This document shows, piece after piece, positions 1 through 64,000 of a DNA stretch of 64,000 nucleotides. Below the pieces are notes generated by a model. That model was not told where the DNA came from. It worked only from the letters and a program-made list of their open reading frames with translations, and made no database searches. The stretch's first letter is position 1. Every line of letters starts with the position of its first letter. This DNA is from Rhodococcus sp. RD6.2 (lineage in GTDB: Bacteria > Actinomycetota > Actinomycetes > Mycobacteriales > Mycobacteriaceae): assembly GCF_001040705.1 (NCBI RefSeq), contig NZ_CVQP01000009.1, forward strand, positions 354,139 through 418,138. Direction: 5' to 3'. The position numbers and the translations under genes were made by a program.

Positions 1-1
1 G

Positions 2-154
2 CTCACCGACTCCGGTCGGGCACTGCTCGCCGACGAGACCAGCGCTCGTGAGAAGTGGATGACCAACCAGTTGGCGGGTCTCGACGAGGAGCAGTTGAAC
101 GTGCTTCGCCGCTCGGTCGACATCATCAGCGGGATGGTCACGAACTCGGAGTAG
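2..154 (+). CDS. MarR-family regulator, C-terminal end only
   Basis: Only the last 50 residues are in the window; the frame is open from the first bases and stops with TAG at 152-154. It begins LTDSGRALLADE, which is the typical wing-to-last-helix transition of MarR proteins (L-T-x-x-G-R-x-L). The rest is the amphipathic dimerisation helix. The next gene downstream is a TrmH-type RNA methyltransferase, the same order as Rv0880-Rv0881 in M. tuberculosis. The ligand and DNA target cannot be judged because the winged-helix domain lies outside the window. Confidence 0.8.
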   Translation, partial: LTDSGRALLADETSAREKWMTNQLAGLDEEQLNVLRRSVDIISGMVTNSE

Positions 155-261
155 TCGGGGAACCGGGGTGTCACTGGGGGATACCGGGGGATGGCGAGTG
201 CGGCGTTCGGCCTACTCGCAGGGGTGGAAATCAAGTCGGCTCGGTGCGGCAAGATGGTCGC

Positions 262-1065
262 GTGGCTGACGTTATCGACATCGACAATCCCGCGGATCCG
301 CGGCTGGACGACTTTCGCGATCTGAATTCCTCGGATCGTCGACCCGACCTGCCGGACGGTAAGGGTCTTGTGATCGCCGAGGGCGTACTCGTGGCACAGC
401 GACTGCTGGCGTCGCGTTTCCCGCCCATCAGTCTCCTCGGGGTGGACCGTCGGCTCGGCGAACTCGCAGACGACCTGCGCGACGTCGACGTCCCGTTCTA
501 CCGGACGTCCGCAGACGTGATGGCCGAAGTGGTGGGGTTCCACCTCAATCGCGGCGTCCTCGCCGCGGCGCACCGTCCGCCGGCGCTGGACCTCGACGAC
601 GTGCTCGCCGGGGCGCGCACCGTCGCGGTGCTCGAAGGCGTCAACGACCACGAGAACATCGGCTCGATGTTCCGCAACGCGGCGGGCCTCGGCGTCGACG
701 CGGTGCTGTTCGGGGACCGCTGCGCGGACCCGCTGTACCGTCGGGCGGTTCGGGTGTCGATGGGGCATGTGCTGAGGGTGCCGTTCGCCCGCGTTCCGGA
801 ATGGCCGCACGGTCTGCAGCGGCTGCGGGACAAGGGTTTCCAACTCATCTCCCTGACTCCGAACCCGGAGGAGAAGACGCTCGCCGAAGCGATGACCGGT
901 GAACGGGTGGCACTGCTGCTCGGTGCCGAAGGTCCCGGCCTGTCCGAGTACACGATGCGCAAGACCGATGTCCGTGCCCGCATCCCGATGGCACCCGGGA
1001 CCGATTCGCTCAACGTCGCGACCGCCGCGGCGATGGCGTTCTACGAGCGCGTCCGCCTCGGATGA
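262..1065 (+). CDS. TrmH/SpoU-family RNA 2'-O-methyltransferase
   Basis: A protein of 267 residues with a SpoU methyltransferase domain in its C-terminal two thirds. The three SPOUT motifs are visible: NIGSMFRNAAGLG (motif 1), LLLGAEGPGLS (motif 2) and IPMAPGTDSLNVATAAA (motif 3, the trefoil knot that binds SAM). The N-terminal part (about residues 20-110) looks like the SpoU substrate-binding domain. It should methylate a ribose 2'-OH in rRNA or tRNA in the cytoplasm; the exact nucleotide is unknown. The frame is open further upstream, but GTG at 262 is chosen because the preceding translation is arginine/glycine-rich noise. No strong ribosome site precedes it. Its stop overlaps the next start (ATGA). 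Confidence 0.88.
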   Translation: MADVIDIDNPADPRLDDFRDLNSSDRRPDLPDGKGLVIAEGVLVAQRLLASRFPPISLLGVDRRLGELADDLRDVDVPFYRTSADVMAEVVGFHLNRGVLAAAHRPPALDLDDVLAGARTVAVLEGVNDHENIGSMFRNAAGLGVDAVLFGDRCADPLYRRAVRVSMGHVLRVPFARVPEWPHGLQRLRDKGFQLISLTPNPEEKTLAEAMTGERVALLLGAEGPGLSEYTMRKTDVRARIPMAPGTDSLNVATAAAMAFYERVRLG

Positions 1066-1310
1066 ATGGTCCCTCCGTGGTCGTGACCGGCTTCTCCGCG
1101 GTGTTCTTCACGGCCCTGGTGATCGCCTGTGGTGCCGCGATGATCGCCGTCCACCCGGTGCTCGCGGCCGTCGTGAACGTGATCGTCGCGGTCGGTGTCG
1201 CGCCATCGCTGTGGCAGTGGCGTGCGGTTCCGGTGTGGCGCTGGGTGGTGTACGGGGCGGTGGCGGGGACCATCGTCGGGTGGATTGCGCTGCTCGCCGG
1301 AGTGCGCTGA
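1062..1310 (+). CDS. Small two- to three-span membrane protein (Rv0882/DUF2537-like)
   Basis: An 82-residue, very hydrophobic protein with two to three transmembrane helices (about residues 8-30, 33-50 and 58-79) and a Trp-rich short loop (LWQWRAVPVWRW). Its ATG overlaps the methyltransferase stop codon in an ATGA junction, so the two are probably translationally coupled. Position and size match Rv0882 of M. tuberculosis, a DUF2537-type membrane protein. No catalytic motif is visible and no function is known to me. Confidence 0.75.
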   Translation: MNGPSVVVTGFSAVFFTALVIACGAAMIAVHPVLAAVVNVIVAVGVAPSLWQWRAVPVWRWVVYGAVAGTIVGWIALLAGVR

Positions 1311-1326
1311 GCGGTGATCCGGTGGG

Positions 1327-1923
1327 TCAGCCGGCCCTGCGGCGCCACCACCGCCTGCGTCGCCGAACCTCGATCGCGGCAGGCGGCGGTGCCGGAAGCT
1401 CGTCACCTGCCGCGTAGAGGGTGAAGCCGCACACCGTCAGATCGGGCGGCGACAGTTCGCCACCGGCGGCCGCGTAACCGAACCCGAGCCACTGCAGGTT
1501 CGCGGCGTCGGCGAACTCCCCAGGGTGAAACGGCAGCGACAGCGGGTCCGGGAACCTGTCGAAGGAGCGTCGCGGCGGGTGCTCGCCCGCCCAGTACGGT
1601 CGCTCCCACACCAGCGGCAGTCCGATGTTCTCGTGGATGAACGACGCTGTCGGGCTGAAGGACCGCCGCAACTCCCCGCGCTCCCAGTACGCGAACGATC
1701 CCCACGGCGCCGCGTCCTCGGCGCAGACGAGGTAGGTGCGCTCGGAAGCCAGTGGCCGCGTCCATGATCCGTCGAGTGTCGACGGCCGGTTCTGCGCGAG
1801 ATGGGGGGAGCAGACCACGGTGACACCCGGATAGGTGCCGACGAAGACCTCGCGGGCAGACGGAGCCGCGGACGTGGCGAGCGAGTCGGAACGCAGTGGT
1901 ACCGCGGTCATTTCGGGATACAA
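1327..1923 (-). CDS. DUF6928-like protein, 5' end interrupted by an in-frame TGA
   Basis: The open part encodes about 198 residues from a TTG at 1921-1923 (first ATG at 1911). It matches what I recall of the DUF6928 family: FVGTYPGVTVVC, NRPSTLD, then ENIGLPL followed by PYWAGEHPP and a PFHPGEFADAA segment. The C-terminus is an arginine/tryptophan-rich tail. Family members normally start about 35-40 residues earlier with a beta strand like LVYADGDP. That stretch is present upstream in the same frame (YVDALDPVSVLRDHATPD) but is cut off by TGA at 2008-2010, with a plausible GTG start at 2034. Either the gene is damaged, or a shortened protein is made from TTG/ATG, or TGA is a sequencing error for TGG. 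Function of the family is unknown. Confidence 0.6.
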   Translation of the reverse strand: MYPEMTAVPLRSDSLATSAAPSAREVFVGTYPGVTVVCSPHLAQNRPSTLDGSWTRPLASERTYLVCAEDAAPWGSFAYWERGELRRSFSPTASFIHENIGLPLVWERPYWAGEHPPRRSFDRFPDPLSLPFHPGEFADAANLQWLGFGYAAAGGELSPPDLTVCGFTLYAAGDELPAPPPAAIEVRRRRRWWRRRAG

Positions 1924-2061
1924 CTGCCGGACCAGTGCCTGCGCGGCGTCGGGGTCCGGAGTCGCGTGGTCGCGGAGGACGGAAACGGGATCGAGGGCGT
2001 CGACGTATCAGATGCTCGATGCTGTCGGCTCCACTCCGTGCACCCCGCTTCCGTCGAAGTC

Positions 2062-3231
2062 CTACGAGCGTACGACGGCGACCGCAGATTCGTCGTCCGG
2101 ACACCGCGCGCCGTCGGGCACCGTGGTCTCGGGCAGATCCACCGACTCGGCCGTCGTCCTGCCGAGGAACTCGTCGAGGATCGCCCACGTGGTTTCGCGG
2201 GCCTCCGGTCCGGCCACCAGTCCGAGGTGGCTGCCCGGAACGGACTCGAACCGCACGTACGGCGACCCGGTGAGCAGTCCCGTGATCGGTTCGACCGCGG
2301 CCGCGGGGGCGATCACGTCGGTGGTGCCGCCGATGCCGAGAACGGGAACGCTGATGTTCGCGAGGTCGACAGTGCGGTCTCTGATGTGGAATTGGCCTGT
2401 GGCCAAGTCGTTTCCGAGGATGAGGCGGCTGCACATCTGGTGGAAGATCCGCGCCGGGTACCCGGGCATCTCGGCCATGAACCGGTCGATGGCCTCCATG
2501 CGTGCGAGCGACTCGGTGTTGGTGAGGTTGCGGGCGACGAACCACGGCTTCAGCAGTTCACGGTGCGGCGCCGTCACCCGATAGGCGGCCTGGACGACGG
2601 GGGCGGGAAGACCGCCGAGTACCCGCGTGAGGGCCGTCAGCGGGCGCTCGGTCGTGTACCTGCCGATCACGCGCAGCGGGCTGATCACCGGGATGCGGGT
2701 GTAGTCGATCGGAGTGCCGATCGCCGTGACCGACCGAATGGGAAGGTCGGCGTGCGCTGCCGCGGTGAGCAGCGAAATTGTTCCGCCGAGGCTCCACCCC
2801 ACCAGGTCGACCGCCGCACCCGCATGGCGGTCACTGATGTACCGCACCGCGTCCGGCACGATGCCGTCGAACCACGCTTCGAAGCCGAGATGACGATCGT
2901 CGGCGGTCATCGTCCCGTAGTCGAGTTGGTACGGCGCGTGGCCGCGCTCGACCAGTTCGGCGGCGAGGCTCTGACCTGGCCGCAGGTCGTAACAGGAGGC
3001 GGGCACGGCGAGGGGCGGGACCATCAGGATCGGCCGCATCTCCGTCTCGGGTTCCGGGCCGAACCGGTAGAGGTCACGGTGTGGCCCGGAGCGGAGCAGT
3101 ACCGAGGGGGTCCGGTGGGCGGGGGAGACGCCGCCGCCGAAGGTCAGTGCCCAGGCGTTCCGGGCGGCGGTGTCCAGGTCGTCTCGCGTCGGTAGGTCGG
3201 TAACCAGTCGGGCCGGGTCGAGCAGGCGCAC
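2062..3231 (-). CDS. Alpha/beta hydrolase related to PHA synthases
   Basis: A 389-residue alpha/beta hydrolase. The nucleophile elbow is GWSLGG (Ser at about residue 147), the acid is probably in GGTTDVIAP and the histidine in PGSHLGLV. The segment MVPPLAVPASCYDLRPGQSL resembles the oxyanion-side region of PhaC-type polyhydroxyalkanoate synthases, but those use a Cys nucleophile whereas Ser is present here. A lipase/esterase or thioesterase role is therefore more likely than polymer synthesis. No signal peptide is seen, so it should be cytoplasmic. The GTG start is supported by AGGGGA 6-11 bases upstream. It lies just upstream of the DUF6928-like gene on the same strand. Confidence 0.8.
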   Translation of the reverse strand: MRLLDPARLVTDLPTRDDLDTAARNAWALTFGGGVSPAHRTPSVLLRSGPHRDLYRFGPEPETEMRPILMVPPLAVPASCYDLRPGQSLAAELVERGHAPYQLDYGTMTADDRHLGFEAWFDGIVPDAVRYISDRHAGAAVDLVGWSLGGTISLLTAAAHADLPIRSVTAIGTPIDYTRIPVISPLRVIGRYTTERPLTALTRVLGGLPAPVVQAAYRVTAPHRELLKPWFVARNLTNTESLARMEAIDRFMAEMPGYPARIFHQMCSRLILGNDLATGQFHIRDRTVDLANISVPVLGIGGTTDVIAPAAAVEPITGLLTGSPYVRFESVPGSHLGLVAGPEARETTWAILDEFLGRTTAESVDLPETTVPDGARCPDDESAVAVVRS

Positions 3232-3304
3232 GTGCGTCCCCTGTCAGTCCTTCAGTAGATGTAACTAAAGGTTACAGTGAGTTCCGATCTCGACGCCTGA
3301 GTGG

Positions 3305-4216
3305 TCAGCCGCGACTGCTGCTGCGGACTCCCAGGAGCACGTCGTCCCACGACGGCAGATGTGGCTTTCCCCGCTTGTCCTTGGCGCCCTGATGCTGAGG
3401 GGCCTGCCGAGGAAGATGCTCGTCGAGGTCGTCGTCGGCAGGCGAGTCGGTTCCCTCGGCGCGCGGGTCGCTCGGTTCCGGTTCGACGTCGACGATCTCC
3501 GCCGGTTCGTCGGCCACCGTGTGCTGACTGTCGACGGAGTCCGAGTCGTCGTCGATCGGGTCGTCCGCGGTGTCGACGTCCGCGGGGGCATCGAGGGCCA
3601 GCGGTGCGACCGGTGCGAGCCCCCGCAGGGGACGTCCGAAGTCCGGGTCCAGGAGATCCTTCGCCGCGGCGTCGAGGGCCGCGATCGTGCCGCCGTGCGA
3701 ATCCGGCTGGTACCGCCAGTGCGCAGCGTTGCGGGTGCGACCGGCCTGCCACTGGAGTTGCGCGACCCAGTGGCCGTCCTCGTCGCGCCAGGCATCCCAG
3801 TCGGCATCGTCGAGTTCGTGTCCACGGGCACGGAACGCCATCGCCACGATCTCCGCGAGCGTCTCGACCGTCGGGCCGTTCTCTCGGACCGGATGTCCGC
3901 CCTGGGCCAGCGACGCCGCGCGACCGCGTTCGAGCAATACCGGGTGCGCGAATCTCTCCACCCGCTTGAGAGAGACGCCCGCCTCCTCCGCGACCTGCTC
4001 GACTGTCGCGCCTGCGCGGATTCGGGCCTGGATTTCCCGTGGGCGCAACTGGCTCTCGTTCTCGATCTCGATCTGCCCGAAACGGGCGATGTCGCCGCGA
4101 GACGCGGCCCGCAGCTTGTCGTCGGCAGGGATCCGGAACCGTTCACCTGTCTCCGAGTCGGCGCACACCACATGCGATCCGCCGGGCTCGAGTCCGATCA
4201 CCGAGAGTTCTCGCAC
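3305..4216 (-). CDS. sepH: SepH, FtsZ-associated cell-division protein
   Basis: A 303-residue protein with the DUF3071 N-terminal domain (about residues 1-165). It begins VRELSVIGLEPGGSHVV and contains a helix-turn-helix-like segment around GATVEQVAEEAGVSLKRVER. An acidic, low-complexity linker rich in Asp/Glu/Pro follows, and it ends with a conserved C-terminal motif, LPSWDDVLLGVR. In Streptomyces and mycobacteria SepH binds FtsZ and helps filament assembly at the septum, so it acts in the cytosol at the division site. The GTG at 4216 is favoured over the longer frame because GAGGAGG sits 6 bases upstream and family homology starts there. Position matches Rv0883c. Confidence 0.88.
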   Translation of the reverse strand: MRELSVIGLEPGGSHVVCADSETGERFRIPADDKLRAASRGDIARFGQIEIENESQLRPREIQARIRAGATVEQVAEEAGVSLKRVERFAHPVLLERGRAASLAQGGHPVRENGPTVETLAEIVAMAFRARGHELDDADWDAWRDEDGHWVAQLQWQAGRTRNAAHWRYQPDSHGGTIAALDAAAKDLLDPDFGRPLRGLAPVAPLALDAPADVDTADDPIDDDSDSVDSQHTVADEPAEIVDVEPEPSDPRAEGTDSPADDDLDEHLPRQAPQHQGAKDKRGKPHLPSWDDVLLGVRSSSRG

Positions 4217-4334
4217 ACTGACCTCCTCGTCGCGTTCGCCTCGCGATATTGCCCGCGCCGACTGTAATCGACCTTCGGCGACGGCTGGGGGACGACACGC
4301 CACACCCGGCGAGGCTGTCGGCCCGGGCCCGGGT

Positions 4335-4479
4335 TATAGTCTCTAGTTCTCCTTGAGGGTTGGACCCCGGAGAAGCCCCGTACCGAACGCCGCGCGGCGA
4401 TAGGATCGACGCGACGAGCCGACCTCCGCCGGTGGCGGAGTCGGCACCCTTCGGGACGGTTCGTGGCGAGGGCTGAGCG
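4335..4479 (+). promoter_or_regulatory. Putative promoter and long 5' leader of the 4480 operon
   Basis: A TATAGT hexamer at about 4335-4340 could be a -10 box. If so, the transcript carries a leader of roughly 130 nt before the ATG at 4480. The leader contains an imperfect hairpin at 4418-4445 (GCCGACCTCCGCC pairing with GGCGGAGTCGGC, one bulge). No riboswitch class is recognised. The rest of the 4217-4479 divergent gap is the sepH leader; no small gene is seen. Confidence 0.3.
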
Positions 4480-5358
4480 ATGGTCGACAGCGGTTCCCGG
4501 GACGACGTGACCGAGGACGCCGGGCGCGCCCGATCACCCGCGCGGCGTGCCTTCGACGCCTTCGCGGCCCTACTCGACGGCCCGCTCACGGGACTGGCGC
4601 CGTGGATCGTCCTCGCCGTGTTCGAGGGGCCGGGGCGGCTGGAGGAAGCAGCCGGTGCCGCCCTCGCGCTCTCGGTGCTGTTCCTCGTCGTCGACCGGGT
4701 GCGCGGACGGTCGGTGAAGCTCCTCGGCGTCCTCGACGTCGCATTCTTCGGGACGCTGATGATCGTGCACTTCGTACTCGACGAGGCCGGCCAGGAATGG
4801 ATGGAGACGTGGATCGGCGAGATCGCCAGCATCACCCTCTTCCTCGTCGCGACCGGATCCATGCTCGCGCGGGTTCCGTTCACCATCCAGTACGCGCGCG
4901 AGGAGGTGGACGAGCAGTACTGGCACACGCCGAGATTCCTGCACGTCAACTACGCGATCACCGGTGCGTGGGCGCTCGCGTTCCTGGTCGCGGCGGTCGC
5001 GGGGTTCGTCGGCGACGCGATCCTGCACGACAGCGACAACATCTGGACCGGCTGGGTGATCCAGACCGCCGCGATGCTGTGCGCACTCCAGTTCACCCAG
5101 TGGTATCCGGACGTCGTGGAGGCCAGGGCCGCGGTGGAGGAGGGGGAGCCCACGACTCCGGTACCCGGCGTCGCGGAACTCCTCGGGCCGCTGGCGACCT
5201 GGCTCGTGCCGATCGGCATCATCACTCTCACGATGGACGGCGGGCCGACGTGGCTCGGCATCGCCTTCATCGCGATCGGCATCGGCACCAACTCGTTGCT
5301 GCGACGGTCCACGGACGAGCAGGCGACGGACGCAACCGAGGAGAAGGCATCGTCATGA
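4480..5358 (+). CDS. Multi-span membrane protein of unknown function
   Basis: A 292-residue protein with a short charged N-terminus and about six to seven predicted transmembrane helices, for example around residues 35-48, 62-76, 84-103, 118-132, 160-183 and 235-265. Conserved-looking polar points include HFVLDEAGQEWMETW between helices and TPRFLHVNYAITGAW at the start of a helix. I do not recognise a named family. The ATG at 4480 is the first in-frame start after the leader. Its stop overlaps the ATG of the deaminase gene (ATGA), so it is the first gene of a membrane protein/deaminase/RidA operon, but the context does not reveal a substrate. Confidence 0.75.
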   Translation: MVDSGSRDDVTEDAGRARSPARRAFDAFAALLDGPLTGLAPWIVLAVFEGPGRLEEAAGAALALSVLFLVVDRVRGRSVKLLGVLDVAFFGTLMIVHFVLDEAGQEWMETWIGEIASITLFLVATGSMLARVPFTIQYAREEVDEQYWHTPRFLHVNYAITGAWALAFLVAAVAGFVGDAILHDSDNIWTGWVIQTAAMLCALQFTQWYPDVVEARAAVEEGEPTTPVPGVAELLGPLATWLVPIGIITLTMDGGPTWLGIAFIAIGIGTNSLLRRSTDEQATDATEEKASS

Positions 5359-5846
5359 CCAACCTGAACGACGTCGACACCCGACACCTGCGGCGGGCCG
5401 TTGCGCTCGCTGTCGAAACCGGGGACGCCGGGAACCGCCCCTTCGGCGCGGTCGTCGTGGACGCCGCGGGGGAGGTCGTCGGCGAGGGCGCGAACTCGGT
5501 CGCGACGTCCGGTGACGTCACCGAGCACGCGGAACTCGATGCGATCACCACCGTCTGCGCCGAGGGGAACGCCGACCGGCTCGTCGGCGCCGTCGTGTAC
5601 GCCTCCGGTGAGCCCTGCCCGATGTGCGCGGCGGCGATGGTGTGGGCCGGGGTCGGGCGCGTCGTCTTCGCTGCTGCCGCCACGGATTTCGGAGCGATCC
5701 TCACCGGTGGCCCGCGGTTCTCGCTGAGCTGTGCCGACGTCGTCGCGTCCGCCGGGACGGGGGTCGAGGTCAGCGGCCCGCATCTCGGGGAGGAGGCTCT
5801 CGGCCCGTTCCGCAGGTACGTTGCCGAGGAGCATGTGCGGGCCTGA
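5355..5846 (+). CDS. Nucleoside deaminase (CDA-fold, zinc-dependent)
   Basis: A 163-residue cytidine/deoxycytidylate-type deaminase. The zinc site is complete: His58-Ala-Glu60 (proton shuttle) and PCPMC with Cys88 and Cys91. The order and size fit guanine/adenosine-type deaminases of the GuaD/TadA branch. The A-M-V-W-A-G-V segment after the Cys pair and the hydrophobic C-terminus favour free nucleosides or bases (for example guanine) over tRNA. It should act in the cytosol. The start overlaps the upstream membrane protein stop by 4 bases, and a RidA-like gene follows 13 bases downstream. The substrate is not determined by the sequence. Confidence 0.85.
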   Translation: MTNLNDVDTRHLRRAVALAVETGDAGNRPFGAVVVDAAGEVVGEGANSVATSGDVTEHAELDAITTVCAEGNADRLVGAVVYASGEPCPMCAAAMVWAGVGRVVFAAAATDFGAILTGGPRFSLSCADVVASAGTGVEVSGPHLGEEALGPFRRYVAEEHVRA

Positions 5847-5859
5847 CACAATCTGCGGC

Positions 5860-6249
5860 ATGGCGAATCGAAACAACATCTCGTCCGGCTCCGACTGGGA
5901 GGCGAAGATCGGGTACTCGCGTGCCGTCCGTATCGGCGCGCAGGTCTCGGTGTCCGGCACCACCGCGTCCGGCCCCGACGGGCCGGTCGGCGGCGACAGC
6001 CTGGCCGAGCAGACCCGGGAGGCGCTGCGTCGCATCGTCGCCGCGCTTGCCGAGGCCGGCGCGAAGCCCGAGGACGTCATCCGGACCCGCATGTACCTGA
6101 CCGACATGAGCCGCTGGGAAGAGGCCGGGCTCGCGCACGGCGAGGTGTTCGGTGAGATCCGTCCCGCGACCACCATCCTCGAGGTCAGCAAGCTGATCGA
6201 CGACGCGCTGCTCATCGAGATCGAGGCCGACGCGATCGTCGCGGAGTAG
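5860..6249 (+). CDS. RidA-family protein lacking the catalytic Arg
   Basis: A 129-residue protein of the YjgF/YER057c/UK114 fold, which forms trimers. The N-terminal half carries the usual G-Y-S-R-A-V-R-I-G strand. Classical RidA enzymes, which hydrolyse reactive 2-aminoacrylate, have an Arg in a P-A-R-S/T motif. Here the equivalent position reads RPATTILEV, so the Arg is replaced by Thr. This places it in a Rid subfamily whose enamine/imine deaminase activity is not expected. It is probably cotranscribed with the deaminase 13 bases upstream. The ATG at 5860 is chosen because homology begins at MANRNNISSGS and the longer frame is a shadow of the deaminase. Confidence 0.85.
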   Translation: MANRNNISSGSDWEAKIGYSRAVRIGAQVSVSGTTASGPDGPVGGDSLAEQTREALRRIVAALAEAGAKPEDVIRTRMYLTDMSRWEEAGLAHGEVFGEIRPATTILEVSKLIDDALLIEIEADAIVAE

Positions 6250-6295
6250 TCCTCTCCTTCGTCTCCTTCCACTCCTTCGTCTGTCCCCGGTTCTT

Positions 6296-6346
6296 GACCG
6301 AATGTGGCGTTCGGTCACTTCAAGTGACCGAACGCCACATTCGGTC
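6296..6346. repeat. 51-bp perfect nested palindrome, copy 1
   Basis: Two perfect 25-bp arms surround a single central C. Each arm is itself an inverted repeat (GACCGAA, 7 bases, TTCGGTC), so the single strand could fold as one long hairpin or a double hairpin/cruciform. A near-identical copy lies at 7509-7559, and the two bracket the AbiEi-like gene. It follows the RidA gene by 46 bases and could also end its transcript. Confidence 0.9.
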
Positions 6347-6407
6347 GCGGGCGGGAGTGGCAGGCGCGGGCGGCGGGTGTCTGGGTGGGGCGCCGGGGCG
6401 CCGGCTG

Positions 6408-7379
6408 TCAGGACGCGGCTGGTAGGTCGCGACGCAGTCGTACATCGGGGCGGGGCCGAGACCGGGCAAGCGCGTAGTGATCGCGTAGTTCCTGCAGGAC
6501 GAGACCGGGCTGCTCCCGGACGGTCCGAGGCAGATGTGCCAGCACGATGATGCCGTGACTTTGCATCCGAGCCCGTCTCGCGAGCGTGCGTTCGTGGTCG
6601 TGCGGCGTGAAGTGGTGCTCGAGCGAATCGATCTCCCATGCCATCGCGACCTCGTCGATCCAACCGTCAGGTATCGCGATGAGCTCAGATGTCGCAGTCT
6701 CGACCGCCCGGTTGTGCTGCATCGGCGGGAGTCCGCTCCGTGCATAGAGCTTCTGAGCGTCGATCTCGGCAACAGAGTGCGCTCCAGCGCCGAGCTCACG
6801 CAGCACCGATCGGGGCACCGCGGTGCCCCGGCACGAGCCTTCGGCCAGCTCGATCGCCAGTTCGTCCACCGTGGTGCCACCACGCTGGATGGCGTCGGCG
6901 AGCAGCGCGCGGCAGTCGTTCGTCACACGCGTACGACGGGCCGCGTCGAGTGCAGCACGGGTGATCGGCGCGCAGCGCAGGTTTCCTCGGAGCACAGGGT
7001 CGGGCATTCGCCACGTGCGTTCGACCCTGACGAAGGCATTCGACAACCGGTACTGCTCGGAGGGAATCAGCAGCAGGACATCACTCATCGACGCTGATCG
7101 CCCGTGCCCATGGGCGGCAAGCGCGGCGTGCCCCGTCAACACACTGTCCTTGCCTCCGTACATCAGAGCGGCGGTGTTGCGTTGAAGCGTGGTCGGAGAT
7201 CCGTTGTGCAGCAGCACCAGCCCGGGCAACACACGCTGCCATCGACCACCGGGGCGGCACCGATTGGTGATCGTGCCCGGCGACACCCCGAGCGCGAGCA
7301 AGCGAGCCGTGCGGATGACACCGCTCCTGCTGTGGGCCGTCAGAAACCCGTTGTCGGTTGCCCACTCTCCGCGTCTCAT
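6408..7379 (-). CDS. AbiEi-like/DUF559-type protein with N-terminal wHTH and C-terminal nuclease-like fold
   Basis: About 323 residues from the ATG at 7379; a further upstream ATG at 7439 would add 20 residues and neither has a clear ribosome site. The N-terminus (RRGEWATDNGFLTAHSRSG, then GVSPGTITNRCRPGGRWQRV followed by LPGLVLL) resembles the winged-helix domain annotated as AbiEi antitoxin-type in actinobacteria. The C-terminal half, with IDEVAMAWEIDS and the hydrophobic IIVLAHLPRTV strand, fits the Vsr/DUF559 endonuclease-like fold; E-x-D in WEIDS would be part of the active site. No AbiEii partner is adjacent, so a toxin-antitoxin role is not supported. The gene is isolated between two palindromes and its GC bias is slightly weaker than that of its neighbours. 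Confidence 0.65.
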   Translation of the reverse strand: MRRGEWATDNGFLTAHSRSGVIRTARLLALGVSPGTITNRCRPGGRWQRVLPGLVLLHNGSPTTLQRNTAALMYGGKDSVLTGHAALAAHGHGRSASMSDVLLLIPSEQYRLSNAFVRVERTWRMPDPVLRGNLRCAPITRAALDAARRTRVTNDCRALLADAIQRGGTTVDELAIELAEGSCRGTAVPRSVLRELGAGAHSVAEIDAQKLYARSGLPPMQHNRAVETATSELIAIPDGWIDEVAMAWEIDSLEHHFTPHDHERTLARRARMQSHGIIVLAHLPRTVREQPGLVLQELRDHYALARSRPRPDVRLRRDLPAAS

Positions 7380-7508
7380 GCGCCCAATGTTGCGATGCGT
7401 CCAAAGCTGGGAGTCGGACGCGACCAGGACATTCACCATGGCTGTGGATGAACGAGCCACCTGTGGACAACTCACGTCGCGCGGCGCGGTTCTGGTCCAT
7501 CCGCCGCC

Positions 7509-7559
7509 GACCGAATGTGGCATTCGGTCACTTCACGTGACCGAACGCCACATTCGGTC
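7509..7559. repeat. 51-bp nested palindrome, copy 2
   Basis: Same element as at 6296-6346, with 23 of 25 arm positions paired; the left arm has CATTCGG where copy 1 has CGTTCGG, and the centre is CTTCACG. It lies between the AbiEi-like gene and the stop of the EthA-like gene, 43 bases from the latter. Confidence 0.9.
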
Positions 7560-7602
7560 AAGAGCGGGGTGGTGTGCAGTGGGGTGGCGGGTGGGGCGGG
7601 GG

Positions 7603-9057
7603 TCAGCTGAAGTGCATGACGCCGTCGTCGACGGTGCGGTGGCGCAGCGTCACCAGGTCGTGGACGTAACTCATGCCGAGTTGCCAGGGGGCGCGCGAGC
7701 CCGAGTGGGGGAACTGGTCGATGGAGCGCTGCACGTAGCCGGCCTCGAAGTCGAGCAGCGGCCGCGTCGTGATCGTCGGGTCGTCGTTCTCGGGGACACA
7801 CACCGTCTCGCCGCGGCCGTCCATGCGGGCGAGCAGGCGGCAGAAGTACTCGGCAACGAGGTCGGCCTTCAGCGTCCAGGAGGCGTTGGTGTAGCCGATG
7901 GTGAACACGAAGTTGGGGATGCCGCTGAGCATCATTCCCTTGTACGCCAGGGTTTCCGGAAGTGACACCGGTGTGCCGTCGACGAGGAGTTGGGCGCCGC
8001 CGAAGATCAGCAGGTTCAGGCCGGTCGCGGTGACGATCACGTCGGCGTCGAGTTGGGTTCCCGACTCCAGGGCGAGTCCGGTCTCGGTGAACGTGGAGAT
8101 ACGGTCGGTGACGATCGATGCGGTGCCGTGCCGAATCGAGCGGAACAGGTCGCCGTCGGGGACGAGGCACAGGCGCTGGTCCCACGGGTTGTACCGCGGC
8201 GTCAAGTGGGTGTCGATGTCGTAGCCCGCGGGGAGTTGCCGCTCCTGGGCCTTGCGGAGGAACTTCTTGACCAGTCGTGGCTTCCGCTGGCTGAGCTGGT
8301 AGACCAGGATCGAGATCGCGACGTTCTTCCACCGTGAGATGGGGTACGCGATCCGATCGCCGACGAGCCGGCGGAGGGTGTTGTTGATCGGATCCTTCGC
8401 AGGGAGGGAGGCGATGTAGGTGGGGGAGCGCTGCAGCATCGTCACGTGCTCGGCGTCGCCTGCCATCGCGGGGACGAGTGTGACGGCGGTGGCGCCGCTG
8501 CCGATCACCACGACCTTCTTGCCGGCGTAGTCGAGGTCGACGGGCCAGTGCTGCGGGTGCACGATCCGGCCACGGAAGCGTTCGGTGCCTTCGAATTTCG
8601 GGGTGAACCCCTCGTCGTAGCGGTAGTAGCCGGTGCACGAGTACAGGAATCGGGCGGTGAGCGTCACCTCGCGGCCGGCGTGCTCCGCGGTGACGGTCCA
8701 CACGCGGTCGGTGGACGACCAGTCGGCACGGATCATTCTGTGCCCGAATCGAATCCGTTGATCGATGCCGGACTCCGCCGCGGTGGCCCGCACGTACTCG
8801 AGGATCGCGGGACCGTCAGCGATGGACTTCTCGTCGGTCCACGGCCGGAAGCGGTAGCCGAGGGTCTGCATGTCGGAGTCGGAGCGGACGCCGGGATAGC
8901 GGAACAGATCCCAGGTGCCGCCGATGGAGTCGCGTGCCTCGAGGATCGTGAACGTCTTGCGGGGGAACGCATCCTGAAGGTGGCGGGCGGCACCGATACC
9001 CGAGAGTCCTGCACCGACGATGAGGACGTCGACGTCGGGGGTGATGCTCGTGCTCAT
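7603..9057 (-). CDS. EthA-like Baeyer-Villiger flavin monooxygenase
   Basis: A 484-residue FAD/NADPH enzyme. Visible motifs are the FAD Rossmann GAGLSG (residues 16-21), the FRYPGVRSDSD segment, the BVMO fingerprint F161-x-G-x-x-x-H-x-x-x-W171 followed by Pro, the NADPH Rossmann GSGATA (186-191) and a C-terminal ATGLNL motif. It matches remembered M. tuberculosis EthA along its length (HPQHWP, YNPWDQRLCLVP, AYKGMMLSGIPN, SWTLKADLV). EthA oxidises ketones and sulfur compounds and activates thioamide prodrugs; mycolate-related roles have been proposed. No EthR-type TetR gene is adjacent. The ATG at 9057 has AGGG 7-10 bases upstream. Confidence 0.88.
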   Translation of the reverse strand: MSTSITPDVDVLIVGAGLSGIGAARHLQDAFPRKTFTILEARDSIGGTWDLFRYPGVRSDSDMQTLGYRFRPWTDEKSIADGPAILEYVRATAAESGIDQRIRFGHRMIRADWSSTDRVWTVTAEHAGREVTLTARFLYSCTGYYRYDEGFTPKFEGTERFRGRIVHPQHWPVDLDYAGKKVVVIGSGATAVTLVPAMAGDAEHVTMLQRSPTYIASLPAKDPINNTLRRLVGDRIAYPISRWKNVAISILVYQLSQRKPRLVKKFLRKAQERQLPAGYDIDTHLTPRYNPWDQRLCLVPDGDLFRSIRHGTASIVTDRISTFTETGLALESGTQLDADVIVTATGLNLLIFGGAQLLVDGTPVSLPETLAYKGMMLSGIPNFVFTIGYTNASWTLKADLVAEYFCRLLARMDGRGETVCVPENDDPTITTRPLLDFEAGYVQRSIDQFPHSGSRAPWQLGMSYVHDLVTLRHRTVDDGVMHFS

Positions 9058-9126
9058 GGTGACCCTCCGTGTTCAGGAGAACTGCGTGTGAATCAACGTA
9101 GCACTCAAAATTGGCCCGAAGAGCTC

Positions 9127-9160
9127 GAACGGCCCCCGGCTCGAGAGCCGAGGGCCGTTC
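9127..9160 (-). terminator. Probable terminator of serC
   Basis: A 16-bp stem (15 of 16 paired) with a 2-4 nt loop, GAACGGCCC...GGGCCGTTC, 35 bases after the serC stop. No U-tract follows, as is common in actinobacteria. Confidence 0.6.
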
Positions 9161-9195
9161 AGACCGTGCATGGGAATCAGAGCTGCCCGAGGAGG

Positions 9196-10356
<1,161 letters not shown>

Positions 10357-11481
10357 TTAGCGGGCGATCTTGTCCCAGCCGGCGACGGACTCGGGGGTCC
10401 GGGGCTCGGGTCCGGTGTAGATGGCTGCCGGGCGGACCAGCTTGCCGAGGCGCTTCTGCTCGAGGATGTGCGCACACCAGCCTGCGGTGCGGCCACAGGT
10501 GAACATCGCGGGCATCATCGCTGCCGGGACCTCGGCGAAGTCGAGGATGACCGCGGCCCAGAACTCGACGTTGGTCTCGATGGCGCGATCCGGGCGGCGC
10601 TCACGCAGCTCGGCGAGCGCGGCCTGCTCCAGTGCGGCCGCGACCTCGTAGCGCGGTGCGTTCAGGCGCTTGGCGGTGTTGCGCAGCACGCGGGCCCGGG
10701 GGTCCTCCGCGCGGTACACGCGGTGACCGAAGCCCATCAGCTTCTCCTTGCGGTCGAGGATTCCCTTGACCAGGGCGCGGGCGTCGCCGGTGCGCTCGGT
10801 CTCCTCGATCATCGGCAGCACGCGGGCAGGTGCGCCGCCGTGCAGCGGGCCGGACATGGCACCGACGGCGCCGGACAGCGACGCCGCGACGTCGGCGCCG
10901 GTGGAGGCGATGACGCGGGCGGTGAAGGTGGAGGCGTTCATGCCGTGTTCGGCGGCGGACACCCAGTAGGCGTCGATCGCGGCGACGTGCGCCGGGTCCG
11001 GGTCGCCCTTCCAGCGGATCATGAACCGCTCGGTGACGGTCTTCGCGGCGTCGATCTGCTTCTGCGGCACCGCAGGCTGGTAGATGCCGCGGGCGGACTG
11101 CGCGACGTAGGACAGGGCCATGACGGCGGCGCGGGCGAGGTTCTCGCGGGCGGTTTCGTCGTCGATGTCGAGGAGCGGCTCGAAGCCCCAGATCGGGGCG
11201 AGCATCGCGAGGCCGGCCTGGACGTCGACGCGGACGTCACCGGTGTGGATGGGGAGGGGGAAGGGCTCGGCGGGCGGCAGGCCCTGACCGAACTCGCCGT
11301 CGACGAGCAGTGCCCAGACGTCGCCGAAGGTCACGCCCTGTTCGACGAGATCCTCGATGTCCACGCCGCGGTAGCGCAGCGCGCCGCCGTCCTTGTCGGG
11401 TTCGGCGATGTCACTCGTGAAGGCGACAACGCCCTCGAGTCCGCTGACGAATCCTTCGGGTACTGCCGCGCTCGGTGCCAT
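10357..11481 (-). CDS. citA: Citrate synthase 2 (citA type)
   Basis: A 374-residue type I/II citrate synthase-like enzyme condensing oxaloacetate with acetyl-CoA, or with propionyl-CoA as a methylcitrate synthase. Active-site elements seen are GPLHGGAPARVLPM (His), MGFGHRVYRAEDPRARVL (His) and the C-terminal MFTCGRTAGWCAHILEQ with NVEFWAAVILD upstream. It is shorter than the GltA-type enzyme at 14853 and starts APSAAVPEGFVSGLEGVVAF, the citA (Rv0889c) pattern. GAGGAGAG lies 7 bases before the ATG. serC begins 42 bases after its stop on the same strand, so the two may be cotranscribed. The sequence does not decide between citrate and methylcitrate activity. Confidence 0.88.
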   Translation of the reverse strand: MAPSAAVPEGFVSGLEGVVAFTSDIAEPDKDGGALRYRGVDIEDLVEQGVTFGDVWALLVDGEFGQGLPPAEPFPLPIHTGDVRVDVQAGLAMLAPIWGFEPLLDIDDETARENLARAAVMALSYVAQSARGIYQPAVPQKQIDAAKTVTERFMIRWKGDPDPAHVAAIDAYWVSAAEHGMNASTFTARVIASTGADVAASLSGAVGAMSGPLHGGAPARVLPMIEETERTGDARALVKGILDRKEKLMGFGHRVYRAEDPRARVLRNTAKRLNAPRYEVAAALEQAALAELRERRPDRAIETNVEFWAAVILDFAEVPAAMMPAMFTCGRTAGWCAHILEQKRLGKLVRPAAIYTGPEPRTPESVAGWDKIAR

Positions 11482-11647
11482 TCTCGTGGACTCTCCTCAT
11501 CCGAGTGCCGCCGGTCCGGGCCGCACTAGCCGATTCGTCGGTTGCACGTGATCGGGATGCGGGCACGTGTCAGCCGCGGTCACTCGAACTCTATCCCGTT
11601 CGGCGTCGCCGGTGAGCAGGGCATACCCGGGAGTAACGTGTTCGGCT

Positions 11648-12361
11648 GTGCCGTCAGATGCCGAAGTGCCCGCCGACCAGCGTTCGGCCGATCCCGTCGA
11701 CCTGTCCGCGATGCGGGTGGCATATGCGACACAGGAGTCGAATTCTCCTGCGCCGGAACTGAACCTGGATGTCGCGACCGTCGCGGACGGCTGGTTCGTG
11801 CTGCTGCAGCGGTGGATCGACCAGGCCAGAGCCGCCGGGACGTCGGAACCCAATGCGATGGTCCTCGCGACCGTGGACGCCGACGGCAGGCCCGCCTCGC
11901 GAACGGTGCTGTGCAAGGGGCTTTCGGAGGAGGGGTTGGTCTTCTACACGAACCACGGCTCGAACAAGGGGCGTCAGCTGGAACGGTTCCCGTACGCGTC
12001 GGCGACGTTCGCGTGGACGGCGTTCGCCCACCAGGTGACCGTGCGTGGTGAGGTGTCGAGGGTTCCGGACGAGGTGACGGACGCGTACTGGCGGACGCGG
12101 CCGCGTGGATCGCAGCTCGGGGCGTGGGCGTCGGATCAATCGGAGCCGATCGAGTCCCGGTCCGCGCTGGACGCCCGCCTGGTGGAGGTCACGGAACGAT
12201 TCGCCGATCTCGAGGAGGTGCCACGACTGCCGGGGTGGGGTGGTTTTCTGCTCCGGCCGAGCACCGTGGAGTTCTGGCAGGGGCGCGCGAACCGTATGCA
12301 CAACCGGGTGATCGTGACGCGTGGTGAGGCCGGATGGTCGGCGCAGCGGCTGCAGCCGTGA
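11648..12361 (+). CDS. pdxH: Pyridoxamine 5'-phosphate oxidase
   Basis: A 237-residue FMN-dependent PNPOx that makes pyridoxal 5'-phosphate. Characteristic pieces are [21 protein letters not shown], the K-G-L segment, [13 protein letters not shown], then [20 protein letters not shown]-like [12 protein letters not shown] and the C-terminal [13 protein letters not shown] that binds substrate and FMN. The GTG at 11648 is taken as start because the upstream translation is not conserved; the usual short N-terminal extension ([15 protein letters not shown]) is included. It is divergent from citA across about 165 bases. It supplies the cofactor for SerC nearby. Confidence 0.9.
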
Positions 12362-12377
12362 CTGGTAGAACTCTTTA

Positions 12378-13685
12378 GTGACTCGAACGAGACGGGAATC
12401 GTCGCAGCCCGCGACCGTGCGCAGGCGACGCCTGCTCGCCGACGTCACGCCGCTGCGCGAGCCGCACTATCGACGCCTGTGGACGGCGGGCATCGTCACC
12501 GTGATCGGTGCCCAACTCAGCGTCGTCGCGGTACCCCAGCAGATCTACGAGATCACCCGCAGCTCCGCCTACGTCGGCCTCACCGGGGTCTTCGGCCTCG
12601 TGCCGCTCGTCGTGTTCGGGCTCTGGGGCGGCGCGCTCGCCGATGTGATGGACCGGCGCAGGCTGCTCACGATCACCACGCTCGGCATGATCGCGACCTC
12701 GGTGCTGTTCTGGATCCAGGCCGCACTCGGCATGACCAACGTGTGGCTGGTCCTGGGATTGTTCTCGTTGCAGCAGGCGTTCTTCGCGGTCAATCAGCCG
12801 ACGCGGGCGGCGATCATCCCGAGGCTCGTCCCCGGTGACCAGTTGCCCGCCGCGAACTCCCTGAACATGACGGTCGTGCAGTTCGGCGCGATCGCCGGAC
12901 CTCTGCTCGCGGGGGTGCTGATCCCGTCGATCGGGCTGGCGAGCCTGTATCTGATCGACTCGATCGCGTTGCTCGCGACGCTGTGGGCCGTGGTCCGGCT
13001 CCCTCCGATACCGCCGACCGGCCCGACGACCAGAGCCGGCCTCCGATCGGTGCTCGACGGGTTCGCATACCTGTCCACCCAGAAGGTGCTGCTCGCGTCG
13101 TTCGTGGTCGACATCATCGCGATGGTGTTCGGCATGAGCCGGGCGCTGTTCCCGGAGATCGCGCACGAGACGTTCGGTGATCCCGCGTCCGGCGGCACCG
13201 CACTCGGACTGCTGTTCGCCGCGATGTCCGCGGGCGCGGTGATCGGCGGCGTGTTCTCGGGTTGGTTGCCGCGTGTGCGACGTCAGGGTCTCGCCGTCGT
13301 CGTGTGCATCGTGCTGTGGGGCCTGGCGATGGTCGGCTTCGGTGTCGCGGTCGGGTTCGCGGATCCGGACTCCGGACCAGTGTTGCTGTGGGTGGCGCTC
13401 GGATTCCTCGCGTTCGGTGGTGCCGTCGACATGGTGTCCGCGGCGTTCCGGTCGACGATGCTGCAGCAGGTCGCTCCCGACGACATGCGGGGCCGACTGC
13501 AGGGCGTGTTCATCGTGGTCGTCGCGGGCGGCCCACGGATCGGTGACGTGCTGCACGGCCTCGCCGCCTACGCGTTCGGTACCGCCGTCGCCGCGGCGGG
13601 CGGCGGAGTGCTCGTGGTCGTCGGTGTCGGGCTCGCGTGCCTGGCGTTCCCGATGTTCCTGCGGTACCGGGTGGGCCGGGGCTGA
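12378..13685 (+). CDS. MFS transporter, EntS/enterobactin-exporter-like
   Basis: A 435-residue protein with 12 predicted helices and the EntS-type MFS signature: PHYRRLWTAGIVTVIGAQ at helix 1, then GGALADVMDRRRLL (MFS motif A) between helices 2 and 3. In the middle comes FFAVNQPTRAAIIPRLVP, and after helix 6 a cytosolic stretch GLRSVLDGFAYLSTQK. This branch (PF05977) exports siderophores or drugs from the cytosol by proton antiport. It starts at a GTG 16 bases after pdxH and may be cotranscribed with it. No siderophore genes are nearby, so the substrate is open. Confidence 0.82.
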   Translation: MTRTRRESSQPATVRRRRLLADVTPLREPHYRRLWTAGIVTVIGAQLSVVAVPQQIYEITRSSAYVGLTGVFGLVPLVVFGLWGGALADVMDRRRLLTITTLGMIATSVLFWIQAALGMTNVWLVLGLFSLQQAFFAVNQPTRAAIIPRLVPGDQLPAANSLNMTVVQFGAIAGPLLAGVLIPSIGLASLYLIDSIALLATLWAVVRLPPIPPTGPTTRAGLRSVLDGFAYLSTQKVLLASFVVDIIAMVFGMSRALFPEIAHETFGDPASGGTALGLLFAAMSAGAVIGGVFSGWLPRVRRQGLAVVVCIVLWGLAMVGFGVAVGFADPDSGPVLLWVALGFLAFGGAVDMVSAAFRSTMLQQVAPDDMRGRLQGVFIVVVAGGPRIGDVLHGLAAYAFGTAVAAAGGGVLVVVGVGLACLAFPMFLRYRVGRG

Positions 13686-13762
13686 CGACCACCTCGTTGA
13701 CGACTCCGTCCCGCCGCACAGAAAGGCTTGCGCTGGCGTGAGGGTCGGGGACACTGGTCGGC

Positions 13763-14686
13763 ATGCGTGTGCCCGTGTACGAGATCGAGTTCGGTGACCA
13801 TCGAGCGGAAGTGGTGTCGCGCGGTGCGGGACTGCGCTCGCTCACGAAGTCGGGGCGCGCACTCACGGAGCCGTGGCCTGCCGGCGCGGAACAGGGAAGT
13901 CCGCCGCTGTCCGCGGGACTCGTGCTGGCTCCGTGGCCCAATCGGATCCGGGACGGCAAGTTCTGGTTCGACGGTGTCGACCATCAGCTCGCGCTCACCG
14001 AACCCGAGCGGGACAACGCCATCCACGGCCTGGTTCGCCGCGACGACTGGCAACTGGTCGACCACTCCGCGCATCGTGTCGTGCAGACCATCCGCGTCGG
14101 CCTGCACAAGGGCTGGCCGTACCCGCTGCAGCTGACGGTGACCCACGAGCTGGGGCCGGACGGCCTGACCGTCACGCACACCGCGGTCAACATCGGCGCG
14201 ACCCCCGCGCCGTTCGGGCTCGGAGTCCACACGTTCCTGCGGGTCGGAGACGTCCCCCTCGACGAGTGCACGCTGCGCCTGACCGCGGGCACCTGGCTCC
14301 CGCTCGACCCCGAGCGGATGCTGCCGCAGGGCCCGTCGAAGGCCGTCGAGGGCACCGAGTTCGACTTCACCTCGCCGCGCAGTCTTGACGGTGTGCTACT
14401 CGACGCTCCGTTCAGCTCGATCGTCCCCGACCACGACGGGCGCGCGCGGCACGAGCTGCGAGCCCCGGACGGGAGCGGGACGGTGCTGTGGACGGACCGG
14501 GCCTTCGGGTGGCTGCAGGTGTTCACCGCGGACCCGGCGCAGGGGCAGGGCTACCCGGATCGGGGACGGGCGCTCGCCGTGGAACCGATGACCTGTCCGC
14601 CGGACGCATTCAACTCCGGAATCGACGAGATCGTGCTAGCGCCGGGAGCGGACTGGTCGGGCCGCTGGGGTGTCACGGCCGTGTGA
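13763..14686 (+). CDS. Aldose 1-epimerase (GalM-like)
   Basis: A 307-residue protein of the aldose-1-epimerase beta-sandwich fold. The Arg of APWPNRIRDGKF, the His of NAIHGLV and the Glu of LAVEPMTCPPDAFNSG correspond to substrate-binding Arg, catalytic His and catalytic Glu of GalM; a second His lies in GLGVHTFLRVGD. It should interconvert alpha and beta anomers of a hexose in the cytosol. No sugar-catabolic genes flank it. The ATG at 13763 begins the first beta strand directly and has no strong ribosome site. Confidence 0.85.
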   Translation: MRVPVYEIEFGDHRAEVVSRGAGLRSLTKSGRALTEPWPAGAEQGSPPLSAGLVLAPWPNRIRDGKFWFDGVDHQLALTEPERDNAIHGLVRRDDWQLVDHSAHRVVQTIRVGLHKGWPYPLQLTVTHELGPDGLTVTHTAVNIGATPAPFGLGVHTFLRVGDVPLDECTLRLTAGTWLPLDPERMLPQGPSKAVEGTEFDFTSPRSLDGVLLDAPFSSIVPDHDGRARHELRAPDGSGTVLWTDRAFGWLQVFTADPAQGQGYPDRGRALAVEPMTCPPDAFNSGIDEIVLAPGADWSGRWGVTAV

Positions 14687-14810
14687 CCCTGGACCGAGGA
14701 AGCGATGTAATCGCCAGGTCAGCGGATTTCGTTACGGTACGAACCGGCGAAAACGGCGACCCGCCCTGGGCGGCTGTGGGCGACTGCGACTAGGTTCTTC
14801 TAACGACTGA

Positions 14811-14828
14811 CTTTTGCAACTCGCAAAG
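14811..14828 (+). promoter_or_regulatory. Inverted repeat before gltA, RamB-like motif (tentative)
   Basis: CTTTTGC and GCAAAG surround a short centre, 24 bases before the gltA GTG. The left half (ACTTTTGCAAC) resembles the TTTGCAA core bound by RamB in Corynebacterium, where gltA is a RamB target. Whether it lies in the promoter or leader cannot be told from the sequence. Confidence 0.3.
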
Positions 14829-14852
14829 CCTCGAGTTTGAGAGGGATCCTCC

Positions 14853-16151
<1,299 letters not shown>

Positions 16152-16157
16152 TCACTC

Positions 16158-16883
16158 ATGAGCAACGCACCCGAGATCGAGCCCTGGGACGGTCCGGCCC
16201 CCACCGAACTGGTGGCCGAGGACATCACCGTCGGTGACGGTGCCGAGGCGACACCCGGTTCGAAGGTCGAGGTGAACTACCACGGCGTCGAGCTCGAGAG
16301 CGGCGAGGTGTTCGATTCCTCGTTCCTGCGTGGCGAATCCATCACCTTCCCGCTCGCCGGTCTGATCGCCGGTTGGCAGGAGGGCATCCCCGGCATGAAG
16401 GTCGGCGGACGCCGCAAGCTGGTCATCCCGCCGGAGCTGGCCTACGGCCCCGCGGGCTCGGGTCACCAGCTGTCCGGGAAGACGCTGATCTTCGTCATCG
16501 ACCTGCTCGATGTCGTGGTCCCGCCGCCGGTCCCCGAGGTGGAGCCGGCCACGGGTCCCGCGCCGACCGAGCTCGTGATCGAGGACATCACCGTCGGTGA
16601 CGGCGCGGAGGCGCAGCCCGGTGGCGTCGTGGACGTGCACTACCACGGTGTCGAGTTCGACACGAACGCCGTGTTCGACTCCTCGTTCCAGCGGGGCGAC
16701 TCGGTGAAGTTCCCGCTTCCCCGGCTGATTCCCGGTTGGCAGGAGGGCATCCCCGGCATGAAGGTCGGCGGACGCCGCAAGCTGACGGTGCCGCCGGAGC
16801 TGGCGTACGGCGCCGCAGGTTCCGGGCATCCGCTCGGTGGCAAGACGCTGGTCTTCATCATCGACCTGCTCGGCACCAACTAG
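16158..16883 (+). CDS. Tandem FKBP-type peptidyl-prolyl isomerase
   Basis: A 241-residue protein made of two consecutive FKBP domains (about residues 12-118 and 133-239) joined by a Pro-rich linker (VVPPPVPEVEPATGP). Each repeats the same elements: VEVNYHGVELESGEVFDSSF / VDVHYHGVEFDTNAVFDSSF, GWQEGIPGMKVGGRRKL (identical in both) and IPPELAYGPAGSGH / VPPELAYGAAGSGH. The FK506-pocket residues (Y-H, F-D, W, A-Y-G) are kept in both, so both domains may be active. It has no signal peptide, so it is a cytosolic folding catalyst. Single-domain FKBPs of about 120 residues are the usual actinobacterial form. It sits 6 bases after gltA. Confidence 0.92.
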   Translation: MSNAPEIEPWDGPAPTELVAEDITVGDGAEATPGSKVEVNYHGVELESGEVFDSSFLRGESITFPLAGLIAGWQEGIPGMKVGGRRKLVIPPELAYGPAGSGHQLSGKTLIFVIDLLDVVVPPPVPEVEPATGPAPTELVIEDITVGDGAEAQPGGVVDVHYHGVEFDTNAVFDSSFQRGDSVKFPLPRLIPGWQEGIPGMKVGGRRKLTVPPELAYGAAGSGHPLGGKTLVFIIDLLGTN

Positions 16884-16891
16884 AGATTCCC

Positions 16892-16931
16892 GACCGAGGG
16901 CCCGCATCGCACGCGATGCGGGCCCTCGGTC
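16892..16931. terminator. Bidirectional terminator between FKBP and prrB
   Basis: Two perfectly complementary 19-bp arms beginning GACCGAGGGCCCGC form a very stable hairpin 8 bases after the FKBP stop and 29 bases beyond the convergent prrB stop. No T-tract. Confidence 0.8.
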
Positions 16932-16960
16932 GTCCGGGGAGGTGTCGGGCGGGTGCCGCG

Positions 16961-18280
16961 TCAGGACCGGGCCGGGAACTCGAACACCAGTCGTGTGCCC
17001 CCGAGGTTGCTGTCCTCGAACCAGGCACGGCCACCGTGCAATTGGGCCTGCTGCTCGACGAGGGAGAGACCGAGACCCGAGCCGCCCGCTGCGGCGTGGG
17101 AGCCCCGCCGGAACCGCTCGAAGACCACCTCACGTTCGGCTTCCGGGATGCCACACCCGTTGTCGTCCACCGTGAGCCGGACGGTGCCGTCCGTCCGCCG
17201 CTGCACGGCGAGCACGATCTCCGTTGCACCGCCGTGCCGCACCGCGTTCGATGTCGCGTTGTCCACCGCCAGGCGCATGCCCGCGGGCAGACCGAGGATC
17301 ACCAGCGACGGTTCGGCTTCGACACGCACCCGCAGATTCGGGTGCTGACGCTGCGCGTCGTGCGCTGCCGCGTCGCACAATTCGGCCAGATCCGTCGCGA
17401 CGTGGTCGCTGTCGCTGGACAGTTCGCCGGACGCGAGCCGTTCGAGCGCGGACAGAGTGGACTCGACACGGCCCTGGGTTCGCGCCAGGTCGGCGAGGAT
17501 CTCGGCCCGCTGCGTCGCGTCGAGTTCGAGTGTGGACAGCACCTCGATGTCGGTACGCATCGCGGTCAGCGGGGTCCGTAGCTCATGTGCGGACGCCGCC
17601 GCGAAGTCGCGTGCCGTTTCCAGTGCCTGCTCGGTTCGCCCCTGTGCCTGAGCGATCCGGCCGAGCATCTTCTCGATGGCCAGCGCCAGTTCCTCCGCCT
17701 CCCGCACACCCGACACCTTGGCGGGTTGCGGTGCGTCACGGGCGATCTGGTGGGTGAGCCGCACGATCGGCCGCACGGCGCGGCCACCGAAGAACCAGCC
17801 GAGGACGGTGGCCGCGGCGACGGCGAACGCGCCCGCGATCAGCACCCACTTGCGCTGGTCGGTCGTGATGTCCCGGGCCTCCGACGCGGGAACCGCCAGC
17901 GACATCAGCATCGGGGAGTTCGGGATCGCGGCCGTGGAGACCCGGTAGTCGACGCCGTCGACGTCGACCGTGCTCGCGCCCGCCTCGGTGACGGGCAGTT
18001 TCGTCGGGGTGCTGGCGATGACGTCACCGGTTCCGGTGGATCGGATGGTGATCGCGAACGCGCCGCCGTCGCCGAAGGTCGGCAGGAACGATGCCGCGGT
18101 CGCGATGTTCGCCACCAGGACACTCGACGCGGTGTCGAGCCGGCGGTCCAACTGCGCCATGTTGTTCCGGGAGATCGCGAGCGAGACGAAGATGCCCAGC
18201 AGGACGACGATGACGGCGGCGCCGAGGGCTGCGGCCGCCGCGACACGCGCACGCAGCGAGTAGGAACGCCGCCGACTCAC
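16961..18280 (-). CDS. prrB: Sensor histidine kinase PrrB
   Basis: A 439-residue membrane kinase. It has an N-terminal transmembrane helix (about 14-36), an extracytoplasmic sensor of about 120 residues, a second helix (about 150-170), a HAMP region, the DHp H-box SAHELRTPLTAMRTD, and a HATPase domain with N-box NATSNAVRHGG, G1 DDNGCGIPE and G2 GSGLGLSLV. It phosphorylates PrrA, encoded 10 bases upstream. In mycobacteria PrrAB is needed early after infection, affects respiration and lipid genes, and is regarded as essential in M. tuberculosis. The GTG at 18280, just after the prrA stop, is favoured over upstream starts that would overlap prrA extensively. Confidence 0.9.
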   Translation of the reverse strand: MSRRRSYSLRARVAAAAALGAAVIVVLLGIFVSLAISRNNMAQLDRRLDTASSVLVANIATAASFLPTFGDGGAFAITIRSTGTGDVIASTPTKLPVTEAGASTVDVDGVDYRVSTAAIPNSPMLMSLAVPASEARDITTDQRKWVLIAGAFAVAAATVLGWFFGGRAVRPIVRLTHQIARDAPQPAKVSGVREAEELALAIEKMLGRIAQAQGRTEQALETARDFAAASAHELRTPLTAMRTDIEVLSTLELDATQRAEILADLARTQGRVESTLSALERLASGELSSDSDHVATDLAELCDAAAHDAQRQHPNLRVRVEAEPSLVILGLPAGMRLAVDNATSNAVRHGGATEIVLAVQRRTDGTVRLTVDDNGCGIPEAEREVVFERFRRGSHAAAGGSGLGLSLVEQQAQLHGGRAWFEDSNLGGTRLVFEFPARS

Positions 18281-18290
18281 TACGCGAGCC

Positions 18291-19022
18291 TCAGGCCGGT
18301 TCGCGGAGCACGAAACCGACTCCGCGAACCGTGTGCAGGATGCGGGCATGGCCGTGCGCTTCGAGTTTGCGGCGCAGGTACCCGACGAAGACGTCCACGA
18401 CATTGGTGTCCGCGACGAAGTCGTAACCCCACACCAGTTCCAGCAGTCGCTCCCGGCTCAGCACCACGCCGCTGTTGCGCACCAGGATCGCGAGAAGCTC
18501 GAATTCCCTTTTGGTGAGATCGATCTCGTTGCCGTCGAGGGTGGCCCGGCGGCCCGGGAGATCGAGAGTGAGGAGTCCGACGGTGACGCTGCCCGGAGGC
18601 TGCGGCGGCGCGGGGGCCGCGCGCCTGCGCAGCATCGCGTTGATCCGGGCGACGAGTTCGGCGAGCACGAACGGCTTCACCAGGTAGTCGTCGGCGCCGG
18701 CCTCGAGACCTGCCACCCGGTCGTCCACCGACGAGCGGGCGCTGAGAACGCAGATCGGGATGTCGTTGCCCATCGCGCGCAGCGCGGTCACCACGCTCGC
18801 GCCGTCGAGGACCGGCATGTTCATGTCCAGGACGACCGCGTCGGGGGAACGCTCGGCGACCATGGTCAGGGCCTGGGCACCGTTGGCCGCGGTAAGGATG
18901 GTGAACCCGGACAGGCGCAGCCCCCTGCGCAGGGACGAGAGCACGTCCTCGTCGTCGTCGACGACAAGGAGAGTGGCGGAAGCGGTGTCGGTCACCTGGC
19001 TATTGTGCCTGGACGCTGTCAT
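18291..19022 (-). CDS. prrA: Response regulator PrrA (OmpR family)
   Basis: About 243 residues from the ATG at 19022, or 234 from a GTG at 18995. The receiver domain has the acidic pocket DDD, phospho-acceptor Asp in [13 protein letters not shown], Ser/Thr in CVLSARSS and Lys in DYLVKPF. The C-terminal winged helix ([14 protein letters not shown], then [17 protein letters not shown]) is OmpR/PhoB type. It matches remembered M. tuberculosis PrrA along its length. The ATG choice is based on its ATGA overlap with the upstream prpE stop, suggesting translational coupling. prrB follows after 10 bases, so the order is prpE-prrA-prrB. Confidence 0.92.
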
Positions 19023-20929
19023 CCGGCTTCGGGGCCGAGGAGTTTCGCGAGCGCGTCGAGGACCGCAGGGTCTTCGATAGTCGACGGCACCGTGTAGTCC
19101 TCCTGGTCGGCGATCTGCCGCATCGTCTTGCGGAGGATCTTGCCGGATCGCGTCTTCGGCAGCGCCTGTACGACGGTGACGTCGCGGAACGTGGCGACGG
19201 CACCGATCTGGTCCCGGACCATCGCGACCAGTTCGGTGCGCAGCACCTCGTGGTCGATGTCGGCACCCGCCTTGAGCACCACGTAACCGCTGGGTCGCTG
19301 TCCCTTGAGGTCGTCCTTGATGCCGACGACGGCGCATTCCGCGATCGCCGCATGCTGCGCGACGACGGCTTCCATCGAGCCCGTGGACAGCCGGTGACCT
19401 GCCACGTTGATGACGTCGTCGCTGCGGCCGAGCACGAACACGTACCCGTCCTCGTCGATGTACCCGGAATCGCCGGTGAGGTAGTTGCCGGGGAAGGTCG
19501 ACAGGTACGACTTCACGTACCGGTCCTCGTCGCGCCACAGGCCGGCGAGGGTGCCGGGCGGCAGCGGCAACTTGATGACGATGTTGCCTTCGGTGCCCGC
19601 CGCGACTTCGGTGCCTGCGCCGTCGACGATCTGCACGCGGTAGCCGGGCACCGCCACCGTCGGTGAGCCTGCCTTGATCGGCATCGGCTCGAGACCGCGC
19701 AGGTTGGCGCAGATGGCCCACCCGGTTTCCGTCTGCCACCAGTGGTCGATCACGGGAACGCCGAGCTTCGCGGTCGCCCACTCGTAGGTGTCGGGGTCGA
19801 GTCGCTCACCGGCCGCGAACAGCGTGGTCAACGTCGAGGTGTCGTACTTCGCGAGTTCGGCTGCTTCCGGGTCGACCTTCCGGATGGCGCGGATTGCGGT
19901 GGGCGCGGTGAACAGTGCCCGCACCTTGTGCTGTTCGACGATGCGCCAGAAAGCGCCCGCATCGGGGGTGCCGACGGGCTTGCCTTCGTAGAGGACGGTC
20001 GTCGCTCCGACGAGCAGCGGGCCGTACACGATGTAGGAGTGCCCGACGACCCAGCCGACGTCGGACGCCGTCCACATCACCTGGCCCGGCCCGATGTCGT
20101 AGATGTTGCGCATGGACCAGGCCAGCGCGACCGCGTGTCCGCCGTTGTCACGGACCACGCCCTTCGGCTTCCCGGTGGTCCCGGACGTGTAGAGGATGTA
20201 CAGCGGGTCCGTGGCCGCGACGGGTACGCAGTCTGCGGGCTCGGCGTCCGCGGTTGCGGCGTCCCAGTCGAGCCAGCCGTCGTGGTCGGCGGCGCTGCCG
20301 GGGATCTGCTCGCGGTCCTTCACGATGATCGTGCCGGGGGCGTTGTCGGTGAGGCCGAGGGCACGCTCGACGATCGGCAGGTATTCGATGGTGCGGCCCG
20401 GTTCGAGACCGCCGGACGCCGTGATCAGCGCAGCGGGCTGCGCGTCGTCGATGCGGGCGGCGAGCTCGGCGGCGGCGAACCCGCCGAACACGACGGAGTG
20501 CACGGCACCGATGCGGGCGCACGCGAGCATTGCGACAGCGGCCTCGGGGATCATCGGCATGTAGACGATGACCCGGTCACCCGCGGTGACGCCCTGCGCA
20601 GCGAGCGCGCCCGCGAACCGCGAGACCTCATCGAGCAGATCCGAGTATGTGTACGTGCGGGTGGTGCCGAGCATCGCGGAGTCGTAGATCAGCGCGGCCT
20701 GGTCGCCTCGCCCCGCCGCGACGTGCCGGTCGAGGGCGTTGAAGCAGGTGTTGACTCGCGCATCCGGGAACCAGCGGTACATCGGAGCTGCGGAGTCGTC
20801 GAGGGCTTTCGTCGGCGCGGTGATCCAGTCGACGGCGTCGGCAGCCTGCAGCCAGAATCGGTCCGGCTGCTCGATGCTTTCCCGAAAGGCGTTCGCGTAG
20901 GTGCCCTCGGCATGCTCGGCTGACGTCAT
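19019..20929 (-). CDS. prpE: Propionyl-CoA synthetase (PrpE-like acyl-CoA synthetase)
   Basis: A 636-residue AMP-forming acyl-CoA synthetase of the acetyl/propionyl branch. The AMP-binding P-loop reads [21 protein letters not shown]; the V-V-R-D-N-G-G-H form is typical of PrpE and ACSS3-like enzymes rather than Acs. Other motifs are [30 protein letters not shown] (ATPase hinge) and the adenylation lysine in [10 protein letters not shown]. It activates propionate (possibly acetate or butyrate) to the CoA ester in the cytosol. GAGAGGA lies before the ATG at 20929. It shares an operon with prrA and prrB. Confidence 0.9.
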
Positions 20930-21152
20930 CGACTGAGTCCTCTCGTTCCGGCGCGCAGCGCTTCTGCACGTTGTGACGTGCACGACAAACACCCTAGGTG
21001 ATGGGCGTCACCACATGTCCCGTCCAGGCGTGGGCTGCGCCGGACGGCATCTGCTCGTCGGTGAACGGGTGCCGGTAGTCCCTGACTGGACGTCGCGGGC
21101 ACGTGATCGCGGGTGCGTGAGGGGGAAGGGGCTCGCCCTCTAGGGTGGTGGC

Positions 21153-21827
21153 ATGACGCTTCTCGCCGAGGATCTGCTGCTGCTCCTGCTGGACGACGAG
21201 ACCGGGAAGCCCCTGGTCGAGGGATACGCGTTGCCTCGGGTGCTGGCCGGTTCGGTGCTGCTGGACCTGACACTCGACGGTGTCGTCGAGCCGTCCGACG
21301 GGACCGGCGAGGTGAAGAAGGGGCGCCTGGTGCTGCGGAACCGGACGGCGCCGCTGGATCCGATCCTGGCGCACGCGGTGGCGCAGCTGCGGGGGTCGAA
21401 GCCGATGAAGCCGGAGGCGGCGATCGAGAAGCTCGGGAAGAACCTCCGGGAGGCGGTGCTCGGCAGGATCGTCGAGCGGGGTTGGGTGCAGGAGTCGAAG
21501 GGCAAGGTGCTCGGGATCTTCCCGACGAAGACGTGGCCGTCCGTCGACGACACCCACGAGCGGGTGGTTCGCGCGAAGTTGCGGGCCGCGCTCGTCGACG
21601 GAGTGGCCCCGGATCCGGGTACCGCGGCACTGATTTCGCTGCTGACCGCCGTCGACGCCGCACCGAAGGTGTTTCCGGACGTGAAGAAGAAGGACATCCG
21701 CAAGCGAGCCAAGGAGATCGCGCACGGAGACTGGGCGGCAGCTGCGGTGCGGCACTCGGTGGAAGCAGTGAACGCGGCAGTCATCGCGGCGGTGGTCGTG
21801 CCCTCCGTTGCTGCGGGTGGTAGCTGA
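21153..21827 (+). CDS. GPP34 (GOLPH3/Vps74-like) domain protein
   Basis: A 224-residue protein spanning a complete GPP34 domain. It begins with a helix (LLAEDLLLLLLDDETGKP), then Y-A-L-P-R-V-L-A-G-S-V-L-L-D-L-T-L, a GRLVLRN beta turn and a helical C-terminal half ending in a hydrophobic hairpin (AVIAAVVVPSVAA). In eukaryotes this fold binds PI4P at Golgi membranes; bacterial members are common in actinobacteria but their role is unclear. A peripheral membrane association is plausible through the hydrophobic C-terminal segment. Divergent from prpE; TAGGGT at 21140 could be a -10 with a very short leader. Confidence 0.8.
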   Translation: MTLLAEDLLLLLLDDETGKPLVEGYALPRVLAGSVLLDLTLDGVVEPSDGTGEVKKGRLVLRNRTAPLDPILAHAVAQLRGSKPMKPEAAIEKLGKNLREAVLGRIVERGWVQESKGKVLGIFPTKTWPSVDDTHERVVRAKLRAALVDGVAPDPGTAALISLLTAVDAAPKVFPDVKKKDIRKRAKEIAHGDWAAAAVRHSVEAVNAAVIAAVVVPSVAAGGS

Positions 21828-21915
21828 CCGTCGGCCGGCTGGCTGTACTGACCGGGGACAGTGATCGAGGAAACGGTTGACCTTGTCGTAGCGGCAATGT
21901 TTACGGTCGCTTGTC

Positions 21916-22824
21916 ATGACCATTTCAGTGATCGACACTGCCTCGGGCATGAGCCGAGTCCTGACGGCGGACGCGAAGGACCGCGCCGACCTCATCCGTG
22001 ACCTGTGGGCTCCAATGGCCGGGATGTACCACTTCATCCCCGGCGGCGTGGACATGGCCACCGTGCACCAGCAGAACTTCGGCTTCCGTCCGGACTCCGC
22101 GATCGAGCAGGTCCGCGAAGGTCTGGAGTCCCTTGTCGCGGCCGATGCGTGGACCCGCGTCGAGAAGGCCCTCGAGGACGGCGTCGCAGCGTTGGCGTCT
22201 GCCGATCCTGGTGTGACGATCCCCGACCTGAACGTGCTGCTCGTCCTGGGGGATCCGACCAACAGGCATTTCGTCGACGAGGTGCAAGGGATGTCAGGGT
22301 TCGGCGGTATCAGCGGCTACATCGCCATCACCGTCTGGCCCAACTCGCGCGTCCTCGATCGCCTCGAGGCGATCGCGGTCCACGAACTGCACCACAACGT
22401 GCGCTATTCACCCGGCGGAATCGTGTGGGACCCACAGACAGTGATGGTCGGCGAGCACGTTGTGTCCGAAGGGCTCGCCGACGTTTTCGCGTCCGAACTG
22501 TACGGCGACGCCGGCTACACCCACTTCGTGCGCGATGAAACCCGCGCCGACGACCAGGTCCTGGCGAAGGTCGCCAGTGGCCTGGGCGTCACCGGAATGG
22601 CAGACTTCGCCGCCTGGGTGCTCGGCGACTCCAGCGCACAACTATTCGGTGCCGAGCCCGTCGGCCTGCCGACCGGGGCCGGCTATGCAGCCGGCGCTCG
22701 GCTTGTCCGCGCATACCTCGACGCCACGGGCACCTCGGCCGCCCGCAGCGTCCGCACTCCCGCGTCCGAGATCCTGCGCATCGCGCTGCCACTGCTGGGC
22801 CTGACCACAGACGCGGCACACTGA
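21916..22824 (+). CDS. DUF2268-type putative zinc metallopeptidase
   Basis: A 302-residue protein with a gluzincin-like site: His156-Glu157-Leu-His-His160 in AVHELHHNVRY, and a likely third ligand Glu185 in VVSEGLADVFAS. This is the arrangement of the DUF2268 (YjaZ) family of predicted Zn-dependent proteases. The region before the site (IPDLNVLLVLGDP, then GGISGYIAITVWPN) supplies the edge strand. No signal peptide is present, so it should be cytosolic. The MerR/TipAS gene starts 29 bases downstream and is likely cotranscribed, suggesting a stress- or drug-inducible pair. The substrate is unknown. Confidence 0.8.
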   Translation: MTISVIDTASGMSRVLTADAKDRADLIRDLWAPMAGMYHFIPGGVDMATVHQQNFGFRPDSAIEQVREGLESLVAADAWTRVEKALEDGVAALASADPGVTIPDLNVLLVLGDPTNRHFVDEVQGMSGFGGISGYIAITVWPNSRVLDRLEAIAVHELHHNVRYSPGGIVWDPQTVMVGEHVVSEGLADVFASELYGDAGYTHFVRDETRADDQVLAKVASGLGVTGMADFAAWVLGDSSAQLFGAEPVGLPTGAGYAAGARLVRAYLDATGTSAARSVRTPASEILRIALPLLGLTTDAAH

Positions 22825-22853
22825 GAAGCACGTCGAACGACAGGAGCCCGGTG

Positions 22854-23621
22854 ATGGAATGGACGGTGCACGAGCTCGCTGAACGCGCAGGCATCAGCGG
22901 CCGCACGCTGCGCCACTATCACCGCATCGGGCTGCTCGAGCCCGATCGCGTCGGGTCCAACGGCTACCGCTACTACGGTCCCGACGCGGTCGCGCGTCTG
23001 CAACGGATCCTCCTGCTCCGCGACACGGGTATGCCACTGGCCGACATCGCCGCAGTCCTCGACGCACCCGAGACGCCGACCGTCGAAGTCGAAGTGCTCG
23101 AGGCCCACCTGACACAGCTCGCCGAGGACCGCGCGGCCCTGGACCGGCGCATCAGCGCGGTCGAGCACACCCTGCAGATGCGTCGAGAGGGCCGCGAACC
23201 ACGCGTGGATGTGATGCTCGAGGGCTTCAACGACCGCTACGAGGCCGAGGTCGTTCGACGGTGGGGGCGCGAGGCCTTCGACGCGTCGAACAGGTGGTGG
23301 CATGCCAAGTCCGTTCGACAGCAACGCGACTGGCAGGCCAGCGCCCAGGCCCTGCTCACACGGTGGGCCGAGATCCACGAAGCCGGCCATACACCCGGCT
23401 CACCAGTTGCTCGAGCGCACGCTGCCAACCATGTGGCTTGGTTCGCTGACATCCCAGGAACACCCACCCACGCCGGCGATGCCGAACGATCCGCCGCAAT
23501 GGTGCGAGGCATGGCGGACCTCTACGAGACCAACCCCGACTTCCACCAGACCTTCGGCAGCCCAGAGGCGGCGCAGTTCGCCGCAGGCGCTCTGCGCATC
23601 CACGTGCAGCATCCGGCCTGA
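22854..23621 (+). CDS. MerR-family regulator with TipAS-like ligand domain
   Basis: A 255-residue regulator. The N-terminal MerR winged helix is complete (WTVHELAERAGISGRTLRHY, then NGYRYYG and a QRILLLRDTGMPLADIAAVL helix), followed by a dimerisation coiled coil (about 80-120). The C-terminal all-helical domain (about 130-250; FNDRYEAEVVRRWG, ANHVAWF, YETNPDFHQTFG) resembles the TipAS antibiotic-recognition domain that binds thiopeptides in Streptomyces TipAL. AGGAG at 22842-22846 supports the ATG at 22854, although GTG at 22851 is possible. It probably controls itself and the upstream metallopeptidase gene. Confidence 0.82.
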   Translation: MEWTVHELAERAGISGRTLRHYHRIGLLEPDRVGSNGYRYYGPDAVARLQRILLLRDTGMPLADIAAVLDAPETPTVEVEVLEAHLTQLAEDRAALDRRISAVEHTLQMRREGREPRVDVMLEGFNDRYEAEVVRRWGREAFDASNRWWHAKSVRQQRDWQASAQALLTRWAEIHEAGHTPGSPVARAHAANHVAWFADIPGTPTHAGDAERSAAMVRGMADLYETNPDFHQTFGSPEAAQFAAGALRIHVQHPA

Positions 23622-23659
23622 CAGCAGCGGGTGCCGTGGCGCCGTCCCGGACCGAAAGA

Positions 23660-23791
23660 TGCCATCTCCCATCGAACACTGCCCTCACACCGTGTCACCG
23701 TCTGAAGGTTGCCCAACTCGTCGTCGAGGAGGGCTGGCCGATCAGTGAGGTCGCCGCGCGCTCCCAGGTCTCGTGCCCGACCGTGAAGCGC
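23660..23791 (+). pseudogene. IS481-type transposase N-terminal remnant
   Basis: About 43 codons retain the start of an IS481-family transposase: NTALTPCHRLKVAQLVVEEG, then WPISEVAARSQVSCPTVKR, i.e. the HTH_23/29-type recognition helix pair. The expected W-x-x-R-Y continuation and the whole DDE domain are missing; at 23791 the sequence switches directly into a copy of the downstream membrane protein gene's 3' end. No terminal inverted repeats are seen. It marks a past insertion followed by deletion. Confidence 0.65.
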
Positions 23792-23912
23792 AGCCTTCTC
23801 CTCGTTGGGCGTCCGCAGCGTCCTCCTCGATTCGGATGGCGACGCGCACACACTCGAACATCACGACCGCGACCACGAAACCGGCCAGGGCGCCCCACTG
23901 TTCCTGCGCGAA
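23791..23912 (-). pseudogene. Duplicated 3' end of the membrane protein gene at 24427
   Basis: This 122-bp segment aligns without gaps to 24431-24552 at an offset of exactly 640 bases, with 114 identities; positions 23824-23912 are identical. In the reverse strand it still encodes FAQEQWGALAGFVVAVVMFE and the following tail, but with changed codons at the C-terminal end and no gene start. It is bounded by the IS481 remnant on one side and unrelated bases on the other. Confidence 0.85.
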
Positions 23913-23931
23913 AAGGTTGCCTCACGAGCCA

Positions 23932-24168
23932 CTAGGACCCGATGAAGGACGACCCGAGGTCGAATATCCAGAACAGGCCCAACGGGTCGGTCGGTTCTTC
24001 CGGACATTCCCGGTCGCAGTACCCGAGGTCGATGGACCCAACTGTCACAATAGGCAGATCGCCTGGCGGCAAGATATCCGCGGCCACCGCCGTGCCCCCG
24101 CCCAGCACCCCGAGTACGGCGGTGGCGGCGACGGCGGACAGTCCTCGACGGACCCAAGTTCGATACAC
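23932..24168 (-). CDS. Small secreted protein of unknown function
   Basis: A 78-residue product beginning VYRTWVRRGLSAVAATAVLG, a classical signal peptide with an Arg-rich n-region, a hydrophobic core and a probable cleavage after AVAA. The mature part would be about 47 residues, acidic, with one Cys pair (GYCDREC) and a hydrophobic C-terminus (PLGLFWIFDLG). The GTG at 24168 is chosen because AGAGG lies 7 bases upstream; the frame stays open to 24300. It sits inside a rearranged patch between two copies of a gene end, with lower GC than its neighbours. No homologue is recognised. Confidence 0.5.
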   Translation of the reverse strand: MYRTWVRRGLSAVAATAVLGVLGGGTAVAADILPPGDLPIVTVGSIDLGYCDRECPEEPTDPLGLFWIFDLGSSFIGS

Positions 24169-24426
24169 TTTGCGGCCTCTTTTCCTCGTGATCAGAATTG
24201 CCCGAAAGTTCCTCTCGGCGCGGCGAGCATAGGGCAGGGCCGACTGCATTGAACGGCGAATCGAATCATCATCATTGTTGGGGCCAAAGGTATTACACAA
24301 CGAACGATCACCTACGTGGGCAACAGTGGTCGAGTCGCCTCGACGATTCCTCCGCCTATGGTTCCGACATGAGCGCCGCGATCCGTGCTCGTTGCGATTA
24401 CTCGGTCGACGTCCCGTGACGAGCCA

Positions 24427-25464
24427 CTAGCAGCCTTCCGGTCCTTGGATGTCCGCGGCGTCGTCCTCGATTCGGATGGCGACGCGCACACACTCGAACA
24501 TCACGACCGCGACCACGAAACCGGCCAGGGCGCCCCACTGTTCCTGCGCGAACAGGAACACCTGCGTCACGAGCAGGGTGACAACGACCGACGCGCGCAG
24601 CAGACGCAGCGCGCGCAGGTAGGGGCCGCGGACGAGGAACCACAGTCCGGCCGCGGCGAGCGCCCCGGACACCATGCTCGACACCGTCACGACCAGGTCC
24701 GACACGTCGTCGATCTCGCTGTCGTTGACTCCGAGCAGCGCCACGATCACCGAGACGGCCGTGAGGACGGCCTGGATCACGAACAGCGCCAGCACGATCC
24801 GGCGCACGACGCGGTGACCGAGAACGGTCTCGGCGCGTCGGGTCACGGTGTTGCGTGCCCGGACGACTCGCGAGCCGACGCCGAGCTGCGGGAGGTCCCC
24901 GGCGTCGAGTGCCGCACGGAGGGCAGCGGCCGTGCCGGTGAGCCCCGGGTCGCGGACACCGCCCAGTAGACCGAGTGCGGCCCGACGCCGGACGTCGTCG
25001 AGATGGCCGAGCGCCAGGTCCGTGACCGCGGTGGATGCGATCGCGATGCGACGGTGGTCGGGTAGTCCGACACGGGCGATCGCCTCGCGGGCAACGAGAT
25101 AGAACAGGACGAACACCGTGTAGATCAGTGCGATCGCGGGCTGGAAGAAGTAGTTGACGTCGGAGGTGACGAACTTGCCTATCTCGTCGACGAACAGGCC
25201 GAATCCGATTCCGCCTGCCACGGCGGCGAGCACGCGTACCCGGCTGCCGGCGGCGATCTCGACGGCCACGAGCGCCGACGCCATCAACAGTCCGCCCCAG
25301 AGGACGTGCGCGATGTGCAGTGGGCCGCTGCCGATCTGCGGGTAGCCGGTCGCGGCGAGGTAGGCGCGGGTGATCAGGACGGTCGCGACAGCGGCCACCA
25401 GGAACAGGTCGACTCGGGCGAGTGCGCTCGAATCGTGTTCGCGGACGGCCGCCGTCGTGGTCAT
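24427..25464 (-). CDS. Multi-span membrane protein of unknown function
   Basis: A 345-residue integral membrane protein with about eight predicted helices: four in the N-terminal half (about 18-34, 48-68, 77-93, 105-125) and the rest after a cytosolic segment of about 80 residues rich in Arg (DVRRRAALGLLGGVRDPGLT). Notable intramembrane polar motifs are FGLFVDEIGKFVTSDVNYFF and QEQWGALAGF. It has no family I can name. The ATG overlaps the accD3 stop (ATGA), so it is the last gene of that operon. Its terminal about 120 bp are duplicated at 23791-23912. Confidence 0.75.
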   Translation of the reverse strand: MTTTAAVREHDSSALARVDLFLVAAVATVLITRAYLAATGYPQIGSGPLHIAHVLWGGLLMASALVAVEIAAGSRVRVLAAVAGGIGFGLFVDEIGKFVTSDVNYFFQPAIALIYTVFVLFYLVAREAIARVGLPDHRRIAIASTAVTDLALGHLDDVRRRAALGLLGGVRDPGLTGTAAALRAALDAGDLPQLGVGSRVVRARNTVTRRAETVLGHRVVRRIVLALFVIQAVLTAVSVIVALLGVNDSEIDDVSDLVVTVSSMVSGALAAAGLWFLVRGPYLRALRLLRASVVVTLLVTQVFLFAQEQWGALAGFVVAVVMFECVRVAIRIEDDAADIQGPEGC

Positions 25465-26954
25465 CGTGGCAGTCCCAGCTTCCGGTACCGGGTGGTGCGG
25501 GCCTCGTATCGGCGGTCGGGCGGCAGGACCCTGAGATCGGCGAGTTCGCGGGCGATGGCCGCACCGACCCGTTTCGAGAACTCGATCGGTTCGTCGGCGG
25601 CGTCCGGTCGTTCGGGGATGATCGCGTCGATCACGCCGTCCCGGAGGAGGTCGAGGGACCGGATGCCCTGCGCTTCGGCCATCCTCGGTGCCTGAGACGT
25701 GTCACGGTGCACGATCGCACTGGCGCCCTCCGGGGGCAGTGGTGCGAGCCAACCGTTCTGGGCTGCGAGCACCCGATCGGCGGGCAGCAGCGCGAGCGCG
25801 CCGCCGCCGGTTCCCTGACCGAGCAGCACCGAAACGGTGGGGGTGTTCAGGGTGACGAGATCGGCGAGGCAGCGGGCGATCTCGGGCGCGAGACCGCGTT
25901 CCTCGGCTTCCTTCGACAGCGAGGCGCCCAGGGTGTCGATCACCGACACCAGTGGAATGCCCAGTTCCTCCGCCAGTTTCATCGCACGCCGCGCCTCGCG
26001 CAGCGCGCCCGGGCCCATCGTGGTCTCGGGGGACTGACCGCTGCGGTCCTGGCCGAACAGCACGCACGGCTGCCCACGGAACCGTGCCAGTGACACGAGC
26101 ACGGTCTTGTCGGCCTCGCCCTGCCCGGTCCCCGACAGCGGAACCTGTTCGGTCGCGGCGTGGCGGAGCAGTTGCCGGATTCCGGGTCGGTCGGCGCGCC
26201 GGGACAGCATCACCGACTGCCACGCCGGGATGTCCGGTATGTCGACCGGTTCGGGGTGGGCGTCGACGTACTCGTCCGCTTCTCCCGTCATCACGCGCAG
26301 CGCGCGGGGAACGAGATGCCGCAACGACTCCGGTGCCGCGACGCCGTCGATGACGCCGTTGGCGTAGAGGTTCTCGGCGGTCTGCACGCCGTCGGGGAAC
26401 TTCTCGCCGTACAGCGCCTGGTACACGCGGGGACCGAGGAAACCGACGAGCGCGCCCGGTTCCGCGACCGTGACGTGCCCGAGCGACCCCCAGGACGCGA
26501 ACACCCCGCCGGTGGTGGGATGCCGCAGATACACGAGATAGGGCAGTCCGTTCGCCTTGTGGACGGACACGGCCGCGGCGATCTTGACCATCTGCACGAA
26601 TGCGAGGGTGCCCTCCTGCATGCGGGTGCCGCCCGAGGTCGGGGACGCCAACAGTGGCAACCCTTCCGCGGTGGCGCGTTCGACGGCTGTGACGATCCGC
26701 TCGGCGGCGGCGACCCCGATCGATCCGGCGAGGAAACCGAACTCACAGGCGATCACCGCGACGCGTCGGCCTCGAACGGTTCCCTCGCCGGTCACGACGG
26801 ACTCGTCGAGGCCGGTCTTGGCGCGGGCGGCGTCGAGGTCGGCTCGATACTCTGGGCCTGCGGGTACCTCGACCGGCGCGGTGTCCCAGGACCGGTAGCT
26901 GTCGGCGTCGAGGACCAGGTCGAGGACGTCGCTGGCGGACAGTCGCGCGGGCAT
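25461..26954 (-). CDS. accD3: Acyl-CoA carboxylase carboxyltransferase, AccD3-like
   Basis: A 497-residue carboxyltransferase with both crotonase-fold halves in one chain. The N-terminal half carries the acyl-CoA/carbanion site (SPTSGGTRMQEGTLAFVQM, then VYLRHPTTGGVFASWGSLGH). The C-terminal half carries the biotin-side site (GQDRSGQSPETTMGPGALREA, then LGQGTGGGALALLPADRVLA). This architecture, without a zinc finger, fits AccD3 (Rv0904c). It should transfer CO2 from a biotinylated AccA alpha subunit encoded elsewhere to an acyl-CoA. Unlike in M. tuberculosis it is not next to echA6; here it starts 9 bases after an ABC permease gene and looks like part of that operon. Confidence 0.85.
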   Translation of the reverse strand: MPARLSASDVLDLVLDADSYRSWDTAPVEVPAGPEYRADLDAARAKTGLDESVVTGEGTVRGRRVAVIACEFGFLAGSIGVAAAERIVTAVERATAEGLPLLASPTSGGTRMQEGTLAFVQMVKIAAAVSVHKANGLPYLVYLRHPTTGGVFASWGSLGHVTVAEPGALVGFLGPRVYQALYGEKFPDGVQTAENLYANGVIDGVAAPESLRHLVPRALRVMTGEADEYVDAHPEPVDIPDIPAWQSVMLSRRADRPGIRQLLRHAATEQVPLSGTGQGEADKTVLVSLARFRGQPCVLFGQDRSGQSPETTMGPGALREARRAMKLAEELGIPLVSVIDTLGASLSKEAEERGLAPEIARCLADLVTLNTPTVSVLLGQGTGGGALALLPADRVLAAQNGWLAPLPPEGASAIVHRDTSQAPRMAEAQGIRSLDLLRDGVIDAIIPERPDAADEPIEFSKRVGAAIARELADLRVLPPDRRYEARTTRYRKLGLPR

Positions 26955-26963
26955 GTGCCGACC

Positions 26964-28190
26964 CTATCTGCCGAGCGCCTCCTTCCAGGAGACCGTCTTG
27001 CCGACGCGCAGGATCGACCGCTGGTAGATCTTCGCCGCCGCGAGCGAGGCGGCCGCGGTCGCGGCGAGCATCAGCACGACGGTGCCGACGATCTGGCCCG
27101 GGCTCGCCACCCCCGCGGCGATCCGCAGCGGCATCAGGATGGCGGAGAACGGTGGGATCCAGCTCATCACGGTGCTGATGGTGCCGTCGGGGTTGCCGAC
27201 CGCGGAGAACGCGGTGAAGAACATCGCCATGATCAGCAGCATGAGTGGCATGGCGGTGGAGTTGACGTCTTCCTGCCGCGACACCATCGACCCGGCGGCG
27301 GCGTAGAGGGCGGCGAAGAAGACGAACCCGAGAACGAACCAGCCGAGGGTGCCCGCGAGCACCGCCAGCGCCGTCCCGGTGACGGTGAGAACGCCGGTGG
27401 CGAGGGCCGTTCCCACACCCGCGACACCGTAGGCGGCGAGCTGCAGCAGTCCGACGGCGCCGATGCCGAGGATCTTGCCCCACAGCAGTTGCAGCGGGCG
27501 GACGGTGGAGAGCAGCAGTTCGACGACCCGGCTGGACTTCTCCTCGACGACGCCCATCGCGACGTACATGCCGAAGCCGAGGATCTGCATGTACAGCAGG
27601 ATCACCGCGGTCACCGACAGGGCGACACGCTGCCCCTGCTCGGGATCGGGTGGGTCGATCGCGTCGACGGTGACGACGGCCGCGGAGGTCGTGGCGCCCA
27701 GCTGCGCGACGTCGACGCCTTCGGCTTCGAGCGCACGCTGCTGGGCCTGCGCGGCGACGGCGACGTCGAGGACGGTGCGCAGGCCCGCGTCGAGTTCGGA
27801 TTCGGTGACGGCGACCGCGGACCCGTCGTCGGCGGGGATCAGGGCGACGTCGAGGTCGCCGGACGCGACCTGTGCCCGCGCGGTCGCCTCGTCGAGGTCG
27901 GTCACCTCGACCTCGGCGCCGACCTGCTTTCCGGTGGATTCGAGTGTGCTGGTCAGGGATTGGTCACCGACGAGGCCGACGGCCGATCGGGTGACGTCGT
28001 CACCGCCGGAGAAGACGGAGTAGCCGATGATGCCGCCGATGATGGCGATCAGGATGATGAGGTTGCTGACGAGAAAGCTCTTCTTCCGTACCTGGGTGCG
28101 GAATTCGCGGCGTGCCACCAGTGCGACTGCGCGGAGGGTTCCCACCGAGGGGCGGTCGGCGTCCGGCCGGCGGTCCAGTGTGGTGCTCAT
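26964..28190 (-). CDS. ABC-2 type permease (NatB-like)
   Basis: A 408-residue permease. One N-terminal helix (about 42-62) is followed by an extracytoplasmic domain of about 150 residues, then five to six helices from about residue 190. The EEKSSRVVELLLSTVRP coupling motif sits after the first helix of the bundle, as in NatB/YhaP-type exporters. It pairs with the ATPase encoded upstream (ATGA overlap at 28187-28190). The substrate is unknown; sodium, peptides or antibiotics are exported by relatives. accD3 follows after 9 bases. Confidence 0.85.
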   Translation of the reverse strand: MSTTLDRRPDADRPSVGTLRAVALVARREFRTQVRKKSFLVSNLIILIAIIGGIIGYSVFSGGDDVTRSAVGLVGDQSLTSTLESTGKQVGAEVEVTDLDEATARAQVASGDLDVALIPADDGSAVAVTESELDAGLRTVLDVAVAAQAQQRALEAEGVDVAQLGATTSAAVVTVDAIDPPDPEQGQRVALSVTAVILLYMQILGFGMYVAMGVVEEKSSRVVELLLSTVRPLQLLWGKILGIGAVGLLQLAAYGVAGVGTALATGVLTVTGTALAVLAGTLGWFVLGFVFFAALYAAAGSMVSRQEDVNSTAMPLMLLIMAMFFTAFSAVGNPDGTISTVMSWIPPFSAILMPLRIAAGVASPGQIVGTVVLMLAATAAASLAAAKIYQRSILRVGKTVSWKEALGR

Positions 28191-29086
28191 GCGGTGACGA
28201 CCTCTCGGAACAGTTCGGTCAGGGACGGTCGGCGTAGCGAGAATTCGTGTACCGGGCCGGTTTTCAGCGCGGCCGTCAGCACGTCCTGGTCGGATGCCGG
28301 ATCGTCGAGTTCGAGCACCGTGTGTCCGTCGGCGTGCTCGACGGTGCGCACGCCGTGAAGATGGTCGGCCCAGCCGACGGGCGCGTCGGGAGCGTGCACC
28401 ACCAGTCGCGGTGTCCCGACTCCGCGGAGTTCGTCGACGGTGCCGATCGCCTTCATACGTCCGCCTGCGATGATGCCGACGCGGTGGCACAGTCGCTGGA
28501 CGAGATCGAGCTGGTGACTCGAGAAGATCACCGGGACGCCGGTGTCCGCCTTCTCGGCGAGTACCGCGCTCATGACGTCGACGGCGACGGGGTCGAGGCC
28601 GGAGAACGGTTCGTCGAGCACCAGCACAGCCGGGTCGTGCACCAGCGCGGCCGCGAGTTGGACGCGTTGCTGGTTGCCGAGGCTGAGCGAATCGACGGTG
28701 TCGCCGACGCGTTCGGAGATCCCGAGGCGCTCGGTCCAATGGGCGACGGCGGCCCTCGCGTCCCGGCGGGACAGGCCATGCAGCTCGGCGAGGTAGGAAA
28801 GCTGTTCTCCCACTTTCATCTTCGGATACAGTCCCCGTTCCTCGGGCATGTAGCCGATCGTTCGGCGGACGTCGAGATCGACGGGGCGGCCGCCGAGCAG
28901 CACCTGCCCGGAGTCGGCGGCCAGGACGCCGAGCGCGATGCGCATCGTGGTGGTCTTGCCGGCACCGTTCGAACCGACGAACCCGAAGATCTCACCGGGT
29001 CGGACGTCGAAGCTGAGGTCGTCGAGCGCGACCACGTCCCCGTAGCGTTTCGAGATGTGCTCGATGGCAAGGGTGTTCGAACTCAT
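28187..29086 (-). CDS. ABC transporter ATPase (NatA-like)
   Basis: A 299-residue ATPase with Walker A GSNGAGKTT, Q-loop region TIGYMPEERGLYPKM, a signature that reads LSLGNQQRVQLAAAL (instead of LSGGQ), Walker B VLVLDEPFSGLDP and H-loop FSSHQ. The MPEERGLYPKM form and the C-terminal regulatory tail of about 80 residues are typical of NatA-type exporters. It partners with the downstream permease; both junctions (29083-29086 and 28187-28190) are ATGA overlaps, implying tight coupling with the small membrane protein upstream. Confidence 0.9.
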   Translation of the reverse strand: MSSNTLAIEHISKRYGDVVALDDLSFDVRPGEIFGFVGSNGAGKTTTMRIALGVLAADSGQVLLGGRPVDLDVRRTIGYMPEERGLYPKMKVGEQLSYLAELHGLSRRDARAAVAHWTERLGISERVGDTVDSLSLGNQQRVQLAAALVHDPAVLVLDEPFSGLDPVAVDVMSAVLAEKADTGVPVIFSSHQLDLVQRLCHRVGIIAGGRMKAIGTVDELRGVGTPRLVVHAPDAPVGWADHLHGVRTVEHADGHTVLELDDPASDQDVLTAALKTGPVHEFSLRRPSLTELFREVVTA

Positions 29087-29652
29087 GGCGCCTCCAGGCG
29101 ATCGTTGTCGGTCGTCGGGTGTGACTGGTCGGGGTAGGGGTCGGGGCGGCTCCACGCGAGGATCATCGTGGGGGAGCAGCCGCCGATCAGCAGGGTGGTG
29201 AGGGTGAGCAGTCCGCCCGTGTACGCCATGGTGGTGTGGCCGCCGTCGGTGAGACTGCTGCCGACGACCAGGTAGGCGACCGGGATCATCACCAGCCACT
29301 GGGTGATGCTCAGGCCGATGGGCCGTGCGGCGTTGCGCTGCTGTATCTCCCATTCGTCGAGGGCGTCGGCGGGCGCGTCGCCGAGTTGCCCCGACACGAT
29401 CGACAGCGAGATCCAGATCGGGAAGAACACCAGGCAGGCAGGCAACCACAGCAGCGGAGCGCGCTCGAAGAAGTGGCAGAGGACGCCGATGGTGAGCATC
29501 AGGGCGAAGACGGCGCCGAGTGCGACGACGAGGATTCGGCGCCGGGATCGGGTGCGCCACCGCGGCAGCATCGTCTCGGTCTTCTCGGATCTGACGAGAA
29601 AGCGTCGCGCGCGGTGCCGTTGGTAGCGCTCGAAGAGGGTCTGCTCAGGCAT
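29083..29652 (-). CDS. Four-span membrane protein of the XRE-ABC module
   Basis: A 189-residue protein with a basic N-terminal cytosolic segment (about 1-40, RYQRHRARRFL) and four predicted helices (about 42-60, 67-85, 112-130, 140-160). It belongs to no family I can name. It overlaps the upstream XRE gene by 8 bases and the downstream ATPase by 4, so it is part of the same operon. Small membrane proteins in this position can be accessory subunits or sensors for the regulator, but nothing in the sequence proves either. Confidence 0.7.
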   Translation of the reverse strand: MPEQTLFERYQRHRARRFLVRSEKTETMLPRWRTRSRRRILVVALGAVFALMLTIGVLCHFFERAPLLWLPACLVFFPIWISLSIVSGQLGDAPADALDEWEIQQRNAARPIGLSITQWLVMIPVAYLVVGSSLTDGGHTTMAYTGGLLTLTTLLIGGCSPTMILAWSRPDPYPDQSHPTTDNDRLEAP

Positions 29653-29935
29653 GTCGATCGTCTCCCTCCGGTCGGCCCTGTCGGTAGTACTCGGTCGAGA
29701 GGGGGGTGAACTCGGTGCGCGAGAACACCGCCTCGACTGGGAGTCCGAAGACCTCACAGATGCGCAGTGCGAGGTCCAGGCTGGGGTAGTGGTCGCCGCG
29801 TTCGAGTGCGCCGACCGTCTGTGGGTTCACCTCGATCAGTTCCGCGAGTCGCGCTCGGCTCAGGGAACGCTCCGCCCGCAGGACCGCGATGCGGTTGTGG
29901 ATGGGGCGGGATTCCCCGCGTCGAACCGGACTCAT
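29645..29935 (-). CDS. Small XRE-family regulator of the ABC operon
   Basis: A 96-residue protein with one helix-turn-helix of the Cro/C1 type (IAVLRAERSLSRARLAELIE, then NPQTVGALERGDHYPSL and FGLPVEAVFS). The EVFGLPVEAVFS end is characteristic of the YgzD/YozG group of short regulators that sit before ABC exporters. The preceding promoter has an inverted repeat between its -35 and -10 boxes, so autorepression is likely. The ATG at 29935 may be the first base of a leaderless mRNA; no ribosome site is present. Confidence 0.85.
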   Translation of the reverse strand: MSPVRRGESRPIHNRIAVLRAERSLSRARLAELIEVNPQTVGALERGDHYPSLDLALRICEVFGLPVEAVFSRTEFTPLSTEYYRQGRPEGDDRHA

Positions 29936-29942
29936 GCACCCG

Positions 29943-29971
29943 AGTGTTGTGAAAACCCAACAGTCCGTCAA
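29943..29971 (-). promoter_or_regulatory. Predicted leaderless promoter with operator for the XRE-ABC operon
   Basis: On the minus strand TTGACG (29971-29966) serves as -35; 17 bases later AACACT (29948-29943) is a possible -10, putting the start of transcription at or next to the ATG at 29935. An inverted repeat, TGTTG-8-CAACA (29945-29962), fills the spacer, which is where a repressor would block polymerase. The divergent gene at 30032 may share this region. Confidence 0.4.
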
Positions 29972-30031
29972 GTTGTTCAAAGGATCGGGAGGGCGTCGAA
30001 GCGGTACGACGTGGTGTAGTAGCGTCGGTGT

Positions 30032-30547
30032 GTGCACGTCACGGACTCGGCTCGGGTGCGCGGTGGTGCGGTCGGCGCGACCACCGCGGCGCTTGCGGTC
30101 GCCGCGCACGGTGCTGCTGGTGGTGGAGTTCCCACCGAATCCAGCATCCTTCTGCTCACCGGTGTTGCCGTCGTGCTCGCGTCCGTTGTGACCGCCGTAC
30201 CCGTGTTCCAGCACCGAGTCGCCGCGGTACCGGCGCTTCTCGCAGTGGGGCAGGTCGCCGCGCACCTCGCCCTCGCGGTCGGAGCGGGCCACCACCTCGG
30301 TGTGGCGCCGGCGATGCTCGCCGCCCACGGCATCGCGATCGCACTCTGCGGCCTTCTCATCGTCGCGGCCGAACGCGTCGGACCGGCTGCCGCGGCTGCC
30401 GTGCGGTCGGTTGTCGCGGTCCTGCTCATCCCGGTCCGGGCCGTGGGCGGCGTCGCGGTCGCGCCCGCACCCGTCGCCGTCCGATCCCTCGCGACAGTTC
30501 TCTGCCGCAGCTGCGCGCCCCGGCGCGGTCCACCCGTCCTCGGCTGA
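30032..30547 (+). CDS. Hydrophobic membrane protein upstream of the copper cluster
   Basis: A 171-residue Ala/Val-rich protein with about four predicted helices (about 10-30, 38-58, 64-85, 92-113) and a hydrophobic C-terminal stretch. His residues occur near helix ends (GHHLGVAPAMLAAHG, VAAHG, QVAAHLALA), which could suit metal handling. A Cys-x-x-Cys (CRSC) lies near the C-terminus. It starts at GTG 30032 without a clear ribosome site. The PCuAC-type lipoprotein gene starts 89 bases downstream and the order suggests a shared role in copper trafficking; this is inference. Confidence 0.65.
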   Translation: MHVTDSARVRGGAVGATTAALAVAAHGAAGGGVPTESSILLLTGVAVVLASVVTAVPVFQHRVAAVPALLAVGQVAAHLALAVGAGHHLGVAPAMLAAHGIAIALCGLLIVAAERVGPAAAAAVRSVVAVLLIPVRAVGGVAVAPAPVAVRSLATVLCRSCAPRRGPPVLG

Positions 30548-30636
30548 ATTCCGACCGACTCCGGCGCCCCGACACTGCGGTGCGTCGACCCCGCGCGCCC
30601 TCGTGCGCCAACTCAGCCTTGAAGGACAACCGAATC

Positions 30637-31239
30637 ATGATGACGACACACCGCTTTCGCAACGCACTGCTCGCCGGCGGTACCGCGCTCTGCCTGGGGG
30701 CCGCCCTCGTAGGCTGCTCCGCGGACGACTCCGGCGCCGCGCCGGCAGCCGACTCCGTGACCCTCACCGACGCCTGGGGCAAGGCCGCCGAGGCCGGCAG
30801 CATGACGGCCGTGTTCGGGACCCTCTCCAACAGTGCGGGATCGCCGGTGACGCTCACCGCGGTCACCACCGACGCCTCCCCGCGGGCCGAACTGCACGAA
30901 ATGGCGTCCGACGGATCGGGTTCGATGTCGATGCGCCAGAAGGAGGGTGGCCTCGAGATCCCCGCAGGAGGAGACAGCGTCCTGCAGCCGGGCGGCGAGC
31001 ACGTGATGCTGTTCGACCTCAGCGCGCCGCTGAAGGCGGGCGATCAGCTGTCGATGACGCTGACGTTCTCCGACGGCAGTACCACCGACGTCCACGCGCA
31101 GGTCCGGGACTTCTCCGGCGCCCAGGAGAACTACTCCGAGAGCAGCGGTGAAGCGACCGAGCACGGTGGCGACATGGCCGAGCACGGTGGCGACATGGCC
31201 GAGCACAGCGGCGACATGAACGGCCACGCCGGTGGCTGA
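30637..31239 (+). CDS. PCuAC-type periplasmic copper chaperone lipoprotein with His/Met tail
   Basis: A 200-residue lipoprotein: signal peptide with lipobox ALVGC (Cys27) and a PCuAC (DUF461) cupredoxin-like domain at about 42-160. Copper ligands fit the family motif: His87-x-Met89, Met97 or Met99, and His122-x-Met124. An extra C-terminal tail (about 172-200) consists of three repeats of E-H-(G/S)-G-D-M plus NGH, adding His and Met ligands. PCuAC proteins deliver Cu(I), for example to cytochrome oxidase. GAAGGAC lies before the ATG. The DyP peroxidase start overlaps its end by 8 bases. Confidence 0.9.
   Translation: MMTTHRFRNALLAGGTALCLGAALVGCSADDSGAAPAADSVTLTDAWGKAAEAGSMTAVFGTLSNSAGSPVTLTAVTTDASPRAELHEMASDGSGSMSMRQKEGGLEIPAGGDSVLQPGGEHVMLFDLSAPLKAGDQLSMTLTFSDGSTTDVHAQVRDFSGAQENYSESSGEATEHGGDMAEHGGDMAEHSGDMNGHAGG
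31159..31221 (+). repeat. Three tandem 21-bp repeats in the PCuAC gene
   Basis: Units at 31159-31179 and 31180-31200 are identical; the third, 31201-31221, differs at four positions. Each encodes E-H-(G/S)-G-D-M-(A/N). Being in frame, unit gain or loss would lengthen or shorten the metal-binding tail without a frameshift. Confidence 0.95.
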
Positions 31240-32410
31240 TCTGAGTCGCCGCCGACTGCTCGGTGGCGGTGCACTGGCCGTCGGGGGTGCCGCGCTCGGA
31301 TGGGGCGCGGCGTCCGCGGTCGACCGGACCGCGTCCGCGGTGACACCGGAAACGGTGCCGTTCCACGGTGAGCATCAGGCAGGTGTCGCGACGACTCCGC
31401 CCGCGCACACCACGTTCGTCGCGCTCGATCTGCGGCCCGACGCGGACCGCGACGCGATCATCCGGCTGCTGCGGGTGTGGACCGACGACGCCACTCGGTT
31501 GACCGAGGGGCGCCCCGCGCTCGCCGACACCGAACCCGAGCTCGCACCGACCCCGGCCCGGCTCACGGTCACCGTCGGGTTCGGGCCACGCGTGTTCACG
31601 GTGGCCGGTGTCGAGGACCGGCGGCCTTCCTGGCTCGCGCCGCTGCCGCCGTTCGCGGTCGACCGACTCGAATCCCGCTGGAACGATGGCGATCTGCTGC
31701 TGCAGGTCGGATCCGACGACCCGGTGACCGTGGCGCACGCCCTGCGTGTCCTGCTCAAGGGGTCGCGGACGACGGCGACGGTGCGGTGGACGCAACGCGG
31801 GTTCCGACGAGCTCGCGGCAGTGAGCCCGAGGGCACCACGATGCGCAACCTCATGGGACAGGTCGACGGCACCGTGAATCCGCAAGGCGGAACCGCGGAC
31901 TTCGACGGCCTCGTCTGGAACACCGACGGGCCGCTCGCGGGCGGGACGTCGGTGGTGATCCGCCGGATCCGGCTCGACCTCGACGCCTGGGACGAGTTGG
32001 ACCGTCCGGGACGCGAGATCGTCATGGGCCGACGGCTGTCCGACGGGGCGCCGCTGACGGGGAACGCCGAACACGACGAACCGGACTTCGGTGCGATCGG
32101 CTCCGGTGGGTTCACGGTGATCGCGCCGAACTCTCACATCGCGCTGTCCCGGTCCCTCGACCCGAGTGAGCGCTTCCACCGGCGGTCGTACAACTACGAC
32201 GACGCCCCCGCCGGGGATGAGGTGTCGGACTCCGGGCTGATCTTCGTGTCCTACCAGGCGGATCCGGTCGCGCAGTTCGTCCCCGTGCAGCAACGCCTGT
32301 CGGATGCGGACCTGTTCAACACGTGGTCGACGCCGATCGGGTCGGCGGTGTTCGCCATCCTCCCGGGTTGCCGCGAGGGCGAGTACCTGGGTCAGTCGCT
32401 CCTCGGGTAG
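31232..32410 (+). CDS. Tat-exported DyP-type heme peroxidase (EfeB/DypA-like)
   Basis: A 392-residue peroxidase. The N-terminus has a Tat signal (SRRRLLGGGALAVGG). The DyP motif GQVDG (209-213, catalytic Asp212), the proximal heme His302 in NSHIALSR and the distal Arg in HRRSYNYDD are present, as is the C-terminal FVPVQQRLSDADLFNTW segment typical of subfamily A. It reduces H2O2 while oxidising dyes, phenolics or porphyrin-like substrates outside the membrane. GTG at 31232 overlaps the PCuAC stop by 8 bases. EfeU/EfeO partners are not present; instead the neighbour is a copper chaperone, so its context differs from the iron-uptake EfeUOB locus. Confidence 0.92.
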   Translation: MADLSRRRLLGGGALAVGGAALGWGAASAVDRTASAVTPETVPFHGEHQAGVATTPPAHTTFVALDLRPDADRDAIIRLLRVWTDDATRLTEGRPALADTEPELAPTPARLTVTVGFGPRVFTVAGVEDRRPSWLAPLPPFAVDRLESRWNDGDLLLQVGSDDPVTVAHALRVLLKGSRTTATVRWTQRGFRRARGSEPEGTTMRNLMGQVDGTVNPQGGTADFDGLVWNTDGPLAGGTSVVIRRIRLDLDAWDELDRPGREIVMGRRLSDGAPLTGNAEHDEPDFGAIGSGGFTVIAPNSHIALSRSLDPSERFHRRSYNYDDAPAGDEVSDSGLIFVSYQADPVAQFVPVQQRLSDADLFNTWSTPIGSAVFAILPGCREGEYLGQSLLG

Positions 32411-32415
32411 GCGCC

Positions 32416-34056
32416 TCACTCCTCGGTAAGGTGCCCGCCGTCCATCCGCCACCGGCGGGTGCTGCGCATCGTGTCCAGCATCCGCCGGTCGTGGGTGACG
32501 AGGAGCAGCGTCCCGTTGTAGGACTCCATCGCCTGCTCGAGCTGTTCGATCGCGGGCAGGTCGAGATGGTTGGTGGGCTCGTCCAGCACCAGCAGGTTCA
32601 CGCCGCGGGCCTGGAGCAGGGCGAGTGCGGCGCGGGTGCGCTCACCGGGGGAGAGCGAATTCGCCGGGCGCAGAACGTGGTGCCCCTTGAGGCCGAACTT
32701 GGCGAGCAGGGTGCGGACGTCGGCGTCGGGCCAGTCGGGCACCTGCGCGCCGAACGCCTCAGCGAGCGGCTGATCGCCCTCGAACAGTCCGCGGGCTTGA
32801 TCGACCTCACCGACCGCGACGCCGGAGCCCAGTGTTGCGGTGCCCTCGTCGGGGGTGAGGCGGCCGAGCAGCACACTCAGCAGCGTCGACTTGCCGGAGC
32901 CGTTCGGTCCGGTGACGAGAATGCGGTCACCCCAGTCGATCTGGGTGTGGATCGGGCCGAGCCGGAACGTTTCACGCTGAACAACGGCACCGGACAGCGT
33001 CGCGACGACGGCGCCGCTGCGGGGTGCGTCGGCGATCTCCATCCGCAGTTCCCACTCCTTGCGGGGCTCCTCGACGACGTCGAGGCGTTCGATGCGGCGT
33101 TGCGTCTGACGGGCTTTCGCGGCCTGCTTCTCCGTGGATTCGGCGCGTGCCTTGCGTCCCATCTTGTCGGAGTCGGCGCCCTTGGCCTTGCGGCGGTTGT
33201 TGCGGACACCGTGCTCGAGCCAGTTGCGTTGCATCTGCGCCCGCGCCTCGAGGCCCGAGAGGGTGTCGGCGTACTCCTCGTACCGCTCGCGTGCGTGCCT
33301 GCGGGCGACGGCTCGTTCCGCCAGGTACGACTCGTAACTGCCGTCGTACACGGCGATCTGCTGCTGTGCGAGATCGAGTTCGACGATCCCGGTGACGGTG
33401 CGCGCCAGGAACTCCCGGTCGTGGCTGACCACCACGACGCCCGTGCGTGTCTCGGCGACGAACCGTTCCAGGCGTTCGAGGCCGTCGAGGTCGAGGTCGT
33501 TGGTCGGCTCGTCGAGCAGCAGGACGTCGTATCGGGACAGCAGCAGCGCCGCCAGCCCGACGCGCGCGGCCTGCCCACCGGACAGTGCCGTCATCTCGGC
33601 GTCCAGTCCCGCGGTGAGGCCCAGGTCGTCGAGGACCTGTCCGGCCCGCTCGTGCAGGTCGGCGCCGCCGAGCGCGAGCCAGCGTTCGAGCGCGTGCGCG
33701 TACCGGTCGTCGCCGCCCGGCTCCGTCAGCGTTTCGGCGGACGCGTTCATCTCGGTCTCGGCGGCGGTGACGCCGGTGCGGCGACCGAGGTACGCCTCGA
33801 CGGTTTCGCCGGGGATGCGTTCGAGTTCCTGGACGAGGTGCCCGACGGTCGCGTCCGGCGGGCTGAGGGAGACCGTGCCCTCGACGTCGGCGGTGGTGTC
33901 GCCGGAGAGGATGGACAGCAGGGTGGACTTGCCTGCGCCGTTGGCTCCGACCAGGCCGATCACGTCCCCGGGCGCGACCACGAGATCGAAACCGGTGAAC
34001 AGGGTGCGTTCGCCGCGAGCGGCGGAGACGTCGTCGGCGTGGAGGGTGGCGCTCAT
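32416..34056 (-). CDS. ABC-F family ATPase (ribosome-associated type)
   Basis: A 546-residue protein with two ABC domains and no membrane segment. Walker A motifs are GANGAGKST and GPNGSGKST; signatures LSGGQAARVGLAAL and LSPGERTRAALALL; Walker B pairs LLLDEPTNDLDLDG and LVLDEPTNHLDLPA. The linker between them (about 225-320) is long, charged and Arg/Lys-rich (HGVRNNRRKAKGADSDKMG), as in ABC-F factors that enter the ribosomal E site. Roles range from translation quality control to antibiotic protection; the sequence does not decide. Convergent with the DyP gene, 5 bases apart. The ATG at 34056 begins the first domain. Confidence 0.9.
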   Translation of the reverse strand: MSATLHADDVSAARGERTLFTGFDLVVAPGDVIGLVGANGAGKSTLLSILSGDTTADVEGTVSLSPPDATVGHLVQELERIPGETVEAYLGRRTGVTAAETEMNASAETLTEPGGDDRYAHALERWLALGGADLHERAGQVLDDLGLTAGLDAEMTALSGGQAARVGLAALLLSRYDVLLLDEPTNDLDLDGLERLERFVAETRTGVVVVSHDREFLARTVTGIVELDLAQQQIAVYDGSYESYLAERAVARRHARERYEEYADTLSGLEARAQMQRNWLEHGVRNNRRKAKGADSDKMGRKARAESTEKQAAKARQTQRRIERLDVVEEPRKEWELRMEIADAPRSGAVVATLSGAVVQRETFRLGPIHTQIDWGDRILVTGPNGSGKSTLLSVLLGRLTPDEGTATLGSGVAVGEVDQARGLFEGDQPLAEAFGAQVPDWPDADVRTLLAKFGLKGHHVLRPANSLSPGERTRAALALLQARGVNLLVLDEPTNHLDLPAIEQLEQAMESYNGTLLLVTHDRRMLDTMRSTRRWRMDGGHLTEE

Positions 34057-34132
34057 GAGGTGATTGTCTCAGTCGCCGCTGTGACCGCCCGAGGCGGGAA
34101 CAATCGCAGGTTCGATGTGGTTGGAGTGTTGC

Positions 34133-34981
34133 ATGACATCTGTGAGCCCAGTTCCGAACGTGCCGCTCAATGACGGCAACACCATCCCCCAGGTGGGGTT
34201 CGGGGTGTGGCAGGTTCCCGATGACGAGACCTTCACCGCGGTGACCAGTGCCCTGAGCATCGGCTACCGCAGCATCGACACCGCCGCGATCTACGGCAAC
34301 GAGGTGGGAACCGGGCGGGCGATCGCCGCGTCCGGCGTGCCGCGTGACGAACTGTTCGTCACCACCAAGCTGTGGAACGGCAAGACCCAGCCGTGGACCC
34401 GTGACTCCGTCTTCTTCGAGTTCGACGCCTCGCTCGACCGGCTCGGCCTCGACCACCTCGACCTGTACCTGATCCATTGGCCGCGCGCCGTGCGGGACGA
34501 CTACCGCGAGATCTGGCGGGCACTGACGGAGTTGAAGGCCGACGGCCGCGTCACGTCGATCGGCGTCTCCAACTTCCAGCCCGCCCAGGTGCGCACCATC
34601 ATCGACGACACGGGCGTCACCCCGGTGATCAACCAGATCGAGGTGCACCCCGATTTCGCGCAGCCCGAATTGCGGGCCCTGCATCAGGAACTCGGCATCG
34701 TCACCGAGGCGTGGTCGCCGCTCGGCCAGGGCCGGGGCCTGCTCGACGATCCGGTCCTCGCCCGGATCGCGGAGAAGCACCAGCGGTCGACGGCACAGGT
34801 CGTGTTGGGCTGGCACCTGCAGCTCGGCAACGTCGTGATCCCGAAGTCCGTGACGCCGCACCGGATTCGGCAGAACTTCGAGGTGTTCGACTTCGAACTG
34901 GACACCGACGATCTCGCCGCCATCGAGAGCCTCGACGTCGGCAACCGGCTCGGCCCCGATCCGGACACCTTCGACGTCTGA
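34133..34981 (+). CDS. Aldo/keto reductase
   Basis: A 282-residue AKR5-type NADPH-dependent reductase. The catalytic tetrad is present: Asp49 (YRSIDTAAIYG), Tyr54, Lys79 (VTTKLWN) and His115 (LYLIHWP). The cofactor-binding loop IPKSVTPHRIRQNFEVFDF is near the C-terminus. It resembles 2,5-diketo-gluconate reductases and mycobacterial methylglyoxal reductases; the true substrate is unknown. GGAG lies 7-10 bases before the ATG at 34133, which is preferred over the slightly longer frame. Cytosolic. Confidence 0.9.
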   Translation: MTSVSPVPNVPLNDGNTIPQVGFGVWQVPDDETFTAVTSALSIGYRSIDTAAIYGNEVGTGRAIAASGVPRDELFVTTKLWNGKTQPWTRDSVFFEFDASLDRLGLDHLDLYLIHWPRAVRDDYREIWRALTELKADGRVTSIGVSNFQPAQVRTIIDDTGVTPVINQIEVHPDFAQPELRALHQELGIVTEAWSPLGQGRGLLDDPVLARIAEKHQRSTAQVVLGWHLQLGNVVIPKSVTPHRIRQNFEVFDFELDTDDLAAIESLDVGNRLGPDPDTFDV

Positions 34982-34991
34982 GCAATACCGG

Positions 34992-35023
34992 AGGCGCCGT
35001 CGACCGAGGGGTCGGCGGCGCCT
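34992..35023. terminator. Bidirectional terminator between AKR and mmpL genes
   Basis: A 14-bp stem beginning AGGCGCCG, with one G-T wobble and a 4-nt loop, lies 10 bases after the AKR stop and 11 bases beyond the convergent MmpL stop. Confidence 0.7.
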
Positions 35024-35034
35024 AGGCGTTTGGG

Positions 35035-37158
35035 TCACACCCTTGCGAGGCGTTCCTCGGTGGCGCCGCCCTCGACGTCGAGGTTCGGCAACGTCCGCTC
35101 CAACCAGGCCGGCGCCCACCAGTTGAACCGGCCGAGGAGCGCCATCGTCGCGGGCACGAGCACCATCCGCACGATCGTGACGTCGATGAGGACGGCGACT
35201 GCGAGGCCGACGCCCAGCATCTTCACGGTGACGTCCGCGTCGAGCGCGAAGCCGGTGAACACGGCGATCATGATGGCGGCGGCACTGGTGATGACGCGTC
35301 CCGTCGCGGCGAGACCCTGCACCACCGCGCCGTGCGGATCGCCGCTGCGGAGCCACATTTCACGGACCCGGGACAGCAGGAACACCTCGTAGTCCATGGA
35401 CAGCCCGAACAGGATCGTGAACATGAGGATCGGCACCCAACTCGACACGGGTGTCCGGCCGGGCAATCCGAGAGCGGTTGCACCCCAACCCCACTGGAAC
35501 ACGGCCACCATCACCCCGTAGGTCGCAGCGACGGACAGCAGGTTCATCGCCGCCGCTTTCACCGCGACGACGGGTGCGCGGAACACGACGGTCAGCAGCG
35601 CCACGGACAGCGCGACGACGATTCCGACGACCAGCCACAGCCGCTCCGCGAGCCGGGCGGAGATGTCGACGAACGTCGCGGTGACGCCGGTGATGTGGAC
35701 GCCGGCCGGCAGTGACGCCCGCAGGCGGTGCACCGTCTCGGTCGTCGCCTCGTTCTGGGGCGCCGTGGTCGGTTCGGCCGTGACGACGGCGGCGCGGCCG
35801 TCCGCGTTGACGATCGGCGGTGTCACGCGGGCGATGCCGGGATCCTGGCTCAGGGTCGCGGCGACCGCCGTCGGGTCGACCCCGCTGCTCCTGTCCACCG
35901 CGACCAGGAGGGGGCCGTTCGTGCCGGGCCCGAACTCGGCTGCCACGAGGTCGTGTGCGACGCGGATGGTGTTCGAGGTGGGTGCGCTGCCTGCGTCCTG
36001 CGGCCACGTCCGCATCTGCAGCACCGGCGCCGCGAGCAGCAGGAGCAGGAGCAGCGCGCCGACGGCCCACGGCCACGGGCGGCGTCCCACCCGACGCGCC
36101 CAACGGGCGGTCAGCGGCTCACGTGCTGCTCGTGGCCGGGACGCACGACCCCGGCGTCCCAGCACGCCGCGCCTCTGGCGTCCGAGTACGCGAAGTCCGG
36201 CCAGTCCGCACAGCGCCGGCACGAGGGTGATCGCCGCCAGCATCACCGCCCCGACAGTCAGGAACGTCGCGTACCCGAACGACGAGTACACGGGCAGGCC
36301 GGCCAGTCGCAGCCCGAACAGCGACACGAGGACCGTCGACCCTGCGAACACCACGGACACGCCTGCGGTCCCGTTGGCGTAGCCGGCGGCCTCCCGCGGT
36401 GCCATTCCGTCACGCAGACCGTCGGCGTAGCGCGTCACCAGCAGCAACGCGTAGTCGATGCCGACACCGATCCCGACCATGGTCGCGATGGTCGGCGCGA
36501 TCGTGCTGACGTCGGTGACGGCCGCAGCCGCCGTGATCAGTGCGCCGCCGACCCCGACGCCGGTCAACGCGACCAGCAGCGGCAGGCCCGCGGCGACCAC
36601 GGAGCCGAACGCGAACACGAGGATCAGCAGCGCGACCCCGATGCCGATCAGCTCCGCGGAACCGGACGGAGCGGAGTTGTTCTCGTGGACCTCGCCGCCG
36701 AACTCCACCTGGAGGCCCGCGGTGCGGGTGTCCGCGGCGGCGGCCTCGAGCGGATCGGTCCCTTCGGATCCGGTGAAGTCGGTGACGGGGATCGAGTACC
36801 GGACGTCGAGGATCGCGGTGTCGCCGCCGTCGGACAGGCGCGGCGGCGCCACGAACCCCACGCCGGGAAGCTCGGCGAGGCGTTCGCCGAGTGACGACAG
36901 TTCCGCTGCGGGCACGGCGCCGTCGGGGGAGTGCACGACCACCCGCGCGTCCGTTCCGGACATTGCCGGGAATCGGTCGGCGAGCAGGTGCGCGCCCGGA
37001 GTTGACGCGAGGCCGGGGATGTCGTAGTCGTCGCGGGTTTCTCCGCCTGCGACGACGGCAAGCGTCACGGCGGTCGCGAGGATCGCCGCCCAGAGGGACA
37101 GGATGCGCCAGGGATGCGCGGCGCCGGCCGAACCGACGCGATACAGGAAGGTGCTCAT
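35035..37158 (-). CDS. MmpL/RND-family exporter
   Basis: A 707-residue RND-type transporter with 11-12 helices in two similar halves, each with one helix, a large extracytoplasmic domain and a five-helix block. Proton-relay residues are visible in GVGIDYALLLVTRYADGLRDG (first half) and GLSMDYEVFLLSRVREMW (second half, Asp-Tyr pair). The size is that of the smaller actinobacterial MMPL proteins that export lipids, siderophores or drugs. It lies 22 bases after the large AfsR-like regulator gene on the same strand and is probably cotranscribed and controlled with it. Substrate unknown. Confidence 0.88.
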   Translation of the reverse strand: MSTFLYRVGSAGAAHPWRILSLWAAILATAVTLAVVAGGETRDDYDIPGLASTPGAHLLADRFPAMSGTDARVVVHSPDGAVPAAELSSLGERLAELPGVGFVAPPRLSDGGDTAILDVRYSIPVTDFTGSEGTDPLEAAAADTRTAGLQVEFGGEVHENNSAPSGSAELIGIGVALLILVFAFGSVVAAGLPLLVALTGVGVGGALITAAAAVTDVSTIAPTIATMVGIGVGIDYALLLVTRYADGLRDGMAPREAAGYANGTAGVSVVFAGSTVLVSLFGLRLAGLPVYSSFGYATFLTVGAVMLAAITLVPALCGLAGLRVLGRQRRGVLGRRGRASRPRAAREPLTARWARRVGRRPWPWAVGALLLLLLLAAPVLQMRTWPQDAGSAPTSNTIRVAHDLVAAEFGPGTNGPLLVAVDRSSGVDPTAVAATLSQDPGIARVTPPIVNADGRAAVVTAEPTTAPQNEATTETVHRLRASLPAGVHITGVTATFVDISARLAERLWLVVGIVVALSVALLTVVFRAPVVAVKAAAMNLLSVAATYGVMVAVFQWGWGATALGLPGRTPVSSWVPILMFTILFGLSMDYEVFLLSRVREMWLRSGDPHGAVVQGLAATGRVITSAAAIMIAVFTGFALDADVTVKMLGVGLAVAVLIDVTIVRMVLVPATMALLGRFNWWAPAWLERTLPNLDVEGGATEERLARV

Positions 37159-37180
37159 GGCACCACGGTCACGCCTGCCG

Positions 37181-40100
37181 CTAGTGGACGACTTGGAGTC
37201 GGCTTCGTGCCGCGTCGATCCATTGCGGGCACCCGCATCGACGTGCCAGTTCTTCCGCCGCCTTCAGGTGGACGACCGCCTCCTCCGGCCGCCCCAGCAG
37301 CAGTTCCAGGTCCGCGAGCACCGTGTCGACGGGTCCCATCGTGAACGAGCCGGTGTCGGCGCCACCGAGCTGACCGGAGTACTGCGCCAGTTGCGGGTAC
37401 AGGTGCGCGGCCTCCTCCCTCGACCCCAGTGCCGCGACCGCGATGCCCCGCTGCGTCAGGAGGAACCCGTGGAAGAAGTCGGATCGGACGGGCCGCAAAC
37501 CCACCCGCAGGGGCGGTGCCTCGGCTGCCTTGCCGTTGGCGGCGAGCGCGATGGTGAGTGGGTCGACGATCACGTCCGTTGCAGCCGTGTCGAGCGCCCG
37601 GATCATCTCCTCGAATTCGCCGGTCCGGCCCTGCGTCACCCGCAGCGAGAACAGGGCGAGAAGCAGGATTCCGTCGGCGTCGATCTCGCCGTGTCCCCGG
37701 AACTCCCGATGGGCCTGCAGGTACATCTCCTCGGCGGCGTCGAGATCACCGGACGCGTGCGCGAGCATTCCGTGCACCATCGAATTCGACGCCTGCGCCT
37801 GTTTCCAGCGGTACCGCTTCGCGAGGGCCTCGTTGTGCTCGAGGTGCTGACGTCCAGTGTCGAAGTCGCCTCGTGCGCACGCGATCTGGAGTTCGGAATA
37901 GTTGCCGATCAGTGCGAACGCCGCCCGGTCCTCGTCCTCGCCGAGGATGATCATCTCGGCCCCGATCGCGGCCCGGACCTCGACGGGAAGTGCGCCGTGC
38001 CGCAGCTCGATCCGCGAGTTCAACGCCAGGCCGAGCAGGTCCGGATCGTCGAGGTGACGTGCCAGTTCCTCCGCCTCCGCGCTTGCCGACTCGGTGCGCG
38101 CGTCATCCTCCCCGTACACCTCGTCGACGAGGATCACCAGCAGCCGGCACCGCTGCTCGTCGGTCAGGTTCGGCAGCGTCAACGCCCGCTCGATCGCCGC
38201 GACGACCCTCGTGTCGATCAGCCCGTACGGCCGGTTGATCCAGGGCGTCGGCGTGTCCCACGCGGTCAGGGACCGGACGATCAGATCGTCGCGTCCCGCC
38301 GCCTCTGCCACGGACAGGGCCCGATCGCGGGTCTCGCGGGCGGGTGCGGCCGCACCGTTCACGAGGTGGCTGCGTCCGAGGCGGGCCAGTGTGTCGACCC
38401 GCTCGTCGATATCGCGGCCGGGAAGTCGCTCCTTCGCGGGCAGTCGGTCCATCGCAGCCAGCGCCTGCTCGTAGTGCAGTGCGGCCGCGTCGTGCGCGAA
38501 ACGGGCCTCCGCCTGCCGGGCCGCGTCGAGCGCGTGGTCCGCGGCGCGGCGGGCCGTACTCGACGACAGCGCCGCTCCGAAATGGTGAGCCAACGCCGAT
38601 GCGTCCTGGGGATGGATCTCTTCCACGGCCTCGGCGACCCGCAGGTGCCAGCGCGCACGGCGCACCTGCGACAGGTCCCCGAGAAGGACGTCGCGGACGA
38701 GGGCGTGAGTGAACCGGACGGTCGACGGGTCCGGCTCGTCGAGCAGTCCGGCGACGACACCTGCCTCGACGGCATCGAGCGTCTCGTTCTCGCCGAGTTC
38801 CACAGCCCGCAGCAGGACCTCGACATCGGCCTGTCTGCCGATCACCGCGATCAGCCGCAGCACCGACACCGCGACTTCGGGGAGCCGTGCGAACCGCCTG
38901 CGCAGCACGTCACGGACGCCGTCGGGGACGTCGGAGGTGGCGACGAGCTCACCCTCACTGCCGAGCAGACGCGCACTCTCGCGCAGGTAGAAGGGGTTGC
39001 CGCCGGTCCGCTCGGTCAGGGCGCGCACCGTCGCGTCGTCGGCGTCCCCACCCGTCACCTCCCGCACGAGGGCCGCCGCGTCCGCCGTGGACAGTCCGAC
39101 GAGCCGGATCCGTTCGGGTGTCAGCGGCGCCAGCGCCGCCAACGTCGATTCCAGATTCGCGTCGGTCTCGTCCGGACGGTAGGCGGCCACCAGCAGCACC
39201 GGCACCGACTCCGCGACCCGCGTCACCAGCGCCAGGGTCTCCGCGTCCGCACGGTGCAGGTCGTCGAGGAACAGCGCCAACGGCCGGTCCCGCTGGGCGA
39301 GTGCGAGGTAGTCGGTGACGGCGCGGTGCAGGAGGAAGCGGCCGTGTGCCGACGACGACCCGCCGGCCTCGGTGGTCAACGAGGCCGCCATCACCGCGTC
39401 GTCGAGCAGCGGCGCCAGCGCGGCCGCGAGCGGACCGGGATCGACCTCGACCGCCAGCGCACGCAGGATCTCCACCCAGGCCCACGCGGGCGGCGCACCC
39501 TCGGCTTCGGGGCATCGTCCGACGAGGACGCGCGTGCCGTCGAGTTCGGCGCGAAAGCGCAGCAGCAGTTCGGTTTTCCCGCCGCCCGCCTCGGCGGACA
39601 CCAGTGCGACCCGGGCTCGGTCCGACGCCTCTGCTGCCACCGCAACCAGGGCGTCCAGCTCGGTGCGCCTGCCGACGAACACTCGATCCGCGGAGCGCGG
39701 GGCCGGTGCAGGCGCCGGCGGTACAGCGGGAGTCCGGACCGGCTGCGCGTTCACCTGAGGTCGAGGCTGAGGCTGCGGCAGCCGCTGCGCCAGCAGATCC
39801 GATTCCAGTTGCTGCAGGGCGGCCCCGGGGTCGAGGCCCAGTTCGTCCGCCAGGATGCCGCGCGCCCGGCGAAGCGCGGCCAGCGCGTCGGCCTGTCTGC
39901 CGCTCGCATGCAGGCCCAGCGCGAGCAACCGCCAGCTCTCCTCCCGCAACGGATGCGCCCGCGTCAGTGCGCCCGCCTCCGCGACGGCGCCCGCCGGATC
40001 GCCGGTGTCGAGCATCGCCGACGCCAGTCGCTCGTGGGCGACGAGCCGCAGTTCGTCGAGGCGTGCCACCTCCGGTGCCGCCCAGTCGTTGGCGGCGAAC

Positions 40101-40537
40101 TCGGCGTAGGCCGTCCCGCGCCACAGACCGAGGGATTCCTCGAGCAGTCGGCGCCTCTCCGCCGGCGCATGCCCATCGGCGGCGCGCAGCAGTGCCTCGA
40201 ACCGCCATGCGTCGACGTCCTCGGAGCCGAGGACGACGCAGTAGCCGGGGGCCTTGCTGACCAGCACCGATGCCGCCGCACGGGGTGCGCGTCCCGGCTC
40301 GAGCGCGCGACGCAGGTTCGACACGTACGCCTGCAGTGCGCCGAGTGCGCGCGGCGGCGGTTCGCCGTGCCACAGGTCGTCGATGAGCCTGTCGACGGAC
40401 ACCACCGAGCCGCGGGCGATCAGCAGCAGCGCCAGGACACCGCGTTGCCGGGGACCACCGAGGTCGAGTGACCCGCCCGCAGCTTCCCCATCACTCGAGG
40501 AGTCCGCATCCATCGAGCCCAACACCCGTATGTGCAC
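37181..40537 (-). CDS. Large AfsR/SARP-family regulator with AAA ATPase and TPR-like C-terminus
   Basis: A 1118-residue regulator. An OmpR-like winged helix (about 1-105; QRGVLALLLIARGSVVSVDR, then LQAYVSNLRRALEPG) and the bacterial transcriptional activator domain (BTAD, about 108-255) are followed by a Pro-rich linker (255-282). An STAND/AAA ATPase starts at 285 (VGRRTELDAL; Walker A AEAGGGKT at 315-322; Walker B LALFLDDLHRAD), and a helical, TPR-like C-terminal half of about 500 residues completes it. Such regulators activate antibiotic or stress genes by binding heptamer repeats spaced 11 bp; exactly such a box lies upstream at 40561-40600. Start is GTG 40537. Confidence 0.9.
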   Translation of the reverse strand: MHIRVLGSMDADSSSDGEAAGGSLDLGGPRQRGVLALLLIARGSVVSVDRLIDDLWHGEPPPRALGALQAYVSNLRRALEPGRAPRAAASVLVSKAPGYCVVLGSEDVDAWRFEALLRAADGHAPAERRRLLEESLGLWRGTAYAEFAANDWAAPEVARLDELRLVAHERLASAMLDTGDPAGAVAEAGALTRAHPLREESWRLLALGLHASGRQADALAALRRARGILADELGLDPGAALQQLESDLLAQRLPQPQPRPQVNAQPVRTPAVPPAPAPAPRSADRVFVGRRTELDALVAVAAEASDRARVALVSAEAGGGKTELLLRFRAELDGTRVLVGRCPEAEGAPPAWAWVEILRALAVEVDPGPLAAALAPLLDDAVMAASLTTEAGGSSSAHGRFLLHRAVTDYLALAQRDRPLALFLDDLHRADAETLALVTRVAESVPVLLVAAYRPDETDANLESTLAALAPLTPERIRLVGLSTADAAALVREVTGGDADDATVRALTERTGGNPFYLRESARLLGSEGELVATSDVPDGVRDVLRRRFARLPEVAVSVLRLIAVIGRQADVEVLLRAVELGENETLDAVEAGVVAGLLDEPDPSTVRFTHALVRDVLLGDLSQVRRARWHLRVAEAVEEIHPQDASALAHHFGAALSSSTARRAADHALDAARQAEARFAHDAAALHYEQALAAMDRLPAKERLPGRDIDERVDTLARLGRSHLVNGAAAPARETRDRALSVAEAAGRDDLIVRSLTAWDTPTPWINRPYGLIDTRVVAAIERALTLPNLTDEQRCRLLVILVDEVYGEDDARTESASAEAEELARHLDDPDLLGLALNSRIELRHGALPVEVRAAIGAEMIILGEDEDRAAFALIGNYSELQIACARGDFDTGRQHLEHNEALAKRYRWKQAQASNSMVHGMLAHASGDLDAAEEMYLQAHREFRGHGEIDADGILLLALFSLRVTQGRTGEFEEMIRALDTAATDVIVDPLTIALAANGKAAEAPPLRVGLRPVRSDFFHGFLLTQRGIAVAALGSREEAAHLYPQLAQYSGQLGGADTGSFTMGPVDTVLADLELLLGRPEEAVVHLKAAEELARRCGCPQWIDAARSRLQVVH

Positions 40538-40560
40538 TGCACAACTTTAGGTGCGGACGG

Positions 40561-40600
40561 GTCCGAGTGGGGTCCAAGTCGGGTGCAAGAGAGCCACAAG
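40561..40600 (+). promoter_or_regulatory. Candidate SARP binding box: four heptamers at 11-bp spacing
   Basis: GTCCGAG (40561), GTCCAAG (40572), GTGCAAG (40583) and CCACAAG (40594) start exactly 11 bases apart, so they lie on the same helix face. This is the known geometry of SARP/BTAD binding sites. It lies between the divergent AfsR-like gene (start 40537) and hemerythrin gene (start 40670), so it could serve either. The rest of the 40538-40669 gap shows only the hemerythrin ribosome site. Confidence 0.55.
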
Positions 40601-40669
40601 TGGGTCGGGTGATCGTGAATCCAGTCAGCAGAACCCAGACCTCGCAGTATCCGACCCAGGAGGCACACC

Positions 40670-41341
40670 ATGAGCACGCTCACCGCGACCGACCGCCCGG
40701 ACACCGGGGACATGATCCTCGCCCACAACATCTTCAGGCACGCGTTCGGCAGCCTGCCCGAGTTGATCCGCGCCGTCCCCGAGGGCGACACCGCGCGGGC
40801 CCGCCGGTTGGTCGAGTTCCAGACCGAGATCGCCACAGGGCTGCACCATCACCACACTGGTGAGGACGAGCTGATGTGGCCGCTGCTGCTCGACCGTGTC
40901 CCGACCGATCACGCGCTGGTGCTGCGGATGGAGGAGCAGCACGAGCGGATCGGTGAGCTCCTCGACCGCGCGGGAACCCGGGCCGCCACCTTCGAACTGT
41001 CGGCGTCGCGCAGCGACGGCGAGGCCTGGGCGTCGACGGTGTCCGCGCTGTTCACAGCGCTCGACGAGCACCTGCGTGAGGAAGAGGCGCACATCCTTCC
41101 GTTGGCGGAGGCGAACATGACGGTGGCCGAATGGGAGCAGCTCGGTGAGCGCGGGCGCGGGTCGGTTCCTGCCAACCGTCAGCTGATCCTGCTCGGATTC
41201 CTGCTGCTCGGCGCGACGCCGGACCAGCGCCGCCGCGTGCTGTCCGAGGCGCCGCTGGCCGCACGGATCGCGTGGCGGCTGGTCGGCAAGCGCGCGTTCG
41301 CGAAGGAGTACCGCGAGATCTTCGGACGCAACCCGGCGTGA
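40670..41341 (+). CDS. Hemerythrin HHE-domain protein
   Basis: A 223-residue protein with an N-terminal four-helix hemerythrin domain. Di-iron ligands are likely among His19 (LAHNIFRH), the HHHHTGEDE cluster near 59-67, His91 (EEQHERI) and the HLREEEAHILP segment near 138-147. About 70 C-terminal residues follow (LLGATPDQRRRVLSEAP), as in other actinobacterial HHE proteins. It may bind O2, NO or peroxide, or act as an iron/redox sensor in the cytosol. GGAGG lies 7-11 bases before the ATG. It is divergent from the SARP-type regulator and is its most obvious candidate target. Confidence 0.88.
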   Translation: MSTLTATDRPDTGDMILAHNIFRHAFGSLPELIRAVPEGDTARARRLVEFQTEIATGLHHHHTGEDELMWPLLLDRVPTDHALVLRMEEQHERIGELLDRAGTRAATFELSASRSDGEAWASTVSALFTALDEHLREEEAHILPLAEANMTVAEWEQLGERGRGSVPANRQLILLGFLLLGATPDQRRRVLSEAPLAARIAWRLVGKRAFAKEYREIFGRNPA

Positions 41342-41364
41342 TCCCCGTGGCCGCGTTCACCGGC

Positions 41365-42447
41365 TCAGGGAACGGGCAGGCCGTCGAGGTACGCGAGCAG
41401 TTCCCCCGCCGCGGCCCGTCCGCCGCGGTTGGCGCCGATCGTGCTCGCGGACGGCCCGTACCCCAGCAGGTGCACCCGCGGGTCGGCGGCGACCTGGGTC
41501 GCGAGCCGCCCCGTCATGGTGATGCCGCCACCCGGTCCGCGCAGATGCAGCGGTGCGAGGTGGTCGAGGGAACTGCGAAAGCCGGTGCACCACAGGATGA
41601 CGTCGACATGCTGCTCGGTCCCGTCCGCCCATCGGACACCTTCCGGGGTGATCTCGGTGAACATCGGCCGCCGGTCCAGGGCGCCGCGCTCGCGGGCGGC
41701 GCGCAACGCCGGGGTCAGCGGCAGGCCCGTCACCGACACCACCGATCCGGGTGGGAGGCCGCGCCGAACCCGGTCCTCGACGATCGCGACGGCGGCGCGA
41801 CCCTCCTCGGGGGTGAACGGGGTGTCCCGGAACTCCGGCGGCCTCCTCGTCACCCAGGTGGTGGTCGTGACACGGGAGATCTCGTCGAGCAGCTGTACGG
41901 CCGAGATACCGCCGCCGACCACGAGGACGTGCCTTCCCGCGAACTCGTCGGCGGTGCGGTAGTCGCGGGTGTGCAGCGTTTGGCCCCGGAACGTCTCGGC
42001 GCCCGGATAGCGCGGCACGAAGGGTCGCTCCCACGTTCCGGTCGCGTTGACGATGCCGCGGGCCGTCACCGTCCCGTCGTCGGTCTCCACGGTCAGCGGG
42101 CCCGTCCCGGCGCCGTGATCGCACACGACGCGGACGTGGACCGGGCGACGTATCGGCAGGTCGAAGCGCTTCTCGTATTCGCCGTAGTACAGCGGGACGA
42201 CGTCGGACGCGTGTACTTCCTCGGGCGGTGATCCGTCCAGGATGTCGGTCATCGCCATGCCGGGCAGGTCGTGGACGCGGTTGACGGTGGTCAACGTCAG
42301 CGACGGCCATCGGAACTGCCACGCGCCACCCGGTCCGGGCGCGTGGTCGAGAACGACGAAGTCGGCACCGGCCCGGCGCAGGTGGTAACCAGCGGACAAC
42401 CCGGCCTGGCCCGCGCCGATCACGACGACATCGACAGTTTGCTGCAC
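41365..42447 (-). CDS. Flavin-containing monooxygenase-like NAD(P)/FAD oxidoreductase
   Basis: A 360-residue enzyme with two Rossmann motifs, GAGQAG (about 11-16, FAD) and GGGISA (about 175, NADPH). An FMO-like GGAWQFRWPSLTL segment, ATGTWERP and the C-terminal WCTGFRSSLDHL motif follow. It is shorter than FMO/BVMO enzymes and lacks the BVMO FxGxxxHxxxW fingerprint in canonical form (FRGQTLHTRDYR). It resembles CzcO/YdhS-type oxidoreductases. It probably oxygenates or reduces a small cytosolic substrate. The start is GTG 42447 with GAAGGTG upstream. It is divergent from echA6 with only 39 bases between. Confidence 0.82.
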   Translation of the reverse strand: MQQTVDVVVIGAGQAGLSAGYHLRRAGADFVVLDHAPGPGGAWQFRWPSLTLTTVNRVHDLPGMAMTDILDGSPPEEVHASDVVPLYYGEYEKRFDLPIRRPVHVRVVCDHGAGTGPLTVETDDGTVTARGIVNATGTWERPFVPRYPGAETFRGQTLHTRDYRTADEFAGRHVLVVGGGISAVQLLDEISRVTTTTWVTRRPPEFRDTPFTPEEGRAAVAIVEDRVRRGLPPGSVVSVTGLPLTPALRAARERGALDRRPMFTEITPEGVRWADGTEQHVDVILWCTGFRSSLDHLAPLHLRGPGGGITMTGRLATQVAADPRVHLLGYGPSASTIGANRGGRAAAGELLAYLDGLPVP

Positions 42448-42486
42448 AGTGGCACCTTCTCAGGTCGAAACGGTACGGTCACAATC

Positions 42487-43218
42487 ATGATCGGGACCAG
42501 CCGAGACGGCGATGTGGTGACCATCGAATTGCAGCGCGAGGATCGACGCAACGCGCTCAACACCGAACTGTGCGTCCTGCTGCGCGACGCCGTCGACGAG
42601 GTGGTCGCCGACGGGGCCCGGGTGATCGTGCTGACCGGGCAGGGCAGGGCCTTCTGCGCGGGCGCGGATCTGTCGGGCGACGTCTACGCCGACGGGTTCA
42701 CGGACACCCTCCTCGAAATGCTGCACACCATCGACTCGGCGCCGATCCCGGTGATCGCCGCGATCAACGGGCCCGCGGTGGGCGCGGGTACGCAGTTGGC
42801 CATCGCATCGGACCTGCGGGTCGTCACGCCGGACGCCTTCTTCGCGATCCCCGCGGTGAAGCTGGGGATTTCCGTGGACTCGTGGACGGTCAAGCGACTC
42901 TCCTCGCTGGTCGGCGGCGGACCCGCCCGCACGGTCCTGCTCGGCGCCGAGCAGATCTCGGCGGCCGACGCCTACACGTTCGGACTGGCCAACAAGATCG
43001 GCGACCTCGCCGCCGCGCAGGAGTGGGCCAAGCGGATCGCCGCGTTGGCGCCGCTGTCGCTGCGTCACCTCAAGATGGTCTTCAACGACGACGGCACGCA
43101 GGACGAGGCGCCGCAGGACCAGCTCGACGCCCTGCACGCCGCGTGGTCGAGCGAGGACATGCTCGAGGCGTCGCGGGCTCGGCACGAGAAGCGCACCCCG
43201 ACGTTCCGGGGGCGCTGA
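42487..43218 (+). CDS. echA6: EchA6-like crotonase-fold acyl-CoA-binding protein
   Basis: A 243-residue crotonase-fold protein, the same length as M. tuberculosis EchA6 (Rv0905), with matching segments (VIVLTGQGRAFCAGADLSGD, VTPDAFFAIPAVKLGIS, KRLSSLVGGGPAR). The oxyanion-hole region is kept. The two hydratase glutamates are not: P-E of active enzymes is P-A in IPAVKLG, and the second Glu position is also non-acidic. In mycobacteria EchA6 does not hydrate enoyl-CoA but ferries fatty acyl-CoA to the mycolate FAS-II system. The metallo-hydrolase gene starts 1 base after its stop. Confidence 0.88.
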   Translation: MIGTSRDGDVVTIELQREDRRNALNTELCVLLRDAVDEVVADGARVIVLTGQGRAFCAGADLSGDVYADGFTDTLLEMLHTIDSAPIPVIAAINGPAVGAGTQLAIASDLRVVTPDAFFAIPAVKLGISVDSWTVKRLSSLVGGGPARTVLLGAEQISAADAYTFGLANKIGDLAAAQEWAKRIAALAPLSLRHLKMVFNDDGTQDEAPQDQLDALHAAWSSEDMLEASRARHEKRTPTFRGR

Positions 43219-43219
43219 C

Positions 43220-44335
43220 GTGCGAGTGCGATCGGTCCTCGCCGCCGCCCTGGCAGGTGCTGCCGCCGCGACTCTCGCGCGGGCGGCGTGGGGTATCCCC
43301 GGGCAGATCGGTGCCTCCGCAGCTGCGATCGCGCCCCGCGTGGAGGGGTCGGCACGCTTCCGCGACAACAGGTTTCACAACACCGAACCGAGCGCTCAGG
43401 TGGTGCGCGCCGACGAATCCAGTCTGCTGTCGTCGGTGTTGACGCGCCGCAAGCTCGGTCGGCCCAGCCGGCCCATTCCGTTGGCGACACCGCTGGCGCC
43501 TGCGGAAGCCGCGGAGCTCGCGGTCACCTGGTACGGGCATGCCAGTGCCATCGTCGAGGTCGACGGACATCGGGTACTCACCGATCCGGTGTGGAGCCAC
43601 CGGGTTTCGCCGTCACCGATGATCGGACCCGCTCGGCTCCACCCGACGCCCGTCGAGGTCACCGCGCTGCCACCGGTCGACGCGATCCTGATCTCGCACG
43701 ACCACTACGACCACCTCGATCGCGCCACGATCGTCGCACTGCTGCGCACGCAGACGGCGCCGTTCGTGGTGCCGACGGGAATCGGTGCGCACCTGCGGCA
43801 TTGGCGGGTCCCCGAGGACCGGATCGTCGAACTCGACTGGGACGAGCAGACCACGATCGGGTCGTTGGTGCTCACCTGCACCGAGGCACGGCACTTCTCG
43901 GGCCGCGGGCTGCGACGCAACACGACGTTGTGGTCGTCGTGGGCGGTGCGCGGGCCGCAGCACGCGGTGTTCTTCGGCGGCGACACCGGGTACACCCCGC
44001 GGTTCGCCGAGATCGGGGAGCGTCACGGCCCCTTCGACCTGACCCTGCTGCCGGTCGGCGCCTACGACGAGCACTGGCCGGACATCCACATGAACCCGGA
44101 GGAGGCGGTGCGCATGCACACCGACCTCCAGGGTGGGGACGCGACCGCCGGCGTGCTCGTTCCGGTGCACTGGGCGACGTTCAATCTGGCGTTCCATCCG
44201 TGGGCCGAGCCGATCGTCCGCCTGGGCGTCGCCGCCGACGAGGTCGGAACCTGTGTGCGCGTGCCGATGCCGGGCCAGCGGATCGACGTTCTTCGTCCGG
44301 GTGCCCAACGGCCCTGGTGGCTCCGCCTGGCCTAA
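43220..44335 (+). CDS. Metallo-beta-lactamase-fold hydrolase (NAPE-PLD/UlaG-like, Rv0906 type)
   Basis: A 371-residue protein with a hydrophobic N-terminus (AAALAGAAAATLARAAWG), possibly a signal anchor. The MBL domain has WYGHASAIVEVDGHRVLTDPVWS, metal motif SHDHYDHLD, a further His in ARHFSGRG, Asp in FGGDTGYTP and a final His in PVHWATFNLAFHPW. This layout matches NAPE-hydrolysing phospholipase D-like and RomA-type enzymes, so a phospholipid-like phosphodiester may be the substrate. Position equals Rv0906; it directly follows echA6. Confidence 0.85.
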   Translation: MRVRSVLAAALAGAAAATLARAAWGIPGQIGASAAAIAPRVEGSARFRDNRFHNTEPSAQVVRADESSLLSSVLTRRKLGRPSRPIPLATPLAPAEAAELAVTWYGHASAIVEVDGHRVLTDPVWSHRVSPSPMIGPARLHPTPVEVTALPPVDAILISHDHYDHLDRATIVALLRTQTAPFVVPTGIGAHLRHWRVPEDRIVELDWDEQTTIGSLVLTCTEARHFSGRGLRRNTTLWSSWAVRGPQHAVFFGGDTGYTPRFAEIGERHGPFDLTLLPVGAYDEHWPDIHMNPEEAVRMHTDLQGGDATAGVLVPVHWATFNLAFHPWAEPIVRLGVAADEVGTCVRVPMPGQRIDVLRPGAQRPWWLRLA

Positions 44336-44344
44336 CCTGAGGGC

Positions 44345-46831
44345 ATGGCCAACGACGAGATCCATCCGGTCGGAACGCTGAAGCCCGACGACGTGGACGT
44401 GCGGACCGGACTGACCGCCGACCAGGTGGCCCGACGTCGGGCGGAGGGCAAGACCAACGACGTTCCGGGGCGAGCCAGTCGTTCCGTCCGGGAGATCGTC
44501 CGGGCCAACGTGTTCACCCGGATCAACGCGATCCTCGGTGTCCTCCTGGTGATCGTGCTGTCGACGGGGTCGATCATCGACGGCATGTTCGGTCTGCTCA
44601 TCATCGCGAACAGCGCGATCGGCATCATCCAGGAGACCCGGGCCAAGCGGACCCTCGACCAGCTCGCCATCGTCAGTCAGTCACAGCCCGTGGTCCGCCG
44701 CGACGGCGCGACGACGGCACTGGCGCCGAGCGAGGTGGTGCTCGACGACGTCATCGAACTGGGTGCAGGCGATCAGATCGTCGTCGACGGCGAGGTCGTC
44801 GAGGGGGAGCTGCTCGAGATCGACGAGTCACTGCTCACCGGTGAGGCCGATCCGGTGCACAAGCAGCCCGGCGACCAGGTGCTGTCCGGCAGTTTCGTGG
44901 CGTCGGGCAGCGGTGCGTACCGGGCGACGAAGGTCGGCCGCGACGCCTACGCCGCGCAATTGGCGGCGGAGGCGTCCAAGTTCACGCTGGTGCACTCGGA
45001 ACTGCGCAGCGGCGTCGACCGGATCCTCAAAGTCATCACGTACATGATGGTCCCGGCGGGCGCGCTGATCATCTACAACCAGCTGTTCGTCAGCGAGCAG
45101 GATCTCGGGGGTGCGCTGAACGGCATGGTCGCCGCGCTGGTGCCGATGGTCCCCGAGGGGCTGGTGCTGATGACGTCGCTCGCGTTCGCGGTCGGCGTCA
45201 TCCGGTTGGGGCGCAGGCAGTGTCTGGTGCAGGAGCTGCCCGCCATCGAGGGGCTCGCCCGCGTCGACGTGGTGTGCGCGGACAAGACCGGCACCCTCAC
45301 CGAGAACGGCATGCGGCTCTCGGAGTTGCGGCTGCTCACACCGGACGATCCCGCGGGGTCACCGTCCCGGCTGCAGGCCGCGCTGGCCGCGATGGCTGCC
45401 GACGACCCGAGGCCGAACGCGAGCGTGCTGGCGATCGCCGAGGCGTACGAGGACGATCCGGGGTGGACCTCCACCGGCGTCGCCCCGTTCTCGTCGGCGA
45501 AGAAGTGGAGCGGAATCTCTTACGGCGCCAACGGGAACTGGTTCCTCGGTGCGCCGGATGTGCTGCTCGACCCCGACTCGGACGCCGCCCGCACCGCCGA
45601 AGAGATCGGGGCGACGGGACTGCGGGTGCTGCTCCTCGGGGAGGGTGACGTCGCGGTCGACGACGACGCCGCGCCCGGGAACCTCACGGCGCGCGCACTG
45701 GTCGTGCTGGAGCAGCGGGTGCGCCCGGACGCCGCCGACACCCTCGCCTACTTCGCCGAACAGAAGGTCGAGGTCAAGGTCATCTCCGGCGACAACGCGG
45801 TGTCGGTCGGCGCGGTCGCGGGATCGCTCGGACTGCCGGGCGGCGACCACGCCGTCGACGCCCGCGGCCTGCCCGAGGACCGGGACGCCCTCGCCGACGT
45901 CCTCGCCTCCGAGACCACCTTCGGGCGGGTGCGGCCCGACCAGAAGCGGGCGATGGTCGGGGCGTTGCAGTCGCGTGGGCACACCGTCGCGATGACCGGC
46001 GACGGCGTCAACGACGTCCTCGCGCTCAAGGACGCCGACATCGGGGTGTCGATGGGGTCGGGCAGTCCCGCGACGCGAGCCGTCGCGCAGATCGTGCTGT
46101 TGGACAACAAGTTCGCGACCCTGCCGTACGTCGTGGGCGAGGGACGCCGGGTGATCGGCAACATCGAGCGGGTCTCCAACCTGTTCCTCACCAAGACGGT
46201 GTACTCGGTGCTGCTCGCCCTGCTCGTCGGACTGTCCGGCGTCGCGTCCGAGCTGTTCGACTTCGAGCCGATGCCGTACCCGTTCCTGCCGCGGCACGTC
46301 ACGATCGCGGCGTGGTTCACCATCGGCATTCCCGCCTTCATCCTGTCGCTGGCGCCGAACAACGAGCGGGCGCGCACCGGGTTCGTGCCGCGTGTGATGC
46401 GGTTCGCGATCCCGTCGGGTCTGGTCATCGGCATCGCGACGTTCGTCTCGTACGCCCTGGTGTACGCCGGGCCGGACCAGACCGAGACGCAGCAGATCCA
46501 GGCGGGCACCACCGCGCTGATCACGCTCATCACGATCGCCCTGTGGGTGCTCGCGATCGTCGCCAGGCCGTACGTGTGGTGGAAGATCGTCCTGATCGCC
46601 GGATCGGTCGCCGGCTACGTGGTGCTCTTCTCCGTCCCGTTCTGCCGGGAGTTCTTCAAACTGGACCCGTCGAATGTCGCCGCGACCACCACGGCGTTCG
46701 TCTGTGGCGGCGTCGGCATCGTCCTCGTCGAGCTCGGGTGGTGGGTGTCCGGGCGCCTGCACGGCGAGAAGCGGCAACTCTTCTCGCTGCCCGAGCAGCC
46801 CGGGGAAGCGACACGGGAGACCGTGTCCTGA
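44345..46831 (+). CDS. ctpE: P-type ATPase CtpE
   Basis: An 828-residue P-type ATPase with about 10 helices. Seen are the dephosphorylation loop ([11 protein letters not shown]), phosphorylation site [12 protein letters not shown], a nucleotide-binding domain, hinge [17 protein letters not shown], and M5-M6 helices after [10 protein letters not shown]. There is no N-terminal metal-binding domain. M. tuberculosis CtpE (Rv0908) and its M. smegmatis homologue import calcium and affect cell surface integrity, so a Ca2+-uptake role in the cytoplasmic membrane is likely. It starts 9 bases after the metallo-hydrolase gene. The Rv0909-like gene follows after 91 bases. Confidence 0.92.
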
Positions 46832-46922
46832 TCCACAGCGAACGCACGGAGGGCGCTCTGGCGGGTGTCGGCGAATGCTGTGAGACTGAAGGCAGGGGAT
46901 ATGCCCCGCTGAGAGGAGAACC

Positions 46923-47135
46923 ATGAGCTTGGTCAACACGTTGAAGGATCTGTTCGGCAAGGGGCAGAAGTACGCCGCCGAGAACTCCAAGCAGGTCGAG
47001 GACGCCATCACCAAGGCAGGCGACTTCGTCGACGAGAAGACCGGCCGCAAGTACAGCCAGCACATCGACAAGGCGCAGGACGCTGCGAAGAAGGCGATCC
47101 CGAAGGACGTCCCGCCTGCCGACGGAACCAAGTAG
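46923..47135 (+). CDS. Rv0909-like small protein (PF14013 'antitoxin' family)
   Basis: A 70-residue, highly charged helical protein (NSKQVEDAITKAGDFVDEKT, then GRKYSQHIDKAQDAAKK) matching the MT0933/Rv0909 family annotated as antitoxin. The D-A-I-x-K-A-G-D-F-x-D-x-K-T-G core is intact. GAGAGGAG lies 6 bases upstream of the ATG. In M. tuberculosis the next gene, Rv0910, is the proposed toxin; here the Rv0910-like gene lies 13.8 kb away at 60935, so the pair is unlinked. Downstream a DCC-family gene follows after 28 bases. Confidence 0.82.
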   Translation: MSLVNTLKDLFGKGQKYAAENSKQVEDAITKAGDFVDEKTGRKYSQHIDKAQDAAKKAIPKDVPPADGTK

Positions 47136-47163
47136 TCCACAGTCACTACACAGGAGTCGCACC

Positions 47164-47553
47164 ATGCCCACTCGTTCGTCGACCGACAACCATGTCGAGC
47201 TGCTGTTCGACAAGGACTGCGGCTTCTGTGTGTGGTGCGCGGGATGGCTGGAGCGGCTCGACCGCCACGGCCGCGTCACGGCCACGCCGTTGCAGAAGCC
47301 CAGCGCCGTCGACCATTTCGGGGTGACGATGGACGAGGCTCTGGAGCAGGCGTGGGCCATCGATGCGTCCGGGCAGCGGTTCGCCGGGGCAGGTGCCATC
47401 AACGCCGCACTGTCCGGCGTGCTGGGTAGTCGTATTCCCCTGCACATCTACCGAATCCCCGGAATCCGGCAGGCGCAGGACGCGCTGTACCGGCTCGTCG
47501 CCCGGAACCGGCACCGGCTGCCCGGCCGCGGCGGCAGCTGCGCGATCGGCTGA
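47164..47553 (+). CDS. DCC-family (DUF393) thiol-disulfide oxidoreductase-like protein
   Basis: A 129-residue protein with the family-defining D-x-D-C-x-x-C motif near the N-terminus (ELLFDKDCGFCVWCAGWL), preceded by a beta strand, and YRIPGIRQAQDALYRLVARN near the C-terminus. A thioredoxin-like fold is expected. Biochemical function is not established for the family. CAGGAG lies 8 bases before the ATG. The antiporter gene follows after 3 bases, so the two are probably cotranscribed. Confidence 0.85.
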   Translation: MPTRSSTDNHVELLFDKDCGFCVWCAGWLERLDRHGRVTATPLQKPSAVDHFGVTMDEALEQAWAIDASGQRFAGAGAINAALSGVLGSRIPLHIYRIPGIRQAQDALYRLVARNRHRLPGRGGSCAIG

Positions 47554-47556
47554 CCC

Positions 47557-49200
47557 TTGAGCGTCGCCGGGCTGCTGCTCGTCTTCGTCGCGGCGATCGT
47601 CGTTGCCGGATTCGCGAAGCGGCTCGGCTTCCAGGTTCCGCTCGTGCTCGTCACCGTCGGCGCCGCGGCGTCGTTCGTGCCCGGTGTGCCGACGCCGGCG
47701 ATCCCTCCCGACATTCTTCTCGGTGTCGTGCTGCCGCCGCTGCTGTACTCGGCCGCACTCGACTACTCGTTCAACACTTTTCAGCGGAACATCCGGTCGA
47801 TCCTGCGGCTCGGAATCGGCATGGTCATCGTCACCGCGGTCGCGGTCGGGGTGTTCGCGAACTGGCTGGTTCCGGAGCTCACCCTCGGTGCGGCCCTGGT
47901 GCTCGGGGCGGTGGTGGCTCCGCCGGACGCGGTGGCCGCCGTGTCCGTCGGCCGCAGACTCGGACTGCCCGAGCGGATGATGGCGATCCTCAAGGGGGAG
48001 AGCCTCGTCAACGACGCGGCAGCGTTGACACTGTTCACCCTCGCCGCCGCCGCGGTGACGGGAGAACGCATCTCGATCGACTCCCCGATCCTGTACTTCG
48101 GCTACGAGATCGTCGGGGGTGTCGGCGTCGGACTCGTGCTCGCGCGGATCGTCCGCACCGTCCGGGCCCGGATCACCGACTCCGCACTGGAGACCGTGCT
48201 CGGCCTGATCCTGCCGTTCGTCGCGTACTTCGCGGCGGAGGAGATCCACGCGTCCGGTGTCCTCGCCGTCGTCACCGCCGGTTTCGTGTTGGGCCGCAAC
48301 GCGGGTGACGAATCGGTGAGCACCCGCATCCAGGAACGGTCCGTGTGGCCGACGATCGACCTGGTGCTCGAGACGTTCGTGTTCGCCTACATCGGGTTGC
48401 AGTTCAAGTCGGTCATCGACACCGTCCGCGACGACGGGCTCCCGGTGCATCACGTCTTCGGCTACGGCTTCGCCGTGCTCGCGCTGGTGATCGTCATCCG
48501 GCCGGCGTGGATCTTCCTCAACGTGGGCAGACGCCGCGCGATGCCCCGACTGGCCGCCAGGCGGGGAACGTCGCGCGCGGAGGAGGAGTTGACGTGGCGG
48601 CAGAACCTGGTGATCTCCTGGGCGGGGATGCGAGGGGTCGTGACGCTGGCGGCGGCCGCCGGTGTGCCGTTGGCGACGGTGTCGGGTGACCCGTTCCCGG
48701 GGCGCGGGGTGATCCAGGCGGTCGCCTTCACCGTCGCGGTCGGGACCCTGCTCATCCAGGGTTCGACGCTGCCGATGCTGATCCGGGTCCTCGACGTCGC
48801 CGACCCGGACGAGGAACTGCGGAACTCGCAACAGATCGACCTCGCACGGCAGATCTCGAAGCAGGCTGCGGAGCGAGTGCTCGCCGACATGCTGCGGGAT
48901 CCGCCTGCAGCACTGCGGGATCCGGAGGTGGGCGAACTGGTGGAGCGGGTCCGGCGCTCGACCCAGGCGCGTCTGGCCGCCGAGCACGCCGACGACCTCG
49001 GGGAACACGAGGCCAAGGTGCTGCGGCTCGGCGCCCAGTTCAACCGGCTCCGCAACGACGTCCTCAAGGCGCAGCGGACGGCGCTGATCGAGGCCAGGGA
49101 CGCAGGCGACCTCGACGACGAGGTGCTGCGGCGACTACTCGACGAACTCGACCTGGAGGAGGCCGCCGCCGAGGCCCGGGTACGACGACAGCGGTGGTGA
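47557..49200 (+). CDS. CPA1-family sodium/proton antiporter
   Basis: A 547-residue antiporter with about 12 helices in the first 400 residues and a cytosolic tail of about 140 residues rich in Glu/Arg. The ion-binding ND motif is in KGESLVNDAAALTLF, preceded by GAVVAPPDAVAAVSVGRRLG, and WAGMRGVVTLAAAAG near residue 350 carries the CPA1 Arg. It should exchange Na+ (or K+) for H+ across the cytoplasmic membrane. The start is a TTG 3 bases after the DCC gene stop; the first helix begins immediately (AGLLLVFVAAIVV), supporting it. Confidence 0.88.
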   Translation: MSVAGLLLVFVAAIVVAGFAKRLGFQVPLVLVTVGAAASFVPGVPTPAIPPDILLGVVLPPLLYSAALDYSFNTFQRNIRSILRLGIGMVIVTAVAVGVFANWLVPELTLGAALVLGAVVAPPDAVAAVSVGRRLGLPERMMAILKGESLVNDAAALTLFTLAAAAVTGERISIDSPILYFGYEIVGGVGVGLVLARIVRTVRARITDSALETVLGLILPFVAYFAAEEIHASGVLAVVTAGFVLGRNAGDESVSTRIQERSVWPTIDLVLETFVFAYIGLQFKSVIDTVRDDGLPVHHVFGYGFAVLALVIVIRPAWIFLNVGRRRAMPRLAARRGTSRAEEELTWRQNLVISWAGMRGVVTLAAAAGVPLATVSGDPFPGRGVIQAVAFTVAVGTLLIQGSTLPMLIRVLDVADPDEELRNSQQIDLARQISKQAAERVLADMLRDPPAALRDPEVGELVERVRRSTQARLAAEHADDLGEHEAKVLRLGAQFNRLRNDVLKAQRTALIEARDAGDLDDEVLRRLLDELDLEEAAAEARVRRQRW

Positions 49201-49262
49201 ACGCTCGCCTGCATTGCGCGCAGGCCGGGCATACGCTGTAAGCCGACCGACGGGAGGCCGGG

Positions 49263-50267
49263 ATGGATCTCATCGACACCCCCACAGGCGCGTCGCCGGG
49301 ACGGGTGATGGTGCGCAGCGAGTTCGCCCCGTTGCGCATGGTCGTCGTCGCCCGGTCCCAGGTGCGGCTGCCCGACGAACTGCCGCCCGCCGAGGTCGCC
49401 TTCCTCACCCCCGAGGCGCGGGCGATGCTCGGCGGCATGCTGGGACGCGACCACGCCGACGTCCACCCGGAGCGGCAGCGACGCTGGGAATCCGAACGTG
49501 AGCAGCTGTGCGCGGTGTTCGAGCGGCACGGTGTCGAGGTGGTGCGGACCTGGCCGCTGACCGACGCGGAACGGGCCGCGGGCGGGCCGGACGGCTACGC
49601 GAACTTCTTCGTCCGAGACCCCTGGTTCGTCGTCGGCGATGTCGTGGTCGAGGGGACGCTGCGGCTGCCGTACCGGAGGCGGGAGGTGCTGGCCAGCCGT
49701 GACATCCTCGCCGAGCGCGCGCTCGGCGGGCGCTGCACCTACGTCGCACTGCCGCAGCCTGCGGTGCCGGACGGCGCCGGCGATGACGCGGGAGCGGGTC
49801 CGTTCCTCGAGGGCGGCGACGTGCTGGTGTACGGCGATCGGGTGTTCGTCGGCAATTCCGGGCTGGCCTCGAACGATCTGGGGATGCGCTGGCTGCGTCA
49901 CCTGCTGGCGCCGCGCGGGTACACGGTGGAACCGGTACGGCTGGCCCCCAACTTCCTGCACCTCGACTGTGCGCTCGGGCTGATCCGCGAGGGCCTGTTG
50001 GTGACCTGCCCGGACGCTCTCCCGGACGGGCTGCCTGCGGTGTTCGACGACTGGGACCGGATCGAGGTCACCGAGCAGGAGGGCATCGACCTCGCCACCA
50101 ACGGGCTTCCCATCGGACCGGACGTCTACATCACGGACCCGGCGTTCGCCGCGGTCGGTGATCGTGTTGCCGCACACGGGGTCACGGTCGAGTACGTCGA
50201 CTTCGCGATCACCCGCAGCTTCGGCGGATCGTTCCGGTGCACCACGCAGTCACTGTGGCGCGAGTGA
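49263..50267 (+). CDS. Amidinotransferase/arginine deiminase-fold enzyme
   Basis: A 334-residue member of the guanidino-group-modifying superfamily. Catalytic elements are an N-terminal Asp/Glu pair region (NFFVRDPWFVVGD), LEGGDVLVYGD, His in NFLHLDCALGLI and the C-terminal Cys in GGSFRCTTQSLWR. This organisation fits glycine/inosamine amidinotransferases and dimethylarginine hydrolases; the R-C-T-T-Q-S-L-W end is closest to amidinotransferase-like proteins in actinobacteria. It acts on an arginine-like substrate in the cytosol. GGGAGG precedes the ATG. Confidence 0.85.
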   Translation: MDLIDTPTGASPGRVMVRSEFAPLRMVVVARSQVRLPDELPPAEVAFLTPEARAMLGGMLGRDHADVHPERQRRWESEREQLCAVFERHGVEVVRTWPLTDAERAAGGPDGYANFFVRDPWFVVGDVVVEGTLRLPYRRREVLASRDILAERALGGRCTYVALPQPAVPDGAGDDAGAGPFLEGGDVLVYGDRVFVGNSGLASNDLGMRWLRHLLAPRGYTVEPVRLAPNFLHLDCALGLIREGLLVTCPDALPDGLPAVFDDWDRIEVTEQEGIDLATNGLPIGPDVYITDPAFAAVGDRVAAHGVTVEYVDFAITRSFGGSFRCTTQSLWRE

Positions 50268-50271
50268 GCAC

Positions 50272-50310
50272 GGGCCGAGGGGACGGGCGCACTGCCCGTC
50301 CCCTCGGCCC
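50272..50310. terminator. Bidirectional terminator between amidinotransferase and clp genes
   Basis: A perfect 17-bp stem beginning GGGCCGAGGGGACG with a GCACT loop lies 4 bases after the + gene stop and 11 bases beyond the convergent clp stop. Confidence 0.85.
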
Positions 50311-50321
50311 GTCGTTCGCTC

Positions 50322-52757
50322 CTACGCGACCTGCAGGTCCAGCTCGTCCTCGGTGACGTCGACCGTCACCCGCGATCCCTCGACGATGAGGTCGTCGATG
50401 AGCATGTCCGCGATGCGGTCGTCGACCACCCGCTGGATGGACCGGCGCAGCGGCCGGGCCCCGAACTCGGGCTGGTGCCCGTGCTCGGCGATCCAGTCGA
50501 CGGCGGCGTCGCTGAACGTGATCTCGATGCCCCTGTCCGCCAGCCGCTTACGGCTGTCGTCGAGCATCAGATCGGTGATCCGGTGCAGCTGCCCCGTGTC
50601 GAGCCTGCGGAAGACCACGATCTCGTCGATCCGGTTCAGGAACTCCGGCCGCATCGACTCGCGGAGCCGCGCCATCACCCGGTCCCGCAAGGGCTTCTCG
50701 GCCGAGGCCGCGTCACCGGTGACGAAGCCGAGCGCGCCGCCCTTGCTCGAGATCAGGTCGGAGCCCAGGTTGCTGGTCATGATCACGACCGTGTTCGTGA
50801 AGTCCACCGTGCGGCCGTGACCGTCGGTGAGCCTGCCGTCGTCGAGCACCTGCAGCAGCGTGTTGAACAGGTCCGGGTGCGCCTTCTCGATCTCGTCGAG
50901 CAGGATCACCGAGTACGGATTGCGCCGCACCCGTTCGGTCAGCTGGCCCGCCTCGTCGTACCCGACGTACCCGGGAGGGGCGCCGAGCAGACGCGACACC
51001 GTGTGCCGTTCGCCGAACTCGCTCATGTCGAACCGGATCATCTTGTCCTCGTCGCCGAACAGCGTCGCCGCCAGCGCCTTCGCCAGTTCCGTCTTGCCGA
51101 CGCCGGTCGGGCCGAGGAACAGGAAGCTGCCTGCGGGCTTGTTCGGGTCGGCCATGCCGGTCCGGCTGCGCCGCACCGCCCGCGCGACCGCGCGCACGGC
51201 GTCGTCCTGGCCGACCACCCGCCGGTGCAGCTCGTCCTCCAGCAGCCGCAGGCGGTCCTTCTCCTCCTGCGTCATCTGGCTGGCCGGGATGCCGGTTGCC
51301 CGGGACACGACCTCGGCGATCAGTTCCGCGGTGACCTCGGGGGCGTCGACGGGGACGGCGTCCGGGACGCCGTCGATGCGCTTCTGGGCGGCGGTGATTC
51401 GATCGCGCAGCGCGGACGCCTTCTCGTAGTCCTCTGCCGCGACGGCCTCCTCCTTGTCCTTCTCCAGTTCGGCTAGCTGTGCCCGCAGCGCCTCGATGTC
51501 GACCTTCGGCGACCGCAGCGACAGCCGCGCGCCCGCCTGGTCGATCAGGTCGATCGCCTTGTCCGGCAGGAACCGGTCGCCGATGTAGCGGTGCGAGAGT
51601 TCGACGGCGGCGACGATCGCCTCGTCGGTGTACCGCACACCGTGGTGCTCCTCGTACCGCTCCCGCAGGCCCGTCAGAATGGTGACGGCGTCCTCGGTGC
51701 TGGGCTCGTCGACGATCACCGGCTGGAACCGGCGTTCGAGGGCCGGGTCCTTCTCGATGTGCTTGCGGTACTCGTCGAGTGTGGTCGCGCCGACGACGTG
51801 CAGGTCGCCGCGCGCCAGCTTCGGCTTGAGGATGTTGCCCGCGTCCATCGCGCCGTCCGCACCCGCGCCCGCTCCGGCGATGGTGTGGATCTCGTCGATG
51901 AACACGACCAACTCGTCCTTGTGGGCGGTGATCTCGTCGACCAGGGTCGTCAGCCGCTCCTCGAAGTCGCCGCGGTAGCGGGTGCCCGACACCATCGACG
52001 ACATCTCCAGCTGGACGATGCGCTTGCCGAGCAGGCGGTCGGGGACGTCGCCGTCCACGATGCGCTGGGCGAGACCCTCGACGATCGCGGTCTTGCCGAC
52101 GCCCGCCTCACCGATGAGGACCGGGTTGTTCTTGGTGCGCCGCGACAGGATCTCGACGGTCTGCTCGATCTCGAGCGCACGCCCGATGACGGGGTCGATT
52201 CCGCCGTCACGGGCGCGGGCCGTCAGATCGACGCCGTACTTGTCGAGTGTCGGGGTGGCGCTGTCGGTGGCCTCGGGCGCGGGTGCGGCCGGGCCTTCCT
52301 GCACGGTGCGTTGCAGCGACTCGGGCGTGACGCCCTGCTCCGCGAGCAGACGCCCGACGGCGTGGTCGCCATCGGCGGCCAGGGCCAGGAACAGGTGCTC
52401 GGGGTCGATGTAGGTGGAGCCGAGGGCGCGCGCGAGCTGGTGTGCTTCGAGCAGCGCGGTCTTGAGGGCAGGGCTCAGTGCGGGCACGGCGAACGCGTTC
52501 GCGGACCGAGTGCCCTGCGGCAGGCGCGCCTCCGCGGCCTCGGCGACGGCGTCGGGCCGTGCGCCTGCGCGCTGCATCAGCGACCTGACCGGTTCCTGCT
52601 CGGCCATCACGCGCACGACGTGCAGGGCGTCGAGGTCGGAGTCGCCGCGACCCGCTGCGAAGCGGGCGGCCGCGCTCACGAGCTCCTGGGTGGATCGGCT
52701 CATGAGTCGGCTGATGTCGATGCGACCGGGGCCCTGCGGGCCGAAGTAAGCAGGCAT
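50322..52757 (-). CDS. ClpC-type AAA+ unfoldase under probable HspR control
   Basis: An 811-residue Hsp100 protein: a Clp N-domain repeat (about 10-150), D1 with Walker A GEAGVGKT and Walker B FIDEIHT, then a short middle region with a UVR motif ([17 protein letters not shown]), and D2 with [14 protein letters not shown], a GYVG pore loop and R-P-E-F-L-N-R-I-D. The UVR and short middle domain make it ClpC-like rather than ClpB. Hydrophobic tripeptide ClpP-binding loops could not be assigned with certainty. The ATG at 52757 has AGGAGG 10-15 bases upstream. A HAIR operator precedes it. It is probably a stress-induced paralogue of the housekeeping ClpC1. Confidence 0.88.
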
Positions 52758-52773
52758 TGACAAGCCTCCTGAA

Positions 52774-52794
52774 GTTGAGTGGTTCTGACTCAAC
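52774..52794 (-). promoter_or_regulatory. HspR-type HAIR operator
   Basis: GTTGAGT-7-ACTCAAC matches the HAIR consensus CTTGAGT-N7-ACTCAAG except for the outermost base pair. It lies 17 bases before the clp start codon, overlapping the probable transcription start region, so HspR bound here would repress the gene until heat shock. Nothing else is seen in 52795-52990. Confidence 0.75.
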
Positions 52795-53005
52795 TAACGT
52801 ATCCTCATTGCAATCAATTCCCGCGGGGTGAGATCGCGCTGTGATCTCCAGCACCATCCAGGGCGCGCTCCAATGAGAACCGGTCAGTTGTGCACCGTGT
52901 CGAGGAACCCTCGTTCACCCGGGCAAACGAGTTCCGACTCTGTGGTGGCGGCATTCATCCGAGACGTGCTCTTGGCGGCGAGCCCGCGCCGATGTGAGGT
53001 AGTGC

Positions 53006-53035
53006 TTGCACTGCGGGGCAAGGTCACGGTATCTA
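53006..53035 (+). promoter_or_regulatory. Predicted promoter of the CPBP protease gene
   Basis: TTGCAC (53006-53011) and TATCTA (53030-53035) are separated by 18 bases, placing the transcription start at or just before the ATG at 53046, i.e. a leaderless or nearly leaderless mRNA; no ribosome site is visible. Confidence 0.45.
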
Positions 53036-53045
53036 CGATCAGCCA

Positions 53046-53876
53046 ATGGCGCACGAAGGTGTTGAAACAGGCGGCTGGCGACGCCCGAGCCTGTGGATGG
53101 CAATCGGACTGATCGCGGCCTACCTGGTGTTCTACCTGTTGGTGGGGTGGGTGATCACGACGATCTTCGCCAGCGAGATCGACACGGACAACGTCATCGG
53201 GTCCGCGCCCAGCATCCTGTTCGCGATGGCCTTGCCGATCGCGGTCGGCGGCATCGCACTGTTGATCGTGGCTGCCCGGCTGGGCATGCTCGGGAAGATC
53301 TTCGGACCACAGTCCATTCGTGGACGCGGCTGGATGTGGATCGGCCCGGTGCTGGTTCTGGCCGCGATCATCGCGCATCTGACCGGGACCGACTGGAATT
53401 CGTGGACCGGCGGGCAGATCGCGGCAATGTTCGTGTTGGGCGCCTGCGTCGGCCTGACCGAGGAACTGGCCACCCGAGGACTGGTGGTCCAGATCCTGAG
53501 GGACGCCCGCCACAGCGAGAAGTTCGTCGCGGCGATCTCCTCGTTGATGTTCGCGCTGATGCACACCGTGAACCTGTTCTCCGGGATGGAACTGTCCACC
53601 GTCGGCGCCACTGTCATCTACACCTTCGCCTTCGGTATGTGCATGTACCTCACGATGCGAGTCACCGGCACCATCTGGGCTGCGATCGTTCTCCACGCCC
53701 TCACCGATCCGACGACGTTCCTGTCCTCGGGTGGGGTCGACACCACCGTCGGCACCTCCAACAGCGGTAGTGTGATCGCGGCACTGGCCACGATCCTGCT
53801 TATTGTGTTCGGTTTCGTTGCAGTGTTCTTCGTCCGAGGCAAGGTTCAATCAACCCAGTACTCGCCCGCTGCCTGA
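53046..53876 (+). CDS. CPBP-family intramembrane metalloprotease
   Basis: A 276-residue membrane protein with about eight helices. The Abi/CAAX-protease motifs are intact: EELATRG (Glu-Glu plus Arg) at about 139-145, a His at the end of SLMFALMHTVN, and LHALTDP near residue 218. These residues form the glutamate intramembrane protease site. Bacterial members are linked to bacteriocin immunity, signalling and prenyl-protein-like processing, but no partner gene is nearby. It is divergent from the clp gene across about 290 bases. Confidence 0.85.
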   Translation: MAHEGVETGGWRRPSLWMAIGLIAAYLVFYLLVGWVITTIFASEIDTDNVIGSAPSILFAMALPIAVGGIALLIVAARLGMLGKIFGPQSIRGRGWMWIGPVLVLAAIIAHLTGTDWNSWTGGQIAAMFVLGACVGLTEELATRGLVVQILRDARHSEKFVAAISSLMFALMHTVNLFSGMELSTVGATVIYTFAFGMCMYLTMRVTGTIWAAIVLHALTDPTTFLSSGGVDTTVGTSNSGSVIAALATILLIVFGFVAVFFVRGKVQSTQYSPAA

Positions 53877-54056
53877 CCTTCCGGCCTACTGCGTCCCGCG
53901 GCGGCCACCGTGCGGGCCACGGCCTTGCCAGTACTTCCTTGAAGTCTGCGTGCATTGCCCTCGCCATATATCTTCCGCCACCTGCCGTTCCCGACATGTC
54001 CGCCCGACGGACTCCGGGTTCCACTCACCCGAGTGGGGGTGTCGTAGCGTTGCCTC

Positions 54057-54458
54057 ATGACCCCGCCGCGCTCGCTCGACCGGCTTCGCGACCTGTGTCT
54101 CGCCCTGCCCGAGGCGACCGAGCGGGTCAGCCACGGTGAGCCGTCCTGGTTCGTCCGCAAGGCCCCGCAGTTCGTCAGCTACGCCGACCGCCACCACGAC
54201 GACCGTGTCTCGTTCTGGGCCGCCGCGCCGGCCGGTGCACAACAGGACTGGGTGGCGCGGGACCCGGAACGCTTCTTCGTCCCGCCGTACGTCGGGGGCC
54301 GCGGCTGGATCGGCGTCCGACTCGATGTAGGACCGAACGGTGAACCGAGCGAACAGGATTGGCGCGACATCGAGGACATCGTCGAGGACGCGTACCGGGC
54401 CGTCGCACCCGCCACGCTGATCGCCCGGCTCGACTCGGACCGGCCCACGTCGCCATGA
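54057..54458 (+). CDS. MmcQ/YjbR-family protein
   Basis: A 133-residue protein of the MmcQ/YjbR fold (DNA-binding-like, CyaY-related). Seen are the starting helix (RLRDLCLALPEATERVSHGE), the P-S-W-F-V-R-K core strand, RFFVPPYVGGRGWIGVRLD and a terminal helix with YRAVAP. Members have been called DNA-binding but the function is unproven. Its stop overlaps the histidine kinase ATG (ATGA), so it is cotranscribed with the LytS/LytTR system, perhaps only as a promoter-proximal passenger. Confidence 0.82.
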   Translation: MTPPRSLDRLRDLCLALPEATERVSHGEPSWFVRKAPQFVSYADRHHDDRVSFWAAAPAGAQQDWVARDPERFFVPPYVGGRGWIGVRLDVGPNGEPSEQDWRDIEDIVEDAYRAVAPATLIARLDSDRPTSP

Positions 54459-55648
54459 GCGGCACTGCGCTCGTCATAGTCGGCCTGATCGTCGCGGTGG
54501 TCGTGCTCGGCGCGCTCGTGCTGCGCTCGCGGACCCGTCGCACACTCACGACCCCGGAGGAACGCGCAGTCCACGCGACATTGCACACCGCATCGCTCGC
54601 CGCCCGGTCGTTGCGCCGCGGACTCGACGCCGCGTCCGCCGCGGAGGCCGCGCCCCATCTGGGGCTGCTCACCTCCGCCGACGCGCTTGCCCTCGCCGAC
54701 GACGCCGGCGAGATCCTGGCGTGGCACGGTCCGCACGACGGCCTCGCCCCGCTGTTCGCGAGCGCCGCCGAGGTCGCCGCCGACACGGGCAGGCGGGAAC
54801 TGATCGTCGACCCCGTGCCGGGTGTCCGGGCCCTCGTCGTCCAGCCGCTCGTCGTCGAGGACGCCGGGGTGGTCGGGGTGATGGGGGTGGTGACCGCCGC
54901 CCAGCCGGGACCGGGCATCCTCGGCGCCATCACCGAGGTCGCGCGCTATGCGTCCAGCCAGATCGAACTGGCCGAACTCGACGCGTCCCGTGCCCGCCTC
55001 GACCGCGCGGAGGTCCGCGCGCTGCGCGCCCAGATCAGCCCGCACTTCATCTACAACGCGCTCAACACCGTGGCGTCGTTCGTGCGCACCGACCCGGCCC
55101 GCGCCCGGGAACTGATCCTCGAGTTCGCGGACTTCACCCGCTACTCGTTCCGGTCGGCGGGCGAGTACACCGTCCTGTCCGACGAACTGCGCAACATCGA
55201 CCGCTACCTCACACTCGAACGCGCCCGCTTCGGCAGTGCTCTCGAGGTGCGACTGCAGGTGGCACCCGAGGTGCTCGGCGTCGTGCTGCCGTTCCTGGCG
55301 CTGCAGCCCCTCGTGGAGAACGCGGTCCGGCACGGCCTGGCGGGGCAGTCGAAGGGGACCGTCACCATCGTCGCCGCCGACGAGGGCGCGGACTGCGTCA
55401 TCAGCGTCGAGGACGACGGCGTCGGCATGGACCCCGAGCTGCTGCGATCCGGTTCGCTCGACGCCGTCGCGGAAGGGTCGGGCGGCCCGAGCGCGAAGGA
55501 GTCCGCGCACGTCGGGCTCGCGAACGTCGACGACCGGTTGCGGGCTGCGTTCGGCGACGACTACGGCCTCGTCGTCGAGACGGCTCCCGGTGCCGGAACC
55601 CGGGTGAGCATGCGGGTGCCGAAGTTCCGTCCCGGTATCCGGGTCTGA
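54455..55648 (+). CDS. LytS-family sensor histidine kinase
   Basis: A 397-residue kinase with one N-terminal helix (about 4-23) and a GAF-like cytosolic domain (about 45-170). The His_kinase H-box reads RAQISPHFIYNALNTVASFV, and a HATPase domain follows (PLVENAVRHGL, VEDDGVGM). Having a single membrane helix, it differs from classical multi-span LytS/BtsS sensors, so it probably senses a cytosolic or membrane-proximal cue. It phosphorylates the LytTR regulator encoded 43 bases downstream. The neighbouring solute symporters suggest control of carboxylate uptake, as BtsSR controls pyruvate uptake in E. coli. Confidence 0.88.
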   Translation: MSGTALVIVGLIVAVVVLGALVLRSRTRRTLTTPEERAVHATLHTASLAARSLRRGLDAASAAEAAPHLGLLTSADALALADDAGEILAWHGPHDGLAPLFASAAEVAADTGRRELIVDPVPGVRALVVQPLVVEDAGVVGVMGVVTAAQPGPGILGAITEVARYASSQIELAELDASRARLDRAEVRALRAQISPHFIYNALNTVASFVRTDPARARELILEFADFTRYSFRSAGEYTVLSDELRNIDRYLTLERARFGSALEVRLQVAPEVLGVVLPFLALQPLVENAVRHGLAGQSKGTVTIVAADEGADCVISVEDDGVGMDPELLRSGSLDAVAEGSGGPSAKESAHVGLANVDDRLRAAFGDDYGLVVETAPGAGTRVSMRVPKFRPGIRV

Positions 55649-55691
55649 CCGCGGATCGTCGCGGGGACGCCCGTGGCACGATGACAGTGTT

Positions 55692-56525
55692 GTGACGCAG
55701 ATTCCCGATGGCGCCCAGAGCGCCCCGCTGACCGTGCTGGCCGTCGACGACGAGCGTCCGGCGCTCGACGAACTGGCCTACCTCCTGCGTGCCCAGGGCG
55801 ACGTCGGCGAGATCCTCACCGCCGGCGACGCCACCACGGCGCTGCGGGTGATCAAGGGCCGACTCGGCAGCGCCGGGGAGCCGCCGATCGACGCCGTGTT
55901 CCTCGACATCAACATGCCGGGTCTCGACGGACTCGAACTCGCGGGTGTCCTCGCGGCGTTCGCGGTCCCGCCCGCGGTGGTCTTCGTGACCGCGCACGAC
56001 GACCGGGCAGTCGACGCCTTCGACCTCGGCGCCGTCGACTACCTGCTCAAACCCCTGCGTGAGGAGCGGCTCGCCGAATCGGTGCGGCGGATCCGCGCCG
56101 CGGTGCGGGCCGACCGCGTCACCGACGCCGCGCAGCCCGAATCGGATGCGGCGTCCTCCGACGAGGTGATCCCCGTGGAGCTCGGCGGCGTCACCACGCT
56201 CGTCCACCGGTCCGACATTGCCTGGGTCGAAGCCGACGGCGACTACGCCAGGCTGCACACCGCCACCGGATCGCATCTGGTGCGTATCCCGATCTCCGTG
56301 CTCGAATCCCGCTGGCAGTCGGCGGGGTTCCTCCGGGTACACCGCTCATACCTGGTGGCGCTGCCCCTCGTGACCGGTATCCGCAGCGTCGGGACGGGCA
56401 CCGTCGTGTGCCTGCGCGTCGGTGACCAGGCGCCGGTCACCGAACTTCCCGTCAGCCGCAGGCACACCCGCGAGCTGAAGGACCGGCTCGTGCGGGCGCC
56501 GAGGCAGACCTGGACGTCGCGGTGA
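55692..56525 (+). CDS. LytTR-family response regulator
   Basis: A 277-residue regulator. The receiver domain has DDE at the start, phospho-acceptor Asp in AVFLDINMPGLDG, Thr in VFVTAHDD and Lys in DYLLKPL. The C-terminal LytTR DNA-binding domain (about 160-270) shows DIAWVEADGDYARLHTATGS, then FLRVHRSYLVAL and the ending SRRHTRELKDRL. These proteins bind direct repeats upstream of transporter genes. It starts at GTG 55692; the following DUF485-like gene starts at a GTGA overlap (56522), so regulator and transporter are one operon. Confidence 0.9.
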   Translation: MTQIPDGAQSAPLTVLAVDDERPALDELAYLLRAQGDVGEILTAGDATTALRVIKGRLGSAGEPPIDAVFLDINMPGLDGLELAGVLAAFAVPPAVVFVTAHDDRAVDAFDLGAVDYLLKPLREERLAESVRRIRAAVRADRVTDAAQPESDAASSDEVIPVELGGVTTLVHRSDIAWVEADGDYARLHTATGSHLVRIPISVLESRWQSAGFLRVHRSYLVALPLVTGIRSVGTGTVVCLRVGDQAPVTELPVSRRHTRELKDRLVRAPRQTWTSR

Positions 56526-56899
56526 CCGGCCCTCGCTCCGGGCCGTCCCGGCAGCGGGAACGCGTCGTGCTGGCACACCGTCGCGGTGCCCGAACCGTCC
56601 GGACCCGGGTCGAGGTCCAGGAACAGACGCAGGTCGGCGAGGCCATGGTCCGTGCGCTCGTGCGGGCACAACTCGGCCTCGCGTTGCGCGTCGCTGCCGC
56701 GGTCGTGCTGACGGCATTCGCGGTCCCGTTGCTGTTCATAGCCTTCCCCGCGCTCGGCGACGCCACGGTGTTGGGTGTGCGGCTGTCGTGGCTGGTGCTC
56801 GGTGTTGCGGCGTACCCGGCCCTGTACCTCGCGGGCCGGATCTACATCCGCCTCGCCAAACGCACCGAGCAGGAATTCGTCGACCTCACCGACGACTGA
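56522..56899 (+). CDS. Small DUF485-like membrane protein, symporter partner
   Basis: A 125-residue protein with a basic N-terminal cytosolic part (about 1-50, many Arg/Gln) and two helices (about 54-75 and 85-105), the layout of DUF485 subunits that precede ActP/MctC-type symporters. The second DUF485 gene of the window is at 58834. It overlaps the LytTR gene by 4 bases (GTGA), and the symporter starts 23 bases after its stop. Confidence 0.72.
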   Translation: MTGPRSGPSRQRERVVLAHRRGARTVRTRVEVQEQTQVGEAMVRALVRAQLGLALRVAAAVVLTAFAVPLLFIAFPALGDATVLGVRLSWLVLGVAAYPALYLAGRIYIRLAKRTEQEFVDLTDD

Positions 56900-56922
56900 C
56901 ACACGAAGGCGGGTGCGGCGCA

Positions 56923-58665
56923 GTGAACCAGCAGATCCCACCGATGACGGTCGTGGCGCTCGTCGCCGCGGCACTCGCGACCGTCGTCATCGGGTTCTAC
57001 GGTGTTCGGCTGGCCCGCACCACATCCGACTTTCTCGTCGCGTCCCGCAGCGTCGGCCCGCGGTGGAACGCGGCCGCCATCTCCGGGGAGTACCTGTCGG
57101 CGGCGTCGTTCCTCGGTGTCGCGGGCCTGATCGCGAAGTACGGCGCGGACGCGCTCTGGTATCCCGTCGGATTCACCGCCGGCTACCTGGGGTTGTTGCT
57201 GTTCGTCGCCGCACCGCTGCGGCGCTCGGGTGCCTACACGGTGCCCGACTTCGCCGAATTTCGGCTCGGCAGTACGCGATTGCGCCAGCTCGCGATGGTC
57301 GTCGTCGCCATGATCTGCGTGCTCTACATGGTGCCCCAGTTCCAGGGCGCGGGGCTGGCACTCGGGATCCTGCTCGGCCTGCCCGCGTGGGTGGGGGCGG
57401 TGGTCGTCGCCGTTATCGTGATCGCCACCGTCGTCGGCGGCGGTATGCGATCGATCACCTTCGTGCAGGCGTTCCAGTACTGGCTGAAGCTGTCCGCTGT
57501 CGCGGTGCCCGCACTCGTCCTCGCCGTGCACTTCGCCGGTACAGCACGCGATCTCGGCACGCCCGCGCCGCCGACGGTGGGGGAGCGGACCACCGTCGAC
57601 GTCACCACCGACGTCGTCGTCCAGGTGTCGGAGCCGCTGCCGGTGACGGTCACCGGCACCCTCGACGGACGGTCCGTCGACGGACCCGTCACGATGACGA
57701 CGGGTGAACACGAACTGGGAGCGGGTACCGCACTCGTGCTCGACGCAGGTGCGCCGGTTCCCGTCGTTGCGGGCGCACCGCCGACAGGCGCGCAGTGGCT
57801 CGAGCCGGGCTGGGGGCTCGGCGGCACCCACCCGCTGTACCAGGTGTACTCGCTGATCATCGGCATCTTCCTCGGCACGATGGGACTGCCGCACGTGCTG
57901 GTCCGCTTCTACACCAACCCCGACGGTCGCGCCGCACGCCGGACCGCGCTCGTCGTCATCGGGCTCGTCGGCGGCTTCTACCTGTTCCCGACGCTGCTCG
58001 GAGTCTTCGCCCGCCTGTGGGTCCCGCAACTGCTCATCACCGGAACCTCCGACGCCGCGGTGCTGCTGCTGCCCGCGTCGGTGGTCTCGGGTGTCGGAGG
58101 GCAACTGCTGGCCGCGCTCGTCGCGGCGGGTGCGATCGCCGCGTTCCTCGCCACATCATCCGGGCTGCTGGTCAGTGTCGCGGGTGTGCTGAGCACCGAC
58201 GTCCTGCGGGGCCGGGTCCGCGACTTCCGGGTCGCGGCGGTCGTCGCGGGCCTCGTTCCGCTCGGTCTTGCGTTGACGGTGACGTCGATCGACCTGTCGC
58301 GCACGGTCGGTCTGGTGTTCGCCGTCGCCGCGTCGACCCTGTGCCCGCTGCTGGTGCTCGGTATCTGGTGGCGTGGGCTGACCGCGCCGGGAGCGGCCGC
58401 CGGGCTGATCGTCGGGGGGATCAGTTCGGGCGCGGCGGCGCTGGCGACGGGGCTCGGTGGTGCCCCGGCGCAGGTGTGGGGTGGCTGGGCGGAGGTCGTC
58501 GTCGGCTATCCGGCGGCGGTGACGGTGCCGCTGGCGTTCCTGGTGATGGTCGTCGTCAGCCGTGCGACCCGCGACCGGGTGCCCGCCGACGTCGGGCGCA
58601 CCTTCACGCAGATGCACGCGCCCGAGCGCATCGGCGTCGGCCGCGACCGCGAGTCCGACCTGTAG
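56923..58665 (+). CDS. Sodium:solute symporter with enlarged extracytoplasmic insert
   Basis: A 580-residue SSS-family transporter with about 13 helices. Family motifs are YLSAASFLGVAGLI, GAYTVPDFAEFRLGS, MVPQFQGAGLALG and GTMGLPHVLVRFYTNPDGR. It is related to acetate/pyruvate/propionate carriers (ActP, MctC). Between residues about 206 and 303 it carries a hydrophilic, Thr/Val/Pro-rich insert of about 97 residues where the second symporter in this window has about 45. GTG 56923 is used; an ATG lies 7 codons later. It is in an operon with the LytS/LytTR pair, which probably regulates it. Confidence 0.85.
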   Translation: MNQQIPPMTVVALVAAALATVVIGFYGVRLARTTSDFLVASRSVGPRWNAAAISGEYLSAASFLGVAGLIAKYGADALWYPVGFTAGYLGLLLFVAAPLRRSGAYTVPDFAEFRLGSTRLRQLAMVVVAMICVLYMVPQFQGAGLALGILLGLPAWVGAVVVAVIVIATVVGGGMRSITFVQAFQYWLKLSAVAVPALVLAVHFAGTARDLGTPAPPTVGERTTVDVTTDVVVQVSEPLPVTVTGTLDGRSVDGPVTMTTGEHELGAGTALVLDAGAPVPVVAGAPPTGAQWLEPGWGLGGTHPLYQVYSLIIGIFLGTMGLPHVLVRFYTNPDGRAARRTALVVIGLVGGFYLFPTLLGVFARLWVPQLLITGTSDAAVLLLPASVVSGVGGQLLAALVAAGAIAAFLATSSGLLVSVAGVLSTDVLRGRVRDFRVAAVVAGLVPLGLALTVTSIDLSRTVGLVFAVAASTLCPLLVLGIWWRGLTAPGAAAGLIVGGISSGAAALATGLGGAPAQVWGGWAEVVVGYPAAVTVPLAFLVMVVVSRATRDRVPADVGRTFTQMHAPERIGVGRDRESDL

Positions 58666-58833
58666 GGCGCAGCAGGCGTCACACCGTTCGTCGCGGCGAA
58701 ACGACCGTCCGGCGCGTTATCCGACAGCTCGGCGTGTGACTGCCGTCACCCCCTATGTCTGTGACGTGCATCTCATTAACGTCTGTGACCTGCCGGTTCT
58801 CCCCGCCGGCCCCACACGACCGAGGAGTCCGAC

Positions 58834-59187
58834 GTGACCACAGCAGACCTGAGTCCGGAGGCGGCGTCGACGCGGCGCACACCGGACGCGCAGGCCTTCG
58901 TCGAGATGCAGGCGAGCCCTGAATTTCAGGACCTGCGACGCAGGCTGCGCCGCTTCGTCTTCCCGATGACGGCGTTCTTCCTCACCTGGTACGCCGTCTA
59001 CGTCCTGCTCGCCACCTACGCGTCCGACTTCATGGCGACGAAGGTGTTCGGCAACGTCAACCTCGGCGTGGTCCTCGGCCTGGGTCAGTTCGTGACGACC
59101 TTCGTCATCACCGCGCTGTACGTGAAGTTCGCGAACCGTGAACTCGACCCGCGTGCCGCCGCCATTCGCGACGAGCTGGAGGGCTAG
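58834..59187 (+). CDS. DUF485 membrane protein
   Basis: A 117-residue protein with two helices (about 45-65 and 80-102) and the DUF485 pattern: an N-terminal F-x-x-L-x-x-R-x-R-R-F-V-F-P element, then FFLTWYAVYVLLATYAS, the short loop FMATKVFGNVN, and FVTTFVITALYVKFANRELD. DUF485 genes almost always precede acetate-type SSS symporters, and here the symporter ATG is 5 bases after the stop. GTG 58834 has GAGG upstream. Confidence 0.9.
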   Translation: MTTADLSPEAASTRRTPDAQAFVEMQASPEFQDLRRRLRRFVFPMTAFFLTWYAVYVLLATYASDFMATKVFGNVNLGVVLGLGQFVTTFVITALYVKFANRELDPRAAAIRDELEG

Positions 59188-59191
59188 GGCC

Positions 59192-60826
59192 ATGACGATC
59201 CTCGCGCAGGGCAGTTCCGGTGTAGGCAACCCGGCCCTGAACATCGCCATCTTCGTGGCGTTCGTGGTCATCACGATGGGCATCGTGATCCGCGCCAGCC
59301 GCACCACCAAGAAGGCGTCCGACTTCTACACCGGCGGCGGCCAGTTCTCGGGCCCCCAGAACGGTTTCGCCATCGCAGGTGACTACCTGTCCGCGGCGTC
59401 GTTCCTCGGCATCGCCGGGGCCATCGCCGTCTACGGCTACGACGGCTTCCTGTACTCGATCGGCTTCCTCGTCGCGTGGCTGGTCGCGCTCCTGCTGGTC
59501 GCCGAGATGCTTCGCAACACCGGCCGATTCACGATGGCCGACGTGCTCAGCTTCCGGCTCAAGCAACGGCCCGTCCGCATGGCCGCCGCACTCTCCACGC
59601 TCGTCGTGTCGCTGTTCTACCTGCTGGCCCAGATGGCCGGTGCTGGTGGCCTCGTCGCACTGCTCCTCGACATCCACGACAAGGCCGGCCAGGCCATCGT
59701 CGTCGCGGTCGTCGGCGTGCTGATGATCGTGTACGTCCTCATCGGCGGAATGAAGGGCACCACCTACGTGCAGATGGTCAAGGCGGTCCTGCTGATCGCA
59801 GGCGCGGGCGTCATGTTCGTGCTCGTGCTGTTCGCTGTCCGCGGCAACTTCTCACAGCTGCTCGCCGACGCGCAGAACATGGTCACCAACTCGACCAACG
59901 AGGCCGTCGCCGGCCGTGACGTCCTCGCACCCGGTGCGAAGTACGGCATCAGCTCGATGACGCGGCTCGACTTCCTCTCCCTCGGCATCGCCCTCGTTCT
60001 CGGCACCGCAGGGTTGCCGCACGTGCTCATGCGCTTCTACACCGTGCCCACCGCCAAGGAGGCCCGCCGCTCGGTGACCTGGGCGATCGGTCTGATCGGC
60101 GCCTTCTACCTGTTCACGCTCGTGCTCGGCTACGGCGCCGCGCGCATGGTCGGTCCCGACAAGATCCTCGCCGCACCCGGCAAGGAGAACGCCGCGGCCC
60201 CGCTGCTCGCGTTCGAACTCGGCGGCACGCTGTTCCTGTCGATCATCTCCGCGGTCGCGTTCGCCACCATCCTGGCCGTCGTCGCCGGCCTCGCGATCAC
60301 CGCATCCGCGTCGTTCGCGCACGACATCTACGCCAGCGTCATCAAGCGCGGGAAGGCGTCGGAGGAGCAGCAGGTCAAGGTCTCCCGCATCACCGTCGTC
60401 GTCATCGGTGTCGCCGCGATCGTGCTCGGCATCCTCGCGATGGGTCAGAACATCGCGTTCCTCGTCGCCCTCGCGTTCGCCGTCGCGGCCTCCGCGAACC
60501 TCCCGACGCTGCTGTACTCGCTGTTCTGGAAGAACTTCAACACCACCGGCGCCCTGTGGAGCATCTACGGCGGTCTCATCAGCTGCCTGGTGCTGATCGT
60601 GTTCTCCCCGGCCGTGTCCGGCTCGAAGACCGCGATGTTCCCGAACAGCGACTTCTCCTGGTTCCCGCTGTCCAACCCGGGCATCGTGTCGATTCCGCTG
60701 GCCTTCGTGCTCGGCATCGTCGGCACCTACGTCGGTCGTCGCAAGCTGGAGGACCCGGTGAAGCAGGCCGAGATGGAGGTCCGTTCCCTCACCGGTGTCG
60801 GTGTGGAGAAGGCCGTCGCCCACTAG
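59192..60826 (+). CDS. Cation/acetate-type symporter (ActP/MctC-like)
   Basis: A 544-residue sodium:solute symporter with about 13 helices. Motifs are SDFYTGGGQFSGPQNGFAIA, DYLSAASFLGIAGAI, the FRLKQRPVRM loop, GTAGLPHVLMRFYTVP and a closing GRRKLEDPVKQAE tail. The FYTGGG and S-G-P-Q-N-G segments match acetate/pyruvate/propionate transporters such as MctC of Corynebacterium. It should import short monocarboxylates with a cation. GGAGG at 59178 and AGGG at 59187 support the ATG. It may feed prpE and the two citrate synthases of this window. Confidence 0.9.
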   Translation: MTILAQGSSGVGNPALNIAIFVAFVVITMGIVIRASRTTKKASDFYTGGGQFSGPQNGFAIAGDYLSAASFLGIAGAIAVYGYDGFLYSIGFLVAWLVALLLVAEMLRNTGRFTMADVLSFRLKQRPVRMAAALSTLVVSLFYLLAQMAGAGGLVALLLDIHDKAGQAIVVAVVGVLMIVYVLIGGMKGTTYVQMVKAVLLIAGAGVMFVLVLFAVRGNFSQLLADAQNMVTNSTNEAVAGRDVLAPGAKYGISSMTRLDFLSLGIALVLGTAGLPHVLMRFYTVPTAKEARRSVTWAIGLIGAFYLFTLVLGYGAARMVGPDKILAAPGKENAAAPLLAFELGGTLFLSIISAVAFATILAVVAGLAITASASFAHDIYASVIKRGKASEEQQVKVSRITVVVIGVAAIVLGILAMGQNIAFLVALAFAVAASANLPTLLYSLFWKNFNTTGALWSIYGGLISCLVLIVFSPAVSGSKTAMFPNSDFSWFPLSNPGIVSIPLAFVLGIVGTYVGRRKLEDPVKQAEMEVRSLTGVGVEKAVAH

Positions 60827-60867
60827 TAACACCGCTCGTACCCCCACCGGGTTCGCCCCGCAAGAAG

Positions 60868-60905
60868 GCGTCCCGCACCTGGATCCCTCACCAGGTGCGG
60901 GACGC
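60868..60905 (+). terminator. Terminator of the symporter operon
   Basis: A perfect 15-bp stem beginning GCGTCCCGCACCTGG with an 8-nt loop lies 41 bases after the symporter stop. No U-tract. Confidence 0.85.
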
Positions 60906-60934
60906 TGTGGTGTGTCGGTCGCTACGATGCGCGC

Positions 60935-61366
60935 ATGGCAAAGCTGAAGGTCTCGGTCGCGGTTCCCCTGACTCCGGAGATCGCGTGGGAAAAGGCAAGC
61001 GATCTGGCGGAATTCGACAAGTGGCTCTCGATTCACGAGGGGTGGCGCGGGGAGCTTCCCACCGAACTGGCCGCGGGCACCACGGCGGAATCGGTGGTGA
61101 CGGTCAAGGGACTGCGTAACCGGGTTCGCTGGACCATCACCGACTACGCGCCGCCGCAGACGCTGGCGCTCAAGGGTGACGGCAAGGGTGGCGTGAAGAT
61201 CGGTCTCGTGCTGTCCGTGACACCGAAGGGTGCGGGCGCCGAGGTCGCGTTGCACATCGACCTCGGCGGGGCACCGCTGTTCGGACCCATCGGATCCGGA
61301 GTCGCCCGCGCACTCAAGGGCGACATCGAGTCGTCACTGAAGACGTTCGTCGCCGTATACGGCTGA
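60935..61366 (+). CDS. Rv0910-like SRPBCC protein
   Basis: A 143-residue protein of the START/SRPBCC hydrophobic-cavity fold. It starts MAKLKVSVAVPLTPEIAWEK, keeps W-L-S-I-H, NRVRWTITDYAPPQTL and LGGAPLFGPIGSGVARALKG, and matches remembered Rv0910 of M. tuberculosis throughout. Rv0910 was listed as the toxin of the Rv0909-Rv0910 pair from heterologous tests, although an SRPBCC lipid- or polyketide-binding role would suit the fold. In this genome it stands alone, 13.8 kb from the Rv0909-like gene. It is convergent with the universal stress gene. Confidence 0.88.
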   Translation: MAKLKVSVAVPLTPEIAWEKASDLAEFDKWLSIHEGWRGELPTELAAGTTAESVVTVKGLRNRVRWTITDYAPPQTLALKGDGKGGVKIGLVLSVTPKGAGAEVALHIDLGGAPLFGPIGSGVARALKGDIESSLKTFVAVYG

Positions 61367-61383
61367 TCGGCACCGGCGGATCT

Positions 61384-62259
61384 TCACCGCCGTTCGCGCA
61401 CCACCATCAGTGGTCGCTCGCCTCGATGCAGCAGCGCCCGGCTCGTCGACCCGAGCAGCATGCCCTGGAATCCGCCGCGGCCGTGGCTGCCCACGACGAC
61501 GAGTTGGGCGTCTCGGGAGCGCGCGATCAGCTGGTCGACGGCGTTGTCCTGCACCACGACTCGCGTGACCTCGACGTCGGGGAACCGTTCCTGCATTCCC
61601 GCGAGGCTTTCGGCGAGCGCGGCCTCCTCGCTCTCGGCGACCGCGGACCACGGCAGCGCCTCGACGGCGACGGGCAGGGTGTCGAAGTCGATGTCGCTCC
61701 ACGCGTGCACCGCAACCAGTGGCGCCCCGCGCAGGGACGCCTCGGTGAACGCGGCTTCGACCGCGGGGACGCTGTTCGCCGATCCGTCGACGCCGACGAC
61801 GATCTGGCCGTCCCCGTCGGGGACAGCCGAGGTCGGGACCACCACGACCGGGCACCGGGCATGGGTGACGACGCCGGTGGCCACCGAACCGAGCAGTGCG
61901 CTGCGGAGGGCGCCGCGTCCACGGGTGCCGAGGACGATCATCCGGGCCTGCTCCGACAGGTCGAGCAGCAGCGGGATGGGCGAACTGTTGTGCAACGAGG
62001 TCTCCACCTCGATGCCCGCTGCGGCGTCCTCGGCCAGCGCCTTCGCGGCGTCCAGGATGCGATGCGACTCAGCGTTCAGGTCGTCGAAGTAGCTCTGCGA
62101 CGTGACGAGCATGCCGCCCGGGATCACCGGTGGCGGTTGCGCGGCGACGAGGCGGAGCGGTGCTCCGTGCGCGGCGGCGGTTCGTGCGGCCCAGACGGTT
62201 GCCGCGTTCGAGGTGTCCGATCCGTCCACGCCCACCACGACGGGGGGATTGATGGTCAC
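61384..62259 (-). CDS. Universal stress protein with two Usp domains
   Basis: A 291-residue protein with tandem Usp domains (about 5-145 and 152-290). Both begin with the V-V-V-G-V-D-G-S strand and both have the ATP-binding G-x-x-G-x(9)-S/T motif (GTRGRGALRSALLGSVA; GSHGRGGFQGMLLGSTS), so both should bind ATP. Double-domain Usps are typical of mycobacteria and rhodococci, where several belong to the hypoxia/dormancy response. GAGGAGG precedes the GTG at 62259, favouring it over the longer frame. Confidence 0.92.
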   Translation of the reverse strand: MTINPPVVVGVDGSDTSNAATVWAARTAAAHGAPLRLVAAQPPPVIPGGMLVTSQSYFDDLNAESHRILDAAKALAEDAAAGIEVETSLHNSSPIPLLLDLSEQARMIVLGTRGRGALRSALLGSVATGVVTHARCPVVVVPTSAVPDGDGQIVVGVDGSANSVPAVEAAFTEASLRGAPLVAVHAWSDIDFDTLPVAVEALPWSAVAESEEAALAESLAGMQERFPDVEVTRVVVQDNAVDQLIARSRDAQLVVVGSHGRGGFQGMLLGSTSRALLHRGERPLMVVRERR

Positions 62260-62427
62260 TGGTCCTCCTCGGCGGAACACCTCCGGGTGGGCGGTCCACC
62301 GAGGTTCCCGCAACACCAGCATGAACCCTCGCGCGACGACGCGCACAGGGTCGAAGGTCCCGCCGGCCGTGTGATCTCGGGAACTGTTTCTCCGCAGCGT
62401 GATTCGCTGGACCGGGTTTCGCGGATC

Positions 62428-63351
62428 CTACTCCAGGATCGGCGTGTCGATCGAGTCGACCAGCCACGTCTGCGCGAGTGCGTCGAGCGTGCCGTCCTGG
62501 TACAGCGCATCCACCGCCGCCGACGTGCACGGAGTGAGTGGGCTGTTCTTCTCCAGTACCAGCCCGAAGAACTCGGTGACGGTGTTCGGCCGGGGGAACT
62601 GGCCGACCAGAATGGCGTTCGGGAGGTCCGATTCTGTGATCTGGAACCCGGTCGGAATGTCGACGACCAGCGCGTCGATCGTCCCTTCGGCGAGTGCGTT
62701 TTTCGCCTCGTCGGTCGTCTCGAACGCGACGGCCTCGTGCACGGGCCGGATGGTTCCCTCGATGGCGGCCAGGCTCGTCGATTCGACCTGGGCGCCGAGT
62801 CGGAACCCGGTGAGGTCGTTGAGGTTGCGCGCCATCGCCGCATGGGACTTCGGCATCGCGACGATCGCCTGCGTGACCGCGTAGTAGGGGGAGGAGAAAT
62901 CGACGGCTTCTCTGCGGTCCCCGACGATCGTCACCTGGTTGATGTCGAAGTCGAAGTCCTTGGGTCCCGGCGCGATCGCCTCCGCCCACGGCACCCGCTC
63001 GAACGTGATCTGCTCCGGTGAGTATCCGAGGCGTTCCGCGACCGAGCGCGCAACCGCACCTTCGAAACCCTTTCCGTTGGAAGGGTTGTCGTCGACGAAC
63101 CAGGGGGAGTAGGCGGGGGTGTCGGTCGCGATCGTGAGCGTTCCCGGTCGGTGGGTCAGGCCGCTGTCCGGGCCGCAGTGGCCGACCGCTGAGGTCGGGG
63201 GGAGTTTCGTGTGTGCACTCGGCATCGGCGTGGACGTAGCGGCTGTGCTGCCGGCCGACGTCGCGTCCGACGTCGAACAGGCAGCCAGCACCATCAGCGC
63301 GCTCAGGGTGAGCGGCAACAGGGTCATGGGGGCCGGTCCGGAACGGGGCAC
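62428..63351 (-). CDS. Family 3 solute-binding lipoprotein (glutamate/polar amino acid type)
   Basis: A 307-residue lipoprotein. A short signal peptide ends in the lipobox LAAC, followed by a Ser/Thr-rich linker and an SBP_bac_3 domain: LTIATDTPAYSPWFVDD, FDFDINQVTIVGDRREAVDFSSPYY, then GAQVESTSLAAIE and DALVVDIPTGF. The D-R-R-E-A-V-D-F-S-S-P-Y-Y segment is characteristic of amino acid-binding proteins. Two Cys in the mature part (GHCGPD and LTPCTS) may form a disulfide. GTG 63351 gives a basic n-region (VPRSG); ATG 63327 is an alternative. No ABC permease or ATPase gene is adjacent in the window. Confidence 0.85.
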   Translation of the reverse strand: MPRSGPAPMTLLPLTLSALMVLAACSTSDATSAGSTAATSTPMPSAHTKLPPTSAVGHCGPDSGLTHRPGTLTIATDTPAYSPWFVDDNPSNGKGFEGAVARSVAERLGYSPEQITFERVPWAEAIAPGPKDFDFDINQVTIVGDRREAVDFSSPYYAVTQAIVAMPKSHAAMARNLNDLTGFRLGAQVESTSLAAIEGTIRPVHEAVAFETTDEAKNALAEGTIDALVVDIPTGFQITESDLPNAILVGQFPRPNTVTEFFGLVLEKNSPLTPCTSAAVDALYQDGTLDALAQTWLVDSIDTPILE

Positions 63352-63484
63352 CCGGACATAGTGCCCCTGACCCGAGGTAGTGGCAACAGCGGGTGCGTAT
63401 TACGGAACGCGGGACCCGCGCGGCTCGGACGACGCGTTCGCGGTCGGGCGAGGATACTGGCGGCAGGGGGTCCGGGAGGTGGCG

Positions 63485-64000
63485 ATGCGCGAGGGCCGGG
63501 GCGGCGCCGAGGGCCGCGGTGATGCGGTCCTGACGACGTATCGATACCTCAGGCTGGCCACCGTCGTCCTCGTGGTGACGCTCGGTGTCGCGCTGCTCCT
63601 CGCGACCGCGCGTTCCGGGTGCTGGCGGAACTCGATCAGTGCGTTCTACTACTCCTCGGCGCACAACGTCTTCGTCGCTGTGCTGTGCGCGCTCGGGGTG
63701 AGTCTCATCGTGTACAAGGGCAGTTCGGACACGGAGGACGTCCTGCTGAACCTGGCGGGGTTCCTCGCGTTCGTCGTCGCGGTGGTGCCTACGGTTCCAC
63801 CGGATGCGGATGCGTGTGGTGCGGCGGAGCGTGTGCTGACGGCGGGCTGGCCGGGCAGCGTCCGCGACAGTGTGTGGGCGATCCTGGTTGCGGGTGCCGT
63901 CGCGGAGGTCGCGGCGCTGGTGATCGCACGCCGGACCGGCTCCGACCGGTCGCTGCAACCGGTGGCCCGCTGGGTGCGGACGGCGGGCTGGGGGATCGTG
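63485..64000 (+). CDS. Membrane protein, 3' end outside the window
   Basis: 172 codons are present with no stop before the window end. At least four helices are predicted (about residues 25-42, 58-80, 88-104, 130-155). The segment NSISAFYYSSAHNVFVAVLC, then SLIVYKGSSDTEDVLLNLAG is a recognisable pattern in actinobacterial membrane proteins of unknown function. GGGAGG lies 4-9 bases before the ATG. It is divergent from the amino-acid-binding lipoprotein gene. No enzymatic motif is seen. Confidence 0.75.
   Translation, partial: MREGRGGAEGRGDAVLTTYRYLRLATVVLVVTLGVALLLATARSGCWRNSISAFYYSSAHNVFVAVLCALGVSLIVYKGSSDTEDVLLNLAGFLAFVVAVVPTVPPDADACGAAERVLTAGWPGSVRDSVWAILVAGAVAEVAALVIARRTGSDRSLQPVARWVRTAGWGIV

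Follow-up and report, generated by a model that had tools for sequence, protein, structure and literature searches.

The intergenic region between a large SARP regulator gene and the divergent hemerythrin gene of Rhodococcus sp. RD6.2 contains four heptamers spaced at exactly 11 bp, which raises the question of whether they are an operator through which the regulator controls its neighbor. To our knowledge, SARPs are known mainly as activators of antibiotic clusters, and what the large STAND-type members of the family sense is largely open. The original prediction, made within a 64,000-nucleotide window (the whole stretch of DNA analyzed here), was of a regulator-operator-hemerythrin circuit without a described precedent. 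All four heptamers lie where they had been placed, and both neighboring genes are as described (Table 1). The -10-like hexamer downstream of the last heptamer had been missed, as had a second array on the minus strand before an MMPL-family transporter gene.

Table 1. Coordinates of the genes, heptamers and putative promoter elements of the locus, numbered within the window
Feature	Coordinates	Strand	Basis
MMPL-family transporter, 707 aa, proposed second target	35035..37158	-	Pfam PF03176, 236.5 bits
Putative -10-like GACCGT, MMPL promoter	37165..37170	-	6 nt before ATG
Heptamer CCACTAG, second array; TAG is the regulator stop codon	37181..37187	-	sequence, profile; likewise in relatives
Heptamer CTCCAAG, second (MMPL) array, inside regulator codons	37192..37198	-	sequence, profile
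Possible upstream heptamer CACGAAG, second array, inside regulator codons	37203..37209	-	in 11-bp register with the following two
Large SARP regulator, 1118 aa: Trans_reg_C, BTAD, AAA_16 (STAND-type ATPase), long C-terminal region	37181..40537	-	Pfam
Heptamer 1 GTCCGAG, hemerythrin array	40561..40567	+	sequence, 11-bp periodicity
Heptamer 2 GTCCAAG, hemerythrin array	40572..40578	+	sequence, 11-bp periodicity
Heptamer 3 GTGCAAG, hemerythrin array	40583..40589	+	sequence, 11-bp periodicity; profile match 40583-40616, 23.1
Heptamer 4 CCACAAG, promoter-proximal	40594..40600	+	sequence, 11-bp periodicity; in relatives, last core, 10 bp, -10 box
Putative -10-like GATCGT, hemerythrin promoter	40611..40616	+	10 bp after last CAAG
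Hemerythrin-domain protein, 223 aa, proposed first target	40670..41341	+	Pfam PF01814

When the 44 bases of the hemerythrin array are compared with themselves at an 11-bp offset, 22 of 33 positions match, a value reached at 6 of the 63,956 start positions in the window, all six of them in this array (40556-40561); the genome, of 5.57 Mb, has a single exact copy of GTCCGAG-N4-GTCCAAG. For a profile, in the form of a 34-bp weight matrix, the elements of 27 Nocardia, Rhodococcus, Gordonia, Aldersonia and Skermania loci were thinned to 12, with the window and its nearest relative (L002) left out. When the 200-bp upstream region is shuffled 500 times by dinucleotides, the score of the window array by this profile is never matched, and weak matches are found elsewhere, for example at position 40500 on the minus strand (14.1) and in L108 (13.9). 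The array combines the two features by which SARP promoters are recognized, direct repeats at 11 or 22 bp and a fixed distance to the -10 box. The sequence [C/G]ANNNT lies exactly 10 bp after the last CAAG-type core in 38 of 38 anchored loci, window included; with the spacing varied from 4 to 16, its one other occurrence is at spacing 7. For this count the loci were aligned on the repeats alone, with the -10 box unused, and 38 of 39 could be anchored, L015 being missed by the repeat pattern. In PMC10936776, SARP promoters are given 8 bp between the last repeat and the -10 box, compared with 10 bp from the heptamer and 6 bp from the 11-mer here; the spacing number therefore depends on how the repeat is bounded.

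The regulator has the organization of a large SARP, an OmpR-type winged helix-turn-helix followed by a BTAD domain (PF00486, 32.2 bits, and PF03704, 117.1 bits, both above the Pfam cut-offs), and a C-terminal ATPase/NOD module (PF13191, 65 bits, cut-off 32.6), whereas its long C-terminal region has no Pfam match, and none to a TPR family, at E up to 0.001. Against the NCBIfam AfsR equivalog model it scores 140 bits, well short of the cut-off of 1430. Among solved structures, EmbR matches residues 23-252 and AfsR residues 21-326, the best relative of the N-terminal domain being EmbR (2fez, E 9.9e-33). The helix LQ(A/S/T/V)Y(V/I)(S/A)(N/H)LR(R/K) is conserved in all 36 aligned regulators (out of 39, three shorter sequences having been left out), and C342, H428, H611 and H652 are invariant in the same 36. 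The conserved cysteine and histidines were considered as a possible redox sensor and no conclusion was drawn, because C342 sits in a GRC..PAWAW stretch that is common in such ATPases.

The proposed first target contains an HHE domain (64.1 bits against PF01814, cut-off 25.3), and H19, H62, E65, D66, H91, H134, E138 and E139 are invariant in all 75 aligned hemerythrins, window included, after matches shorter than about 180 residues or containing stops were left out. The canonical oxygen-carrying hemerythrin has five histidine ligands, two of them in helix 3. The window protein lacks this five-histidine set, with only one conserved histidine in helix 3 when ligands are assigned by eye, so oxygen carriage is not to be assumed and the "O2/NO-type" label attached to the protein in the original prediction goes beyond what the sequence shows. 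Three matches to solved structures at E up to 1 (best 0.081) were judged spurious. Two further hemerythrin-domain genes are encoded in the same genome, on contigs C10 and C5; by profile, the 6-kb stretch around the former has no site above 11, and around the latter a single weak match (13.9) lies some 2.4 kb past the hemerythrin domain.

Conservation at orthologous loci, which had been proposed as a check on the heptamers, extends across genera. Of 45 hemerythrin loci found in named genomes, 38 have a BTAD/AAA regulator as divergent neighbor, including five from Herbidospora in which it is divergent to the first of two tandem hemerythrin genes; the seven without an adjoining regulator are L003, L024, L030, L042, L043, L044 and L046. 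Across the paired loci the intergenic length ranges from 57 to 711 bp (the longest contains an assembly gap) with variable flanks, and the array is kept, in 11-bp phase and at a constant distance from the -10 box, in loci of Rhodococcus, Nocardia, Gordonia, Aldersonia, Skermania, Streptomyces and Herbidospora; conservation of the array was also seen by eye in Streptacidiphilus. The profile exceeds 11 in 37 of the 38 paired loci when whole loci are scanned, a count that includes the 12 training loci and their siblings. Six of the eight held-out paired loci (the window, L002, L015, L028, L035 and L037) beat all 500 of their shuffles. The remaining two are not clear of them: L031 (9/500), probably through a start codon taken too early, as it reaches 27.5 when the whole locus is read, and L041 (208/500), because an assembly gap separates array and gene. 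Two unpaired loci exceed 11, L003 (12.5) and L024 (11.5), and the profile finds nothing above 11 in L030, L042, L043, L044 and L046; CAAG/TAAG pairs visible by eye in L042 and L043 are not better than shuffles and were not counted. All seven genomes of unpaired loci have BTAD-type matches elsewhere, at most 43% identical over the regulator length, and the stretches around BTAD genes in three of these genomes (L109-L111) have no site above 11.

The association between array and regulator recurs in a second sample, drawn from a class-wide search that gave a hemerythrin match in 169 of 394 genomes. Among its best 30 loci, 29 were scored, without the window's own, and a score of at least 11 was obtained for 13 of 14 regulator-adjacent hemerythrins versus 1 of 15 others, counts that are not independent, since the genomes are related and some species are in more than one sample (Mann-Whitney p = 3e-5, which ignores relatedness). 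Adjacency here means a regulator match within flanks of roughly 1.5 kb; at four of the 14 loci (L089, L092, L095 and L104) the match covers only the C-terminal part of the regulator, and at the tandem locus L078 the hemerythrin copy adjoining the regulator was used. The one miss beside a regulator, L092, scores 3.0, reached by 22 of 300 shuffles. L096 scores 22.1 with no regulator in a 16-kb look around it, and the other 14 loci of that group are below 0.

A family sample was taken from the side of the regulator, which was matched at E up to 1e-50 in 125 of 301 genomes. In the best 30 loci, 29 without the window's own, hemerythrin adjoins the regulator in 27, and every one of these 27 has a 5' array scoring at least 12.1; the two regulators without hemerythrin have no array on the 5' side (L134, -2.7; L136, -4.3). 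Fourteen further stretches contain more distant regulators, 35-45% identical and possibly paralogues. Hemerythrin is convergent with the regulator in seven of them, and in six of the seven the array stands before hemerythrin: L144-L147 (25-27, another genus), L153 (20.4) and L155 (29.0). The seventh, L157, has regulator and hemerythrin matches and no array. Weaker matches occur in L150-L152 (9.2, 12.7 and 10.4), none above 9 in L154 and L156, and in L148 and L149 the array precedes a different membrane protein, whose start resembles that of the target on contig C5 of the window's own genome. The array cores of L094, L142 and L143 read CTCCAAA or TTCCAAA; regulator and operator may have co-varied in specificity in these cases.

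The second array overlaps the 3' end of the regulator gene and has the layout CTCCAAG-TCGT-CCACTAG, 10 bp, GACCGT, 6 bp, MMPL ATG. The same matrix gives 24.4 for this element (37198-37165, minus strand) versus 23.1 for the one at hemerythrin, and none of 200 shuffles reaches it; with a -10-like box so close to the ATG, the MMPL transcript is possibly leaderless. In regulators whose stop codon overlaps the array, the glutamine codon within it is CAA in 11 of 11 cases versus 47 of 307 glutamine codons elsewhere in the same genes, the 11 being related and not as many independent events. Because of this codon bias, the recurrent C-terminal QV of the regulators is best read as operator sequence. 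In L011, the stop-bearing CTACTAG of relatives reads CTACAAG (L011:2677, minus strand), which is nearer to the operator core and replaces the stop codon, so that the regulator extends by a few residues (1100 aa).

This second array is conserved in part of the relatives and is not general. Counting the window, 37 regulators have a visible stop; the array exceeds 11 in 19 of them and is reached by at most 2 of 200 shuffles in 23, the other 14 not being clear of shuffles. Weaker versions are seen in L009 (9.5) and in one group of Nocardia loci, which read TCACTGG-TCGT-TCACAAG (-2 to 8.7, some of them no better than shuffles), and L002, L029, L035 and L041 have no 3' array; the MMPL gene and the 3' array are both missing from L002 and L115, which are closely related to the window locus. 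In Herbidospora, and in seven loci of Rhodococcus and Aldersonia, the gene 3' of the regulator matches MMPL. Its place is taken in Nocardia by an F420H2-dependent quinone reductase (by Pfam in L008, L010 and L016, by resemblance in others), in L137 and Gordonia L023 by an LpqN lipoprotein (Pfam), and in L142 by a zinc-type dehydrogenase (Pfam). Among the best 30 loci of the family sample, MMPL stands beside the regulator in 16 of 29, the 3' array scoring at least 19.3 in each case, and the two regulators without hemerythrin, L134 and L136, have MMPL-side arrays of 23.0 and 19.6. Six of the 13 loci without MMPL are still above 11 on the 3' side, with Pfam annotation of the target for L137 and L142 only. 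A third array is found 3' of hemerythrin in L010 (L010:6865-6897, plus strand), where it precedes an FAD aromatic-ring hydroxylase, and in L018 (L018:6845, plus strand). In L090 an MMPL gene lies beside hemerythrin with no regulator match or array seen, and the hemerythrin-MMPL link may thus exist independently of the regulator.

Elsewhere in the genome, the strict pattern CAAG-N7-CAAG-N10-SANNNT has 3 sites versus 2 for a backward control, and all three are near BTAD genes, at hemerythrin (C9), at a membrane protein (C5) and at a DrrA-type ABC ATPase (C7). Over six genomes of the genus there are 18 sites versus 4 control sites; 9 of the 18 have a regulator match within 1.5 kb, 1 is the C7 site, 1 belongs to an orphan hemerythrin and 7 are neither. 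Five BTAD genes are encoded in the window's genome, and similar arrays lie beside those on contigs C1, C5 and C7; the fifth (C5, 486 kb) has no site above 11. On C1 (L055:8440-8527, plus strand), an array divergent to another BTAD regulator scores 28.4 without the usual -10 register, with units CTGCCAG, CTGCAAG and CTGCAAG at 11 bp and then further copies out of phase; by eye, it fronts an apparent graspetide-type RiPP cluster with a short precursor, an ATP-grasp-like protein and a peptidase-type ABC exporter. The C7 array (L058:12152-12215, minus strand) has three CAAG units at 11 bp before the ATPase gene, about 1.9 kb from the BTAD regulator, and on C5 (L056:5352-5392, plus strand) 6 bp separate the end of the -10 box from the ATG of a membrane-type protein that has no Pfam match and adjoins a BTAD regulator. 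Judged from the sequences, the motif is a code shared by these SARPs as a class; as several BTAD regulators of the genome have it in common, cognate pairing rests on adjacency. The motif class is accordingly not unique to the regulator-hemerythrin pair of the window, and CGGCAAG of PimR is already known (PMC5930380). The hemerythrin arrays without an adjoining regulator (L003, L024 and L096) are possibly controlled in trans by a paralogue.

Taken with this comparative evidence, the heptamers very probably are the operator of the hemerythrin promoter, and the adjacent SARP would activate both hemerythrin and the gene at the second array. A repeat that arose by chance or as an artefact of coding bias, without function, might be suspected from the weak matches (14.1, 13.9) that the profile yields in GC-rich DNA, but the hemerythrin array is reached by 0 of 500 shuffles, its 11-bp self-match is unique in 64 kb, the -10 spacing is single in 38 of 38 loci, and the element is kept across several actinobacterial genera within variable flanks. 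On the strength of the shuffles and the conservation we reject this explanation, whose probability is negligible. The position of the array in a shared divergent region, as short as 57 bp in relatives, means that a regulator promoter could overlap it, and the array might then mainly control the regulator itself with hemerythrin as a bystander. The -10 box, however, is on the hemerythrin side at a fixed distance, and in the convergent loci L144-L147 the array is before hemerythrin and not before the regulator (these regulators are 37-45% identical and maybe paralogues); autoregulation as the main role was set aside on these two grounds, and we regard it as very improbable, the more so as the regulators that lack hemerythrin (L134 and L136) lack a 5' array as well.

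The operator might also be read by a different protein. Candidates are a BTAD paralogue encoded in the same genome and a response regulator of the OmpR type, a family in which some members likewise use direct repeats at 11 bp. Such a binder would fit the similar arrays beside BTAD genes on C1, C5 and C7, the orphan arrays at L003, L024 and L096 and the BTAD-type matches elsewhere in the genomes of all seven unpaired loci. It is nevertheless unlikely, given that the array accompanies 13 of 14 hemerythrins with an adjacent regulator versus 1 of 15 without, at overlapping ranges of hemerythrin identity, and that the helix described above is kept in 36 of 36 aligned regulators. The circuit between the adjacent regulator, the operator and hemerythrin, as originally proposed, is thus supported by comparative sequence data; its restriction to one gene is not, as the second array would serve MMPL or another gene.

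In the circuit that we favor, the SARP domain (winged helix-turn-helix and BTAD) of the divergent regulator would occupy neighboring heptamers along a single helix face, and the array of four at hemerythrin could hold more monomers. The bound protein would recruit RNA polymerase to the hemerythrin promoter with its -10 box, as AfsR does at afsS, and binding of the same regulator to the second array, where its own gene ends, would switch on the next gene, MMPL in this case. The arrays, their phase, the fixed distance to the -10 box, the conservation and the co-occurrence with regulator and target can be read from the sequences directly, and it is by analogy with AfsR that binding and activation are proposed. 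Activity would presumably be gated by the ATPase and the C-terminal region in response to a signal. Because the predicted targets are a di-iron hemerythrin and, at the second array, MMPL, F420-dependent quinone reductase, LpqN or a zinc-type dehydrogenase, our best guess, a weak one, is stress at the envelope or in the quinone/redox pool.

On balance, we lean toward the view that this is a widespread and undescribed actinobacterial stress module, in which a STAND-type SARP would coordinate hemerythrin with an MMPL exporter or an F420-dependent quinone reductase from two operators that bracket the regulator gene, one of them in its final codons and stop, the recurrent C-terminal QV-x-H/Y tail being a side effect of selection on the operator. 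Reporters make the sensing question accessible in a module that is conserved, occurs in Rhodococcus species and combines a simple cargo with two readable operators. By the rule of NNNCAAG at 11 bp and 10 bp to [C/G]ANNNT, candidate targets of other BTAD regulators can be recognized in sequence, and in the second array the same stretch of DNA would act as an operator and encode the C-terminus of a protein.

The statement that no example of such a circuit had been described agrees with our search of the open-access literature, in which no hemerythrin under a SARP, BTAD or AfsR-type regulator was found, most subscription papers lying outside that search. The hemerythrin-like proteins MSMEG_2415, 3312 and 6212 of Mycobacterium smegmatis, likewise actinobacterial, are linked to susceptibility to H2O2 and erythromycin, and the available text mentions no SARP control (PMC4660385). 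Hemerythrin is listed in a regulon table of OsdR, in a paper that names AfsR in a reference. Outside antibiotic clusters, the SARP-like EmbR of mycobacteria is a precedent that is not known to have an ATPase. It differs from the window regulator in carrying an FHA domain, according to PMC10936776. PimR, or SARP-LAL, resembles the present system in its heptamers ending in CAAG with 4-bp spacers: PMC5930380 describes CGGCAAG in 2-3 copies, bound cooperatively with two needed for binding. The PimR operator belongs to a polyene cluster and does not overlap the -35 region (PMC5930380), whereas the array here is fixed 10 bp from the -10 box. The closest likeness in architecture is to AfsR of Streptomyces coelicolor at afsS, with winged helix-turn-helix, BTAD and ATPase, and with 11-bp direct repeats beside a -10 box; as described in PMC10936776, the site bound by AfsR consists of two 11-bp repeats, from -40 to -19, next to the suboptimal -10 CACTGT, and the protein contacts RNA polymerase. 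The two 11-mers at MMPL would occupy the same span as this afs box if the transcript starts at the ATG. The window regulator differs from AfsR in not being its equivalog (140 versus 1430 bits), in an operator core of CAAG, in targets that would be hemerythrin and MMPL instead of afsS, and in the two arrays that bracket its own gene.
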